Source of the DNA: Sedimenticola sp.
GTDB lineage: Bacteria; Pseudomonadota; Gammaproteobacteria; Chromatiales; Chromatiaceae
Assembly (NCBI GenBank): GCA_027083925.1
Contig: JALWMK010000122.1
Coordinates: 1-64,000 of the forward strand
Reading direction: 5' to 3'
Length of the DNA stretch: 64,000 nt
Positions 1 through 64,000 of this stretch are shown here, in pieces. The notes beneath the pieces are model-generated. The model ran no database searches and had not been told where the DNA came from. It worked only from the letters and a program-made list of their open reading frames with translations. The position numbers and the translations under genes are program-made. Position 1 is the first letter of the stretch; each line of letters begins with the position of its first letter.

Positions 1-349
1 ACGATTCTTGAAATCGATGGCGACAGTTACAGGAGGAAACACCAGAAAAAATCATAATCAATCCCCCATACTCAACCGGCCATCATAATTGTCGCCAAAC
101 CGGTCAAGATAATTGACGCCGAACAATCCGCTCCTGCAGGCCCGGCGTCCTGAATGTACAGACATCCGATTGCCGGAGTTATAACCCCAATACCATTCCA
201 GCAGTTTTTTGGCCGGAATGACATGGTTTTGGCTTAGAGATTTGTAATATTTCGTTACATCCATCTGTGCCATTGTACAAAATGTTACGACGGTTCATTA
301 CAAAAGCACCCTGGCCCAAGCAACAAAGGCTTGTCCATCCGTCATTTAT

Positions 350-515
350 TATAGGGCACCTCTATTAATTCATGATTGGCATCTACGCACATGAGGGCAG
401 CGATAACTTCGTTGAAAATCTTGCAAATAGCCTGCTATTTGCTGCGATCTTCGCCTTGTTCTCACTGCCCTCATGCACGAATCTGCTCAAACAGAATTAA
501 TAGAGGCGCCCTATA
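350..515. mobile_element. MITE-like element, copy 1 (166 bp, internally deleted relative to copy 2)
   Basis: Terminal inverted repeats TATAGGGCACCTCTATTAATTC / GAATTAATAGAGGCGCCCTATA (21/22 matching); near-identical ends and core to 36499-36753. Confidence 0.8.
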
Positions 516-587
516 TTGGCACAGGTTGTGCTTACCCTATTCAGAATTCAGACAAACAAAAACAGCAAGGGATGGACAAGCCTGCCC

Positions 588-1121
588 ATGAGCGACCTGA
601 CTACCACCTTCGCCGACGCCATTTCCACACCGGAATCCCTCTCCAGCCGGGAGGTTCGCTTCCAGGCGCTGTTCGGGAAATACATGAACGACCTGTTCCG
701 CTACGCCTACTGGCTGGTACATGACAAGGCCGTTGCTGAAGACCTGGTGCAAGAAACCATGCTGCGGGCCTGGAAGTCCATGGACAGGCTGCAAAAGCCT
801 GAAGCCGCCAAAGGCTGGCTGATCACCATCCTGCGCCGGGAGAACGCCCGCCGCTTCGAACGTTTTCAACCTCAGTTCAGCGCCATGCCGACCGAAGCCC
901 TGGTGGATGGCCACCGGGACTACGACACTTCTACCGAAGCCTTCGTCCTGCGCAACGCCATCGCCGAGCTGCCCGAAGACTACCGCGAACCCCTGCTGCT
1001 GCAGGTCATTCACGGCTATTCGCAAAAGGAAATTGCAGCAGAGCTGGGCATTTCCGTGGCGGGGGCCGGCACCAGGCTGTTCCGCGCCCGCAAGAAGCTG
1101 CGGGCGCTGGTAGAACCCTGA
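588..1121 (+). CDS. RNA polymerase sigma factor, sigma-70/ECF family
   Basis: ORF 516..1121; likely start at internal ATG 588 (MSDLTTTF). Sigma region 2 (YAYWLVHDKAVAEDLVQETMLRAWKS) and region 4 (ELPEDYREPLLLQVIHGYSQKEIAAELGISVAGAGTRLFRARKKL). Confidence 0.9.
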   Translation: MSDLTTTFADAISTPESLSSREVRFQALFGKYMNDLFRYAYWLVHDKAVAEDLVQETMLRAWKSMDRLQKPEAAKGWLITILRRENARRFERFQPQFSAMPTEALVDGHRDYDTSTEAFVLRNAIAELPEDYREPLLLQVIHGYSQKEIAAELGISVAGAGTRLFRARKKLRALVEP

Positions 1122-1132
1122 CCTGAATTCAC

Positions 1133-1152
1133 CCTGAATCCACGGGTTCAGA
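1133..1152. repeat. Short palindromic repeat, copy A (CCTGAATC-CACG-GGTTCAGA)
   Basis: Imperfect copy of the intergenic CCTGAAYC-N4-GATTCAGG hairpin found five times in the window. Confidence 0.6.
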
Positions 1153-1224
1153 TTAACCATAAGACTTTTTCCCTCTTCTCAGGCATGTTAGCCTTGGCGG
1201 AAACTCACCGCCCGGAGTCATGAC

Positions 1225-1707
1225 ATGCCCTCATTCGACATCGTTTCCGAAGTAGACCTGCAGGAAGTGCGCAATGCTGTGGATCAGGCCAACCGCGTGA
1301 TCGAAACCCGCTTTGATTTCAAGGGCGTGGATGCCAACTTCGAGCACAAGGAAAACGAGATCACACTCAAGGCAGCGCAGGAATTCCAGCTGCAACAGAT
1401 GCTGGACATCCTGCGTGAAAAATTGGCCAGGCGCGGCGTGGACGTGAAAGCCATGGACATCAAGGATCCGCAAACCAGTCTCAACGCCACCCGCCAGCAG
1501 ATCATCATCCAGCAGGGCATCGAATCCGATGCGGCGAAGAAGATCGTGAAGGAGATCAAAGCGGCCAAGCTCAAGGTGCAGGCCCAGATCCAGGGTGACC
1601 AGGTGCGCGTCACGGGCAAGAAACGCGACGACCTGCAACAGGTCATCACCCTGCTCAAGGAAAAGGACTACGGCCTGCCCCTGCAGTTCAAGAACTTCCG
1701 CGACTGA
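1225..1707 (+). CDS. yajQ: YajQ family cyclic di-GMP-binding protein
   Basis: MPSFDIVSEVDLQEVRNAVDQANRVIETRFDFKGVDA... is the YajQ/DUF520 N-terminus; full length 160 aa. Confidence 0.95.
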   Translation: MPSFDIVSEVDLQEVRNAVDQANRVIETRFDFKGVDANFEHKENEITLKAAQEFQLQQMLDILREKLARRGVDVKAMDIKDPQTSLNATRQQIIIQQGIESDAAKKIVKEIKAAKLKVQAQIQGDQVRVTGKKRDDLQQVITLLKEKDYGLPLQFKNFRD

Positions 1708-2138
1708 TGCCTGAACTGGACAGGGGAACGAAAGTCTACGCCGCCCTACTGGGCACACTGGTACTGGGGCTGATCTTTCTGGCCCTGTACGAACCACCCC
1801 AGGTGTCCCGCCTGAACGACAGGCTGGAAGCGGACGAGCAAATCGGCAGCTTTCCCTACGCCTTTCGCGTGCTGCGCATCAGCAACGGCATCGCCGTTAT
1901 GAGCACCCCGCGCTCCAGCGCCGTACCCGTGGCCCGGGTGCTGGACAAAATCTTCCCTGGCGTCGGCAACTCCGCCCCTGATTCCCCCCTGTTCCAGGAA
2001 ATGCAGGCAAAACTGGCCGACACCCAGAAACAAGCCAAAGCCATCGTCATGGAAGACCCGGAAATCAAACGGGTGCAGTGGGAGCTGGACAGGGACTGGC
2101 TCATGCAACAGGGTATCAGCCCCCTCGACACCCCGTAG
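1707..2138 (+). CDS. Hypothetical protein, one predicted N-terminal TM helix
   Basis: 143 aa, ATG overlaps the yajQ stop (tgATGc); TM helix VYAALLGTLVLGLIFLALY. Confidence 0.6.
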   Translation: MPELDRGTKVYAALLGTLVLGLIFLALYEPPQVSRLNDRLEADEQIGSFPYAFRVLRISNGIAVMSTPRSSAVPVARVLDKIFPGVGNSAPDSPLFQEMQAKLADTQKQAKAIVMEDPEIKRVQWELDRDWLMQQGISPLDTP

Positions 2139-2158
2139 AAATCCCCCGGCTCAGGCCA

Positions 2159-3610
2159 TCAACGCCGCCAGAACACCGGGCTGAGCAGCACCAGCAGGGT
2201 AAAGATCTCCAGACGCCCCAGCAGCATGGCGAAGCAGAGTATCCATTTGGCCGAATCATGCAGGCCGGCGTAGTTGGCACCGACATCGCCCAACCCCGGC
2301 CCCAGGTTGTTGATACTGGCGGCAACCGCAGAAAACGCCGTCATCAGATCAATGCCCGTGGCCGCCAGCATGAGATACATCATGATGAAGCTGGCAACAT
2401 ACAGGGCGAAGAACCCCCACACCGCCTCCACCACCCGCGGCGGAATGGTCTTGTCCCCCACCCGCACGGGTATCTGGGCATTGGGGTGCACCAGACGTGC
2501 GATTTCCCGCATCCCCTGCTTGATCAGCAACAGAAACCGGATCACCTTGATGCCGCCACCGGTGGAACCCGCACACCCACCCACGAAACTGGCAAATAAC
2601 AGCAAGATCGCAACAAATCCCGGCCAATTATGCCATTCTGCAGTAGTAAAGCCTGCAGTAGTACCAATGGAAACCGCTTGAAACAGGCCGTGCACAAAGT
2701 TTTCATGGAAGGTTTCATGGGTAGCGCTGAAATGCAGACCCAGAGTGGTCGCCAGCACCACCAGGGTCAGCAGCAACAAATAGAAGCGAAATTCAGAATC
2801 CTGCCAGTACACGCGCAGGCTTTTCTGCCGCACCACGGAAAAATGCAGGGCAAAATTGATCCCGGCAAGAAACATGAACACCACGCCGACCAGATAGATG
2901 GCGGTACTGTCGAAATAGCCCATGCTGGCGTCATGGGTGGAGAAGCCGCCAATGGCCACGGTGGAAAAGGCATGGCCCACGGCATCGAACACCGACATGC
3001 CTGCAAGCCAGTAGCCCAGGCCGCAAGCCACCGTAAGCCCCAGGTAGATGTACCACAAGGCCTTGGCGGTTTCGGTGATGCGGGGCGTGAGCTTGGAGTC
3101 TTTCATCGGCCCCGGGGTTTCCGCCCGGTACAGCTGCATGCCGCCAATGCCCAGCATGGGCAGTACCGCCACCGCCAGCACGATAATACCCATGCCGCCC
3201 AACCACTGGAGCTGCTGGCGGTAATAGAGGATGGATTTGGGCAGACCGTCCAGCCCCACGATGACCGTCGCGCCCGTAGTGGTGAGGCCGGATATGGATT
3301 CGAAAAATGCATCGGTAATGGACAAATGAGGATATTCCGCCAGCGCGAAAGGCAGGGCGCCAGTGGCGGAAAGCACGGTCCAGAACATCACCACTACCAC
3401 GAAGCCGTCCCGCAGGCGCAACTCCCGGTGCTGATGGCGAACCGGCAGCCAGCTCAGGGCGCCCACCACCAGGGTAATGCCGAAAGCAATCAGAAACGCC
3501 TGATATGCGCCGTCATCATACCCCAGGGAGACCACCAACGGCGGCAGCATGGTGACGCTGAACAGCATCAGCAGCAGCCCCAGGATGCGTTGCACGACGA
3601 ACAGATGCAT
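2159..3610 (-). CDS. trkH: TrkH family potassium uptake protein
   Basis: 483 aa polytopic protein with TrkH pore signatures (SGLTTTGATVIVGLDGLPKSILYYRQQLQWLGGMGIIVLAVAVLPMLGIGG; AGSTGGGIKVIR). Confidence 0.95.
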   Translation of the reverse strand: MHLFVVQRILGLLLMLFSVTMLPPLVVSLGYDDGAYQAFLIAFGITLVVGALSWLPVRHQHRELRLRDGFVVVVMFWTVLSATGALPFALAEYPHLSITDAFFESISGLTTTGATVIVGLDGLPKSILYYRQQLQWLGGMGIIVLAVAVLPMLGIGGMQLYRAETPGPMKDSKLTPRITETAKALWYIYLGLTVACGLGYWLAGMSVFDAVGHAFSTVAIGGFSTHDASMGYFDSTAIYLVGVVFMFLAGINFALHFSVVRQKSLRVYWQDSEFRFYLLLLTLVVLATTLGLHFSATHETFHENFVHGLFQAVSIGTTAGFTTAEWHNWPGFVAILLLFASFVGGCAGSTGGGIKVIRFLLLIKQGMREIARLVHPNAQIPVRVGDKTIPPRVVEAVWGFFALYVASFIMMYLMLAATGIDLMTAFSAVAASINNLGPGLGDVGANYAGLHDSAKWILCFAMLLGRLEIFTLLVLLSPVFWRR

Positions 3611-3636
3611 GCAGGGTTACTCCGGTTCCGTCCGCT

Positions 3637-5010
3637 TCACAGGAAGGTGATTCCAACCTGGAACAGCTTTTCCACATCGATAATGCGTCGCTTGTCCACC
3701 AGAAACAGGATTACATGATCTTCTGATTTGATGATGGTGTCGTGATGGGCGATGATCACCTCCTCACCCCGCACAATAGCACCGATGCTGGTTCCCTTGG
3801 GCAGTTTGAGGGCGCCAATGGCCCTTCCCACCACCCTGGACGAGTTGCTGTCGCCATGGGCGATGGCCTCAATGGCTTCCGCTGCCCCGCGGCGCAGGGA
3901 ATGCACCATAACCACATCCCCACGACGTACATGGGTAAGCAGGGTGCCAATGGTTGTCTGTTGCGGCGAAATGGCCACATCGATACTGCCGGCTTCCACC
4001 AGATCCACATAGGCAGCCCGGTTGATCAATGCCATCACGTTTTTTGCGCCCAGGCGCTTCGCCAGCATGGAGGAAAGGATATTGGCTTCATCATCGTTGG
4101 TAACGGCGCAGAAGACATCTGTCTCTTCGATATTTTCTTCCAGCAGCAGATCCTCATCCGCCGCATCACCATGCAGTACAATGGTGTGGCGCAACTGCTC
4201 GGCTGCGCTTGCTGCCCGCCCGGCATCCCGCTCGATGATCTTTACCCGGTAATCCTTTTCCAGGCGCTCGGCCAGACGGCGGCCGATGTTGCCACCCCCG
4301 GCAAAAATCAGCTTGCGATGGGGTTTTTCCTCTCGCCGCAACTCCTTCAGTACCGCCGGAATGTTTTCCGCCGCTGCAACGAAGAACACCTCATCCCCGT
4401 CCTGTAGAATAGTGTCACCCTCAGGCTGGATTGCCTGGCCTTCCCGGTAGATCGCAGCCACCCTGGCCTCACCGCCATGCAGGTGCTGGTTCAGCTCACG
4501 CAGCTCCTGTCCCACCAGCGGACCGCCCTCATAGGCGCGCACCGCCACCAACTGCACCAGGCCACCAGCAAAATTCAGCACCTGCAGGGCGCCGGGGTAT
4601 TTCAGCAGGCGCTGAATGTATTCGGTGACCAGTTCTTCCGGGCTGATCAGCACATCAATGGGCAAACCACGCTGGCTGAACAATGAGGGAAACTTGCTGT
4701 ATGTCGGCGCCCGCACCCGGGCGATCTTGCGTGGAGTGTGGAACAGGGTCCAGGCAACCTGGCAGGCGACCATATTGGTTTCATCGTTGTTGGTGACCGC
4801 GATGATCATTTCTGCATCGTCGGCGCCCGCCTGGGTGAGCACATCCGGGTGCGCCGCATAGCCCTGGATGGTGCGCAGATCCAGCTTGTCCTGCAAGGAC
4901 TGAAGCAGCCCCGCATCCCGGTCCACCACGGTAATGTCATTGGCTTCGCTGGCGAGATTGATGGCCACACTGGTGCCCACCTGCCCGGCGCCGAGAATAA
5001 TGATCTTCAT
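3637..5010 (-). CDS. trkA: Trk system potassium transporter TrkA
   Basis: [30 protein letters not shown]...; duplicated Rossmann (RCK) domains, second [14 protein letters not shown]. Confidence 0.96.
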
Positions 5011-6374
5011 CGCCGATCCTTGATCTCGATCCCGACACCGCGCAGTTTGCGGTACAGATGGGTGCGCTCCATGCCCACTTCCTGGGCCATTTTGCTCACA
5101 TTGCCGTCGTGCTTGTCCAGTTGGTATTCGAGATACACCCGCTCGAAATCCTCCCGCGCCTTGCGCAACGGCTGGTCAAAGGAAATGCCGGGAAGGCCGG
5201 TCTGGACAGATTCGCTTTTCATCCCCCCCATGGCGGTTTCCACATCTTCCTGGGTGATCTCATCACCAGCTCCGAGGATCAGCACCCTTTGCACCAGGTT
5301 GCGCAGCTCCAGAATATTGCCGTGCCAGTCATGGTTGCGCAGCAGGTTTTGTGCGCTGACGCTAAAATGCCGGTAGGGGAGCTTCTCGTGGGTAACGAAA
5401 TAGTCCACATAGTAGTTGAGCAGCTCCGGCACATCTTCCCGGTGCTCCCGCAGGGGCGGTATTTCCAGCGGCACCACGTTCAGGTGGTAAAACAGGTCTT
5501 CCCGAAAATTCCCGGCGCTTACCTCTACCTGCAAATCCTTCTGGGTGGCGGCAATGACGCGGATATCCACTTTCACCGGCTCACTGCCCCCGACACGCAG
5601 GAATTCACCTGTCTCAAAGGCGCCTGCCAGCTGTGCCTGGGACTCCAGATCCATATCTGCAATTTCGTCCAGAAACAGGGTGCCGCCATTGGCCTGCTCC
5701 AGGCGGCCATAATGAATTTTGTCATGTTGTTCGCTACCGAAAAACTCCAGGGAGAAGTTACCCCTGGCGGTAGCGCCCACGCTGACATCGATAAAGGGGC
5801 GCTCCTTGCGGCTGCTCTGGGCATGCAGGTAACGGGCAAAAGTTTCCCGGCCACTGCCTGCCTCGCCGGAAATCAGCACCCAGGTGTCGTGCTGGGCGAT
5901 GCGCTTGATCTGCTCGCGCAGGCGCTGCATTACCTGGCTGTGCCCCACTGGCTCCATGATGGGGCGGAAATGCCGCCGCAGGCCGACGTTCTCCATCACC
6001 AGACGCTCGGTTTCCAGGGCGCGCTCTACAGTGAGCAGCAACTTGGCCAGGGACAGGGGCTTTTCGAGGAAATCGTAGGCTCCCAGGCGAGTGGCCTCTA
6101 CTGCAGTCTCCACCGTACCGTGACCGGACATGATGATTACCGGGCAGGGCAGACCATCCCCCTCCGACCATTCCTTGAGCAGACTGATGCCGTCAGTATC
6201 CGGCATCCAGATATCCAGCAGAATCAGATCCGGACGCCGCCCACGCAGCGCCACTCTTGCCGCCTCCCCATTCTCCGCCAGGCTTACGCCATAGCCTTCA
6301 TCTTCCAGGATATCCTTGACCGAATCCCGGATATCCGGCTCGTCATCCACTACCAGGATGAAAGGTGAACTCAT
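5007..6374 (-). CDS. ntrX: Sigma-54-dependent response regulator NtrX
   Basis: Receiver domain ([34 protein letters not shown]), AAA+ sigma-54 domain with degenerate Walker A, Fis HTH; adjacent to ntrY. Confidence 0.9.
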
Positions 6375-8554
6375 AACCCCCTTGCTCCTTCTGTTACCTG
6401 TGCATACTTGGCTGGCAGACGCAGGATAAACCTGGCGCCCCCTTGTGTGCGGTTTTCCGCACGAATATTGCCACCATGTTCCTCTACAATTTTCTTCACA
6501 ATCGCCAATCCCAGACCTGTACCCTTTTCCTTGCGGGTTACATAGGGTTCAAACAATTGTTCGGCATCTTCTTCCTGAAAGCCGCTTCCATTATCCTCCA
6601 CCACAATCTCCAGGAACAAGGCTTCCTGATCCCGGGGCTGATAAACACCGGTGCTGACGTAGATCTCGGGTTTTTCAGCATCCTGCTGTGCCTCCTGCGC
6701 GTTCTTGATCAGATTATGCACTACCTGACGAAATCTTACCGGATCAACTTCCACCCTCACCCCGGAAGCGCCAGGCTTGAACTCCAGAGTGCTGCCATAC
6801 AGCGCCAGCACATCGGCCACAAACTCATCCGCCAGCAACGGCTGGGCATTCAGATGCGAGGGCTTCGCGTAGTCGGAAAAGGCGTTTACCATGGATTTCA
6901 TGGCTTCCACCTGATTGACAATAGTGCGTGTGGCGCTGTCCAGTACCTTACGGTCATCTTCCGGCAGCTTGTCCAGATATTTTCGCCGCAGACGCTCGGC
7001 AGACAGCTGAATCGGCGTCAGTGGATTCTTGATTTCATGGGCCAGCCGCCGCGCCACCTCGCCCCAGGCCGCATCACGTTGCGCCTTGATCAAGGTAGTT
7101 ACATCATCGAACACCACCACGCAGCCAATCTCACTGCTTTTTACCACTTTCAGGCGGGTGTATCCACAGATCAGGAATTGCCGCCCCTTGGGCCGGTTCA
7201 GCACCAGTTCCTTGCGCCGGTCCTGTTCCCCGGTTTCCATGGTGCAGGCAAGCAGTCCGACAAAGGCTTCCAGTTCGGGATAGTCTTTGGCCAGCTGGTC
7301 GAAGGGCCGACCGATATAGCGGGCCACATCTGCGTCCAGTATCTGCTCCGCAGCACGGTTGGCGGTACGCAGATGGCCATTTGCATCCACAGCCACCACG
7401 CCGGTGGAAAGGTGATGCAACACCGCTTCCAGATATTCACGCTGAAACTCCAGCTCCTGCTTGCTTTGCTCCGCCACATCCCGTGCCTGGGCCAGCCGCC
7501 GGGTCATGGCATTAAAGGATGCCACCAGAAAACCCAGTTCACCATGATACCTGGGCACCGGTATCTGCCCGTCCAGCTCGCCATCGGCAATGGCGCGAGT
7601 GCCTTCAGCGATGGCCTGAATGGGGGCTACCATGCGCCGGGAAGTATAGAATGCCGCCCAAACGGCGGCAAACACGCTCACCAGCAACACCAGAGACAGG
7701 GCCAGAAGGAAGCTGAATTTGATAGATTCACGCAGATAGGCCCGCTGCCGGTAGGCAGCATAGGCGCTCTGCACGTTTTCGCTGAGTTCGCTGATGCGTT
7801 CCGAAGTTGGAAAAATCGCCTGGAAGATCAGCCCCCGGGACAAATCCGCCACCAGGGTACGAATATACAGTTCGCCAGATTCTCCGTAAGACATGAACTG
7901 CACATAGTTCTTGCCGCTCACCACCTGCTGCAGAATCAAGGGATCCGGCGCGTTGGGAACCAGCACTTCGGGATTGATATGGCTGGAAGCCAGGATTTCA
8001 CCCTGGGGCGTGGCCAGCGCTACCTCTGTTGCACCGGAACGGGCACGCAAATCGCTCAGGGCCAGGGTCAGCGCCGTCTGGGAGCTGTCGTCGATATTCT
8101 CAAGCATCTGCTCTGAATAACGCAACAGCAGACGCTTGTTCATATTGAGGGTCGCCTGGTTCAGCTCCAGGGCATCCACCATGGCGGAATCGATCTGCAC
8201 ATTGAACCAGCTGTCGATGCCCTGCATCAAAAACTGCAGGGAGTAATAATAGACAATGCCTGCAGGGGCAATACCCAGCAACACAAACATCATCACCATG
8301 CGCGCCATGAGCCGCGCACCGGCTTCATTGCGCCGGTAGTCGCGCAGCAGGCGCGCCAAGTTCAGGGTGACGACAATGGAAAGCGCCACCAGGCCGATGA
8401 CGATAAACACCAGCAGGGGAATAAACCAGCGGCTCAGTTCTTCAGATTTCAGTACCGCGCCACTGAGAAAATGCAGCGCAAACAACAGCAGCAGCAACAG
8501 CAGGGCAACCGCCCATGCCCCGGATTTCCAGGCCTTCAGGGTTGCAACCGCCAT
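6371..8554 (-). CDS. ntrY: Sensor histidine kinase NtrY
   Basis: TM segments, HAMP, PAS, H-box VARRLAHEIKNPLTPIQLSAERLRRKY, ATPase NG and GTGLGLAIVKKIVEEHGG. Confidence 0.92.
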   Translation of the reverse strand: MAVATLKAWKSGAWAVALLLLLLLFALHFLSGAVLKSEELSRWFIPLLVFIVIGLVALSIVVTLNLARLLRDYRRNEAGARLMARMVMMFVLLGIAPAGIVYYYSLQFLMQGIDSWFNVQIDSAMVDALELNQATLNMNKRLLLRYSEQMLENIDDSSQTALTLALSDLRARSGATEVALATPQGEILASSHINPEVLVPNAPDPLILQQVVSGKNYVQFMSYGESGELYIRTLVADLSRGLIFQAIFPTSERISELSENVQSAYAAYRQRAYLRESIKFSFLLALSLVLLVSVFAAVWAAFYTSRRMVAPIQAIAEGTRAIADGELDGQIPVPRYHGELGFLVASFNAMTRRLAQARDVAEQSKQELEFQREYLEAVLHHLSTGVVAVDANGHLRTANRAAEQILDADVARYIGRPFDQLAKDYPELEAFVGLLACTMETGEQDRRKELVLNRPKGRQFLICGYTRLKVVKSSEIGCVVVFDDVTTLIKAQRDAAWGEVARRLAHEIKNPLTPIQLSAERLRRKYLDKLPEDDRKVLDSATRTIVNQVEAMKSMVNAFSDYAKPSHLNAQPLLADEFVADVLALYGSTLEFKPGASGVRVEVDPVRFRQVVHNLIKNAQEAQQDAEKPEIYVSTGVYQPRDQEALFLEIVVEDNGSGFQEEDAEQLFEPYVTRKEKGTGLGLAIVKKIVEEHGGNIRAENRTQGGARFILRLPAKYAQVTEGARGL

Positions 8555-9084
8555 TCATATACCTTGCTGCTCAAATGCCAACCGGGGGAAAGATAGGCAC
8601 GCGGGCGCAAGGGCAAAGGCAAAGCGCCGATGTCATGGACGGTCTGGACTTCGACCAGGTAGAAAACCCCTTTTTTCAATGCCCTGGCGGGAATGATTTT
8701 TTTCCCTTTCAGATCTCCCAACGCCACCAGCGCCGCATCCCGGGTGGCAAAGCGGCGCCGAACCCCCGCATCTGAGTCCAGCATTTCGTATTCTTCCGCC
8801 AGGGGATGATAACTGAGCTGTCTGCGAATCTTTTTCTTTACCAGGGCGCTGCGCCAGAAAGAAGCGTCCTCGTGGTTGATGACCACTTCGGTTTCGAAGG
8901 TCAGGGGGACGCCGTTTTCCAGGGCTTCTTCCATGATCCCGCTTAACCGGTAGTTTTGTAGCAGATCCAGAACGATCCAGCCGTTTTCCTCACCAATAGC
9001 CACGGCTTTGTAGGAAATACCAGCAGCATGCGCTGGCGCGAGAAACGCGCCACAGAAGATCAGCACGCAGCAGCGCACCAGCAC
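8536..9084 (-). CDS. DUF4390 domain-containing protein
   Basis: Secretory N-terminus (VLVRCCVLIFCGAFLAPAHA) and DUF4390-like body; position between rsmB and ntrY. Start chosen at GTG 9084 after the rsmB stop; the ORF track extends to 9192. Confidence 0.75.
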   Translation of the reverse strand: MLVRCCVLIFCGAFLAPAHAAGISYKAVAIGEENGWIVLDLLQNYRLSGIMEEALENGVPLTFETEVVINHEDASFWRSALVKKKIRRQLSYHPLAEEYEMLDSDAGVRRRFATRDAALVALGDLKGKKIIPARALKKGVFYLVEVQTVHDIGALPLPLRPRAYLSPGWHLSSKVYEWRLQP

Positions 9085-9085
9085 T

Positions 9086-10591
9086 TCATGTCCCCTGCTT
9101 TTCCAATAATGCGTAATAAAATCCATCGGTCTCCAGCGTATCCGGCAACAGCTGCAAGCCGTGATGCATGTTGATGCCCGTGCGGGATGCAAGCATAACA
9201 GCCCTTGCGTCCTCGTGTTCCCTTAAAAAGGCGCTGATCTGTTCATCGTTTTCCTGCGGCAGCAGGGAACAGGTGACATACAGCAATCTGCCACCCGGTT
9301 TCAGCAATGGCCACTGGGCCACAAGAATCTCTTTTTGCCGCAGCACCAACGCTTCCACGTCTCCGGGCCGACGCAACAACTTGATATCCGGGTGCCGCCG
9401 CATAACCCCGGTGGCGGTACAGGGGGCATCCACCAGAATGCGGTCATAGGCAGCAGTTCTGGCCCAGGCTCCTTCCGGCCTGGATGCATCCCCGACAACC
9501 AGTTGGGGGCTGAACCCCAGACGCTGCATATTCTCCGCCACCCGCGCCAACCGCTGTTCATCCACATCCAGGGCGGCCAACTCCAGATCCGGCGTATGTT
9601 CCAGCAAATGTCCGGTTTTTCCACCCGGCGCGGCACAGGCATCGAGCACCCGCATGCCGGGCCGGGCAGCCAGCATAAAGGCGGCCAGCTGCGCACCGGC
9701 ATCCTGCACCGAGACCTGTCCGTTGCCAAACCCCGGCAAGCGGGAAACGGCTACCGGTTTTTCCAGCATCAGGGCAGACGAAATTCCGGCCACAGGCTCA
9801 CCTCTGAGCTTTCCGTCAGCCAGCTCGGATACATATTCCGACAATTCACACCGCTGCAGGTTCACGCGCAAGGTGAAAGGAGGGCGCAACTGCAGGCCTT
9901 TCAGCACCGCTTCCGCCTGTTGCGGCCAAGCCTTGTATATGGCATCCACCAGCCATCGGGGCTGGTTATAACGAACTTCGGGGGAATTCTGCCCCTCGAT
10001 TTTCTCCGTCAGTTGCCGGCACTCGCGCTGAAAACGCCTGAGCGTGCCATTGATCACGGCCACCGCCCATTTCTTTTTCAACAGCCGTGCTGCACCTGCA
10101 GTCGCCCCAATCGCCGCATAAGCCGGGATACGCGTAAAAACAATCTGATACAAGCCAGTCAGCAGCAGCGCATGAATGTCCTGATCCTTTTTCTTCATCG
10201 GCTGCCTGAGCAGCTGCGCAGCAATGGCATCGAGAAAAAAATATTCCCTGCAGACACCATAGGCCAGCTCCGCCAGCAGTGCACGGTCGCGCTCTGCCAG
10301 TTGTGGCTGATGCACCCGCAGCGCCTCGGTGAGTGAATGCCCATGCAAGACATCCGCCAGCACCAGGCCAGCCCTGCTTCTGAGGACTGCACCGTCGTGG
10401 CCTTTCTCAAGGTTTCCGGCTTTGCCCCGCCATGGCGCGCCAGATGTATTCCGGGTCGATGGCCTAGCCAAGAAGAATCCCCTGAATGTTCTGGGAATTG
10501 ATAAAATCCCGGGCTTCCATGGCGCGTTTGCCGGGCATCTGCAGACGGGTGATGCGCAACAATCCGCTTCCGCTGGAAACATCCACGCCAT
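9086..10591 (-). CDS. rsmB: 16S rRNA (cytosine(967)-C(5))-methyltransferase RsmB
   Basis: NusB-like N-terminus and RsmB motifs VLDACAAPGGKTGHLLEH, ILVDAPCTATGVMRRHPDIK, YVTCSLLPQENDEQI. True start is internal (roughly 10.4 kb) because the ORF extends into fmt. Confidence 0.92.
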   Translation of the reverse strand: MAWMFPAEADCCASPVCRCPANAPWKPGILSIPRTFRGFFLARPSTRNTSGAPWRGKAGNLEKGHDGAVLRSRAGLVLADVLHGHSLTEALRVHQPQLAERDRALLAELAYGVCREYFFLDAIAAQLLRQPMKKKDQDIHALLLTGLYQIVFTRIPAYAAIGATAGAARLLKKKWAVAVINGTLRRFQRECRQLTEKIEGQNSPEVRYNQPRWLVDAIYKAWPQQAEAVLKGLQLRPPFTLRVNLQRCELSEYVSELADGKLRGEPVAGISSALMLEKPVAVSRLPGFGNGQVSVQDAGAQLAAFMLAARPGMRVLDACAAPGGKTGHLLEHTPDLELAALDVDEQRLARVAENMQRLGFSPQLVVGDASRPEGAWARTAAYDRILVDAPCTATGVMRRHPDIKLLRRPGDVEALVLRQKEILVAQWPLLKPGGRLLYVTCSLLPQENDEQISAFLREHEDARAVMLASRTGINMHHGLQLLPDTLETDGFYYALLEKQGT

Positions 10592-11399
10592 TGCGGGTGG
10601 CAGACATCACGGTGCCCGGTTCTGCAGTCATGCCAGCTATGGCATGGGCATCCCAGATGCGCAGATTGGCGTTCTCATAGCGGGTGAAGGCCACCGGCCA
10701 GGGATTGAAGGCGCGCACTTGGCGTTCAATTTCCGCGGCGGGCCTGCTCCAGTCGATTTGCGCTTCTGTTTTTTCCAGCTTGGCAGCATAGGTGGCTGCC
10801 GCATCATCTTGCGCAACCGGCTGCAAAGAGCCATCGGCAATTCCCGGCAGCGCCTCCAGCAGCGCCGTCGCCCCCAGCAGGGAAAGCCGGTCATGCAGGC
10901 TGCCGCCTGTCTCATCGGCTGCGAGCATGATGCGCCTGGTCAGATAAACCGCGCCGGTATCCAGTCCCTTGTCCATGCGCATGATGCTGACACCGCTTTC
11001 GGCATCGCCTGCCTGTATGGCTCGCTGTATGGGAGCGGCGCCACGCCAGCGGGGAAGAATTGAGGCATGGATGTTCACGCAGCCAAGGCGCGGAATAGTC
11101 AGCACGGACTCCGGCAAAAGCAAGCCGTAGGCCACCACCACCATCAGATCCGGCGCCAGGGCGCACAAAGCTTCGATTTCTTCAGCTGTCTTCAGGCTTG
11201 CCGGCTGGCGGATCGGCACTCCCGCCTCCAGCGCCCGGGTTTTTACCGGCCCGGGCAACAGTTTCCGGCCACGTCCCGAAGGACGATCCGGCTGGGTGTA
11301 TACGGCGGCCAGCTGATGCTCGGATTCCAGCAGCTGCTGCAGCGGCGGCACGGAAAAATCCGGTGTCCCGGCAAAGACGATGCGCAGGGGGTCAGGCAT
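10464..11399 (-). CDS. fmt: Methionyl-tRNA formyltransferase
   Basis: [44 protein letters not shown]...; hydroxymethyl/formyltransferase signature INIHASILPRWRGAAPIQRAI. Confidence 0.97.
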   Translation of the reverse strand: MPDPLRIVFAGTPDFSVPPLQQLLESEHQLAAVYTQPDRPSGRGRKLLPGPVKTRALEAGVPIRQPASLKTAEEIEALCALAPDLMVVVAYGLLLPESVLTIPRLGCVNIHASILPRWRGAAPIQRAIQAGDAESGVSIMRMDKGLDTGAVYLTRRIMLAADETGGSLHDRLSLLGATALLEALPGIADGSLQPVAQDDAAATYAAKLEKTEAQIDWSRPAAEIERQVRAFNPWPVAFTRYENANLRIWDAHAIAGMTAEPGTVMSATRNGVDVSSGSGLLRITRLQMPGKRAMEARDFINSQNIQGILLG

Positions 11400-11935
11400 C
11401 AGATGATTTTCTGCGCAGGTTTCTTGGCCGCGCCGGTTCCCATCCTGGCTTCTTTTTCCAGTTTTTTGCGAATGCGCTCACGCTTCAGCCTGGAAAGGTA
11501 GTCCACGAACAGCTTGCCATGCAGATGGTCGATTTCGTGCTGCACACAAACCGCCAGCAGACCATCCAGATCACGGACAAATTCTTTCCCGTCCCGATCC
11601 AGAGCCTTCATCTTGATCTTTTCCGCCCGTTTAACCTTGTCGAAATAGCCAGGAACCGACAGGCAACCTTCTTCCATCTCTTCTTCGCCCGAAGCTTCGA
11701 GAATTTCCGGGTTGATCAGCACCAGAGGCTGGTCACGCTCTTCGGAAATATCGATCACCACCACCTGACGCGCCACACCCACCTGGGTGGCCGCCAGGCC
11801 GATGCCCGGTGCCTCATACATGGTTTCCAGCAGGTCATCCACCAGCTTCTGCACCGATTTATCCACCGTATCGACCAGTTTTGCGCTATTTCTGAGACGC
11901 GCATCAGGAAATTTAAGAATATCCAGTATCGCCAT
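11399..11935 (-). CDS. def: Peptide deformylase
   Basis: [37 protein letters not shown] motifs. Confidence 0.97.
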
Positions 11936-12052
11936 GATTACAAATAAGTTCTATAGTAAGTAGAGGAACTGTCGCCAATTATCGGCCTGGTATTTGAAGA
12001 TCATTCTGCACAATCTGCAAATATTTTTCAGGATTGGCATACAGAGTAACCG

Positions 12053-12072
12053 CCTGAATCCACGGATTCAGG
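12053..12072. repeat. Short palindromic repeat, copy B (CCTGAATC-CACG-GATTCAGG)
   Basis: Perfect 8-bp stem, 4-nt loop; same family as 1133, 36755, 47029 and 47672. Confidence 0.75.
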
Positions 12073-12417
12073 AGAGGAGGCAAGGTCACGGTAACGTCCC
12101 AGGCCGAAGCGCCTGTCATGTTGAGTCCTGTAATGAGCATGCCGGGAATATTATGGCATAAACATGAAGCAAGCATTTGACGATAGTGATGTTTATCGTG
12201 AAGAATGGCATGAACTGCCGCACAAACGTAAAGGGGGCTCCAGAGATTTAAGCCGGAACAGGGGTGATTATGGTTTAGAATGGCCAGGCGCAAAATGCAA
12301 GCCGGAAACGGTAACCCTGAAGTTTGCACAAGCGCAGCCAGACAAGCCCAAATACAAGAAACCTGTTCATGACTTGCTCGACAGCTCTACAGGCAACAAA
12401 CCAACAAGGGAAGCCCA

Positions 12418-13542
12418 ATGAAGAGAATCAGCCGTTTTTTTCTTACCGCAATAGTGATTGCCGGCATCAGCGGTATCAGTCTGGCAGCAGACGATCTCGT
12501 TAATCCGAAACACCCTGATCGTTATGTGGTGCAAAAAGGCGATACATTATGGGATATATCCGCCAGATTCCTGCGCAAACCCTGGTTGTGGCCTGAAATA
12601 TGGCAGGTCAACCCGCAGATCCGGAATCCGCATCTGATCTACCCTGGCGATGAGCTGGAACTGGTTTACATCGACGGAAAGCCTCGCCTGCGGGTCGCTC
12701 GCAAGGGTCCTCTCAAACTGTCTCCAGGCATTCGTTCCCACCCGTTGGGAAGGGCTATTCCCGCCGTACCCATTGACGCTATCGCCCCCTTCCTCACCCG
12801 GCCATTGGTAGTGGAGAAAAACGCCCTGGAGCACAAACCCTATCTGGTAGCCTTTGCAGATGAGCATATCGTCGCTGGCGCCGGGCAGCGCATTTATGTG
12901 CGCGACATCCCCACCTGGGAAAACAAGAAATTTGATATTTTGCGCGCTGGCCCTGCCTATAAAGATGGCAACACCGGTGAAATACTCGGTTATGAAGCAC
13001 TGCTGACCGGCATTGGCACCCTGCAACGCATTGGCGACCCAGCCACCGTTTACATCGATGCCACCAAGACAGAAGTTCTGCTTGGCGACCGTGTCATACC
13101 CGCCGAGCCTGAAGCCCTGGCCACGGATTTTTACCCCCATGCTCCCAAGCAGGAAGTACAAGGCAACATCATTGCCATGCTCAACGGCTTCAGCCAGATC
13201 GGCCAGTATGACATTGTAGTGCTGGATCGCGGCCTTGCCGATGGCGTGGATACAGGCACCGTACTGCAGGTAAACAATCGCGGGGAAACCGTTCCCGATC
13301 ACGTCGCCAGGGACGCCCGCAATCTGATTCCCGATGTTGCTGAATACATCGATGACCGCTTGCTGACCCATACTATAAGCGATGAGAAGTGGGCGAAGAA
13401 ATCGCGCTGGGAAACTGTTACCCTGCCCGACGAAGCCGCTGGTCTGCTGATGGTGTTCCGCAGCTTTGAGCGCGTCAGCTTTGGCATCATCATGCACGCA
13501 CAACGCGCCATGCATGTGCAGGATCGAATCGTCAATCCCTGA
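12418..13542 (+). CDS. LysM peptidoglycan-binding domain-containing protein
   Basis: Signal peptide then LysM domain (DRYVVQKGDTLWDISARFLRKPWLWPEIWQVNPQIRNPHLIYPGDELEL); upstream of dprA. Confidence 0.9.
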   Translation: MKRISRFFLTAIVIAGISGISLAADDLVNPKHPDRYVVQKGDTLWDISARFLRKPWLWPEIWQVNPQIRNPHLIYPGDELELVYIDGKPRLRVARKGPLKLSPGIRSHPLGRAIPAVPIDAIAPFLTRPLVVEKNALEHKPYLVAFADEHIVAGAGQRIYVRDIPTWENKKFDILRAGPAYKDGNTGEILGYEALLTGIGTLQRIGDPATVYIDATKTEVLLGDRVIPAEPEALATDFYPHAPKQEVQGNIIAMLNGFSQIGQYDIVVLDRGLADGVDTGTVLQVNNRGETVPDHVARDARNLIPDVAEYIDDRLLTHTISDEKWAKKSRWETVTLPDEAAGLLMVFRSFERVSFGIIMHAQRAMHVQDRIVNP

Positions 13543-14656
13543 TTTACCCGAAGCGGAGCTGCGCAACTGGCTGGCGTTAATCCGCCTGCCAGGCGTTGGC
13601 CCCGCGACACTCAACCCCTTGTTGCACAGTGGCCTTTCCCCGGAGCAGCTGCTGCGGCAACCACCACCGCAGCTCAGTGAGCGCGTACGCGCAAGCCTGC
13701 GCAAGCCGCCCTGGAAACTGGTGGATGAAGATTTGCACTGGATGGAAGCCCCGGCCCATCATTTTCTGCCCTGCACCTCTCCCGGCTACCCAGAACCCCT
13801 GGCACGCCTGCCCAATGCCCCCTTGGGGCTGTTTATTCTCGGGCAGCCCCAAAGCCTGCACTCGCCACAGATCGCCATGGTGGGCAGCCGCAACCCCAGC
13901 CGCGGCGGAGAGCAGACCGCACAGGAATTCGCCTGCCATTTCGCCCGCAGCGGCATCGCCGTCACCAGCGGGCTGGCCATGGGCATCGATACCGCCAGTC
14001 ACCGCGGCGCCCTGCAAGGCGGCGGCCCCACCCTGGCAGTAATGGCTACCGGCCTGGATCGGGTCTACCCCGCCAGCAACCGGGATCTGGCCCATGAAAT
14101 TGCCGACAACGGAGCACTGGTATCTGAATTCCCCCCCGGCACCAGCCCCAAGCGCGGACATTTCCCCCGTCGCAACCGCATTATCAGCGGCCTGTCTCTG
14201 GGGGTGCTGGTGGTCGAGGCCGCACTGAAAAGCGGTTCCCTGATCACCGCCCGACTGGCCGGCGAGCAGTCACGGGAAGTCTTCGCCATTCCCGGCTCTA
14301 TCCACAACCCCCTGGCCAGAGGCTGCCACCAACTGATTCGTGAAGGCGCAAAACTGGTGGAAACAGCCGCTGACGTGCTGGAAGAGCTGGCTCCGAAGCT
14401 GCACCAGTTCATTCTGGCGCCAGAAGCAGACAACGGCGAAAATGCCGCCATGGACCAACCCCTGCCGGACCAGGAACATCAGCAGCTTTTGGACGCCATG
14501 GGATACGACCCGGCTTCCACAGATCTCCTGGTGGAAAGAACCGGCATGGCTCCCGAAGCCGTCTCCTCCATGTTATTATTGTTGGAGATGGAAGGCCGTA
14601 TTTCATCTGAACCAGGTGGCTTGTTTATCCGGACAGATACCGACGCCGCCACCTGA
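13514..14656 (+). CDS. dprA: DNA-processing protein DprA (Smf)
   Basis: Rossmann core VGSRNPSRGGEQTAQEFACHFARSGIAVTSGLAMGIDTASHRGAL...GTSPKRGHFPRRNRIISGLS. Start uncertain (ORF track 13466). Confidence 0.93.
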   Translation: MCRIESSIPDLPEAELRNWLALIRLPGVGPATLNPLLHSGLSPEQLLRQPPPQLSERVRASLRKPPWKLVDEDLHWMEAPAHHFLPCTSPGYPEPLARLPNAPLGLFILGQPQSLHSPQIAMVGSRNPSRGGEQTAQEFACHFARSGIAVTSGLAMGIDTASHRGALQGGGPTLAVMATGLDRVYPASNRDLAHEIADNGALVSEFPPGTSPKRGHFPRRNRIISGLSLGVLVVEAALKSGSLITARLAGEQSREVFAIPGSIHNPLARGCHQLIREGAKLVETAADVLEELAPKLHQFILAPEADNGENAAMDQPLPDQEHQQLLDAMGYDPASTDLLVERTGMAPEAVSSMLLLLEMEGRISSEPGGLFIRTDTDAAT

Positions 14657-14691
14657 AGCTCTCTCACCAGCCAACTCCGGGGCCAAAACCT

Positions 14692-15168
14692 GTGAACGAA
14701 AATCTTATCGATGTTCTTATTTTCATTTACGAAAACTATATGGATGCAGAGACCCAGCCCCAGGATCAAACCCTTCTGGAAGAAGAACTGTCCAAGGCCG
14801 GTTTTGAAAAAGATGAAATCAGGAAAGCCTTCGACTGGCTGGACGAGCTGGCATGGCGGCAGGGCGCCATTACCGATGCCGCCTCCAGCACCCGCCAGTC
14901 TTCGCGCATCTTTACCTCCTCGGAACAGCAGCGTATTGACCTGGAAACCCGTGGCATGCTGCTGTACCTGGAACAATCCGGCATTCTCGATCCCGTCAGC
15001 CGGGAACTGGTGATCGAACGGGCCATGGCTCTGGACACCCCGGAGCTGGAAGCCGATGATGTAAAATGGATCGTACTGCTGGTGCTGCTCAACCAGCCCG
15101 GGCAGGAAAGCGCCTTTGCCCTGATGGAAGAGCTGATCTACAACGGCAACCCGGAAGTACTGCATTGA
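14692..15168 (+). CDS. smg: DUF494 family protein Smg
   Basis: 158 aa, NENLIDVLIFIYENYMDAETQPQ...; GTG start; dprA-smg-topA order. Confidence 0.9.
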   Translation: MNENLIDVLIFIYENYMDAETQPQDQTLLEEELSKAGFEKDEIRKAFDWLDELAWRQGAITDAASSTRQSSRIFTSSEQQRIDLETRGMLLYLEQSGILDPVSRELVIERAMALDTPELEADDVKWIVLLVLLNQPGQESAFALMEELIYNGNPEVLH

Positions 15169-15417
15169 ATCTGGCAGCGCATTGAAAAAAACCGCCCCAG
15201 GCGCGCCTCAGCGGGAGAATCAGGGGAAACAGCCTATAATTAACCGGTTTTCAATAACTTAGCACGCATCGATAGTGGCGATACTCCCATCTGTCGCATA
15301 CCGGCCGCCAATAACAGCTGCTTTTTAGCAGCCTGCCAGTCTTGACAGGGCATACCTGCTGACGCATACAATCTACCGCCACGCCCGCAAGCCGCGGGCG
15401 TTTACCTATGGAACACT

Positions 15418-17721
15418 ATGAATCTGGTAATCGTTGAATCTCCGGCCAAGGCCAAGACAATCAAGAAATATCTGGGCAAGGACTTTGAGGTGCTTGCCTC
15501 CTATGGTCATGTGCGCGACCTGGTTCCCAAGGAGGGAGCCGTAGACCCCGAGCATGATTTCCAGATGAAATACCAGCCCATCGAGCGTAACGACAAACAC
15601 GTCAAGGCAATCTCCAGCAAGCTGAAAAACACCGATGCACTGTACCTGGCGACTGACCCGGATCGCGAAGGCGAGGCCATTTCCTGGCACCTGTACGAAC
15701 TGCTGAAGAACCGCAAATATCTCAAGGGCAAGCCGGTGTACCGGGTGGTGTTCAACGAAATCACCAAAAAGGCCGTGCAGGAAGCCATCGCCCATCCCCG
15801 TGAGCTGTCCATGGATCTGGTCAACGCCCAGCAGGCACGCCGCGCCCTGGATTATCTGGTGGGCTTCAACCTTTCTCCGCTGCTGTGGAAGAAGATCCGC
15901 CGCGGCCTGTCCGCTGGCCGGGTGCAAAGCCCCGCTCTGCGCATGATCGTTGAACGGGAAGAGGAAATCGAGGCGTTCAAGACCAGGGAATACTGGACCG
16001 TGGAAGCCGACCTGAACAAGCAGGGCGCCGCATTCAAGGCCAGGCTCACCCAATATGGTGGCGAGAAAGTGGAGCAATTCACCATCACCGAAGAAAAGCA
16101 GGCAAGAGAGACTGAAAAAACCCTGCTGGAAAAAGCCGGTGGCAAGCTGGATGTGGTCAAGGTCACCAAGAAGCAGCGCCGACGCAACCCCGCAGCCCCG
16201 TTTACCACCTCCACTTTGCAACAGGAAGCTGCCCGCAAGCTGGGCTTCACCACCAACCGTACCATGCGCGTGGCCCAGCAGCTGTATGAAGGCATGGATA
16301 TCGGCAATGGCGCTGTGGGTCTGATCACCTACATGCGTACCGACTCCGTGACCCTGGCCAACGAGGCTGTGGAAGAGATCCGCAGCTATATTGCAGACAA
16401 GTACGGCAAGAACCAGGTGCCGGAGCAGCCACGGGTGTTCAAGACCAAATCCAAGAACGCCCAGGAAGCACATGAAGCGATTCGACCCACCTCCATACTC
16501 TATCATCCGCAAGCAATTGCCGGACATCTGAGTAAGGAACAGGCGAAGCTCTATGAACTGATCTGGAAACGCACCCTGGCCAGCCAGATGGTGCATGCCA
16601 CTTTGCACACTGTGGCGGCGGATCTGGCAGCAGGCGCAGGCAACATCTTTCGCGCCAACGGCTCCACCATTGTCAATGCGGGCTTCATGGCGGTGTACCA
16701 GGAAGGCCAGGACGACAAGAAAACCAAAGACAGCGATGAAAAGATGCTGCCGCCCCTGAAAGAAGGTGAGCAGGTGGATCTGCTGGCCATCCGTCCCGAG
16801 CAGCATTTTACCGAGCCGCCCCCGCGCTACAGTGAAGCCAGCCTGGTAAAGGCTCTGGAAGAGCACGGCATCGGGCGGCCTTCCACTTACGCCAGCATCA
16901 TCTCCACCCTGCAGGATCGTGAATATGTGGAGCTGGAGAAAAAGCGCTTCTATCCCACGGACGTGGGGCGGGTGGTCAACAAATTCCTCACCAACTACTT
17001 CACCCAGTATGTGGACTACGACTTCACTGCCAAGCTGGAAGACGAACTGGACGCAGTCTCCCGGGGAGAGGAGGAATGGATTCCGCTACTGGAAAAATTC
17101 TGGAATCCGTTCAAGGAGCGTATCGACCACACCCAGGAAAATGTGCAGCGCTCCGACGTTACCCAGGAGAAGATGGACGAGAAATGCCCCAAGTGCGACA
17201 GCCCATTGTCCATCCGCCTGGGCCGCCACGGACGCTTCATCGGCTGCACCAATTATCCCGAGTGTGACTACACCCGCGACCTCAATGCCGACAAGGCCGA
17301 AGCGGAGTCGCCCCAGGAAGTGGGCCGGGACTGCCCGGAATGCGGCTCGCCCCTGATCTTCAAGCGCGGTCGCTACGGCAAATTCATCGGCTGCTCCGGC
17401 TACCCCAAGTGCCGCTACATCGAGCCTCTGGAAAAGCCCAAAGATACCGGCGTACCTTGCCCCAAATGCAACAAAGGCACCCTCATGCAGCGCAAATCCC
17501 GGCGGGGCAAGATCTTCTATTCCTGCTCCACCTACCCAAAATGCGACTATGCCATCTGGAACGAGCCCGTAAGCGAACCCTGCCCCCAGTGCGGCTGGCC
17601 GGTGCTGACCATCAAGACGACCAAGCGCCGGGGTACGGAGAAAGTCTGTCCCCAGCCGGATTGTTCCTTCGCCGAGCCTTACGAGGACAAGGAGGCCGCT
17701 GAAGAGGCCACGGCGGACTGA
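15418..17721 (+). CDS. topA: DNA topoisomerase I
   Basis: Toprim MNLVIVESPAKAKTIKKYLG, catalytic YMRTDSVTLA, four C-terminal Cys4 zinc-ribbon-like repeats. Confidence 0.97.
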   Translation: MNLVIVESPAKAKTIKKYLGKDFEVLASYGHVRDLVPKEGAVDPEHDFQMKYQPIERNDKHVKAISSKLKNTDALYLATDPDREGEAISWHLYELLKNRKYLKGKPVYRVVFNEITKKAVQEAIAHPRELSMDLVNAQQARRALDYLVGFNLSPLLWKKIRRGLSAGRVQSPALRMIVEREEEIEAFKTREYWTVEADLNKQGAAFKARLTQYGGEKVEQFTITEEKQARETEKTLLEKAGGKLDVVKVTKKQRRRNPAAPFTTSTLQQEAARKLGFTTNRTMRVAQQLYEGMDIGNGAVGLITYMRTDSVTLANEAVEEIRSYIADKYGKNQVPEQPRVFKTKSKNAQEAHEAIRPTSILYHPQAIAGHLSKEQAKLYELIWKRTLASQMVHATLHTVAADLAAGAGNIFRANGSTIVNAGFMAVYQEGQDDKKTKDSDEKMLPPLKEGEQVDLLAIRPEQHFTEPPPRYSEASLVKALEEHGIGRPSTYASIISTLQDREYVELEKKRFYPTDVGRVVNKFLTNYFTQYVDYDFTAKLEDELDAVSRGEEEWIPLLEKFWNPFKERIDHTQENVQRSDVTQEKMDEKCPKCDSPLSIRLGRHGRFIGCTNYPECDYTRDLNADKAEAESPQEVGRDCPECGSPLIFKRGRYGKFIGCSGYPKCRYIEPLEKPKDTGVPCPKCNKGTLMQRKSRRGKIFYSCSTYPKCDYAIWNEPVSEPCPQCGWPVLTIKTTKRRGTEKVCPQPDCSFAEPYEDKEAAEEATAD

Positions 17722-18275
17722 TGTGCAGCCCCTTTCAGCTACGCTTGGCGGCCGAAACCCTGCGCAAGGGAGGCATCCTCGCCTGGCCGACTGAAGCCGT
17801 CTACGGCATCGGCTGCGACCCGCTCAATCCTCATGCGGTACAGCGCCTGCTGGCGCTGAAGCAGCGTCCCCTATCCAAGGGGCTGATCCTCGTTACCGCC
17901 AACCTCGATCAACTGCTGCCCTTCATCGAACCGCCACCGGAAGCGCAAATGCAAACCGTGCTGGACAGCTGGCCCGGCCCTCATACCTGGCTGCTGCCTG
18001 CATCAGCACAGACGCCTGCCTGGATCACCGGCGACACCGGCATGGTGGCGGTACGGGTCACGGCACACCCCGTCGCACGCAACCTGTGTCTGGCCTTTGG
18101 CGGCGCCCTCACCTCCACCAGCGCCAACCGTAGCGCCCGCCCCCCCGCCAGAAACGCCCTGGAGGCACGCCTGCGCTGCCCGGGAACGGATACCATCCTG
18201 CACGGCCCCACGGGAGGACAGCGCAACCCCACTCCCATCAGAAATGCCCTCAGCGGCGAAGTATTACGCCCTTGA
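17721..18275 (+). CDS. tsaC: L-threonylcarbamoyladenylate synthase (TsaC/YrdC/Sua5 family)
   Basis: GGILAWPTEAVYGIGCDPLNPHAVQRLLALKQRPLSKGLILV; C-terminal TSTSANRSARPPA. Confidence 0.93.
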   Translation: MCSPFQLRLAAETLRKGGILAWPTEAVYGIGCDPLNPHAVQRLLALKQRPLSKGLILVTANLDQLLPFIEPPPEAQMQTVLDSWPGPHTWLLPASAQTPAWITGDTGMVAVRVTAHPVARNLCLAFGGALTSTSANRSARPPARNALEARLRCPGTDTILHGPTGGQRNPTPIRNALSGEVLRP

Positions 18276-18375
18276 CCGGCATCCCGGACATTCGGGTTGC
18301 GAAGAATCACCTCCCGCGGCTGGCTTTTGTTTGTATGGGAGAGCCTCCCCTCTGTCAGGACAAGCGCTGTCGGGG

Positions 18376-19275
18376 TTATTTGCTGGCGATGTCTTCCAGT
18401 TTCTTTGCTGCAACCAACTGTCCGTCCAGGGCCGCATCGGACGCGGAACGACCGTAAGCAACGCTGACCAACTGACTGTAGTACACCACGGGGATGTTGA
18501 ACTTGGTTCCGAAGCGCTCGTTGATCTGGTCCTGATAGATCTCCACGTTTGCCTGACACAGGGGGCAGGGGGTGGCGATCATGTCGGCTTCGTTGTCGTA
18601 GGCAGCTTCGATGATGCCCTTGATCATTTCCTGGGATTTTTCCGGTTCGGAAAAGGCCAGGGCGCCGCCGCAGCACTGTACCTTTTTTTCATAGGTAGTA
18701 CAGGCATCAGCCCCCAGGGATTCCACCAGGTTGTCCAGGTACATGGGGTTCTCGAAGGACTCCCCGGCGATGCCGAAGGGGCGGTTGGTCTGGCAGCCCA
18801 CATAACCGGCAATCTTGATGCCTTCCAGAGGTTTTTTCACCCCTGCCCTGATCTGCTCCAGGCCGATGTCCTCGATGATGACCTCCGCCATGTGCTTGAT
18901 GGGGGTGTTATTCTGCAGTTTCAAACCGGCTTCCGCCAGCGCCTGGTTGGCCTCGGCGAACATGGACTCGTCTTCCTTCAGGCGCTCGGCGGCTTCCTTG
19001 GTCGCCAGCCAGCAGGCGGCGCAGGTGGCCACGATTTCCTGGTTTTTGTTGTGTTCTTCCGACAGGGCGATATTGCGCGCCGACAGGGTCAGACGCGGTA
19101 GTTCTGAGCCACTGGCGTAACCGATGGAAGCAGAACAGCAGTTCCAGTCCGGGATTTCGTTGAGCTGAATATCCAGCTCTTCGCACATGGTGTCCACGGA
19201 TTTCATCAGGTTGGATGAGGATGCGCCTTTCTGGGAGGAGCATCCCGGGTAGTAGGAATATTCTCTTTTAGCCAT
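18376..19275 (-). CDS. HdrB-like heterodisulfide reductase subunit
   Basis: Two CCG-type cysteine-rich domains (YYPGCSSQKG...DWNCCSAS...CAACW; VQCCGGALAF...CPLCQ); last gene of the qmoAB-hdrCB cluster. Confidence 0.9.
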   Translation of the reverse strand: MAKREYSYYPGCSSQKGASSSNLMKSVDTMCEELDIQLNEIPDWNCCSASIGYASGSELPRLTLSARNIALSEEHNKNQEIVATCAACWLATKEAAERLKEDESMFAEANQALAEAGLKLQNNTPIKHMAEVIIEDIGLEQIRAGVKKPLEGIKIAGYVGCQTNRPFGIAGESFENPMYLDNLVESLGADACTTYEKKVQCCGGALAFSEPEKSQEMIKGIIEAAYDNEADMIATPCPLCQANVEIYQDQINERFGTKFNIPVVYYSQLVSVAYGRSASDAALDGQLVAAKKLEDIASK

Positions 19276-19290
19276 CTTGGGATGCCTCCG

Positions 19291-19914
19291 TTAGTCGAAT
19301 TTCTTCATGCGCGCATCTTCAATTTCCTGCGCCTTCTGGATCATTTTCTGTACGCCACCGATGTCCTTCACGCCATGGCCACCGAAGAATTCGCTGGCAG
19401 CCATACGCTTGGCTTTCATCATTTTCATGCCCAGATCCTTGTTGCGCAGGCTTTCCTTGATGCCGGCCCCGAAGCCGTCCTTGAAGTACAGGGACAGGCC
19501 CAGTTTGAGTTCATTGACCCGGCCTTTCTTCATCATGTTGTTCCAGAAGATTTCCGCGAACTTGGCCGTGGGCTGATTCTGGGGAACCAGACCCAGCTTC
19601 TTGGCGTAGGTTGCCAGGCCGTGCATGATATGGGTAATGGGCAGCTGCCGAGGACAGCGTACTACGCAGTTGTAGCAGGAAGTACACATCCACATGGAAT
19701 CGGATGCCAGCACCTCATCACGCTTGCCGGCGCGGATCATCATGAAGATTTCCTGTGGAGGATGCGCCCAGTGCTTGCCCAGAGGGCAGGAGCCGGAGCA
19801 CACGCCGCACTGCATGCACATCTTCACCCATTCGCCTTCTTCGACGTTGGCTTCCACTTCGCTGAGGAAGCTGTTGCGATATTGCTCAATCGTTGCTTTG
19901 TTTGTTTCACTCAT
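19291..19914 (-). CDS. HdrC-like 4Fe-4S heterodisulfide reductase subunit
   Basis: Two Cys clusters (CMQCGVCSGSCP, CTSCYNCVVRCP); no haem-b membrane domain; directly upstream of hdrB. Confidence 0.9.
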   Translation of the reverse strand: MSETNKATIEQYRNSFLSEVEANVEEGEWVKMCMQCGVCSGSCPLGKHWAHPPQEIFMMIRAGKRDEVLASDSMWMCTSCYNCVVRCPRQLPITHIMHGLATYAKKLGLVPQNQPTAKFAEIFWNNMMKKGRVNELKLGLSLYFKDGFGAGIKESLRNKDLGMKMMKAKRMAASEFFGGHGVKDIGGVQKMIQKAQEIEDARMKKFD

Positions 19915-19926
19915 CGCCTGTCTCCG

Positions 19927-22242
19927 TTAGAACTTGAATGGACTCAGGCCGATCTTTTCAATGGTTTCTTCCATATCCTTGATCAGCGCCGGTGCGCGTT
20001 CAATATCAGTAATAGCCACTTCGTGGACTACTACCCGTTCTGGTTCGAGATTGAGCGTCTCCAGGGTGTCACCGACCTTGGCCATGCGCTCGTTGGCCAT
20101 GGCAGAACCGCGCACGAAGTGACACTGGTAGTCATCGCCTCGTTTGCAGCCCATCAGAATGATGCCGTCGAAACCGTTATTCAGAGCATCGGTGACCCAG
20201 GACAGGCTGGTGGAACCCAGGCAGCGCACCGGAATGACCCGCGCCCAGGGGCTGATCTCTTCACCGCTCATGGCCGCCTGATCCAGAGCGGGATAGGCAT
20301 CATTCTCGCAGGCCAGCACCAGGATGCGGGGCTTCTCATCCCATTCCTCGGGGATCTCGCATTCCTTGATCTGGGCGCCAACGGTGTTAACGGAGTAGTT
20401 TTCGAAGGAGATGACCCGCACCGGGCAGGCGCCCATGCAGGTGCCGCAGCGACGGCAGCGTGCCTCGTTGTACACAGGGTAGGTTTCTTCGTCTTCATCA
20501 ATGGCGCCGAAGGGGCATTCCACCGTACAGCGTTTGCACTGGGTGCAGCCTTCCTTGCGAAACGTCGGGTAGGACAGATCCCCTACGCGGGGGTGTGCGG
20601 CGCGACCCTGGGCGGCATTCTCGATTTCCTGAATTGCTTTCATGGCGGCGCCGGTGGCGTCATCCATAGCCTGCTTCATGTCCATGGGGCGACGTACGGG
20701 ACCGGCGGCATAAATGCCGGTGCGGCGCGTCTCGTAAGGAAAGCAGATGAAATGGGAATCGGTAAAGCCGTGCTTCAGATGCGGCAGATCCGTACCCTGA
20801 CGGTAGTCCAGGTTGAGGATGGACTCGACCTTGACAGAAGTCTCATCGGCAGCGTGTGCTGCCTGGGTTTCCAGCTCTTCGGCCTTATCTTCGTCGCTCA
20901 AGCTTTCCAGCGCTTCGTTGGCCGCATAGGGGTCGGGGCCGGAGTTGGGCACCATACCCAGATCCAGGACCACCAGATCTACTTTGACTTCGACTTTTTC
21001 GTCCAAAATCTTGTCGTGCATCTTTACGCTGATGGCGTCACCCGGGGTGATTTCCCTGACATCGCTCTTGGTGAAGATCACACCATTCTTCTGGCCGCTG
21101 CGATAGAAGTCCTCGCCAGGGGCGCCGGGAGTACGCAGGTTATCGAAGCAGATGGTGGTATCACAGCTGGCGCCATTGTGGTGTTTGAAGTACAGCGCCT
21201 GTTTGATGGAGACGAGATCGCCAATACCGGAGTCATAGGGGAGCCTGCCCTCTTCGGTGGAGTTCTGGCCGGCATCCTGCACGAACAGCACGGAAGTGAC
21301 TTCCTTGCCATCGGAGGGGCGCTTGATGGGGCCGTCACCGGCGGCGTTGGCCAGCTCTTCCATCTCCAGGTTGGTGATGATATCCGGCGAGCCTGCGTAG
21401 CTGAATTCGGGCAGGTTCCCGGGATCATACAGATTGAATCCTGTGGCCTGAATGACAGAACCGATGTTCTCGGTAGTAGTGTCGCCGGACTCGGTGCTGA
21501 TGTCCACACTGAAGCGGCCGGGCGCACCGGAGGTTTTGGTCACGGTACTGTTGAGGTACAGCTTGATGTTGCCATTCCCCTCCACAGCGGCAATCATGTC
21601 CGCGATGCCCGTATCTTCAGGCATGGGCAGGTTGGCGCCGGGAGAGTTGAGGGTGCCCACGGGCGCAGCCTTAAAGGGCACACGCTTGTGCAGTCTGGCC
21701 GCATGGCCACCCAGGGCGCCGCTTTTCTCAACAAGGTGTACCGTGTAGCCGGCTTCAGCAGCCTCGATCGCTGCGGTCATGCCAGTGATGCCGCCGCCGA
21801 CCACCAGCACGTTGGGGTTGCGGCTTTGCTGGCCCGAAGCTGTGGGCTTTTCCATCTGCTTGATTTCACCGCAGGACATACGAATGTAGTCATTCGCCAT
21901 TTCTTGGGTGGTTTCCTTTGCCTCATCGGTATCGGGGCGCGCCCAGATAACACCCTCGCGGATGTTGCAGCGGGTCATGGCAATGTCGTTGAAACCAAAG
22001 GCTTCGACCTTGGCACGGCGGGAACAGGCGATGATGACGGCATGGTTTACGCCTTCCTTGTCGATATCATTGCGAATCATTTGTACGCCGTCCCGGTTGC
22101 ACAGCATTTCGTGCTGCTTGACCAGGTTCATGCGGCCATCGCGGGAGGCCGTTTGTTCCAGTTCGCCAGCATCCAGCCGGTCACCGATACCACAGCCGGT
22201 GCAAATATAGGCTGCGTATTTCTTTTCTGCTTGCTCAGACAT
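19927..22242 (-). CDS. qmoB: QmoB/HdrA-like FAD and Fe-S protein with C-terminal MvhD-like domain
   Basis: FAD motif VLVVGGGITGMTAAIEAAEAGYTVHLVEK, two ferredoxin clusters (CTQCKRCTVECP, CRRCGTCMGACP), hydrogenase delta-subunit-like C-terminus. Confidence 0.88.
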   Translation of the reverse strand: MSEQAEKKYAAYICTGCGIGDRLDAGELEQTASRDGRMNLVKQHEMLCNRDGVQMIRNDIDKEGVNHAVIIACSRRAKVEAFGFNDIAMTRCNIREGVIWARPDTDEAKETTQEMANDYIRMSCGEIKQMEKPTASGQQSRNPNVLVVGGGITGMTAAIEAAEAGYTVHLVEKSGALGGHAARLHKRVPFKAAPVGTLNSPGANLPMPEDTGIADMIAAVEGNGNIKLYLNSTVTKTSGAPGRFSVDISTESGDTTTENIGSVIQATGFNLYDPGNLPEFSYAGSPDIITNLEMEELANAAGDGPIKRPSDGKEVTSVLFVQDAGQNSTEEGRLPYDSGIGDLVSIKQALYFKHHNGASCDTTICFDNLRTPGAPGEDFYRSGQKNGVIFTKSDVREITPGDAISVKMHDKILDEKVEVKVDLVVLDLGMVPNSGPDPYAANEALESLSDEDKAEELETQAAHAADETSVKVESILNLDYRQGTDLPHLKHGFTDSHFICFPYETRRTGIYAAGPVRRPMDMKQAMDDATGAAMKAIQEIENAAQGRAAHPRVGDLSYPTFRKEGCTQCKRCTVECPFGAIDEDEETYPVYNEARCRRCGTCMGACPVRVISFENYSVNTVGAQIKECEIPEEWDEKPRILVLACENDAYPALDQAAMSGEEISPWARVIPVRCLGSTSLSWVTDALNNGFDGIILMGCKRGDDYQCHFVRGSAMANERMAKVGDTLETLNLEPERVVVHEVAITDIERAPALIKDMEETIEKIGLSPFKF

Positions 22243-22246
22243 CTTC

Positions 22247-23530
22247 TCAGCCCTCCGCCCGTGCTACACGATTGACCACCTGAATGGCCTTCAACGCCGC
22301 GCCGGTAGCGCTTTGCACCGCCCGGTTCACGTCCAGCGCATCGCTGGCGCAACCCGCCGCAAATATACCGCCATTCTTCTCTGCAGGCTCGATAAAGCCT
22401 TCCCGGTTGATCTCCACATCCACGGGGAAACTATCCACAGAGACCGATGGCTCCATGCCGGTGGCCAGCACCACCAGGTCATGCTCGGTGGCATAGCGAT
22501 GGTAACCCTCGGTATCCACACCGTTCAGACAGGGGTTGTCATTCTCGCCCAAGGTAACAGAGGCGACCTTGGATTTGATGAATTTCACATTGTCCATGGC
22601 TTGCACCTTGGTGTAGAAATCCTCGAAGCGGTCAATGGTGCGAATATCGATGTAGTAAATACTCACATCGGCATCATCGCCATAGGCATCCACCACATAA
22701 TGGGTCTGCTTCAAAGACGCCATGCAGCAGATGCGTGAGCAATGGTACAAATGATTGCGGTCCCGGGAACCGGCACACTGGATGAAGGCCACATTTTTGG
22801 CCTCCTTGCTATCGGAGGGGCGCAGGATCTTGCCGCCAGTGGGCCCTTTCGGATCCGCCATGCGCTCGAATTCCACGTTGGTGATGACATTTTCAAAGCG
22901 ATCGTAGCCATAGGGCTGGATCTTTGCCGCATCATAGGGTTTCCAGCCAGTCGCCCAGACCACGGCCCCGACAGGGAACTGGATCTCCTGTGCTTCGTCG
23001 CCCAGATCGATGGCGTCGTACTTGCAGGCATCTTTCGCTTTTTGTGCATCATCGGTGCCGATAATGGCGGGATCGAGCACATATTTCATCGGGTGAGCCA
23101 TGACATGGGGAAGATAGGCGCCCTTGCGTTTACTCATGCCGTAATTGTATTCGTCATCAAATTCCGCCTCCACAACCTTCGCGCAGTCACCACAAGCGGT
23201 ACAGTTGTCATTCACCCAGGTGGGGGACAGCTTCACCGTGGCGGTGTAATCACCGGCTTCTCCCTCGAGCTTGCTGACTTCGGCACCGGTAACAATCGTG
23301 AGGTTGGGATTCATCTTGGCACGGCGCTGGTTGATCTCCAGGCCACAGGTTGGGTGGCACAACTTGGGGAAATACTTGTACAGCTGGCTCACGCGACCGC
23401 CCAGATAGGGACGTTTTTCAACCAGGACGACCTGGGCGCCGGTTTCTGCGGCTTCAAGGGCGGCGGTCATGCCGCTGATGCCGCCACCGACCACCAGAAT
23501 CGTCTGGTTTGTGGCTACTACCTCCGTCAT
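22247..23530 (-). CDS. qmoA: QmoA/HdrA-like FAD-binding oxidoreductase
   Basis: ILVVGGGISGMTAALEAAETGAQVVLVEKRPYLGGRVSQLYKYFPKLCHPTCGLEIN is a QmoA-type N-terminus; followed by qmoB. Confidence 0.88.
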   Translation of the reverse strand: MTEVVATNQTILVVGGGISGMTAALEAAETGAQVVLVEKRPYLGGRVSQLYKYFPKLCHPTCGLEINQRRAKMNPNLTIVTGAEVSKLEGEAGDYTATVKLSPTWVNDNCTACGDCAKVVEAEFDDEYNYGMSKRKGAYLPHVMAHPMKYVLDPAIIGTDDAQKAKDACKYDAIDLGDEAQEIQFPVGAVVWATGWKPYDAAKIQPYGYDRFENVITNVEFERMADPKGPTGGKILRPSDSKEAKNVAFIQCAGSRDRNHLYHCSRICCMASLKQTHYVVDAYGDDADVSIYYIDIRTIDRFEDFYTKVQAMDNVKFIKSKVASVTLGENDNPCLNGVDTEGYHRYATEHDLVVLATGMEPSVSVDSFPVDVEINREGFIEPAEKNGGIFAAGCASDALDVNRAVQSATGAALKAIQVVNRVARAEG

Positions 23531-23792
23531 GGAATTACCTCCGTTGCGGAATATTCTTTAGGATGACTGGCTTTCCGACCGGAATCGAAACGCCGGGAAT
23601 CTCGGTTACGGGTATTCTATCTGGCACGGGCAAAATACCTCAAGGAAGCCCGCGTTCAAGCTGACAACCATACTCTCGTTCGCCTTGAATCGCCATGCTT
23701 CTATAATCGAATTTTCCAATATGCTGATAGATGCGCCGTATACGCCCCTCAACAGGGAGAATAGTCTTCAGTTATTTTTTAAATTATCAACC

Positions 23793-24083
23793 ATGCTACT
23801 CAACGAACTTCAGGGCAAACGCTCAGTTATCCAGGCCCTCGGACAGCGTTACGGTGCGCATCATATCCGAGTGTTCGGCTCGGTAGCTCGCGGCGAGGAA
23901 CGTCCGGACAGTGACGTGGATTCCTTGGTGGAACTTCCCCGCGGTTATGATCTGTTTCGTCAGCGCCTGCCACTGACTGAAGCATTGTCTGATTTGTTAG
24001 AGCGCCCGGTCGAAGTCATACCTGAACATGAATTGAGTCCGTACATCCGTCACCAGGTACTGGATGAGGCTGTCGAACTTTGA
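23793..24083 (+). CDS. MNT-type nucleotidyltransferase (MntA-like antitoxin)
   Basis: GSX10DXD motif HHIRVFGSVARGEERPDSDVDSLVEL; probable ATG 23793 (MLLNEL; ORF track starts at 23685); stop overlaps the HEPN frame. Confidence 0.85.
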   Translation: MLLNELQGKRSVIQALGQRYGAHHIRVFGSVARGEERPDSDVDSLVELPRGYDLFRQRLPLTEALSDLLERPVEVIPEHELSPYIRHQVLDEAVEL

Positions 24084-24433
24084 GCAAATCCTGGCAGCCA
24101 TACGCGCATCACATTCTGGAGGCTATCGATAAGATCCAGCGGATTGAGCAACGCGGTGACTTGGTGCAAGATGAGATTCTTTATGATGCCGCTCTGCGCA
24201 ATTTACAGACCCTGTCCGAAGCGACATAGCGTTTGCCGGAGGCGCAAAAACAATCCTGTCCCCATATCCCCTGGCGCGAGATCAGTGGTTTTCGCAATAT
24301 TCTGGTACACAATTATCTGGGAAACATCGATCCCATGACGGTGAAATCGGTGACCGAACAACATCTTGAGCCATTGGCCGATTGTGTCCGGAAACTGCTC
24401 CAACAAGACGGCAACGAGTCAATAGAGTCCTGA
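24080..24433 (+). pseudogene. HEPN (DUF86/HepT-like) toxin gene with in-frame amber codon
   Basis: Frame from TTG 24080 reads LSKSWQPYAHHILEAIDKIQRIEQRGDLVQDEILYDAALRNLQTLSEAT*RLPEAQKQSCPHIPWREISGFRNILVHNYLGNIDP...; TAG at 24227-24229; HEPN RX4H motif RNILVH lies after the stop. Confidence 0.8.
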
Positions 24434-24505
24434 GCCGTTCTTGTCTTTGCAAAATGCGCAGATGGTTTTACTGTGGCTCCGTTTCTCCCAGCATCCAAAG
24501 GAAAC

Positions 24506-24529
24506 AAAACTGTGGTCTGTCCCCTATTA
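24506..24529. repeat. Solitary REP-like end, AAAACTGTGGTCTGTCCCCTATTA
   Basis: Identical 24-mer at 27543-27566 and near-identical reverse complement at 26750-26772, which flank the Y1 transposase. Confidence 0.85.
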
Positions 24530-24697
24530 CCGCATTTCTGGGCGGGTAAATATCCTGACCCAGGTTCAGGCCGAGAAAGAGATGCCGTGTCTGTGTTTGA
24601 AATTAGCGAGAAACATGAAATATCTGCAAAGCAATTGTTTGAGTTAGTATCGCGGGTCATGTCTTATGCGGAAACCGTCATCAATGAAAAAACTTAA
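24530..24697 (+). pseudogene. Remnant of a cassette ORF, C-terminal fragment
   Basis: Open frame ...GRERDAVSVFEISEKHEISAKQLFELVSRVMSYAETVINEKT* ends 17 nt before attC-like site 1; N-terminus replaced by the REP-like sequence. Confidence 0.35.
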
Positions 24698-24713
24698 GCT
24701 AAAGAGTGCAGCA

Positions 24714-24792
24714 CATAACAATGCCATAAACTCGGACCGCAAAAAGCTGCGCTGCGCTCCGCTTTTTGCGTCCGGTTATGGCTGGCGTTATG
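24714..24792 (+). other. Integron attC-like recombination site 1
   Basis: CATAACAA...ATAAACTCGGACC...GTCCGGTTATGGCTGGCGTTATG: outer (CATAAC/GTTATG) and inner (CGGAC/GTCCG) arms pair, as in R''-L''...L'-R'. Confidence 0.7.
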
Positions 24793-25301
24793 TGGTTTGG
24801 CTTCAGCGCAAAAAGTGCTGGCAGTTGTGTGCATCACGTTCAGCGCATAGTTTAGGCTTTGAGGGTGCCCTCGTTCTTGCAGTGTTCCCGCTCAGTCTGC
24901 CATGACAGTGGCATGAAATTGCATTATTGCATCGGCTCCGCAGCCACAATCACCAATGCAACTGCCCCGGCAACTTGGCATGGAAAAACCCTGTGTAACG
25001 TGGTCTAATCAAACAGGTGCCAGCATTGTGGGGCAATGCTCGGCAAGATCCGAAGGGCCGTCCAGGTAAGGCAGTGTTGTTCTTGGTGCTTCGTATCGGG
25101 CGCAGAAGAAATAGGGAGGTTTATCGTTTTGTTCAATAAAGCCAACGTCAGGTTTATTGCCACAATTCCTGTCGGCAGTGCATTCAACCACATAACAAGT
25201 CTCTCAACCGGACGCTGCGCTTCGCTCCGCGGTTGTGCAGGCGGCGAGCGTCGTGGTTCTTCCAACTGTCGTTGCAGCCTCAAGGGCGCCGGTTAGCTTC
25301 T
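24785..25301. repeat. Cassette unit A of a tandem duplication (517 bp)
   Basis: Runs GCGTTATG to GCGTTATG; nearly identical over most of its length to 25302-25819. Confidence 0.85.
25009..25191 (-). CDS. Hypothetical cassette protein, reverse-oriented (60 aa)
   Basis: GTG-start frame VECTADRNCGNKPDVGFIEQNDKPPYFFCARYEAPRTTLPYLDGPSDLAEHCPTMLAPV; 3 of 5 differences from copy B are synonymous in this frame. Confidence 0.3.
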   Translation of the reverse strand: MVECTADRNCGNKPDVGFIEQNDKPPYFFCARYEAPRTTLPYLDGPSDLAEHCPTMLAPV

Positions 25302-25309
25302 GCGTTATG
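25191..25309 (+). other. Integron attC-like recombination site 2
   Basis: CATAACAAGTCTCTCAACCGGACGC...GCGCCGGTTAGCTTCTGCGTTATG; outer CATAAC/GTTATG and inner CAACCGG/CCGGTT arms. Confidence 0.75.
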
Positions 25310-25819
25310 TGGTTTGGCTTCAGCGCAAAAAGTGCTGGCAGTTGTGTGCATCACGTTCAGCGCATAGTTTAGGCTTTGAGGGTGCCGTCGTTCTGGCAGC
25401 GTTGCTGCTCAGTCTGCCATGACAGTGGCATAAAATCGCATTTTTGCATCGGCTCCGCAGCCACAATCACCAATGCAACTGACCCGGCAACTTGGCATGG
25501 AAAAACCCTGTGTAACGTGTTCTAATCAAACAGGTGCCAGCATTGTGGGGCAATGCTCGGCAAGATCCGAAGGGCCGTCCAGGTAAGGTAGTGTTGTTCT
25601 TGGTGCTTCGTATCAGGCGCAGAAGAAATAGGGAGGTTTATCGTTTTGTTCAATAAAGCCAACATCAGGTTCATTGCCACAATTTCTGTCGGCAGTGCAT
25701 TCAACCACATAACAAGTCTCTCAACCGGACGCTGTGCTTCGCACCGCCGCTCGTGCTGGCGGCGAGTTGGTTGGCATTGCCCCCGTTTGGTGGCGTAGTG
25801 TGGGCGCCGGTTAGCTTCA
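25302..25819. repeat. Cassette unit B of a tandem duplication (518 bp)
   Basis: Near-copy of 24785-25301; attC variable part diverged, and the reverse ORF has a nonsense change (CGA to TGA). Confidence 0.85.
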
Positions 25820-25827
25820 GCGTTAGG
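25708..25827 (+). other. Integron attC-like recombination site 3
   Basis: CATAACAAGTCTCTCAACCGGACGC...GCGCCGGTTAGCTTCAGCGTTAGGC; right core GTTAGGC fits GTTRRRY. Confidence 0.75.
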
Positions 25828-25879
25828 CTAAAAACTCATACATCACATTATAATTTGTAAACTAATCAAAAGGTCAATA

Positions 25880-26749
25880 ATGGCTATACTTAATAACTTA
25901 CCTCAAAAGCCTTATAAAAAGTTTTTTGGGAGACAAAAGACAATAGAGCATATAAAGACTGTGCTTTTAGATGGAAATACATTTATCGCGTCAATTGATG
26001 GTGTTGGTGGGATTGGTAAAACAGCATTAGCATACTATTTTTGCGATGAAGTATTGTTAAATGATGATTGTCCTGAGAGCAATCGATTTGATTATATAAT
26101 TTGGATTACTGCAAAAGATACTGTATTCGATGTCAACACCGAAAAAAATATGATAAAACATGTTAAAAATGATTTTCTAGGTGTAGAAACATTAATTAAT
26201 ACAGTAATTGATACAACTAACTTTGATGATGAGTTGCGTAATAAAACATTTAAAGATAAAAAGAAATTTGTTGAAGATGAAATTCTAAAAAAAGAACCAA
26301 TATTCTTTGTTCTAGATAATCTAGAAAATATTCATGACCCAGTTTTTTTCGAATATATAACTAAAGAATTCAACCTATTTGCAGCAAATAATAGAAACCT
26401 AAAAGTATTAACAACGAGTAGAAGAAGAAAAAAAATTGCTGATTTTCCAATTGAAATTGAAGGGTTATGTGCTGATGATGCTCTAAATATGCTTCTTTTT
26501 CATGCTCATGAGAATAAAATTAATGACATTATAAATGCAACTGAACATAATAATCGGATACTTGTCACTAAGGTTGGAAATATACCACTAGGTGTTGAGT
26601 TTATAATTGGCCAAATGAAATTAGGTAAAAGCAGAGGGAAAATATACGAAGAATTAAATGGTTATCCATCACTAGAAGATAATATAAATGAAGCTGAAAA
26701 GAAAAAAAGAATGTCTGAGATAATAGCGTTCTCTTTTAAAGATATGCAA
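25880..26749 (+). pseudogene. STAND/NB-ARC-like NTPase, 3'-truncated by a Y1 transposase element
   Basis: FFGRQKTIEHIKTVLLDGNTFIASIDGVGGIGKTALAYYF (Walker A), EPIFFVLDNLENIHD (Walker B), LKVLTTSRRRKK; AT-rich; frame (ORF to 26803) runs into the element starting at 26750. Confidence 0.75.
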
Positions 26750-27566
26750 AATAGGGGACAGACCACGGTTTTTCGTGCTATGCTTCAGCCTGATCCCCAC
26801 TAACCAACAGTTGACCATGCCACGACGCCCAAGGATCGTTTTGCCAGGTGTTCCGCTGCATCTGATTCAGCGGGGAAATAATCGGCAGGCGTGTTTCTTT
26901 GAGGAGGATGACTACCGGTTCTATCTGGAGTGGTTGATTACCTATGCCAAGGATGCCGGGTGTGCGGTACATGCCTATGTGCTGATGACCAATCACGTCC
27001 ATCTGTTGCTTACGCCCACAACCGCTGGCGGCGCGGGTGAATTGATGAAGCGATTGGGGCAGCGGTATGTCCAATACGTCAACCGGATGTACCGACGCAG
27101 CGGAACCTTATGGGAGGGACGCTTCCGCTCGTGTCTGACGCAGGAGGATTCCTATGTATTGGGCTGTTATCGGTACATCGAACTCAATCCGGTGCGCGCG
27201 GGCATGGTCGGGCACCCAGGCGAGTACCGTTGGTCGAGTTACCGGGCAAATGCGCAAGGTGAGATGGAAGCGGGATTGCAAGCACACGCCTGTTATCGTG
27301 CCTTGGGAAAAGATAAGGAGAAGCGGCAGGCAGCTTACCGGGAACTGTTTCGCACCCAGCTCGATCCGGGCCTGGTGGATCAGGTTCGTGAGGCAACAAA
27401 CGGCAACTATGCCTTGGGCAGTTCCCGCTTTCAGGAAGAGGTGGGCAGAGCCTTGGGGCGCCGCGTTGTTCGCGGGAGATCCGGTCGACCAAAGAAACAG
27501 CCAAACACCGCCACAATGGCGCTGTTCGATTCTGACTGATTCAAAACTGTGGTCTGTCCCCTATTA
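26750..27566. mobile_element. REP-associated tyrosine transposase element with inverted flanks
   Basis: AATAGGGGACAGACCACGGTTTT (26750-26772) and AAAACTGTGGTCTGTCCCCTATTA (27543-27566) are near-perfect inverted repeats around the transposase. Confidence 0.85.
26817..27539 (+). CDS. REP-associated tyrosine transposase (Y1/IS200-like fold, TnpA_REP)
   Basis: MPRRPRIVLPGVPLHLIQRGNNRQACFFEEDDYRFYLEWL...HAYVLMTNHVHLLLTP (HUH) ...YVQYVNRMYRRSGTLWEGRFRSCL...YIELNPVRAGMV. Confidence 0.95.
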   Translation: MPRRPRIVLPGVPLHLIQRGNNRQACFFEEDDYRFYLEWLITYAKDAGCAVHAYVLMTNHVHLLLTPTTAGGAGELMKRLGQRYVQYVNRMYRRSGTLWEGRFRSCLTQEDSYVLGCYRYIELNPVRAGMVGHPGEYRWSSYRANAQGEMEAGLQAHACYRALGKDKEKRQAAYRELFRTQLDPGLVDQVREATNGNYALGSSRFQEEVGRALGRRVVRGRSGRPKKQPNTATMALFDSD

Positions 27567-27570
27567 CTAG

Positions 27571-27654
27571 AGAAACTCAGGAAATACCATCAGAATCATC
27601 AGCGCCCGTAAAGCGACCAAGAATGAACGTAGGTTCTACGAAGGTGGTGAATGA
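27571..27654 (+). pseudogene. BrnT toxin, C-terminal remnant
   Basis: Frame reads RNSGNTIRIISARKATKNERRFYEGGE*, a BrnT C-terminal signature; N-terminal part absent, replaced by the transposase element. Confidence 0.75.
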
Positions 27655-27878
27655 TGAAAAAAGAATATGATTTATCCAAAATGAAATCACGGAAGAACCC
27701 TTATGCTTCAAAGCTCAAGAAGCCAGTAACAATGAGGCTTAGTGAGGATGTTATTGATTATTTCAAAGACATGGCTGAAGAGTCTGGGGTTCCATATCAA
27801 AGTTTAATTAATTTATATCTCAGAGACTGTGTAGCGCAACACAGGAAAGTAGATATCACATGGCATAAACAGGCCTAA
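27651..27878 (+). CDS. brnA: BrnA family antitoxin
   Basis: 75 aa, KKPVTMRLSEDVIDYFKDMAEESGVPYQSLINLYLRDCVAQHRK; ATGA overlap with the BrnT remnant. Confidence 0.8.
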   Translation: MMKKEYDLSKMKSRKNPYASKLKKPVTMRLSEDVIDYFKDMAEESGVPYQSLINLYLRDCVAQHRKVDITWHKQA

Positions 27879-28132
27879 CACACGCCCTGAGGTAGTCCGT
27901 CAAGGAAAAACCGATTAATTTCCGAGTTCTTTAACCAGCGGAGAACCCTGGTAAGAGCTACTTCTTCTGCTTCACCCATTCTCTTCTCCGCGACTAAAAG
28001 CGCAGCATGCAGAGAAAAGGTTCAGCCTGACAGAGTGTGGTATATTTTGCGCTTACACTCCCTTGACAAGAGTCACGTCACCAGGAAAGGGCATGCTTGA
28101 AGCCACTAACAGATTGATTAACAAAAGAAAAA

Positions 28133-28228
28133 CCATCCTGTGCCTGCCTGCAGACCGCGTTATCAAAACTGACTGTAGAAGTGCTATAGCGGCACTTTGA
28201 TGCCTTGCATTAGGCAGGCACAGGATGG
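28133..28228 (+). other. Candidate structured element: 17-bp perfect inverted repeat with nested stems
   Basis: CCATCCTGTGCCTGCCT (28133-28149) / AGGCAGGCACAGGATGG (28212-28228); nested ATCAA/TTGAT (28162/28197) and AGTGC/GCACT (28180/28192). Confidence 0.5.
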
Positions 28229-28267
28229 CTGAACACGGCATATTAGGTGGCCGGGGTAATAGTATTC

Positions 28268-28720
28268 ATGCAAAAACACATTGCTGTTCAAACTGAGTAT
28301 TTTGATCCTGCTGAAGAAGAGCGGCAGCTGCGCCTGGGAAACCCCCGCATTGGCGCTATTGTCAGCTTCCTGGGCCTGATGCGGGACATCAATGAGGAAG
28401 ACCAGGTCAGCGCCATGACCCTGGAGCACTACCCCGGCATGACGGAAAAGGCCCTGGCAGCCATCGTGGAAGAAGCGCAGCAGCGCTGGGATCTGGAGGG
28501 AATTCGCGTCATTCATCGCATTGGTGAGCTACTGCCGGAAGATCCCATCGTGCTGGTGATGGTGGCCAGCCGCCACCGGGGTGAAGCCTTCCGCGCCTGT
28601 GAATTCGTGATTGACTACCTGAAAACCCGCGCCCCTTTCTGGAAAAAAGAAAAGACCACAGATGGCGAGCGCTGGGTGGAAGCCCGCCATAGCGACAGGG
28701 ATGCGGAAGCGAAATGGTAG
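28268..28720 (+). CDS. moaE: Molybdopterin synthase catalytic subunit MoaE
   Basis: IGAIVSFLGLMRDINEEDQVSAMTLEHYPGMTEKALAAIVEEAQQRW...RIGELLPEDPIVLVMVASRHRGEAFRACEFVIDYLKTRAPFWKKE; likely start ATG 28268 (ORF track 28247). Confidence 0.95.
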   Translation: MQKHIAVQTEYFDPAEEERQLRLGNPRIGAIVSFLGLMRDINEEDQVSAMTLEHYPGMTEKALAAIVEEAQQRWDLEGIRVIHRIGELLPEDPIVLVMVASRHRGEAFRACEFVIDYLKTRAPFWKKEKTTDGERWVEARHSDRDAEAKW

Positions 28721-28857
28721 GTGTTTTGTCGGCCGCCGAGCTTGCCCGGGGTGCGGCAGAACCAGATTGCGGAAAGTGCCCCTGGTTTATTGAGTGAAGA
28801 TACCTTATGGTGACACATGATGACTTTATTACACCGGCAGAAGGAAGCTGCATCGCC

Positions 28858-30324
28858 ATGAGCAGGCGCAACTGTTTTCAGCACGGTTTTTACCGAATTG
28901 TTTCCGTGTTGATGCTGCTGTTCGTGATGGCGGTTTCCGGTGGATGTTCCGATGAAGGCGCGCAGGACGATCGACCCAATTTCCTGTTCGTGGTCTCGGA
29001 TCAGCAGCATTATCAGGCGCTGGGTGTGGTGGACGAGTTTTTTATCACGCCAAATCTCGATGCTTTGGCTGGGCAATCCGTGTTTTTCACCCGCGCATTC
29101 GTGAGTTCGCCCCAGTGTTCGCCCAGCCGCTCGAGCCTGTATACAGGGTTTTATCCCCACAACACCGGAGTTATCGGCAATACCGGGTCGATTGATGCCG
29201 ACGGCAACAAGATCGGGCAACTAAGTGATTCCCTGAAGACCATTGGTGAATACCTGAAACCGGCAGGTTACCGAACCGCCTACATCGGAAAATGGCATCT
29301 GGGCGAAGTGGGCCAGCATGCCCGGGGATATGATGTGCAGCATTTTGACACCTTCAGGGGTGGGGATAATACCAGCGACACCGACAAATCGAAATTGGCC
29401 ATGGCGTTTCTTGCCGAGAGGGGTGAAGGGAAAGCGCATCCACCCTTTGCGCTGTTTCTCAACTATACAAACCCTCATGATATTTACGACTATGGTGGCT
29501 TTTCCAATCCGGAACCCGTCAAGGAGCTGATGCAGGGCGTCAAACTGCCGCAGAGCTATTATGAAGAGGAGTTCGCCGAAAAGCCCAGGGTACAGTCCTT
29601 GTACATGGAGGTGGATACCGGCAAGCATTTCAAAGACAGGCCGGACGATGTGTGGAAGACCTACCGGGGCTTCTATCGTGACCGGGTGCGGCAATTTGAC
29701 ACAGAGCTGGGAAAGGTCATCCAGGCCTTGAAAGACGCGGGTGAATGGGAGCGGACCATCATCATCGTGACCTCGGATCATGGCGATATGGACACCCGCC
29801 ACCGTTTGGTGTTTAAGGGGCCTTTTGGTTATGAGCAGGTCATTCGCGTGCCTTTGATGATACGGGTTCCGCAAAGCTTCGGGATGGTCAAACCGCGCAA
29901 GGAAAGCGCCATGACAGTAAATGTAGATATCCTGCCGACCATCCTTGGCTTTGCCGGCCTGCCTGCAGCAGTGGGTGACGGCGCCAGCCTCAAGCCGCTG
30001 TTGCTCGGCGCGCCGGACGATACGTGGCGGAAAGAGGTGGTGGTGGAATACTACAATAAGCAGAAATGGGTGCATCCCATACGGGTTATCCGCAGCGACA
30101 GATACAAGTATGCCGATCATCTGGTGGGGATGGATGAACTCTATGATTTACAGCAGGATCCCGGTGAGATTCACAATCTGATCGGCGATGAAGGTCATGC
30201 TCGGGTACGGGAACAGCTTTCTCGCCGGCTGGATGCGTGGATCGCCAAGCACTCTGATCCTTTTTACCGATTGAAAGCCACCGACCGGGAAGGCAAGCCG
30301 GTGGCGCCCGGAGATGCTTTGTAG
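28858..30324 (+). CDS. Sulfatase, predicted lipoprotein
   Basis: Cys-type sulfatase motif CSPSRSSLYTG, sulfatase fold motifs, lipobox VSGGC near the N-terminus; ORF track start 28807. Confidence 0.9.
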   Translation: MSRRNCFQHGFYRIVSVLMLLFVMAVSGGCSDEGAQDDRPNFLFVVSDQQHYQALGVVDEFFITPNLDALAGQSVFFTRAFVSSPQCSPSRSSLYTGFYPHNTGVIGNTGSIDADGNKIGQLSDSLKTIGEYLKPAGYRTAYIGKWHLGEVGQHARGYDVQHFDTFRGGDNTSDTDKSKLAMAFLAERGEGKAHPPFALFLNYTNPHDIYDYGGFSNPEPVKELMQGVKLPQSYYEEEFAEKPRVQSLYMEVDTGKHFKDRPDDVWKTYRGFYRDRVRQFDTELGKVIQALKDAGEWERTIIIVTSDHGDMDTRHRLVFKGPFGYEQVIRVPLMIRVPQSFGMVKPRKESAMTVNVDILPTILGFAGLPAAVGDGASLKPLLLGAPDDTWRKEVVVEYYNKQKWVHPIRVIRSDRYKYADHLVGMDELYDLQQDPGEIHNLIGDEGHARVREQLSRRLDAWIAKHSDPFYRLKATDREGKPVAPGDAL

Positions 30325-30456
30325 TACCTTCTTGCCAGTCGCATGGGAAGCCCTGACCTTTGATCGGGGCTTCCCGTCGATACCGGCCGGGTGTTTCCGG
30401 CAAGCAATCTCCTGAACCACTGGATTCCGGAGCTTCTCAAAATTTGGAGGGACACG

Positions 30457-31158
30457 ATGGCTATCGATGCAATGAAAATACTTGGCAGTCTGCTCAACAG
30501 TGGTGCGCTTTCCCGTGGCTCCGGCTCCAACGTGCTGGGCGCGGTACTGGGTTCGGTGCTGGGCGGCGGCCAGTCCGGTGCTTCGGCGGGCAGCGGGCTG
30601 GGAAGCATGCTGGGGGGGCTGCTGGGAGGCGGCTCGTCTTCTGGCGGCGGCATAGCGGATATGCTGGGTGGTTTGCTCGGCGGCGGCGGCAGGTCATCCG
30701 GCGGTGGTCTGGGCGATCTACTGGGTGCAGCGATGAAGCAGTTTGGCAGTGCACCCCAAGGCATGGGGCTGGCGAATTTTGAACCCGCTATCGAGCCAGA
30801 ACAGGCAAACGAGCAGGCGACCATCATGATCCGCGCCATGATCAATGCCGCCAAGGCGGATGGTCGGGTGGATCAGGAAGAACAGCAGCATATCATCGAG
30901 GGTCTGGGTGATGTGACTCCGGATGAAGTTGAATTCGTGAAAAAGGAAATGGCCCAACCCCTGGACGTGGAAGGTTTCGTGCGCAGCGTTCCCCAGGGCA
31001 TGGGGCAACAGATCTATCTGGCTTCCCTGATGGCCATCGATCTGGATACCAATCCCGAGGCGCAGTACCTGCATCAGCTGGCGCAAGGGTTGGGGCTGGA
31101 TGCGAATGAAGTGAACCAGCTACACGAACAGCTGCAAGTGCCCAAGCTGTATTCCTGA
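30457..31158 (+). CDS. DUF533/TerB-like domain-containing protein
   Basis: Gly-rich N-terminus then IMIRAMINAAKADGRVDQEEQQHIIEGLG (TerB-like); ATG 30457 preceded by GGAGG. Confidence 0.85.
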   Translation: MAIDAMKILGSLLNSGALSRGSGSNVLGAVLGSVLGGGQSGASAGSGLGSMLGGLLGGGSSSGGGIADMLGGLLGGGGRSSGGGLGDLLGAAMKQFGSAPQGMGLANFEPAIEPEQANEQATIMIRAMINAAKADGRVDQEEQQHIIEGLGDVTPDEVEFVKKEMAQPLDVEGFVRSVPQGMGQQIYLASLMAIDLDTNPEAQYLHQLAQGLGLDANEVNQLHEQLQVPKLYS

Positions 31159-31191
31159 TGCTGCTGGCGCTCCTTCGGGGGCGCCTCTCTG

Positions 31192-31845
31192 CTACAGCCG
31201 CCCCAACAACCAATCCCGGATAGCCACAACCTCTTCCGCACATACGGTATGGGCCATGTCATATTCATGCCAGTCAACCGTGTGGCCCATCTGCCTGAGC
31301 CTGGTGCAAGCGTCCATCCCCACAGAACAGGAAACCACGGTATCCATGCGTCCATGGGCCTGGAAGATCTGCCGCGGCGTGGAACTGTCCAGGGGAACAG
31401 ACTCGGGTAGATAGGTGGACAAGGCGATCACCCCCGCCAAGGGCAGTGGCATGCGCAGGGCTGTGGCCAGGGCGATCACGCCACCCTGGGAGAACCCCGC
31501 CAGGAAGATGCGCCCGGGTCTGATGCCCGCCTGGATCTCGGCTTCCACCAGCGCCTGCAGATAATCCACGGAGCGCAGAATGCCCTCGACATCAATTTTC
31601 GCCATGAGATCCATGGCATAGACGTCGTACCAGGCGGGCATCACATGGCCGTTGTTGACGCTTACCGGCATGGCGGGCGCATTTGGAAACACGAAGCGCA
31701 CATGCTTTTCTTCCGGCAGGCGCAGCCCCGGCACGACGGGAGCGAAATCATTGCCGTCGGCGCCCAGGCCATGGAGCCAGATCACCGTGTATTCCGCATT
31801 GCCTTGGGGGTTGATTTTGATGCAGGGTGGATATTCCATAAACAT
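31192..31845 (-). CDS. Carboxylesterase/phospholipase, alpha/beta hydrolase
   Basis: WLHGLGADGNDFAPVVPGLRL and nucleophile elbow LAGFSQGGVIAL. Confidence 0.93.
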   Translation of the reverse strand: MFMEYPPCIKINPQGNAEYTVIWLHGLGADGNDFAPVVPGLRLPEEKHVRFVFPNAPAMPVSVNNGHVMPAWYDVYAMDLMAKIDVEGILRSVDYLQALVEAEIQAGIRPGRIFLAGFSQGGVIALATALRMPLPLAGVIALSTYLPESVPLDSSTPRQIFQAHGRMDTVVSCSVGMDACTRLRQMGHTVDWHEYDMAHTVCAEEVVAIRDWLLGRL

Positions 31846-31905
31846 ATACGCGCAGAAAAAACGCTATACTAGCAAGCCCTGAAGAAAAACGACGGAAACA
31901 GGCCC

Positions 31906-32019
31906 ATGAATTCACGTCTCCTGCTGTTGGTCAGCGTCGTGCTGCTGCTTCTGGCTCTTGGCGGCTGCGGCAACAAGGGTCCCCTGTATACTCCGGAAGC
32001 CGAACAAAAAAGCAACTAG
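31906..32019 (+). CDS. lptM: LptM-like small lipoprotein (YifL family)
   Basis: 37 aa MNSRLLLLVSVVLLLLALGGCGNKGPLYTPEAEQKSN; lipobox then CGNKGPLY; directly upstream of lysA; below the ORF-track size cutoff. Confidence 0.85.
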   Translation: MNSRLLLLVSVVLLLLALGGCGNKGPLYTPEAEQKSN

Positions 32020-33267
32020 ATGGATCATTTCAACTACAAAAACGGCCAGCTCCACGCCGAAGATGTTTCGCTGAAGCACATCGCCTCCACCCACGGTACG
32101 CCCTGCTATGTGTACTCCCGCGCCACCCTGGAGCGTCACTGGCACGCCTTTGACGATGCCTTCAGCCAGCATTCGCATCTGGTGTGCTATGCGCTAAAGG
32201 CCAATTCCAATCTGGCGGTGCTGGATATCCTGGCACGTCTGGGTTCCGGTTTCGATATCGTATCCATGGGCGAGCTGGAGCGGGTAATCAAGGCAGGCGG
32301 AAAAGCTGGCAAGACCGTATTTTCCGGCGTGGGCAAGCGTGCCGACGAGATGCAATACGCCCTGGATCTGGGCATTCGCTGCTTCAATGTCGAATCTGAA
32401 CCGGAGCTGAAGCGCCTTTCCCAGATCGCCACGGGCATGGGTGTGGAGGCTCCCGTGGCTCTGCGCGTAAACCCGGACGTGGACGCCCAGACCCATCCCT
32501 ATATTTCCACCGGCCTGAAGGAAAACAAGTTTGGCGTACCGGTCGATACGGCAGTGGAGCTGTACCAGAAAGCCGCCCGGCTGCCGGGGCTGAAAATTTC
32601 CGGCATCGACTGCCACATCGGTTCCCAGCTCACTGAGCTGTCGCCGTTTCTGGACGCCCTGGATCGGATATTGCTGCTGGTGGACAAGCTGTCCGCCCTG
32701 GGCATCTCCATTGATCATCTGGACGTTGGTGGCGGACTGGGAGTTCCCTATCAGGGAGAAAACCCGCCTTCGCCAGCGGAATACGCCCAGGCCATTTCCG
32801 GCCGCCTGCAGGGCAAGCCCTATGAAATCTTCATGGAGCCAGGGCGCGCCATCGCTGCCAATGCGGGCGTTTTGCTGACCCGGGTGGAATACCTCAAGCC
32901 CACCGCAGAAAAGGATTTCGCCATTGTAGACGCCGCCATGAACGACCTGATCCGCCCTGCGCTGTACCAGAGCTGGCAGGAAATTGTTCCCGTGGAAAAC
33001 AGCCATGGTGGAAGAGACGGGTGCTACGATATTGTGGGGCCGGTATGTGAGACCGGCGATTTCCTCGGCAAGGAACGGCAGTTGAGCCTGTCCCCTGGCG
33101 ATCTGCTGGCGGTGCGCTCTGCCGGTGCCTATGGCTTCGTCATGGCCTCCAACTACAACAGCCGCCCCCGGCCCGCCGAAGTCATGGTGGATGGAGCCGA
33201 CATGTATCTGGTTCGGGAAAGGGAGGCCCTGGCCGAACTCTACCGCGGGGAGCACCTGATCCCGTGA
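32020..33267 (+). CDS. lysA: Diaminopimelate decarboxylase
   Basis: PLP fold III: CYALKANSNLAVLDILARLGSGFDIVSMGEL; GGGLGVPY; C-terminal CETGDFLG. Confidence 0.97.
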   Translation: MDHFNYKNGQLHAEDVSLKHIASTHGTPCYVYSRATLERHWHAFDDAFSQHSHLVCYALKANSNLAVLDILARLGSGFDIVSMGELERVIKAGGKAGKTVFSGVGKRADEMQYALDLGIRCFNVESEPELKRLSQIATGMGVEAPVALRVNPDVDAQTHPYISTGLKENKFGVPVDTAVELYQKAARLPGLKISGIDCHIGSQLTELSPFLDALDRILLLVDKLSALGISIDHLDVGGGLGVPYQGENPPSPAEYAQAISGRLQGKPYEIFMEPGRAIAANAGVLLTRVEYLKPTAEKDFAIVDAAMNDLIRPALYQSWQEIVPVENSHGGRDGCYDIVGPVCETGDFLGKERQLSLSPGDLLAVRSAGAYGFVMASNYNSRPRPAEVMVDGADMYLVREREALAELYRGEHLIP

Positions 33268-33935
33268 AGCGCATCCCCGAAGCGGAAGAGCTGATGGACG
33301 AGCAGGGGCAGGCGCTGGCCTATGCCGAAGCGGATTTTTCCGCCTCCAACGCCCTGTTTATCGAACTGTTCGAGGCACTGCACTCCGGCGAGTTTGACGG
33401 CATGGCGCTGGATCTGGGCTGCGGCCCTGCAGACATCCCCATCCGCCTCGCCCACCGCTATCCCCATGCGCAGATCGATGCCCTGGACGGTGCCCAGGCC
33501 ATGCTGAACCTCGCCCGGGCCGCCATAAACAACAGCGGCATGGGGCAACGCATCCATCTGCATTGCCAGTACCTGCCTGCAACCCGTCTGGAACAGCAAT
33601 ATGACGCCCTGCTTTCCAACAGCCTGCTGCATCATCTGAACAATCCTCAGGATCTATGGGAGACCATATGCGGCTGCGCCCGACCCGGTGCCAGCGTGCT
33701 GGTGATGGATTTGCTGCGCCCCCACTCCCCCCGGCAGGCAGACAAACTGGTGGTGGAATACGCCAGCGATGCTCCTGAAGTGTTGCGCAGGGATTTCAAG
33801 GCCTCGCTGCACGCTGCCTACACACTCGAAGAAGTACGCGAGCAACTGGCCGCCGCATCCCTGCCGGGGCTGGAGGTTACCCAGGTCAGCGACCGGCACC
33901 TGGCAATTCACGGCAGGCTGGGTGGGATGCCATGA
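33264..33935 (+). CDS. Class I SAM-dependent methyltransferase
   Basis: SAM motif ALDLGCGPADIPIRLAHRYPHAQIDALDGAQAML; between lysA and dapF. Confidence 0.85.
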   Translation: MKRIPEAEELMDEQGQALAYAEADFSASNALFIELFEALHSGEFDGMALDLGCGPADIPIRLAHRYPHAQIDALDGAQAMLNLARAAINNSGMGQRIHLHCQYLPATRLEQQYDALLSNSLLHHLNNPQDLWETICGCARPGASVLVMDLLRPHSPRQADKLVVEYASDAPEVLRRDFKASLHAAYTLEEVREQLAAASLPGLEVTQVSDRHLAIHGRLGGMP

Positions 33936-34762
33936 AACTGCAGTTCAGCAAAATGCATGGGCTGGGCAACGACTTCCTGGTGTTTGACGCCATCCACCAA
34001 AAGGTTCAGTTGAGCACGCAGCAACTGCGCTTTCTGGCAGACCGGCGCTTTGGTGTGGGCTGCGACCAGGTTCTGCTGGTGGAGCCTTCCCGGTCGGAAG
34101 ACACCGATTTCTATTACCGTATCTTCAACGCCGATGGTGCCGAGGTTGAACAATGTGGCAACGGCGCCCGCTGCTTTGCCCGTTTCGTCCGGGACAAGGG
34201 GCTAAGCTGTCAAGACATGATCCGGGTAGGAACGGCCAGCGGCACTATCGAGCTGTTTCTGCAGGAAGACGGGCAAGTGCGGGTCAATATGGCTGCCCCC
34301 GAGCTGCAACCCCGGGCAATCCCCTTCATTGCAGAGCAGCAACAGGCCGTGTATGACATCGTGGTAAGCGGAAAAAGCTGGCAGATCAGCGCCGTATCCA
34401 TGGGCAATCCCCATGCCGTGCTGGTCGTCGATGATGTGGAACAGGCGCCGGTGGACACCCTGGGACCCGCCCTGGAACAGCATGAGCGCTTTCCCCAACG
34501 TGTGAATGCAGGCTTCATGGCGGTGCATTCACCCACAGAAATCGACCTGCGGGTATACGAACGCGGCACGGGAGAAACCCTGGCCTGCGGCAGTGGCGCT
34601 TGCGCGGCAGTGGTTGCCGGACGATTGCGCGGCCTGCTTGAGGAACAGGTAAAGGTGCACCTTCACGGCGGCGATCTTGTGGTAAGCTGGGCGGGTGGGC
34701 AATCTCCGGTATGGATGAGTGGCCCCGCAATAGGGATTTTTGAAGGAACGATAGCATTATGA
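33932..34762 (+). CDS. dapF: Diaminopimelate epimerase
   Basis: FSKMHGLGNDFLVFD, NADGAEVEQCGNGARCFARF, ETLACGSGACAAVV. Confidence 0.98.
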   Translation: MKLQFSKMHGLGNDFLVFDAIHQKVQLSTQQLRFLADRRFGVGCDQVLLVEPSRSEDTDFYYRIFNADGAEVEQCGNGARCFARFVRDKGLSCQDMIRVGTASGTIELFLQEDGQVRVNMAAPELQPRAIPFIAEQQQAVYDIVVSGKSWQISAVSMGNPHAVLVVDDVEQAPVDTLGPALEQHERFPQRVNAGFMAVHSPTEIDLRVYERGTGETLACGSGACAAVVAGRLRGLLEEQVKVHLHGGDLVVSWAGGQSPVWMSGPAIGIFEGTIAL

Positions 34763-35433
34763 GCAGCAATATCGACCGGGAATTTGAACAGCAAATTTGT
34801 GACTATCTGCTGTATCACCCTAGCTTCTTTTTACGTCACACCGACATACTCAATGACCTGCGTGTGCCACATAAAACCGGTGGTGCCGTTTCTCTGCTTG
34901 AGCACAAAATCCGTATGCTCCAGGACAAGGCGGAAGCCTACCAGAAGCAACTGCAGGAGCTGCTCACAGTCGCCCGCGACAATGAACAGCTCAACCAGCG
35001 CCTGCACCGGTTGACGCTGAACCTGATCGAGGCGGAAAGCCGGGAAGATGTCCTCGCCATCCTGCAGGATGAATTGCGCGAGCGCTTCAATGCCGACGCC
35101 GTGGAACTCAAGCTGTTTTCCACCCGCGAGCTGGAAGAAGCCCGGGTCAGCGAGTCGGGATTGGCCCTGTTCCGCACCTTTATGGACAGCGACAAGCCCA
35201 CCTGCGGCCCCCTCAAGGCAGACAAGCTCAAAACCCTGTTTGGCGACCAGGCCGGGGAAGAAGGCTCCGCCGCCCTCATCCCCATTCGTACCAGCGACCT
35301 TTCCGGTATCCTGGCCATTGGCAGCCAGGACCGGGAACGCTTCCACTCTGGCAAGAGCGTGGACTTCCTGGTGCGCCTTGGGGAATTGGTCAGCCTCAGC
35401 CTGCAGGCCATGGATTCCCGCAAAAAGCCATGA
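34759..35433 (+). CDS. DUF484 family protein
   Basis: YLLYHPSFFLRHTDILNDLRVPHKTGGAVSLLEHKIRMLQDKA; dapF-DUF484-xerC order. Confidence 0.93.
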   Translation: MSSNIDREFEQQICDYLLYHPSFFLRHTDILNDLRVPHKTGGAVSLLEHKIRMLQDKAEAYQKQLQELLTVARDNEQLNQRLHRLTLNLIEAESREDVLAILQDELRERFNADAVELKLFSTRELEEARVSESGLALFRTFMDSDKPTCGPLKADKLKTLFGDQAGEEGSAALIPIRTSDLSGILAIGSQDRERFHSGKSVDFLVRLGELVSLSLQAMDSRKKP

Positions 35434-36341
35434 GCACTGTCGCCACCAGTGACGACCCACTGGTGGAAAAATTTCTGCAGCATCTCGCCCTGGAAAGGCG
35501 GCTGTCGCCCCGCACCATCGACGCCTATCGCCGGGATCTGGCAGATTTTCTCAAGTGGCATCCGCATCAAGACCGACTGGACTGGAACACGCTGCATCAG
35601 TCGGAAATACGCAGCTATGCCGCCCAACGCCACCGCCAGGGACTTTCCGCAAAAAGCCTGCAGCGCCGGCTGGCGGCCCTGCGATCATTTTTCCGCTTCC
35701 TCAACAGGGAAGGCCTTGGCCAGCAAAATCCCGCTATCGGGGTTCGTGCGCCCAAGGTGAAACGCAAACTGCCCGCCACCCTGGATGTGGATCAACTCGG
35801 CCATTTGCTCGAACTACCTGGCGAAACACCCCTGGATCTGCGCGATCAGGCAATCATGGAGCTGCTGTATTCTTCCGGCCTGCGCCTGGCGGAGCTGGTC
35901 TCCATCGATCTTCACAGCCTTGACCACAATGACGCCATGCTGGAAGTGACCGGCAAAGGCAGCAAAACTCGCCGCCTACCGGTTGGCCGCAAGGCGCTGG
36001 AAGCTGTCGATCAATGGTTAAAGGTACGCGGAGAGCTTGCCGGCGCTGGTGAAACAGCACTATTCGTCAGCCAGCGCGGCGGCCGCCTGAGTGCCCGGTC
36101 GGTGCAAAGCCGTCTGGCTCTGCGCGCCAGAGAGCAAGGCTCTCCCCGCCATGTGCATCCCCACATGCTACGCCATTCCTTTGCCAGCCACCTGCTGGAA
36201 TCCTCCGGTGATTTACGTGCCGTGCAGGAACTGCTGGGTCATACCGATATCAGCACCACCCAGATCTATACCCACCTGGATTTCCAACACCTGGCGGAAG
36301 TCTACGACCAGGCCCATCCCCGGGCAGGGAAGAAAAAATAG
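35430..36341 (+). CDS. xerC: Tyrosine recombinase XerC
   Basis: Catalytic R-H-R-Y set: GLRLAEL, HPHMLRHSFASHLLE, ELLGHTDISTTQIYTHLDF. Confidence 0.96.
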   Translation: MSTVATSDDPLVEKFLQHLALERRLSPRTIDAYRRDLADFLKWHPHQDRLDWNTLHQSEIRSYAAQRHRQGLSAKSLQRRLAALRSFFRFLNREGLGQQNPAIGVRAPKVKRKLPATLDVDQLGHLLELPGETPLDLRDQAIMELLYSSGLRLAELVSIDLHSLDHNDAMLEVTGKGSKTRRLPVGRKALEAVDQWLKVRGELAGAGETALFVSQRGGRLSARSVQSRLALRAREQGSPRHVHPHMLRHSFASHLLESSGDLRAVQELLGHTDISTTQIYTHLDFQHLAEVYDQAHPRAGKKK

Positions 36342-36425
36342 ACCTCGGCATTTTCTGCCTACGACACACCATTTTTCTTCCAAAAGGCAAAACCTGACAT
36401 TCCTCAGCTGAATACCCGCTTTTGT

Positions 36426-36439
36426 TTGACTTGGGTCAA
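36426..36439. promoter_or_regulatory. FNR/Anr-like binding site (TTGAC-TTGG-GTCAA)
   Basis: Perfect TTGAC-N4-GTCAA palindrome matching TTGAY-N4-RTCAA, upstream of the anaerobic RNR genes. Confidence 0.65.
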
Positions 36440-36498
36440 CAAACTCTCGTGGCACAACATTTTGTGGATGCTAATATCTATTAACACTATATGTTGAC

Positions 36499-36753
36499 TA
36501 TAGAGCACCTCTATTAATTCATGATTGGCATCTACGCACATGAGGGCAGCGATAACTTCGTCGCCTACAGGGATGTAGGTGAGGGGCGTAAGCTGGGAGC
36601 GGAAGCTTTGAAAATCTTGCAAATAGCCTGCTACAAGGTGAATTGCGCTTGCGCAAGAGAAGGTGCCCTGGGGCATTTGCTGCGATCTTCGCCTTGTTCT
36701 CACTGCCCTCATGCACGAATCTGCTCAAACAGAATTAATAGAGGTGCCCTATA
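36499..36753. mobile_element. MITE-like element, copy 2 (255 bp)
   Basis: TIRs TATAGAGCACCTCTATTAATTC / GAATTAATAGAGGTGCCCTATA; homologous to 350-515 but longer by two internal blocks. Confidence 0.8.
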
Positions 36754-36754
36754 G

Positions 36755-36774
36755 CCCGAATCCACCGATTCAGG
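36755..36774. repeat. Short palindromic repeat, copy C (CCCGAATC-CACC-GATTCAGG)
   Basis: Same family as copies A, B, D, E; one nucleotide from the right end of MITE copy 2. Confidence 0.65.
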
Positions 36775-36794
36775 TATTACTCGAAGAGATTTTC

Positions 36795-38822
36795 ATGTCC
36801 ACTCCTGCCACAGTTGCCACCCTGCCTGTCAGTCTGCACAAACGCAACGGCCGCATTGCCACATTCGACTCGGCAAAGATCCTCTCCGCCATCCACCGTG
36901 CCGGGGAAGCCAGCGGCGAGTTCGATCAGACTGAAGCGCAGTTGCTGACCACCCAGGTCATCAAGATTCTCGCGCATATTCCCGAGTCCGTCCCCGAGGT
37001 TGAGCGCATCCAGGACATCGTTGAGCAGGTTCTGATCTCCGCCAACCACTTCGCCACCGCACGCGCCTATATCGTGTACCGCGAGCAGCACCGGCGCCAG
37101 CGTGAAGACAAGAAAACCCTGGTGGATGTTGCTGCATCGATCAACGAGTATCTGGATCGTGCGGACTGGCGAGTAAGCGCCAATGCCAATCAGGGCTATT
37201 CATTGGGGGGATTGATCCTCAACACCTCCGGCAAGGTCATCGCCAACTACTGGCTGAATCATGTGTATCCACCAGAGGTCGGACAGGCCCACCGCAACGC
37301 AGATCTGCATATTCACGATCTGGACATGCTGGCCGGTTACTGCGCCGGGTGGTCCTTGCGCACCCTGCTGCACGAAGGGCTAAACGGCGTGCCGGGTAAG
37401 GTGGAAGCCGGACCGCCAAGGCATATGTCCTCGGCAGTGGGACAGATCGTCAACTTCCTCGGCACCTTGCAGAACGAATGGGCAGGCGCCCAGGCATTCA
37501 GCTCCTTCGACACTTATATGGCGCCCTTTGTCCGCAAGGACGAACTGAGCTATGCCGAAGTACGGCAATCGATTCAGGAATTGATTTACAACCTCAATGT
37601 GCCCTCCCGCTGGGGCACACAGACCCCTTTCACCAACCTGACTTTTGACTGGGTCTGCCCTGAGGATCTGCGTGATCAGGTTCCCGTTGTCGGGGGAGAG
37701 GAAATGCCCTTCACCTACGGCGAGCTGCAATACGAGATGGATCTGATCAACCGCGCCTACATCGAGGTAATGACCGCCGGAGACGCCAAGGGTCGGGTAT
37801 TCACCTTTCCCATCCCCACCTACAATATCACCCCGGATTTTCCCTGGGAAAGCGAAAATACCGAGCTGCTGTTCGCCATGACGGCGAAATACGGCCTGCC
37901 CTATTTCCAGAACTTCCTCAATTCCGAACTCAAGCCCAATATGGTGCGCTCCATGTGCTGCCGTCTGCAACTGGATCTGCGCGAGCTGCTCAAGCGCGGC
38001 AACGGGCTGTTCGGCTCCGCCGAGCAAACCGGCTCCCTGGGCGTGGTCACCATCAACTGCGCCCGCCTGGGACACCTTTACCAGGGTGACGAAACCGCGC
38101 TGATGGCGCGCCTGGACGAGCTGCTGCAACTGGCCCGCAACAGTCTGGAGATCAAGCGCAAGATCATTCAGCGCCACATGGATGCCGGGCTTTTCCCCTA
38201 TACCAAGCGCTACCTGGGCACCCTGCGCAACCACTTCTCCACCATTGGGGTGAATGGTATCAATGAAATGATCCGCAACTTCAGCCGGGACGCACACGAC
38301 ATCACGGACGCCTGGGGCAGCGAGTTTGCAGAACAGTTTCTCGATCATATCCGCGGCCGCATGCTGGAATTTCAGGAAACCACCGGCAACATGTATAACC
38401 TGGAGGCCACTCCGGCGGAAGGCACCACCTATCGCTTCGCCAAGGAAGACCGCAAGCGCTGGCCAGACATCCTGCAGGCGGGCAGCGATGACAAACCCTA
38501 CTACACCAACAGCTCCCAGCTGCCCGTGGGCTATACCGACGACCCCTTCGAGGCGCTGGTGAAGCAGGAAACCCTGCAAAGCAAATACACCGGCGGCACC
38601 GTGCTGCATCTGTACATGAGCGAACGGCTGTCCAGCGCCGAAACCTGCAAACGCCTGGTGCGGCGCTCCCTGGGAAACTTCCGCCTGCCCTATATCACCA
38701 TTACACCCACGTTTTCCATCTGTCCGCAGCACGGCTATCTGGATGGAGAACACGAATTCTGCCCTCGCTGCGACGAGGAACTGATACAGAAAAAAACCCT
38801 ACAGGAGAACAACCATGTCTGA
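36795..38822 (+). CDS. nrdD: Anaerobic ribonucleoside-triphosphate reductase, large part
   Basis: ATP-cone N-terminus (VSLHKRNGRIATFDSAKILSAIHRAGEA), class III RNR core, C-terminal Cys4 (CPQHGYLDGEHEFCPRC). True start ATG 36795; the ORF-track start at 36663 lies inside the MITE. Confidence 0.95.
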   Translation: MSTPATVATLPVSLHKRNGRIATFDSAKILSAIHRAGEASGEFDQTEAQLLTTQVIKILAHIPESVPEVERIQDIVEQVLISANHFATARAYIVYREQHRRQREDKKTLVDVAASINEYLDRADWRVSANANQGYSLGGLILNTSGKVIANYWLNHVYPPEVGQAHRNADLHIHDLDMLAGYCAGWSLRTLLHEGLNGVPGKVEAGPPRHMSSAVGQIVNFLGTLQNEWAGAQAFSSFDTYMAPFVRKDELSYAEVRQSIQELIYNLNVPSRWGTQTPFTNLTFDWVCPEDLRDQVPVVGGEEMPFTYGELQYEMDLINRAYIEVMTAGDAKGRVFTFPIPTYNITPDFPWESENTELLFAMTAKYGLPYFQNFLNSELKPNMVRSMCCRLQLDLRELLKRGNGLFGSAEQTGSLGVVTINCARLGHLYQGDETALMARLDELLQLARNSLEIKRKIIQRHMDAGLFPYTKRYLGTLRNHFSTIGVNGINEMIRNFSRDAHDITDAWGSEFAEQFLDHIRGRMLEFQETTGNMYNLEATPAEGTTYRFAKEDRKRWPDILQAGSDDKPYYTNSSQLPVGYTDDPFEALVKQETLQSKYTGGTVLHLYMSERLSSAETCKRLVRRSLGNFRLPYITITPTFSICPQHGYLDGEHEFCPRCDEELIQKKTLQENNHV

Positions 38823-38979
38823 GCAGAACATCCCACTCAAAGACGAAGAACGCACCCGCTGCGAAATCTGGACCCGGGTGATGGGCTATCACCGCCCGGT
38901 AACTTCTTTCAACCCCGGCAAGCAAGCCGAATACAGCGAACGCAGGAACTTTGAAGAATGCCACATGCCTTGCGAATAG
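38815..38979 (+). CDS. Small glycyl-radical-domain protein of class III RNR (54 aa)
   Basis: MSEQNIPLKDEERTRCEIWTRVMGYHRPVTSFNPGKQAEYSERRNFEECHMPCE; RVxGY glycyl-radical-like motif; AGGAG RBS; overlaps nrdD stop and nrdG start; below ORF-track cutoff. Confidence 0.8.
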   Translation: MSEQNIPLKDEERTRCEIWTRVMGYHRPVTSFNPGKQAEYSERRNFEECHMPCE

Positions 38980-39542
38980 GCGGTTTCGTTCCCTTCACCA
39001 GCATCGACTATCCGCAGCACCTGTCCGCTGTCGTATTCTGCCAGGGTTGCCCCTGGCGCTGCGGCTATTGCCACAACCAGCACCTGCTGACTTCCCGGAC
39101 AACAGGGCTGCTGGGTTGGCGCAACATCCTGAAAAAACTGCACCAGCGCCAGAAATTTCTGGACGCGGTGGTTTTCAGCGGTGGAGAGCCCACCCTGCAA
39201 AAATCACTGCATACCGCCATGGAACAGGTCAGGGCCATGGGTTTCAAGGTTGGCTTGCACACCGCTGGCTGCTACCCGGATCGCCTGAAAAGCCTGCTGC
39301 CCCTGGTGGACTGGGTGGGGCTGGACATCAAGGACCTGCCGGAAAACTACTCCGCGCTCACAGGAGCAGGTGGCAGCGGTGAGCGGGCCTGGGAAAGCCT
39401 GGACATCCTGCTAAGCACAGACATTCCGCTGCAAGTACGCACCACCTTGCACCCCGGTATGGAAAAAGCGCAAATCGCCCAGTTGTGCACACATCTCTCC
39501 CGGGTGGGGGTGACCGATCACCGCCTGCAAGCCTGCCATTGA
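38958..39542 (+). CDS. nrdG: Anaerobic ribonucleoside-triphosphate reductase activating protein
   Basis: Radical-SAM CX3CX2C (CPWRCGYCHN), VVFSGGEPTLQ. Confidence 0.93.
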   Translation: MPHALRIGGFVPFTSIDYPQHLSAVVFCQGCPWRCGYCHNQHLLTSRTTGLLGWRNILKKLHQRQKFLDAVVFSGGEPTLQKSLHTAMEQVRAMGFKVGLHTAGCYPDRLKSLLPLVDWVGLDIKDLPENYSALTGAGGSGERAWESLDILLSTDIPLQVRTTLHPGMEKAQIAQLCTHLSRVGVTDHRLQACH

Positions 39543-39966
39543 CCCGGCCACCAAATAGATCATCCTCAGCGCTTCAAACAGGACGCGTATCAAGACGTGG
39601 CGCAACGGCGAGCAATTGTCCAGGGCGCTGAAAGCCATTCCACTCCGGCTCCTTTTCCCATAACCGGCAAGCCCGGAAATTGCACCAGGATGTGGAATTT
39701 TCCCTGAGAAATTCTTGTTCAATGGCTTGAGGCTGTTTGGGCAAGCGGGACAAGAAGATCCAGGGAAAAACCACAGCACGAGGCTTGGTAACGCTTTGTA
39801 TTTTTCTAATGTATGCATAACCCAATGTATTGTATTGGGTTATTGAAGAAAATCAGCAGCCTGGTGCAATTTTCGGGCAAGCTCGCCCCCGAGCCGGAGT
39901 TTCTATGCCGGTCCCGTTCGAATCAGGTAAAATCAGCAGTTTCCCCCTAACAGCAGATTTCACACA

Positions 39967-40509
39967 GTGGAACAGTTCAGAGGCACTACCATTCTTTCTG
40001 TACGGCGCAACGGCATGGTCGTTATCGGCGGCGACGGCCAGGTATCCATGGGCAACACGGTAATGAAAGGCAATGCCCGCAAGGTGCGGCGGCTGTACAA
40101 AAAACAGGTGATTGCAGGTTTTGCCGGGGCAACCGCCGATGCCTTCACCCTGTTCGAACGCTTCGAGGGCAAGCTGGAGAAGCACTCCGGACATCTGGTG
40201 CGCGCCGCCGTGGAGCTGGCCAAGGACTGGCGCACCGACCGCATGCTGCGCCGCCTGGAGGCCCTGCTTTGCGTAGCAGACAAGGAAGCCTCCCTGATCC
40301 TTACCGGCAACGGTGACGTAATCGAGCCAGAGAACGATCTCATGGCTATCGGTTCCGGTGGCCCCTTTGCCCAATCTGCGGCCCTGGCGCTACTGGAGAA
40401 CACCGAGCTTCCCGCCCGGGAGATCGTGGAAAAGGGCCTGGCCATCGCCGCTGACATCTGCGTCTACACCAACCACAACCGCGTCATCGAAGAACTGGAA
40501 ACCAAATAA
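39967..40509 (+). CDS. hslV: ATP-dependent protease subunit HslV
   Basis: GTG start; [40 protein letters not shown]. Confidence 0.98.
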
Positions 40510-41849
40510 TGTCCCAGACCACCCCCCAGGAAATTGTAAAGGAACTCAACAAACATATTGTCGGCCAGGATCAGGCCAAACGCGCTGTCGCCATTGCCCT
40601 GCGCAATCGCTGGCGGCGCACCCGCGTGGATGAAGCGCTACGCGACGAGATCACCCCCAAGAACATCCTCATGATCGGCCCCACCGGCGTGGGCAAGACC
40701 GAAATCGCCCGCCGCCTCGCCCGCCTCGCCAACGCTCCATTTCTGAAAGTAGAAGCCACCAAATTCACCGAAGTAGGCTATGTTGGCCGCGAGGTGGATT
40801 CCATCATCCGTGATCTTGCAGATGCTGCGGTGAATATGGTCAAGGAACAGGAGTTGGCCAAGGTGCAGGATGAGGCCGCCATTGCTGCGGAAGAGCGGAT
40901 ATTGGACATTTTGCTCCCCCCTCCCAGAACCAGCGACTGGGAGGAAGACGCCAATCCGGAGCCGCCACCAGCATCGGCCACCCGTGAGAAATTCCGCAGC
41001 AAGCTGCGCAACGGCGATCTGGACAACAAGGAAATCGAGGTGGATCTGAGCGAGAATCCCATCGGCGTGGAAATCATGGCTCCTCCCGGCATGGAGGAAA
41101 TGACCAGCCAGCTGCAAAGCATGTTCCAGAACATGGGTTCGGGGCGCACCAGCAAGCGCAAGCTGCGCATCAAGGATGCGATCAAACTGCTACGCGACGA
41201 GGAAGCCGGCAAACGCATCAACCACGAAGACCTGAAGCTGCGCGCCATCGAAATGGTGGAGCAGCAAGGCATCGTATTTCTGGACGAGCTGGACAAGGTG
41301 ACCAGCCGCACCGACCACAGCGGTGCAGACGTATCCCGGGAAGGGGTGCAGCGCGACTTGCTGCCCCTGGTGGAAGGCTGCAGTGTCTCCACCAAACATG
41401 GCATGGTCAAGACGGATCACATCCTGTTTATCGCCTCCGGGGCATTTCACTTGTCCAAACCTTCGGATCTGATCCCCGAACTCCAGGGGCGCCTGCCCAT
41501 CCGGGTGGAGCTGTCCGCCCTCAGCGCCAAAGACTTTATCCGCATTCTCACCGAACCGGATGCATCGCTTACCGAGCAATACAGCGCCCTGATGGCAACC
41601 GAGGGAGTGCAGCTGAGCTTTGACGATTCCGGCATCCAGCGCATCGCACAGATCGCCTGGGAGGTAAACGAGCGCACGGAAAACATCGGCGCCCGGCGCC
41701 TGCATACGGTGATGGAGCGGCTGCTGGAGGAAGTGTCCTTCGAAGCTTCCACCCTGCAGGGACAAAGCAGGGTGGTGGATGCGGCCTATGTGGATGCACA
41801 TCTGGGAGAACTGGCGGACAATGAAGACCTGACGCGGTTTATTCTGTAG
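40509..41849 (+). CDS. hslU: ATP-dependent protease ATPase subunit HslU
   Basis: [49 protein letters not shown]-terminal EDLTRFIL. Confidence 0.98.
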
Positions 41850-41940
41850 CCCGAAGAAACCCGGGTATCTGTACCCGTTCACCAGCCATCAAGTGAGGCA
41901 TAATCGCCTGCTGCATTATTTTACTGAGGAATGACTGAAG

Positions 41941-42309
41941 ATGTCTCACCCCACACCAACAGAACTGAACCTGCACCGCATCTCGCGGGTGCTGGAAGTC
42001 AGCTTCGATGATGGATCCAGCTTCAAGCTGCCGGCAGAATACCTGCGTGCCTTCTCGCCTTCCGCCGAGGTCATGGGGCATGGCCCCGGACAACGCAAGG
42101 TTCCTGTGGGCATCGAAAAAGTCAATATCGACCAGATTGAACCTGTGGGCAACTACGCCATCGTGCTGCACTTTGATGACGAACACAACACCGGCATTTA
42201 CTCCTGGGAAACCCTGTATAATCTCGGCAGGAATTACGATCAATACTGGCAACAGTATCTGGACGAACTGAAAGACGTGGGCTACGAACGCAGGGATCCT
42301 GCTTCCTGA
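41941..42309 (+). CDS. DUF971 (gamma-butyrobetaine hydroxylase-like N-terminal) protein
   Basis: LHRISRVLEVSFDDGSSFKLPAEYLRAFSPSAEV...VGNYAIVLHFDDEHNTGIYSWETLYNLG. Confidence 0.92.
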   Translation: MSHPTPTELNLHRISRVLEVSFDDGSSFKLPAEYLRAFSPSAEVMGHGPGQRKVPVGIEKVNIDQIEPVGNYAIVLHFDDEHNTGIYSWETLYNLGRNYDQYWQQYLDELKDVGYERRDPAS

Positions 42310-42352
42310 GTCTTTGATTGCTTGGTGCATTACGATACATCCCAGTATCATG

Positions 42353-42420
42353 GTCATTACGGCACAAGCTGGAATCCATACGCACCAGGAACTCTGGATC
42401 CCGGCCTGCGCCGGGATGAC
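42353..42420. repeat. Imperfect inverted repeat, GTCATTACGGCAC.../...CTGCGCCGGGATGAC
   Basis: 26-bp imperfect arms; six-frame reads give the common VIPAQAGIQ / RHPGAGRDPE repeat signatures; relative at 43282-43399. Confidence 0.7.
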
Positions 42421-42484
42421 GGCAAACCATTTGGACTTGACTTCCTTGATGCTTCGGGTCTGATTAGAAAGGTATCCAGCGCAA

Positions 42485-43240
42485 ATGAGCAATAATCAGA
42501 ACAACAGCACCCATTTCGGCTACAAAACCGTCGCCGCCGATAAAAAAGCCGAGCTGGTGCGGGGCGTGTTCGATTCCGTAGCCTCACGCTATGACCTGAT
42601 GAATGACCTCATGTCCATGGGCGTCCACCGTTTGTGGAAGCGGTTTGCGGTAGAGTTGTCCGGGGTGCGCGCCGGCCAGCAGGTGCTGGATCTGGCTTCG
42701 GGAACCGGTGATCTGGCCGACCGCTTCGCCGGGCTGGTGGGGCCGGAAGGGCTGGTGGTGATGACCGATATCAATGCCAATATGCTGGTAACCGGAAGGG
42801 ATCGCATGGCAGATCGTGGGCACGCCGGCAACCTCAGCTACGCCCAGGTGAATGCAGAGGCGCTGCCCTTTCCTGACAACAGCTTCGACTGCATCACCAT
42901 CGGCTTCGGCCTGCGCAATGTCACCGACAAACAGAAGGCGCTGCGCGCCATGTATCAGGCACTCAAACCCGGCGGCCGCGCACTGGTGCTGGAATTTTCC
43001 AAACCCGTCATCAAGCCGCTGGAAAAAATCTACGACCTGTATTCCTTCAGCCTGCTGCCCAAGATCGGCAAGCTGGTCACTCATGATGAAGACAGTTACC
43101 GCTACCTGGCCGAGTCCATCCGCATGCATCCCAACCAGGAAACCCTGCGTGAAATGATGGAGCAGGCGGGCTTTGAAAACTGCGACTACCACAACCTTAC
43201 CGGCGGCATCGTTGCCGTGCACCGCGGCTTCAAACTCTAG
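42485..43240 (+). CDS. ubiE: Bifunctional demethylmenaquinone/ubiquinone methyltransferase UbiE
   Basis: [55 protein letters not shown]. Confidence 0.97.
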
Positions 43241-43281
43241 AGGATTTACCATGAATCGCCGAGACGATGTTGGGGAATCCT

Positions 43282-43399
43282 GTCATTCCGGCACAGGCCG
43301 GGATCCAGGCGTCGAAGCGCCGACATGGACCCCGGCTCTGGCGCAGGCTACCCGCTGCACTCCCTCTCCTCCATGCACAGGGTTGTACGCCAGGATGAC
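43282..43399. repeat. Imperfect inverted repeat, GTCATTCCGGCACAGGCCGGGATCCAG...CAGGATGAC
   Basis: Same family as 42353-42420, on the other side of ubiE. Confidence 0.6.
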
Positions 43400-43429
43400 G
43401 ACCAGAACCAGCAGGGGTTCATAATCGTT

Positions 43430-44056
43430 ATGTCCACCCGAGACCTGGCATTGTCATCCCTGGAGCACGGCATCAACACCCTGCTGCAACTGGATCCTGT
43501 CGCCTGCAACAAGCTGGCCAGGCATCACGGCAGGATTATCGGTATTCATTTGCGCGGAGCGGAAATCACACTCTACTTCATCCCCGATCAACAAGGGCAT
43601 TTGCAGTTGTTCAGCCAGATTGAAGGCGAACCCGATGCCCTGCTCTGCGGCAGCCCCCTGGATTTGCTGCGTAGCAGCGACAAGGAACAGGGCAGTGCGC
43701 AATTATTTGCCGGTCGCGTCAGCATCACCGGCAACACCGCCCTGGCTCACGATTTTGGCGCCACCCTGGGTGGGCTGGATATCGACTGGGAAGAACAGCT
43801 GTCAAAACTCACCGGCGACATTCTCGCCCATCAAACCGGCGCTGCTGTCCGCAAAGCGGGGCACTGGCTCAGGAATACCGACTCCCGCATAAAAGCCGAT
43901 CTTGGCGAATATCTTACAGAGGAAGCCCGCCTGCTGCCCCACCCGCTGGAAGTCGAGGACTTCATTGCCCAGGTGGATGAGCTGCGTGAGCATACTGACC
44001 GCCTGGAAGCCCGCATCCGCCTCTTGCAACGCCAGCTGCAACAGGAGGAGAAATGA
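43430..44056 (+). CDS. ubiJ: Ubiquinone biosynthesis accessory factor UbiJ (SCP2-like)
   Basis: SCP2-like N-terminus, C-terminal coiled coil; between ubiE and ubiB. ATG 43430; ORF-track start 43325 lies in the upstream repeat. Confidence 0.88.
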   Translation: MSTRDLALSSLEHGINTLLQLDPVACNKLARHHGRIIGIHLRGAEITLYFIPDQQGHLQLFSQIEGEPDALLCGSPLDLLRSSDKEQGSAQLFAGRVSITGNTALAHDFGATLGGLDIDWEEQLSKLTGDILAHQTGAAVRKAGHWLRNTDSRIKADLGEYLTEEARLLPHPLEVEDFIAQVDELREHTDRLEARIRLLQRQLQQEEK

Positions 44057-45705
44057 TTCCGCTACGCCAGGGATTACGGGTCATACACATCACCTGGGTT
44101 CTGCTCAAGAACGGCCTGGACGAGTTTGTCCTTGCCGCTCATTTGTTTCGTCCGATCCGCTTTTTCCGCTTTCTTTCGCCATTTTACTGGCTGCAAAAAG
44201 GGCAACGCCCGAATTATGGCATCCGAATCCGCCACACCCTTGAAGATCTGGGGCCGATCTACATTAAATTTGGGCAGATTCTCTCCACCCGCCGCGACCT
44301 GCTGCCCGATGAGATTGCCGAAGAGCTGATAAAACTGCAGGATGACGTACCCCCTTTCCCGGCAGAACAATCCCGCCAGATTGTGGAAAAGGCACTGGGA
44401 GGAAAGGTAGATGACCTGTTCGCCCGCTTTGATCCCGAACCCATGGCCTCCGCATCCATTGCCCAGGTACATGCCGCCCGGCTGCACAGTGGCGAGGAGG
44501 TCATCGTCAAGGTGGTGCGCCCCGGCATCGAGAAAGCCATCCGCAAGGATGTGGATCTGATGTATACCCTTGCCGGGCTGGCGCAAAAATACTCCCGGGA
44601 GGCGCGCCGCCTGCGTCCTACAGAGGTGGTGGAAGAGTACGAAAAGACCATTTTCGATGAACTGGATCTCACCCGCGAAGCCGCCAACGCTTCCCAGCTG
44701 CGACGTAATTTCCTGGACAGTGAGATGCTCTATATTCCTAAGGTTTACTGGGACTACTGCCATCGCAATGTGATGGTCATGGAACGCATCTATGGCACTC
44801 CCGTGGATGAGGTGGAGACGCTAAAGGCCCAGGGTGTGAGCATGGCCATGCTGGGAGAGCGCGGGGTGGAGATCTTCTTTACCCAGGTCTTCCGCGACAA
44901 TTTCTTTCACGCCGACATGCACCCGGGAAACATCTTTGTAGAACCCAGTGGCCGTTATATCAGCGTCGATTTCGGCATCATGGGCACCCTCACTGCCGAG
45001 GATCAGCGGTATCTGGCGGAAAACCTTTTGGCTTTCTTCCATCGTGATTACCGCCGCGTGGCGGAGCTGCATGTGGAGTCCGGCTGGGTTCCCAAGGGCA
45101 CACGCATCGAAGATTTTGAAGCGGCCATCCGCACCGTCAGCGAGCCTATCTGGGAAAAACCCATTGCCGAGATTTCCTTCGGGCACTTCCTGCTGCGCCT
45201 TTTCCAGACGGCCCGGCGCTTTGACATGGAAGTGCAGCCGCAACTGGTGCTGCTGCAAAAAACCTTGCTGAACATCGAAGGCCTGGGGCGCATGCTGTAT
45301 CCGCAGCTGGATCTGTGGGCCACAGCCAAGCCCTTCATGGAAAAGTGGGTTGCACAACAGGTCGGCCCCAAGGCCTTTCTGCGCAGGGTGAAGGAAAACA
45401 TGCCACAGTTGTCTGAAGAGCTGCCGGAAATCCCGCGCCTGGCCTATCAGGTACTCAAGAGCGCCCAGAGCGGCAAGCTGCGCCTGGAATCACATTCAGA
45501 GGAACTCAAGACGCTGCGTCAGGATCTCCAGCAGGGACAAAGCCGCACCCGGCAAAGCATCGCGGGGAGCGCCCTGATTATCAGCGCCGCACTACTGGCC
45601 GGCCTGGGAACCCCGTTGCTATCCGCCAGCCTGCTGCCCCTGCTCAGTGGTGGCCTTGGCATCGCTGGCATCGGTTTGTTGGGAAACAGCCTGCTGCGCC
45701 GCTGA
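44053..45705 (+). CDS. ubiB: Ubiquinone biosynthesis regulatory kinase-like protein UbiB
   Basis: KxGQ motif GPIYIKFGQILSTRRDLLP; ADMHPGNIFV; VDFGIMG; two C-terminal TM helices. Confidence 0.97.
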   Translation: MIPLRQGLRVIHITWVLLKNGLDEFVLAAHLFRPIRFFRFLSPFYWLQKGQRPNYGIRIRHTLEDLGPIYIKFGQILSTRRDLLPDEIAEELIKLQDDVPPFPAEQSRQIVEKALGGKVDDLFARFDPEPMASASIAQVHAARLHSGEEVIVKVVRPGIEKAIRKDVDLMYTLAGLAQKYSREARRLRPTEVVEEYEKTIFDELDLTREAANASQLRRNFLDSEMLYIPKVYWDYCHRNVMVMERIYGTPVDEVETLKAQGVSMAMLGERGVEIFFTQVFRDNFFHADMHPGNIFVEPSGRYISVDFGIMGTLTAEDQRYLAENLLAFFHRDYRRVAELHVESGWVPKGTRIEDFEAAIRTVSEPIWEKPIAEISFGHFLLRLFQTARRFDMEVQPQLVLLQKTLLNIEGLGRMLYPQLDLWATAKPFMEKWVAQQVGPKAFLRRVKENMPQLSEELPEIPRLAYQVLKSAQSGKLRLESHSEELKTLRQDLQQGQSRTRQSIAGSALIISAALLAGLGTPLLSASLLPLLSGGLGIAGIGLLGNSLLRR

Positions 45706-47010
45706 AACCGGCACTTTTACCCGCAGCCGGGCCTGGGCAGAAGAAATATTGCCGGCCTGTAAATGCGCGGTGAATTTTCCTCCGCTGATGCGCTGCTGGA
45801 TGGAGATACGGCCACCTTTTGCCTCAACCAGTATCCCCTTGTGGATTCTGCCATTGCGCTCCTTGAGGATAACCCTGCGCTCAAGATAGCCTGACAGACG
45901 CTCAACGGGAACCTTGCGGTATTCCCACATATATTCCACTTTTGGCGGCAGAGGCTTCTGCTTCTTCCCCGCCCCGCTGTTGCGCCGCACCAGAGACACA
46001 CCATCGAGGATGCGGAAACTCAGATCCGTAACAAGGCGGTCATTGACCGCCAGCTGCAAACCAAGTTTTTCTGCGATTTGTTCCCGGGGCAGTTGCATTA
46101 GCGCAAATATGCCAATGGGGTTCGGGGGGCTGAGTTCGATCAGCAGGGTACCCCAGCTGGTGACATATTCCTTCAGTGCGTGCTTCAGGCCGAAACCCGG
46201 CACAATGCCGCTCCTTTCGATTTCGCGAATCAAGTCATCCGCCATCAATAGCTTGAAATCTTCAGGTGTCACACCCCGTTTTTGGGCACAGTATTCCATT
46301 ACTTTCTGCCCAAACTCTGGGGAGTTTTCGTAGGTGATCTTCAATTTGTTCAACAAGACACCCAGCATTTTCTGCGCTTCCAAAGCCGGCACATTGCTCA
46401 GAGCCAACGACATTGCCAGATGCTGCATACCCTGAATATCAACAGAAAAATCACTGTAAAGCTTTTGTGCCGAAGGAATATACTGATAGCCGAACCTTAT
46501 ATCTCCCTGCAACCTTTCAAACCCCATCTCCTGAAGCTGGATCAGCGAGGGTTCGCTGCCAGCCCTGCATACATCCGCTTGCTTGCCATCGGTTTTTCTG
46601 TATCCGGCGCGCTCTCTGAAGCGATCCAGCTCCGCTGCCCGGCCACCGGAGAAATCAAGCACTACATCATTTACCACAATGTTCAACGTATCCGGCGGGT
46701 CGATTTTCCCCAGCGCCGGGAGTCTCCTGGCGAGATAGGATATGGCATCCGGACCCTGGACATGTACGGCTCGAATGAAAAAGCCCTGCTCCTGGCCGGC
46801 GGGCACAACCTCTATGCCCTGGACGTCAATCTTTCCGTTTAGGCTGGTATTGAGATCCCGGTAATGAATCGCGGCATGAGGCGCAGCCTGCAAAATGGCG
46901 TCGTCCAGTTTGGATTTTACAAAATAATAAAATCCCCAATGCGCGATTGCCCAAAAAATGATGGGCATGCCGATCAGCCATACCCAGATGTTTCTCCTTC
47001 GTCTCACCAT
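45619..47010 (-). CDS. Hypothetical membrane-anchored protein (463 aa)
   Basis: Long ORF with N-terminal TM (NIWVWLIGMPIIFWAIAHWGFYYFV); converges on and overlaps the 3' end of ubiB by 87 bp. Confidence 0.75.
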   Translation of the reverse strand: MVRRRRNIWVWLIGMPIIFWAIAHWGFYYFVKSKLDDAILQAAPHAAIHYRDLNTSLNGKIDVQGIEVVPAGQEQGFFIRAVHVQGPDAISYLARRLPALGKIDPPDTLNIVVNDVVLDFSGGRAAELDRFRERAGYRKTDGKQADVCRAGSEPSLIQLQEMGFERLQGDIRFGYQYIPSAQKLYSDFSVDIQGMQHLAMSLALSNVPALEAQKMLGVLLNKLKITYENSPEFGQKVMEYCAQKRGVTPEDFKLLMADDLIREIERSGIVPGFGLKHALKEYVTSWGTLLIELSPPNPIGIFALMQLPREQIAEKLGLQLAVNDRLVTDLSFRILDGVSLVRRNSGAGKKQKPLPPKVEYMWEYRKVPVERLSGYLERRVILKERNGRIHKGILVEAKGGRISIQQRISGGKFTAHLQAGNISSAQARLRVKVPVSAAQQAVSQQTDASDAKATTEQGQQAGG

Positions 47011-47028
47011 AGTCCCCTTAATGTAACT

Positions 47029-47048
47029 CCTGAACCCGCGGATTCAGG
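47029..47048. repeat. Short palindromic repeat, copy D (CCTGAACC-CGCG-GATTCAGG)
   Basis: Five-copy family; on one side of the DJ-1 gene. Confidence 0.7.
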
Positions 47049-47086
47049 TTAACTGTTAATGAAAAACCCCTGACCGTAGGGCACAA

Positions 47087-47656
47087 CTATCGAGTGGCCG
47101 GGCGCATCAGCGAAGACTCCACGGTATTACGCTGCGCTGACCCCACTAGTTTCTCGATCAGTTCAAGCGCAAAATCCATGGCCGTACCAGGCCCACGAGA
47201 GGTAATGACCTTGCCATCGACAACCACTGCCCGGTCATCAACATAACGGGTGTCTTCCAGTTGCATGGCATCGATGACGCCTGGATAGGAGGTTGCCTGT
47301 TTTCCCCGCAGCAAGCCGGCACTGGCCAGCACTTTGGGCGCGGCACAGATGGCGGCTGTATATTTTCCCTGCTCCGCCATCCGCTTCAACATACGCTGGA
47401 TGCGCACATCCTCATCCAGATAATCGGCACCTGGCAACCCCCCGGGCAGCACCATCATGTCGAAATCATCACCCAGTACTTTGTCCAGACTGGTATCAGG
47501 AACAAGTACCACTCCGCGGCTACAGGTAACAGCGCCATCCGCCAGGCCTGCGGTAATCACCTCGATGCCAGCCCGCCGCAACAAATCAATGATGCTGACA
47601 GCCTCCAGCTCTTCACAGCCCTGCGCCAGGGGAACCAATACTCGCGCCATATTCAT
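47087..47656 (-). CDS. DJ-1/PfpI (YajL/ThiJ) family protein
   Basis: ARVLVPLAQGCEELEAVSIIDLLRRAGIEVITAGL; nucleophile region TAAICAAPKVLA. Confidence 0.93.
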   Translation of the reverse strand: MNMARVLVPLAQGCEELEAVSIIDLLRRAGIEVITAGLADGAVTCSRGVVLVPDTSLDKVLGDDFDMMVLPGGLPGADYLDEDVRIQRMLKRMAEQGKYTAAICAAPKVLASAGLLRGKQATSYPGVIDAMQLEDTRYVDDRAVVVDGKVITSRGPGTAMDFALELIEKLVGSAQRNTVESSLMRPATR

Positions 47657-47671
47657 GCCCTCGGTTTCAAT

Positions 47672-47691
47672 CCTGAACCCACGGATTCAGG
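47672..47691. repeat. Short palindromic repeat, copy E (CCTGAACC-CACG-GATTCAGG)
   Basis: Five-copy family; on the other side of the DJ-1 gene. Confidence 0.7.
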
Positions 47692-47756
47692 TCAATATAA
47701 CCCCGATTGCTGCGGAAAAACCGGAAGCATTCTATCTTTTGCCGGATTCCGCAGGC

Positions 47757-49043
47757 TTATTTTTGGCTGAGAATGGAGATCCCCTTGAGAAGGTTTAGCG
47801 CCTCATTCAACTCGTAGTCTTCTTCCAGGAGTTTTTTCTCGCCGTTACCATTGTTCTTGTTGGGCTTTTTCTTGTCAGGATTCGCCAGATGGTCAGCCAG
47901 ATCGGCTTCTTTGAGCTGCAACAGGCTCTTTTTCAGCTCCTTGAGCTTCACTTTGCTCAGTTCGATATCCGGCTCAATCCCTTCCGCCTGAATGGAGCGC
48001 CCATTGGGAGTGTAATACCTGGCCGTAGTGAGCTTGATGGCAATTTTGCTACTGATGGGAACAATGGTCTGCACCGAACCCTTGCCAAAGGTGGTGCGCC
48101 CCATGATGACCGCCCGCCTGTGATCCTGCAGCGCGCCCGCCACGATTTCCGAGGCCGAAGCCGAACCCTCGTTTACCAGCACCACCAGAGGCGCTCCATT
48201 CAGGACATCGCCGGGACGGGCGCTGAGCTTCAATGCAGAACTTTCGCCCCGCCCCTTGGTAAAGACGATCAATCCCTTCTCCAGGAACGCATCACTGACC
48301 GCAACGGCGCCCTGTAATACACCGCCAGGATTATTGCGCAAATCCAGCACCAGCCCCTTTAGTGGCGCGCCCGATTTCTTTTGCAGCTTGCGTATGGCCT
48401 GCAGCATGTCATCTGCAGTGGGCGCCTGAAACTGTGCCAGGCGCACATAGCCAAACCCAGGCTCCAGCTCCCGCGATTTCACGCTTGCCTGCTTGATCAC
48501 AGCCCGGATAATTTCAAATTCCAGGGGCTTGGGTTCGCCGCCACGCTGCACTGTAAGCTTGATTCCGGTTCCCGGCTTGCCACGCATGATTTTTACTGCG
48601 TTGCTCAAACTCATGCCTTTCGCGGGCTTGCCATCCAGGCGGATAATCAGGTCTCCTGCCTGGATACCCGCCTTCTGCGCCGGGGTGTCGTCAATGGGGG
48701 ATATGACTTTAATGAAGCCATCCTCTACACCGACTTCGATGCCCAGACCACCGAACTCCCCGCTGGTTCCTTCCTGCAGCGCCTTGAAATGCTCTTCGTC
48801 CAGATAGGCGGAATGGGGATCCAGTCCTTCCAGCATGCCACGAATGGCATGATCCAGAAGTTCCCGGTCGGTAACCGGCTCTACATAATCCTGTTGCACC
48901 CGGCCGAACACCTCGGCAAAAATCCGCAGTTCCTTCAGCGGCAGCCTTTTTTCTTCCGCCGCTGTTTCCTTGGCAAGGGATGCCGAAAACGGCGCTAAAA
49001 CCACGCAGCCCCATAAAATGCTTCTGATTACCCACTTGCTCAT
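47757..49043 (-). CDS. ctpA: S41 family C-terminal processing peptidase
   Basis: PDZ domain (GLGIEVGVEDGFIKVISPIDDTPAQKAGIQAGDLIIRLDG), catalytic VNEGSASASEIVAGALQDHRRAVIMGRTTFGKGSVQ; signal peptide from M at 49043. Confidence 0.95.
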   Translation of the reverse strand: MSKWVIRSILWGCVVLAPFSASLAKETAAEEKRLPLKELRIFAEVFGRVQQDYVEPVTDRELLDHAIRGMLEGLDPHSAYLDEEHFKALQEGTSGEFGGLGIEVGVEDGFIKVISPIDDTPAQKAGIQAGDLIIRLDGKPAKGMSLSNAVKIMRGKPGTGIKLTVQRGGEPKPLEFEIIRAVIKQASVKSRELEPGFGYVRLAQFQAPTADDMLQAIRKLQKKSGAPLKGLVLDLRNNPGGVLQGAVAVSDAFLEKGLIVFTKGRGESSALKLSARPGDVLNGAPLVVLVNEGSASASEIVAGALQDHRRAVIMGRTTFGKGSVQTIVPISSKIAIKLTTARYYTPNGRSIQAEGIEPDIELSKVKLKELKKSLLQLKEADLADHLANPDKKKPNKNNGNGEKKLLEEDYELNEALNLLKGISILSQK

Positions 49044-49079
49044 TTCAACGTCTCTGTATATGACCATAAAATCTTGCTA

Positions 49080-50246
49080 TCACCTGTTACGGGGCTTCCT
49101 GCACCAACGCATGGGATTTAGCGCTTTGCCCTGCTGGCGGATGCCAAAATAGATCCCGCTGTCTTTGCGCCCTTCATTGCCACTGGCCTGGGCAATAATT
49201 TCACCTGCCTCTACCCATTCACCGGTTTCCTTGAACAAACTTTGGTTGTGGCCATACAAGGTCATAAAGCCGTCACCGTGTTCAACGATAGCCAGCAGGC
49301 CATAGCCTCGCAGCCAGTCTGCCCATGCGACTCTTCCCGCATGCACGGCCCGCACATCCTCACCGGCTCTGGCACTGATTATAACCCCGTCCCAGCGCAA
49401 GTTACCGATTTTCTGGGCGCCAAAGGTTTTCAGCAGTTTCCCCGGCAATGGCCAGATGAGCTTGCCCTTGTTCTGCCGAAAGGATTTCTGCTCTGGCAGA
49501 TTCAGCATCTGGAAGGCGTCTTGCAAATGCTTTAGCAATTCCGCCAGCCGGCGCTCATCTTCCTGCCAGCGCTTCAGCTTTTCACCCTGCTGCGCCAGCC
49601 GGGAATCAACCTGCTGCAGCAGCCGCCTGCGTTGCTGCTGCCGCTGTTGCAGGCTTTTCTTTTTCTCCTGTTGCCGGTCGCGCAATCGCTCCAGTGAAGC
49701 TTGCTGGCGCTTGATCTGTACTGTCAGGCTGCGTTTTTCTTTCAAATCCCGATCAAAGACCTGCAGCTGCCGGGCGCGTTCCCTGCTGATGTAGTCGTGA
49801 TAGGCCAACAGACGGCTGAGTGCGGCGGGATCCTGTTGATTGAGGAATAGCTTGAGCCGCTCCTGGCGTCCCGCCATGTACGCAGAACGCAGCAACAGCG
49901 CCAGTTTGCCGCGGGTCTTCCCGAGGCGCTGCCGCAGGTTCTGTTGCAGACGTTGAAGTAGTTGCAGCTCTTGTTGCAACTGCTCCCGCCGCGCTTCCAG
50001 CTGGCGCTGCTGCGCGATCAGGGAGCCTATTTCCCGCTCTGTGTCCGCCAGTTCGGCCGCCAGAGCGTCCTTCTCCTGGCGGGTTTTCCTGATGGTTTCC
50101 CGCAAGCGAGAAATACGTTGTTGCAGTTGTTCCCTTTGCTGCTGGGCACGCTGCTGTTGTTCTTGCTTGTCCGCCGCTGTTGCAGAAGCGTCCGCCCCCA
50201 CAAGCAGCAGCACGCCACAGACAGGGAAAAGCAATCTGGACACCAT
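49080..50246 (-). CDS. envC: Murein hydrolase activator EnvC (LytM/M23 family)
   Basis: Signal peptide, long coiled coil, degenerate M23 domain; between gpmI and ctpA. Confidence 0.93.
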   Translation of the reverse strand: MVSRLLFPVCGVLLLVGADASATAADKQEQQQRAQQQREQLQQRISRLRETIRKTRQEKDALAAELADTEREIGSLIAQQRQLEARREQLQQELQLLQRLQQNLRQRLGKTRGKLALLLRSAYMAGRQERLKLFLNQQDPAALSRLLAYHDYISRERARQLQVFDRDLKEKRSLTVQIKRQQASLERLRDRQQEKKKSLQQRQQQRRRLLQQVDSRLAQQGEKLKRWQEDERRLAELLKHLQDAFQMLNLPEQKSFRQNKGKLIWPLPGKLLKTFGAQKIGNLRWDGVIISARAGEDVRAVHAGRVAWADWLRGYGLLAIVEHGDGFMTLYGHNQSLFKETGEWVEAGEIIAQASGNEGRKDSGIYFGIRQQGKALNPMRWCRKPRNR

Positions 50247-51820
50247 CAGGCAGTTTCAGGTTCCTGTTCCTGATCTTCGTACTCGATAAGCGAATGGCCG
50301 GTCATTTCCACAGGCTGCGGCAGCCCCATGATTTTCAGTAATGTGGGCGCCACATCACAAAGGGAGCCACCTTCGGAAAAATGGGCAGCGCGATCTCCTA
50401 CATAAATCAACGGCACCGGGTTGGTGGTATGGGCGGTATAAGGCTGGCCGGTTTCTTCGTCCAGCATTTTCTCGCAGTTGCCATGATCTGCGGTAATCAA
50501 CATGGCGCCGCCAACCTTGTGAATTGCCCGCATCACCCGTCCCAAGCATTCATCCAGGGTCTCCACCGCCTGCACGGAGGCCTCGAACTTGCCCGTATGA
50601 CCAACCATATCGCCATTGGCATAGTTGACGATGATCGCATCATACTTGCCTTCTTCTATCGCCTGCACCAGATGGTCGGTCACTTCCGGCGCACTCATTT
50701 CCGGCTTGAGGTCGTAGGTCGCCACATTCGGTGAGGGCACGAGAATGCGGTCCTCTCCCTCGAAAGGCTGCTCCTGACCGCCGTTGAAGAAGAAGGTCAC
50801 ATGGGCGTATTTCTCTGTTTCGGCCAGCCGCAACTGGCGCAGACCCAGCCTGGAGATATATTCTCCAAACACGTTTTCCAGGCGCTCTGCGGGAAACGCC
50901 ACCGGGATATCCCATTCCTTGTTATATTCCGTGAGGCTGACAAAAATACCAAGGTCAGGCGCCGCTTCCCGGTGAAAGGCATCAAAGTCCTTTTCGATAA
51001 ACGGGCGGGTAATCTGCCGTGCACGATCAGAGCGGTAGTTCATGTTGATCACCACATCGCCATCACGCACACCTACCCTTTCTCCGCTGGCGGGAACGAT
51101 GACTGTGGCCTCGACGAATTCATCGGTTTCCCCCCGTGCATAGGCCATTTCCAGACCTTCTGTGGCGCTGGCGGCCACATATTCCGCCTTGCCCTCGGTA
51201 ATCAGGTCATAGGCTTTCTGGATACGCTCCCAGTGATGATCCCTGTCCATGGCGAAATAACGCCCGATGATGCTGGCAATACGACCCGTTCCGGTTTCTG
51301 CAAGCACCTCGTCCATGGCCTGCAGGGAAGCCATGGCGCTTTTTGGCGGCATGTCTCTTCCATCGAGAAATGCATGTACGAAGATCTTTTTTGCACCACG
51401 CTCCGCCGCCAGCTTGACCATGGCATGAATATGTTCTTCGTGGGAATGCACCCCTCCCGGAGAGAGCAGCCCCAGAAGATGCACCGCCGATTCATTGTCC
51501 ACGGCGATATCCACCGCCCCTGTCAGGGTGGCATTGCTGAAAAAAGAACCTGTACGCACGGAGCGGCTGACGCGGGTAAACTCCTGGTAAACCACTCGCC
51601 CACTCCCCAGATTCAGATGCCCGACCTCGGAGTTGCCCATCTGGCCGCTGGGCAATCCCACAGATGACCCCGCGGTTTCCAGTGCGGTATGCGCCCCTTC
51701 GTTCCAGAGCCGATCCCATACCGGCGTGCTGGCGGCGGCAATGGCGTTGTTTTCCTTTTCTTCGCGCAATCCCCAGCCATCGAGGATGATCAGCACAACA
51801 GGGCGGGGCGTGTCATTCAT
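50246..51820 (-). CDS. gpmI: 2,3-bisphosphoglycerate-independent phosphoglycerate mutase
   Basis: [40 protein letters not shown]; start M at 51820 (ORF track extends to 51934). Confidence 0.97.
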
Positions 51821-52065
51821 TTCAAAAAGCTCACTGTACAGATGAATATGCCGGTGTAATTTTATCAGACTTCCGCCCGTCGCCTTGGCTGCAAATTCAT
51901 GACTTGATCCAGATTTCCAAAAAAGCCTTGCCATTCAGTTTCCCCGGCGGCTTTCGGCTTTGGAGTCGAACCGGGTACTCGAGGCAAAAAAAAGAATTTG
52001 CTTGCAGTTTCCATAGTAAAACAGTGTATTATTGTATTAGCGTGTAATAAATAACGCATACGTCA

Positions 52066-52440
52066 ATGGCATTGGAGAGGCTTGTGAAGACTTTTTCTTC
52101 CTCCCGAAAAAACAGAATTCAGGAATTTGGCGACAACATGGCGTTGATGCAGGATGATGGCGATATTGAACGCGCCTCCCGGTCACTGAAAGCCATGTCC
52201 CATCCTTTACGGCTCAAGATACTTTGTACCTTGGGCGAAGATGAGGTCAGTGTGCATGACATTGTCGCCAAGGTTGGGTCATCACAAAGCAATATTTCCC
52301 AGCATCTGGCCATTCTGCGCGACAAAGGCATACTGGATGCCCGCAAGGATGCCAACCGGGTTTTCTACCGGGTCAGCGACGCTCGCACCCTCCAACTCAT
52401 CGATATGATGCGCCAGGTATTCTGTACCCACGCCCGTTAA
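52066..52440 (+). CDS. ArsR-family regulator, SqrR/BigR/YgaV-like
   Basis: Winged HTH (LKAMSHPLRLKILCTLGEDEVSVHDIVAKVGSSQSNISQHLAILRDKGIL); only two Cys, C54 and C120, 66 residues apart; rhodanese gene downstream. Confidence 0.85.
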   Translation: MALERLVKTFSSSRKNRIQEFGDNMALMQDDGDIERASRSLKAMSHPLRLKILCTLGEDEVSVHDIVAKVGSSQSNISQHLAILRDKGILDARKDANRVFYRVSDARTLQLIDMMRQVFCTHAR

Positions 52441-52470
52441 CGGGCTGTACGCCGCGGCAGAACATACGGG

Positions 52471-52501
52471 CATTTTCAATGGCCATAAGTCATTGAAAAT
52501 G
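52471..52501. repeat. 11-bp perfect inverted repeat (CATTTTCAATG-N9-CATTGAAAATG)
   Basis: Perfect stem 31 bp after the ArsR-like stop; no clear T-tract. Confidence 0.55.
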
Positions 52502-52711
52502 GAGAAAAGACAAAATCACACTTTAATGTCTTTCCGGGTTGAAAAAAGCCATGGAAAACCTTTTCCAACATCCTGTTAAGAAGCGCTAACCCAGCCTGGG
52601 CACCAGCATCGCGTACCTGTAGAAAGCGTGCGCACAGGGTTCATGACTTGATCAGAGGCTCCCCAAGTACGCTATAATCACGCTCTTTTCTCCGCGAGAC
52701 TCTAGATTCGG

Positions 52712-53134
52712 ATGGAACAACTGGCAGAATTCATCACCAATCATCTGCTCCTGGTTATTACTTTTCTTGCTCTGGCCGGGGCGCTGACCTGGAACATTTT
52801 CTTCGACCCCGTAAACAAGGCGGCAGTGGATGCGCTGCAAAGCACCATACTCATGAACCACGATGATGCCGTGGTCGTGGATGTGCGTTCAATCGCCGAT
52901 TTTAACAAGGGTCATATCACGAATGCGCTCAACATCCCATTGAACAGCCTGGCCAAGCAGCTGCAGCAGCTGGAGAAGCACAAGGACAAGCCGATCATCG
53001 TCGCCTGCCGTTCCGGCTCACGCTCCGGCATGGCCTGCAAGACGCTCATGAAGGCCGGTTTCAAGGATGTACACAACCTCCGTGGTGGCATGATGGCCTG
53101 GGAAAGCGCCGGGCTGCCGGTCAAACGCAACTAA
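52712..53134 (+). CDS. Membrane-anchored rhodanese-like protein
   Basis: N-terminal TM (LLLVITFLALAGALTWNIFF), rhodanese active-site loop CRSGSRS. Confidence 0.93.
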   Translation: MEQLAEFITNHLLLVITFLALAGALTWNIFFDPVNKAAVDALQSTILMNHDDAVVVDVRSIADFNKGHITNALNIPLNSLAKQLQQLEKHKDKPIIVACRSGSRSGMACKTLMKAGFKDVHNLRGGMMAWESAGLPVKRN

Positions 53135-53161
53135 CTTTCAGACAATTTCAGGAGCCACACC

Positions 53162-53617
53162 ATGACAGAAGAAGTTCAGCGCCAGTTCTCCATTCAGCGC
53201 ATCTACACCAAAGACATCTCCTTCGAGACCCCGAATTCCCCCGAGATCTTCATGCAGGAATGGAAGCCGGAAATCAACGTGAATCTGAACAATGCCGTCA
53301 AGGATCTTGGGGAGGGCAACCTCGAGGTGTCGCTGACGGTTACGGTTACGGCAAAAATCGAAGACCGTACTGCCTATCTCGCAGAAGCCACACAGTCAGG
53401 CATTTTCCTGGCCCGCAGCATCCCGGAGGAAGAAATGGGACCCATGCTTGGCGTCTATTGCCCCAATGTGCTCTTCCCCTATGTCAGGGAAGTGTTGTCC
53501 GACCTGATTAATCGCGGCAGCTTCCCGCAGTTCCTCCTTGCGCCAGTGAACTTTGAGGCGCTGTATGCCCAGCAGATACAACAGCAAAAACAGGAAACGG
53601 CGCCAGCAGAGCACTGA
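53162..53617 (+). CDS. secB: Protein-export chaperone SecB
   Basis: FSIQRIYTKDISFETPNSPEIFMQEWKPEINVNLN. Confidence 0.98.
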   Translation: MTEEVQRQFSIQRIYTKDISFETPNSPEIFMQEWKPEINVNLNNAVKDLGEGNLEVSLTVTVTAKIEDRTAYLAEATQSGIFLARSIPEEEMGPMLGVYCPNVLFPYVREVLSDLINRGSFPQFLLAPVNFEALYAQQIQQQKQETAPAEH

Positions 53618-53630
53618 AGCAGAACCGCCG

Positions 53631-54638
53631 ATGCCCATAACCAATGTGAGGATTTCCGTATTAGGCGCAGGCTCCTGGGGCACCGCCCTGGGAATACTGC
53701 TGGCCAGACACGGCCATCAGGTAAACCTCTGGGGGCATAGGGCAGACGAGATGGCGGCCCTCGAGCAGGATCGTGAAAACAAGCACTATTTACCCGGCGT
53801 TCCTTTTCCAAAAACCCTGTTTCCTACTGCCGATCTGGCTAAAAGCATCAGTGGTGCGGGCGAAATCCTCATCGTTGTCCCAAGCCATGCCTTCGCCAGC
53901 GTACTGCAACAGGTAAAGGCCCTGGCCCCTTCACTACGCTCTCTGAGCTGGGCAACCAAGGGACTGGAACCGGCACATCGGCGCCTGATGAGTGAAGTCG
54001 CCAGAGAAGCCTTCCCCGAAGCGGATATTGCGGTGGTATCTGGCCCGACCTTCGCCATGGAAGTCGCCAAAGGCATGCCCACCGCCGTCACCGTCGCCTC
54101 CAGCAGCCTGGAATACGCCAAAAGGCTTGCAGACTATCTGCACGGTGAAACATTCCGCGCCTATACCTCCGGCGACATCATCGGCGTACAGGTAGGCGGT
54201 GCCGCCAAGAATGTCATGGCCATCGCCGCCGGCATGTCTGATGGCCTGGGCTTCGGCGCCAACGCCAGAGCTGCATTGATCACCCGTGGATTGGCCGAAA
54301 TCACCCGCCTGGGCCTGGCCCTGGGGGGCAAGCATGACACCTTCATGGGGCTGGCAGGATTGGGCGACCTGGTGCTGACCTGCACCGACGACCAGTCCCG
54401 CAACCGGCGCATGGGGTTGGCCCTTGCCAGCGGTCATGGCATCGAGACAGCCAGAAGGCGCATTGGACAGGAAGTGGAGGGGTTGGCTGCTGCAAGGGAT
54501 TTCCGCATCAAGGCCAGAGACCTTGGCGTGGAAATGCCAATTACCGAGCATGTCTACCAGATTATATACAAGGAACTGGATCCGGCAGTTGCAGTAAAAA
54601 CCCTGCTGAGCCGCGAACAGAAGCCCGAGCCGGGTTGA
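53631..54638 (+). CDS. gpsA: NAD(P)H-dependent glycerol-3-phosphate dehydrogenase
   Basis: ISVLGAGSWGTALGILLARHGHQVNLWGH; SGPTFAMEVAKGMPTAVTVA; start ATG 53631 (ORF track 53553). Confidence 0.97.
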   Translation: MPITNVRISVLGAGSWGTALGILLARHGHQVNLWGHRADEMAALEQDRENKHYLPGVPFPKTLFPTADLAKSISGAGEILIVVPSHAFASVLQQVKALAPSLRSLSWATKGLEPAHRRLMSEVAREAFPEADIAVVSGPTFAMEVAKGMPTAVTVASSSLEYAKRLADYLHGETFRAYTSGDIIGVQVGGAAKNVMAIAAGMSDGLGFGANARAALITRGLAEITRLGLALGGKHDTFMGLAGLGDLVLTCTDDQSRNRRMGLALASGHGIETARRRIGQEVEGLAAARDFRIKARDLGVEMPITEHVYQIIYKELDPAVAVKTLLSREQKPEPG

Positions 54639-54646
54639 CCAGAGAG

Positions 54647-55111
54647 CTATCCCGCACCGGAAAAATCCCACTGCCGCCAGGCTTCATAGACAACCACCGC
54701 CGCCGCATTGGAGAGATTCAGGCTGCGCTGATCCGGCAGCATGGGCAGGCGCAGGCAGTGCGACGGCGGCAAGCTGTCAAGAATGCTTGCCGGCAGGCCC
54801 CGCGTTTCCGGGCCAAACAGCAACACATCCCCAGGCTGGTAGGCAACGCTCGCATGGGAAGCATTGCCCCGGGTGCTGAACGCCATCACCTGCGGCTGAT
54901 CGAGGCTGGCGAGCATGGCCTCATAAGAGTCATGCAATGTCACCCCCACGAACTCATGATAATCCAGCCCCGCCCGCTTCAACCGGCTGTGATCAAGCGC
55001 GAAACCCAGCGGCTTTACCAAGTGCAGCCTGCAACCGGTATTCGCGCACAAACGGATAATATTTCCCGTGTTTGGCGGGATCTCTGGCTGATATAATACA
55101 AGATTAAACAC
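54647..55111 (-). CDS. trmL: tRNA (cytidine(34)-2'-O)-methyltransferase TrmL
   Basis: MFNLVLYQPEIPPNTGNIIRLCANTGCRLHLVKPLGF; SPOUT knot GPETRGLPASILDS...LNLSNAAAVVVYEAWRQ. Confidence 0.97.
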   Translation of the reverse strand: MFNLVLYQPEIPPNTGNIIRLCANTGCRLHLVKPLGFALDHSRLKRAGLDYHEFVGVTLHDSYEAMLASLDQPQVMAFSTRGNASHASVAYQPGDVLLFGPETRGLPASILDSLPPSHCLRLPMLPDQRSLNLSNAAAVVVYEAWRQWDFSGAG

Positions 55112-55133
55112 TATCTGCTCCTGGAGTCCGGCT

Positions 55134-56093
55134 ATGAGCGACCCCCGGCTTGCCGTGGATTTTTGTGGACTAAAATTTCACACACCGCTGGTGCTGCTTT
55201 CCGGCTGCGTGGGGTTTGGCGAAGAATACACCCGTGTGGAGGGATTCTCCAATCGTGACGCCGGCGCCGTGTGCCTGAAGGGCACCACCGGCACCGCTCG
55301 CCCCGGCAATGCGCCTCATCGGGTCTACGAAACCCCCGGCGGCATGCTCAATGCCATTGGCCTGCAGAACCCTGGTGTTGACCAGGTAGTTTCCTCCATC
55401 TTGCCCCAGCTGGATTTTGAGGAAACCCGCTTTATCGCCAATATTTCCGGTTCCACCCTGGAAGAATACGGGGAAGTCGCCCGCAAGTTCGATGATTCAC
55501 CCATTGACGCCATCGAAATCAATATTTCCTGCCCGAACGTAAAAGAAGGCGGCGTGGCTTTTGGCAACGATCCGGACATGTCCGCCCAGGTGGTGGAAGT
55601 CTGCCGCAAGGCTACTGACAAGCCTCTGATCACCAAATTATCCCCCAACCAGACCGATATTGCCTACAACGCTAAACGCTGTATCGAAGCGGGCACCGAC
55701 GGCCTGGCGGTGATCAATACCCTGATGGGCATGGCCATCGACATCGAAAGCCGTTCGCCAGTGATTGGCAACAATCAGGGAGGGCTGTCTGGCCCGGCAA
55801 TCAAGCCCATTGCGCTGCTCAAGGTACATCAGGTTTACCAGGTTGCAAGAGAACACAATATCCCCATTATCGGCCAGGGAGGAATCACCAGCGCTGAAGA
55901 TGCTCTGGAATTCCTCATCGCGGGCGCCAGCGTTGTAGGCATAGGCACGGCACTGTTCTATGATCCACTGATCTGCAGCAAGATCAACGCTGGCATTCTG
56001 GGCTATCTCGAATGCCAGCAGCTGGCGGAAGTTGGACAGATAACAGGCAGCCTGCGCCTGAATGAACCTTCTTCACCAAAGTGCGGCTGCTGA
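55134..56093 (+). CDS. pyrD: Dihydroorotate dehydrogenase, class 1B-like
   Basis: NISCPNVKEGGVAFG (Cys-type class 1B active-site loop), KLSPNQTDI, GQGGITSAEDALEFLIAGASVVGIGTALFYDP. Confidence 0.85.
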   Translation: MSDPRLAVDFCGLKFHTPLVLLSGCVGFGEEYTRVEGFSNRDAGAVCLKGTTGTARPGNAPHRVYETPGGMLNAIGLQNPGVDQVVSSILPQLDFEETRFIANISGSTLEEYGEVARKFDDSPIDAIEINISCPNVKEGGVAFGNDPDMSAQVVEVCRKATDKPLITKLSPNQTDIAYNAKRCIEAGTDGLAVINTLMGMAIDIESRSPVIGNNQGGLSGPAIKPIALLKVHQVYQVAREHNIPIIGQGGITSAEDALEFLIAGASVVGIGTALFYDPLICSKINAGILGYLECQQLAEVGQITGSLRLNEPSSPKCGC

Positions 56094-56106
56094 GGGGCAT
56101 CCCTGA

Positions 56107-57378
56107 ATGAGCACAGCCGAACCAATCGCTCCGCAGTCCGCAGAAGAGCTGAAGCGGTTTACGCCGCTTTCGGATCTGTCTTACGACAAACTGCTGGAAA
56201 TTGCCGAAAAGGCGCAATGGCTGAAAACAAAGAAACGCTCTCAGCTGATGGATCTGGGCGATAGGGAAGAAAGCAGCTTGTTCCTTCTGCGGGGGAATGT
56301 CCTCATGGAAGCAACAGACGGGCGCCAACGCATCATCAAGCATACCGATACGGCGGCCCGTTCACCCCTTTCGCGTCTGCGCCCCAGCAGATATCGCGTA
56401 TCTGCACTCACACCGGTGCAATACATCAAGATCAGCAATGCATTGCTGGACGAACTGGCGGATCTGGACGACTCTTCCGAAATGATTTCCACCCATTACC
56501 TGGTCGAGGAAAGCAGCGAGGGAAACGCGGATTTTTCCACCCAGGTGGTTGCCCGCATCTATGATGACCTGCGCAAACATGTCTTGCTGATGCTGTCCTG
56601 GCACCCCGTTTCCCTGGGCGTCAGCCGCCAGATTCTGGCACAGCCAAAAGATGTTTCCGCCATTGCCAGATGGGCCATGCTCGACCCGGTGCTCGCTCTC
56701 AAGCTCATGAAAGCCGCCCAGTTTCAACACCGGCCAGGCGGAACCGTGCCCAATGTCGCCTCGGCCGTATCACAGATGGGTTCGCAAAAGACCCGCAAAC
56801 TGGCTTTCATGAACCTATTCCGGGAGTCACGCGATCCCCGCACCCCGGTTCTCCAGGAAGCCTTCCGCAATACCTGGGAGCGCAGCGTCAGCGTTGCCGC
56901 CGTGGCCAAACGGCTGGCCGGGGAACTGGGCCAGAAAGACCCCGCCGAAGCCGAGCTGGCGGGGTTGCTGCACAATGCAGGAGAAACAGCCATCATCAGT
57001 TACGCCTACAGTTTTTACAGGGAGATCTCGGTGCAGGAGCTGCACAAATGTACGCTGATGTTTGGCAAGGAAACCGGCCGGATGCTGCTTTCGCACTGGA
57101 ACATTTCCCACTCCCTGGCGCAGAGTATCTGTGACGCGACGGAATGGCTGCACGACCACGGCAGCAAGAAACCCGATCTGTCGGACATCGTCATAGCCGC
57201 CCGCGCCTGTGTGCAGATCAGCCGCAAGGATGAGAGCAACCGACCACCGCCCTTGCCACAGATCCCCGCATTGAAAAGGCTCAGGCTGGACACGCCGAAC
57301 AGCATACTGGCGACGGAGTTGCGCGCTTTTGCCAGCGATTATCTGGAAGAGACAAAACAAAAGCTCGGTATTGAATAG
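56107..57378 (+). CDS. HDOD domain-containing protein
   Basis: N-terminal cNMP-binding-like region then HDOD core (AIARWAMLDPVLALKLMKAAQFQHRPGGTVPNVASAVSQMG; LLHNAGETAIISY). Confidence 0.85.
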   Translation: MSTAEPIAPQSAEELKRFTPLSDLSYDKLLEIAEKAQWLKTKKRSQLMDLGDREESSLFLLRGNVLMEATDGRQRIIKHTDTAARSPLSRLRPSRYRVSALTPVQYIKISNALLDELADLDDSSEMISTHYLVEESSEGNADFSTQVVARIYDDLRKHVLLMLSWHPVSLGVSRQILAQPKDVSAIARWAMLDPVLALKLMKAAQFQHRPGGTVPNVASAVSQMGSQKTRKLAFMNLFRESRDPRTPVLQEAFRNTWERSVSVAAVAKRLAGELGQKDPAEAELAGLLHNAGETAIISYAYSFYREISVQELHKCTLMFGKETGRMLLSHWNISHSLAQSICDATEWLHDHGSKKPDLSDIVIAARACVQISRKDESNRPPPLPQIPALKRLRLDTPNSILATELRAFASDYLEETKQKLGIE

Positions 57379-57777
57379 TCAGCTCCGCAAGTGCTCGATG
57401 TACTTTGGCATCCCCTCACACACCAGCCGCACACCTTCCGCCTGTACGCGCACCCGCGAAACGCCGCCTTCTACCCCAAGATCACAATGCGCCCGGCCGC
57501 GGCCCTCCAGCGGAACAGGAATCATATCCCTGTAGGTATAGATATTTTCTCCCACATCTCCTCCACAGCATATCCCGGGAAGCTTCAGGGCGCCACCTTC
57601 CAGCAGTTCTCCGTTTTCAAAAACCAGTTCAATATTTTGCCGCCACTTGGTACGCTCTTCGGATCCGGTCATGGTTTTGATCAGGCAGGCCGGCTCGAAG
57701 CGAATACGCACCTCATCATCAACGAGCCTGATGTCTGTAATTCGGGAGCCGGGCAATTCAATGCTGGTCAGATCCAC
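57379..57777 (-). CDS. Hypothetical protein (132 aa)
   Basis: Clean ORF between convergent HDOD gene and ntrC; no recognised domain. Confidence 0.6.
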   Translation of the reverse strand: MDLTSIELPGSRITDIRLVDDEVRIRFEPACLIKTMTGSEERTKWRQNIELVFENGELLEGGALKLPGICCGGDVGENIYTYRDMIPVPLEGRGRAHCDLGVEGGVSRVRVQAEGVRLVCEGMPKYIEHLRS

Positions 57778-57797
57778 CTTATTTGAGCCTCAAGAAA

Positions 57798-57872
57798 ATG
57801 TTTATCGAATTGTTTATCATTCTAGCGTTGCTGGCTCTGGTCATCGCCCTGTTGAAGCCATGGAAATGGTAG
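57798..57872 (+). CDS. Candidate 24-aa single-TM microprotein
   Basis: ATG..TAG encodes MFIELFIILALLALVIALLKPWKW; hydrophobic helix with KPWKW tail; in a 100-bp gap between two minus-strand genes. Confidence 0.4.
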   Translation: MFIELFIILALLALVIALLKPWKW

Positions 57873-57878
57873 CAGCAG

Positions 57879-59270
57879 CTATTGGATGTCCTTGAGCTTG
57901 CGCGTGAGGGTGTTTCTTCCCCAGCCGAGCAGCTGAGCCGCTTCCTGCTTGCGATCACCCGTGGCCTGCAATGCCGCCTTGATCATGGTGGCCTCCACTT
58001 CATCCAGCAGTCCGGTGCGCCCCTCTTCGTGGCAAGCCTGCACCCAGCTCTGCAACATGGACCGCCAATCACCCGCCGCTGGTTGCGCTGACTGCAGGCC
58101 GGATCCATCAGCGGCAATCTCTGGAGGCAGGTCCTGGATATGAATTTCCTTCCCGGATGCCATTACCGTCAACCAGCGAGCCGTATTCTCCAGTTGCCTG
58201 ACGTTGCCTGGCCAGGAAAAGGCTTGCAACTTCGCCAGAGCATCCGGCTTTAGCCGCTTGGTATCAGCATCGAGTTCGAGCGCCGCCTTGCGCAGAAAAT
58301 GCCCCATCAGCAAGCCAATATCCTCACGCCTTTCACGCAAAGGAGGAATATGAATGCGGATCACATTCAGGCGGTGAAACAAATCTTCCCGAAACAGCCC
58401 CCGGGTAACCAGTTGTTCCAGATCCTGGTGGGTTGCGGCTATGATCCGCACATCGGCTTTTACGGTGCTGGCGCCGCCCACTCGGTAAAACTCTCCATCG
58501 GCAAGCACCCGCAACAGCCGGGTCTGCGCCTCTGCCGGCATGTCACCAATTTCATCCAGGAACAGGGTGCCGCCTTCCGCTTGCTCAAAACGTCCCACCC
58601 GCCGCGCCTGCGCCCCGGTGAACGCGCCTTTCTCATGACCAAACAGTTCCGACTCCATTAGCTCACGGGGAATTGCCGCCATGTTCAGGGCAATGAACGA
58701 CCGTTTTGCCCGCGGGCTGTGCTGGTGCAGGGCGTGTGCCACCAGCTCTTTTCCAGTTCCCGATTCACCGTTGATCAGCACCGAAATATTGGAGCGCGCC
58801 AGGCGCCCGATAGCCCGGAATACTTCCTGCATGGAAGCTGCTTCACCAATAATGCCGCCACTTCCACCCAGCTCACCTCCGCCGGCGGTGGCATTCTTGT
58901 TGCGGCTCGCCACTGCGCGCTCAACCTGGTCGATGGCCTCTTTCAGGTCGAAAGGCTTGGGCAGGTATTCAAACGCCCCGACATCATAAGCCTTAACCGC
59001 ACTATCCAGGTCGGAATGGGCAGTCATGATGATAACCGGCAGCTCGGGATGAATTTCATGGATCTTGCCAAGCAACGCCAAGCCATCCATATCCGGCATA
59101 CGGATGTCAGATACAATAGCCATGGGTTCAAAAACCTGTAACGCCTTGAGCAAATCACCAGGATGCTCAAAGCCACGCGCATCATACCCGGCCTTGGTGA
59201 GTGCCTTTTCCAGCACCCAGCGGATTGATCGGTCATCATCCACAATCCAGACGGCAGCAACTTTGCTCAT
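57879..59270 (-). CDS. ntrC: Nitrogen regulation protein NR(I)
   Basis: [92 protein letters not shown]; Fis HTH. Confidence 0.96.
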
Positions 59271-60358
59271 AGGTTTTGTTCCAGCGGCAGGTAAATGGTA
59301 AACACGGTTTTTCCGGGTTCACTGGTGAATTCTATCAGACCACCGTGGCGGTTGATCAGGGATTGGGCCAGAGACAGACCAAGCCCGGTACCTTCCGATT
59401 TGCCCGTAACCATCGGGTAGAAAACCCTTTCCTGCAACTCCTCGGGGATACCGGGACCATCATCGACAATATTGATTTGCACCACCAGGCGATGACGGAC
59501 GCTGACCAGGGTGAATTGCCGGAGAATCCGGGTTTGCAGCAGGAGTTTCCCTTTCCCACCCGTCGCCTGCACTGCATTTTGTACGATATTCAGAACTGCC
59601 TGGATTAGCTGGTCGGTGTCCCCCCGCAGATCGGGAATGCTTGGATCATAGTCTCGCTCCAATGCCACACCGTGCTCGGGATCCGCGGCGATGATTGTGC
59701 ATACGCGTTCAAGAATATGGTGAATATTGACGGCGCGCATCACCGGCAACTGGCGCGAACCCAGCATTTGATCCACCAGGGATTTTAGCCGATCCACCTC
59801 TTCAATGATAATGCGCGTGTACTCTGCCAAATCGCTATCTTCCAGCTCCATGGCCAGCAACTGGGCCGCGCCTCTTACACCACCGAGGGGGTTCTTTATT
59901 TCGTGAGCCAGCCCACGAATCAGATCCCGGGTCGCCAGATTCTGGCTGATCAGCCGCTCTTCCCGCGTCAGGCGCAGTTGCCTGTCCACGCGCCGGATTT
60001 CCGCCAGAACCATACCCGGCCGTTCCTCTATCTCTACCGGAACCAGGGTGCAATCTACCGTGATGCTATGGCCATCAGGCAATAACAACATAACCTCCCG
60101 TTCGCTCAGGGGTTGATTGGTCTCGATAACGGTTGCCAGGTGTTGCGCCATAACATCCTCCGGACAACGCAGCAACTGATCCATGGGTTTCCTCAGCACC
60201 ATACGCGCACTTACAGACAGCAGCATCTCAGCTGCTGCATTCATATATCGAATATTCAGTTGATGGTCAAATAACACCAGTGAAGTTGCCTGGCTGGAAA
60301 GAACCGCGCCTAGCAGCTCACCGGGGAGACTATTGGAGGGTTTGCTGTACATTAACAA
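59267..60358 (-). CDS. glnL: Nitrogen regulation sensor kinase NR(II)
   Basis: PAS domain, H-box IRGLAHEIKNPLGGVRGAAQLL, GTGLGLSLAQSLINRHGG; upstream of ntrC. Confidence 0.95.
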   Translation of the reverse strand: MLMYSKPSNSLPGELLGAVLSSQATSLVLFDHQLNIRYMNAAAEMLLSVSARMVLRKPMDQLLRCPEDVMAQHLATVIETNQPLSEREVMLLLPDGHSITVDCTLVPVEIEERPGMVLAEIRRVDRQLRLTREERLISQNLATRDLIRGLAHEIKNPLGGVRGAAQLLAMELEDSDLAEYTRIIIEEVDRLKSLVDQMLGSRQLPVMRAVNIHHILERVCTIIAADPEHGVALERDYDPSIPDLRGDTDQLIQAVLNIVQNAVQATGGKGKLLLQTRILRQFTLVSVRHRLVVQINIVDDGPGIPEELQERVFYPMVTGKSEGTGLGLSLAQSLINRHGGLIEFTSEPGKTVFTIYLPLEQNL

Positions 60359-60415
60359 CTGTAAATTCCAGGCGCCCGGAAACAGCCGGTCGCCTGAAAC
60401 AGGCCTTGTCCGGCC

Positions 60416-61123
60416 TCACGAGGAAGGAGATTTCGGTGCCGGCTGATAACTGGGCTGAAAATTAGGCTGAAAACCAGGTTGGGGCTTGGGGACGAAGTCA
60501 GGACCAAAGTCGGGATCAAAGTCAGGATCAAAGTCGGGATCAAAGTCAGGATCAAAGTCGGGCTTGGGTTCGGAGCCAGGTTTCTTTGCGATGGTACGGT
60601 GCAACTGAAAAGAGACCGCCGCTGACTGCGCGATCTCTTTTCCGCTCTTGTCATATACGGCTACGGCAACCTTATGTTTGCCACGAGCCACATTTTTCAG
60701 CTTCAACACGGTGCTTTCATATTTTCTACCCTGCACGGCTCCATCCAGAATGGCCTTCAGGTAATCTCCCTTGCGCAGCACTGGTGCCAAGGCCACAAAA
60801 ACAGAAACCGTGCCCGGGCTGCTGTGCACCGTACCACCATCTTCCGGGCTTACAATGCTGATTTCCCGGTAGGTGAGTTTTTCCGCTGCCACTTCAGCAG
60901 AAGTGGTTTCCGCCTCGTCTGCTCCTGCTTCCCCGGTTGGCTTCTCCGGCACTACCGGCGGTGCATAGGTGGACAAACCGGGCAATTTGTTCATTTTTTC
61001 TGCATTTGCTGCGTCTGGCTGGTCACCATAATGGACATTGCCGGCACCATCCACCCACTTGTAGATTTCTGCCTGGGAGGTCGCAGCTAAAAGCAGCAAA
61101 AGGAGGGTCACATATATTTTCAT
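60416..61123 (-). CDS. DUF4124 domain-containing protein with DPDF tandem repeats
   Basis: Signal peptide MKIYVTLLLLLLAATSQA, DUF4124 EIYKWVDGAGNVHYGDQPDAANAEKMNKLP, C-terminal PDFDPDFDPDFDPDF repeat; start 61123 (ORF track 61210). Confidence 0.88.
   Translation of the reverse strand: MKIYVTLLLLLLAATSQAEIYKWVDGAGNVHYGDQPDAANAEKMNKLPGLSTYAPPVVPEKPTGEAGADEAETTSAEVAAEKLTYREISIVSPEDGGTVHSSPGTVSVFVALAPVLRKGDYLKAILDGAVQGRKYESTVLKLKNVARGKHKVAVAVYDKSGKEIAQSAAVSFQLHRTIAKKPGSEPKPDFDPDFDPDFDPDFDPDFGPDFVPKPQPGFQPNFQPSYQPAPKSPSS
60497..60562. repeat. 12-bp tandem repeat (GTCRGGATCAAA), about 5.5 copies
   Basis: Alternating GTCAGG/GTCGGG units inside the DUF4124 gene. Confidence 0.9.
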
Positions 61124-61397
61124 AAAGGCGCCTCTAAAAATCATTATTCTGGTGCAGACCAAAATCCGTAAGTACTTGAAAGCTATTGACACTGGTACCC
61201 GCCTGGGCATCCTGCTTAATTCTGCCCCTGGATTTGTGCACTGCTGTCGTCATGAAAACTAAATTTTTTGAGGCGCTCATAGGCCAGATACTAGCTCAGG
61301 GTATGTTATTTTTCCACAAAGCTCTCCAGGCTTCTGGATAAATGGTAGCTTTCACCCGACAATCGAACGGCTGCTGGTGCAATTTCCAGGCTAGTGC

Positions 61398-62159
61398 TCA
61401 GTATTCAGAAGCATCCTCACCGAAAATATGTACAGAATGACCGATGCCAAACTGCAGCGCTTCCACCGCACTTCCCTGATTTACCGCGATTTCGATTAAA
61501 TCAATGGAATTTACATAGCAAAACAACTCGCCGACTGCCACAGAGGAAAAGGTAGGGGCCCGCCATATGCGCTGCTCGCCAACTACCAGCCCATGGAAAT
61601 CCGGGGCGCTGCTTGCAAAAATCCCTGTCATGGCGTTGCCGAATCCGTCGATATAGATGATCTCCTCAAGATTGGATGGCCAGGATGCGCCGACCATGGC
61701 TTCTCTCTCCATCGGCCGTAGTTGCGGAATCTTCCCTTGGGCAATCATCCCCGCAACCGGCGCAAAAACGTCACGGCCATGAAAACTGGCGGATACCACT
61801 GGCATAAGGGATGGATCGATCTCCCACAAAGAGCAGTCACCCGCATGGGCAGGCAGCATCGACAGTAGCCCGTTGTCCGGAGCGACATACCAGCGCCTGC
61901 CGATATTCAGACAAAGAGCCTTGCGGACGCTGCCAACGCCAGGATCCACGACCGCCACCACTACCGCATGTTCCGGCAGATACCGGGACAACGCCGCCAG
62001 CAAATAAGCCCCGGCTCGTGGATTTGCAAATGGCACATCACACATCAGATTCACGACCCTGACATCCTGGCCGGATTCAAGCAATACGGACTCCATCTGC
62101 CCAAGATAGGGACCCTTGATTCCGAAATCGGTAAAAAAATAGAGGATCGGAATGGACAT
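61398..62159 (-). CDS. SAM hydrolase / SAM-dependent halogenase-like protein (DUF62)
   Basis: YFFTDFGIKGPYLGQMESVLL, VVAVVDPGVGS, YVAPDNGLLSML, FHGRDVFAPVAG, IYIDGFGNAMT. Confidence 0.93.
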   Translation of the reverse strand: MSIPILYFFTDFGIKGPYLGQMESVLLESGQDVRVVNLMCDVPFANPRAGAYLLAALSRYLPEHAVVVAVVDPGVGSVRKALCLNIGRRWYVAPDNGLLSMLPAHAGDCSLWEIDPSLMPVVSASFHGRDVFAPVAGMIAQGKIPQLRPMEREAMVGASWPSNLEEIIYIDGFGNAMTGIFASSAPDFHGLVVGEQRIWRAPTFSSVAVGELFCYVNSIDLIEIAVNQGSAVEALQFGIGHSVHIFGEDASEY

Positions 62160-62206
62160 GCCCCCAGTCTATCCCATGTCTGCAGCATGCGGCATACCCT
62201 GTGCAT

Positions 62207-62235
62207 AAAAAAACCGGGCATTCGCCCGGCTTTTC
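62207..62235 (-). terminator. Rho-independent terminator downstream of rplQ
   Basis: On the minus strand GCCGGGC-GAAT-GCCCGGTTTTTTT. Confidence 0.85.
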
Positions 62236-62259
62236 TTATGCTGCTATCTGCTGCTGGAA

Positions 62260-62652
62260 TCAATCTTCAAAGAGTTCCTCGGTATCTTCACTGATGGGGC
62301 GATCCACCAGCTCGACATAGGCCATTGGCGCCTTGTCACCACTGCGGTATCCACATTTCAGAATGCGCAGGTAGCCGCCCTGGCGCTCCTGGTAGCGGGG
62401 GCCAAGTTCGGCAAACAATTTCCCCACCGCCGCGGCATCACGCAGGCGGGAAAACGCCAGGCGCCGCTTGGCAACGTTGTCCTGCTTGGCCATGGTGATC
62501 AATGGCTCGGCAACGCGGCGCAGCTCCTTGGCTTTCGGCAAGGTGGTCTTGATCATTTCGTGCTCGATAAGAGACACCGCCATGTTGCGATACATGGCTT
62601 TGCGGTGAGAACTATTTCTGTTTAGTTGCCGTCCGGCTTTGCGGTGACGCAT
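62260..62652 (-). CDS. rplQ: 50S ribosomal protein L17
   Basis: [53 protein letters not shown]. Confidence 0.99.
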
Positions 62653-62696
62653 GGGTCGACTTTCCTGAGTAAAGGTTGAATTTCAACAGACAGCGA

Positions 62697-63707
62697 TTAT
62701 TTCGCTACCAGTTCCTGTATGTTTTCCGGTGGCCAGTTTTCCAGCCGCACGCCCAGCGACAAACCGCGGGTCGCCAGTACGTCCTTGATTTCATTGAGCG
62801 ATTTTTTACCCAGATTCGGGGTTTTGAGCAACTCCACTTCCGTGCGCTGAATCAGGTCACCGATAAGAAAAATATTTTCTGCCTTGAGGCAGTTGGCAGA
62901 TCGTACTGTCAGCTCCAGATCATCCACAGGACGCAGCAGGATCGGATCGATGGCAGGCGCTTCCGGTTCCGCAATATGATCATCCTCCGGGCCGATTTCT
63001 TCCAGATAGACGAAGGCTTCAAGCTGCTTCTGCAGAATAGTCGCAGAACGACGAATCGCGTCTTCCGGATCAATCGTGCCATTGGTCTCGATGTCGATGA
63101 CCAGGCGATCCAGATCGGTGCGCTGCTCGACCCGGGCAGACTCTACGCTGTAGGAAACACGCAATACCGGGCTGAACGAAGCGTCCAGCTGCAGATAGCC
63201 AATGGGACGGTCTTCACCGGCAGCGCTCTCGCGGCTGGAAGAGGCTTCATAACCGCGTCCACGGCGCACCTTGAGCAGCATACTCAACTCGCCCTTTTCG
63301 GTAAGATGGGCTATCACATGGTCGGGATTCACTACATCCACACCATGGCTGAGCTGTATATCACCGGCGGTAACGACGGCAGGCCCCTTCACCTTGAGTG
63401 TCAGCTCTGCATCGTCACGGTCTTCCATGACAATCGCCACACCCTTAAGGTTGAGGAGGATTTCCAATACATCTTCCTGCACCCCTTCAATGCCGCTGTA
63501 CTCATGCAGCACATTCTCGATTTCCGCATCGACAATGGCGCAACCCGGCATGGATGACAGCAGGATACGGCGCAGTGCATTTCCCAGGGTGTGACCAAAA
63601 CCTCTTTCCAGAGGCTCCAGAGACACTTTGGAGCGACGATCATTGACCTTGTCCACGCCGATAATGCGTGGCTTTAAAAAATCTGTGACGGAATCCGCCA
63701 TGAACAT
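62697..63707 (-). CDS. rpoA: DNA-directed RNA polymerase subunit alpha
   Basis: [28 protein letters not shown]-terminal domain [46 protein letters not shown]. Confidence 0.99.
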
Positions 63708-63718
63708 ACCTTCCTAGC

Positions 63719-64000
63719 TTACTTGGAATAAAGCTCGACAATGAGCTGCTCGTTGATTTCTGCTGGCAGATCAACACGCTCGGGAACCCGTTTGAATGTG
63801 CCGCTCATGCCTTTCACATCCACCTCGACCCAATCGGGAAAACCGTATTGCCCGGCCAGCGCAAGGGCATTGGCGATACGCGCCTGTTTGCGGGATTTTT
63901 CACCCACAGTTACGACGTCATCAGCCTGCACGCGATAGGAGGCAACATTAACAACCTCGCCATTGACTTCAATCGCCTTGTGGCTGACAAGCTGACGCGC
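63719..64000 (-). CDS. rpsD: 30S ribosomal protein S4 (partial, 5' end outside window)
   Basis: Minus-strand frame ...[42 protein letters not shown]...[20 protein letters not shown]. Confidence 0.97.

Follow-up and report, generated by a model that had tools for sequence, protein, structure and literature searches.

A CALIN-type cassette cluster at the qmoA-moaE junction of a Thiolapillus chromosome

Analysis of the window, a stretch of 64,000 nucleotides (64 kb) from the chromosome of a Thiolapillus sulfur oxidizer, revealed a locus that is almost certainly a CALIN, i.e., an attC cluster without an integrase, for which the IntegronFinder 2.0 default is at least two sites (PMC9024848). Three attC sites were located inside 1.1 kb and were the only window matches with a score of at least 20, and integrase searches of the same genome returned only xerC, below the integron-integrase cut-off, from the contig of the window. 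The combination that defines a complete integron (intI and attI adjoining a cassette array) was not found at the locus, intI being on another contig (C93). As a whole, the locus is very probably best explained as a CALIN occupying the qmoA-moaE junction, a secondary site on the chromosome apart from the integron platforms of the genome, and the cluster is a lineage-specific secondary cassette site rather than a split integron. A sequence-only reading of the window had already applied the CALIN label, which agrees with the three attC, the cassette spacing and orientation, and the lack of a nearby integrase. The label is refined here in that the integrase is missing locally only, other contigs carrying an intact intI and a truncated one; the cluster also holds two tandem near-identical ORF-less cassettes, a fourth attC surviving as R'' alone, and an NTPase cassette gene that has been truncated by a REP-type transposase element.

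Judged by their sequence features, the three hairpin sites were confirmed as real attC marking a small, partly broken cassette cluster, and they lie within 1-2 nt of where the sequence-only reading had placed them. A scan of both strands identified all three on the + strand as attC1 (24713-24793, 81 nt, score 27.7), attC2 (25190-25310, 121 nt, score 26.5), and attC3 (25707-25828, 122 nt, score 25.4). The scorer was home-made, trained only on 16 outside attC sites drawn from class 1 integrons and the integrons of cyanobacterial plasmids, and uncalibrated against HattCI/IntegronFinder. When the window was dinucleotide-shuffled 400 times, scores of at least 25.4 turned up at a rate of 0.0275 per 64 kb; attC2 and attC3 are not independent of each other as they are mutual duplicates. 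The paired arms described earlier were likewise present. R'' was ACATAAC in all three sites, while R' was GTTATGT in attC1 and attC2 and GTTAGGC in attC3, giving boxes of the RYYYAAC/GTTRRRY type with 7/7 pairs in the two GTTATGT cases and partial pairing in the GTTAGGC case. Besides these outer pairs, attC2 and attC3 had CAACCGG/CCGGTT arms within an L''/L' stem in which CT(c)AACCGG(a)CGC stood opposite GCGCCGGTTAG, and the arms of attC1 read CATAA..CGGAC/GTCCGGTTATG.

Bottom-strand folding and inspection of extrahelical bases, both suggested as checks by the earlier reading, gave different outcomes for the sites. attC1 folded strongly (-26 kcal/mol, z -6.6) and had a non-canonical spacing of its bulges. 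In attC2 and attC3, a sequence reading gave two bulged, extrahelical bases with the canonical 6-nt spacing of aadA-type sites, and thermodynamic folding was no better than for shuffles. A small covariance model with a short loop, built from the same 16 outside sites, had attC1 as its sole window match (22.2 bits, E 0.008) and found sites on contig C106, among them a near-identical 122-nt copy of attC3 at 27.9 bits (E 6e-4); the long attC2 and attC3 were missed, likely because of the short loop. The same model lost all three window sites with filters off and reported a single C106 site in the genome search, and a MAFFT alignment of full-length attC sites was rejected as the basis of a long-loop model because the arms were misaligned. 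attC1 was identical at 75/81 positions to an attC of the Thiolapillus brandeum plasmid pTBH13; its alignment with the C93 attC, with which it shares L-box sequence, had 71/93 columns identical.

All features of the cluster and its left flank are on the + strand. The left flank carries an MNT nucleotidyltransferase gene (23794-24083; Pfam NTP_transf_2, 48.9 bits) and, adjoining the cluster, a partner ORF interrupted by an in-frame TAG (~24080-24433) that was recognized by eye as a probable HEPN. The truncated left end of the array is marked by a 26-nt REP-type end repeat (24505-24530, a 100% copy of 27542-27567), followed by the 3' ORF remnant of cassette 0 (24531-24697); the ORF at 24473-24697 had no Pfam match. 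Two ORF-less cassettes are then found in tandem, copy 1 of 517 bp (24794-25310) ending in attC2 and copy 2 of 518 bp (25311-25828) ending in attC3, and next comes a 3'-truncated NB-ARC NTPase cassette gene (25880-26749; Pfam NB-ARC, 40.3 bits, above cut-off). The placement of the remnant ORF and of the NTPase gene corresponded to the cassette layout proposed earlier, with gaps of 15 nt before attC1 (17 in that reading) and 52 nt after attC3 (~60 in that reading). The NTPase gene is cut at 26750, where a REP-associated (Y1) transposase element with 23-bp inverted ends begins (26750-27565; transposase ORF 26817-27539; Y1_Tnp 43 bits; NF047646 60.7 bits, below the cut-off of 80). Near-copies of the REP-type end repeat numbered five genome-wide, three in the cluster (24505-24530, 26750-26772, and 27542-27567) and the remaining two at C171:759-809.

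To the right of the transposase element are the C-terminal remnant of a BrnT-like toxin (27568-27648; reading ..NTIRIISARKATKNERRFYEGGE*, with the family assigned by eye and not by profile), a brnA antitoxin gene (27651-27878; BrnA_antitoxin, 39.8 bits, above cut-off), and an R'' half-site, GCCTAAC (27873-27879), with the end of an IS110-type element directly after it (27880-27951, the end being approximate at ~27951). This IS end was 86-89% identical to sequences on the T. brandeum chromosome (two copies), the plasmid pTBH10, and C93 of the same genome. It stands directly after CTAAC five times in the genus: once each in the window, on C93, and on pTBH10, as well as at two points of the chromosomal integron array of T. 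brandeum. Because the IS end follows CTAAC at the four sites outside the window, the window junction marks a destroyed fourth attC (attC4). The IS110-type element is of an attC-targeting kind. Further right, just before moaE, the window contains a perfect 17-bp inverted repeat (CCATCCTGTGCCTGCCT) with a 62-nt spacer (28133-28228), which was not found in the other loci compared. An Rfam scan of the 8 kb around the cluster returned nothing relevant.

The earlier statement that an intI-like ORF is absent held within the 64 kb but not genome-wide. In the window, xerC (35430-36341; TIGR02224, 367 bits, above cut-off) was the sole tyrosine-recombinase gene found; it scored 127 bits against the integron-integrase model, below the cut-off of 265. 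An intact IntI of 321 aa was encoded at C93:5272-6237 (TIGR02249, 492 bits, cut-off 265), and its Arg/Lys/His-Arg/His-Tyr motif stretches were as expected. Its gene adjoins mnmG-, mnmE-, and yidC-like genes (recognized by eye), and on the other side are genes for a TrlF-family ATPase, an Eco47II-type restriction enzyme, and a cytosine methylase, with an attC identified by the scorer at C93:2436-2528. Within C93:1-6237, the TrlF-family ATPase and the Eco47II-type restriction-modification pair are likely defense genes carried in cassettes. A second intI (C106:6908-7630) was truncated to its N-terminal (SAM-like) part behind a 155-residue extension; it lies between rlmH and an array of at least five attC that extends to the contig end. 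A match to the same integrase positions (7-91) as in this remnant was also observed in a relative (genome G001, contig C316).

The ORF-less cassette connects the window to the C106 array. The bodies of the two window copies were identical at 381/396 positions, and a further copy on C106 (C106:5247-5763) matched window copy 1 in its body (395/397 identical) and window copy 2 in its attC (120/122 identical). The window match to C106 runs over 25303-25828, with unit boundaries at the R' GTTATGT, and the neighbors of the shared cassette differ between the two arrays. These R'-bounded ends and the different neighbors show that the 517-bp cassette was either transferred or copied as one piece. On sequence comparison, the copies appear to have recombined since then, the C106 copy resembling a mosaic of both copies in the window. 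A related cassette was found in tandem in a second Thiolapillus species (G001, 85% identity), a weaker relative (73%) on pTBH13 in T. brandeum (G006), and a 40-bp scrap in genome G005 of the relatives search, while among 369 genomes sampled across the class the cassette occurred in its own genome only. A conserved protein encoded by the cassette was rejected, as the best ORF had in-frame stops in copy 2 and in the copies of two relatives and changes were without bias to synonymous sites; a conserved RNA structure was similarly unsupported (0 pairs with compensatory change). The cassette may be inert or promoter-carrying. That a single live integrase serves three separate loci (C93, C106 with its dead intI, and the window), with the 517-bp unit shared, possibly regulatory, tandem-duplicated, and exchanged among them, is a tentative and rather improbable scenario.

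The insertion site was defined by comparison with relatives. In ten congeners, including one with a complete genome, the left flank (homology to ~23741) and moaE (from ~28266) were syntenic and 0.9-4.2 kb apart, and neither an attC scoring at least 18 nor an intI was detected at the qmoA-moaE junction of these ten sampled congeners. With the junction empty in all ten, the cluster is specific to the source lineage among those sampled. Nine of the ten had a cbbQ-like (cbbQ/norQ-like) AAA ATPase gene at the junction, and in the tenth, the closest relative G009 (95.3% identity across 3.7 kb of the left flank), this gene was present as fragments only. An ortholog of the cbbQ-like gene was absent from the source genome (best match 62% identical), and a search for remnants of the displaced gene at the junction in the source genome found none.

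IntI-mediated seeding of the cluster has about even chances of being correct. IntI acting in trans would have delivered the cassettes singly to this site, probably by recombination between attC and a secondary (attG-like) site, and the landing stretch would be the place where the unrelated cbbQ-like gene had been lost. attG-type integration has been reported by Loot et al. 2024, as cited in PMC12444791. Afterwards, REP-type and IS110-type elements would have truncated both sides, and the intact attC sites are predicted to fold from the bottom strand and to remain excisable by the resident IntI. The shared cassette with different neighbors means that transfer took place at the cassette level. 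As the left end of the array is truncated, no seeding junction (attG) is readable.

Two other origins are less probable. The locus could be a decayed integron platform that formerly had its own intI, given the proposal that CALINs arise by degradation of integrons (PMC9024848) and the decay seen in the genus, where the C106 intI is reduced to its N-terminal part. However, no intI remnant was found at the locus, the sampled congeners were without intI or attC here, including the one ~95% identical in the left flank, and the genomes examined had intI at other loci. A decayed platform is considered unlikely because neither intI nor attC is known at this junction. Import of the cassettes within a transposon-like unit bounded by REP-type ends (24505-27567) is doubtful to a similar degree. 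The direct 26-nt repeats do flank most of the cluster, and the transposase with its inverted ends is at the right edge, with only two other near-copies in the genome. Nevertheless, the sequences outside this putative unit do not add up to a single interrupted gene, with a BrnT remnant on the right side only; BrnT/BrnA and the attC4 remnant, which are cassette material too, lie outside it; and the exact R'-bounded cassette ends are common to C106.

It is very unlikely that the cluster is a distal piece of one of the genome's integrons split off by draft assembly. In this draft genome of 176 contigs, repeats or IS elements mark the contig ends at which both the C93 and C106 arrays break off; drafts are also known to yield false CALINs from split integrons (PMC9024848), and the 517-bp cassette is itself a repeat able to cause mis-joins. 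However, the array is inside a contig of 98,954 bp (C122) with chromosomal genes on both sides, and qmoA and moaE are neighbors in the congeners described above, the complete genome included; a split is thus unlikely because both flanks belong together in relatives. It is scarcely credible that chance or unrelated inverted repeats account for the sites: attC2 and attC3 are long, weakly folding, and missed in the window by the small covariance model, but scores were far above shuffles, extrahelical bases had canonical spacing, and the cassettes are shared with integrase-associated arrays and have homologous tandem cassettes in another species.

The CALIN at this secondary site adds Thiolapillus, a genus of vent-associated sulfur oxidizers related to gastropod symbionts (PMC4136832), to the genera carrying integrons. 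The terms "integron" and "attC" do not occur in the main text of the T. brandeum genome paper, and the literature searched contained no paper mentioning Thiolapillus together with an integron. The third contig of T. brandeum (G006) was identified as plasmid pTBH13 (NZ_AP012275.1; 100% identical over the stretch searched), whose array resembles that of the window in having at least six attC, one of them the close match of attC1, without an annotated integrase and in including a cassette that matches part of the 517-bp one at 73% identity. In contrast to the window, the pTBH13 array is on a 13.5-kb plasmid and its cassettes include TIR, caspase-family, FRG, and cytidine deaminase genes. The adjacent TIR-protein and caspase-family genes are a possible defense module. 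IS elements that target attC are known, as in the IS1111-attC group (discussed in PMC11187229), and the element at attC4 is similarly an IS110/IS1111-type element inside the attC sites of cassettes; unlike that group, only its terminal ~72 bp are kept in the window and its family label comes from the pTBH10 copy annotated as IS110.

In Xanthomonas, CALINs away from the ilvD platform are common and can be mobilized in trans by a functional IntI (PMC12444791). The present cluster is similar to these in being at a chromosomal locus other than the intI platform, whereas the positions of Xanthomonas CALINs are relatively conserved across species and the present site was empty in all ten sampled congeners. 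The locus bears on the question of whether CALINs derive from dead integrons or from cassettes seeded by an active integrase, and the combination of an empty site in ten congeners, a near-identical shared cassette, and an intact IntI in trans makes it a good natural test of seeding. Compared to the CALINs of IntegronFinder 2.0 (PMC9024848) there is no qualitative difference, and the locus is not a new kind of system but a well-placed example of a known one; beyond that definition, its genome has one intact and one truncated intI and an insertion site defined by empty relatives.
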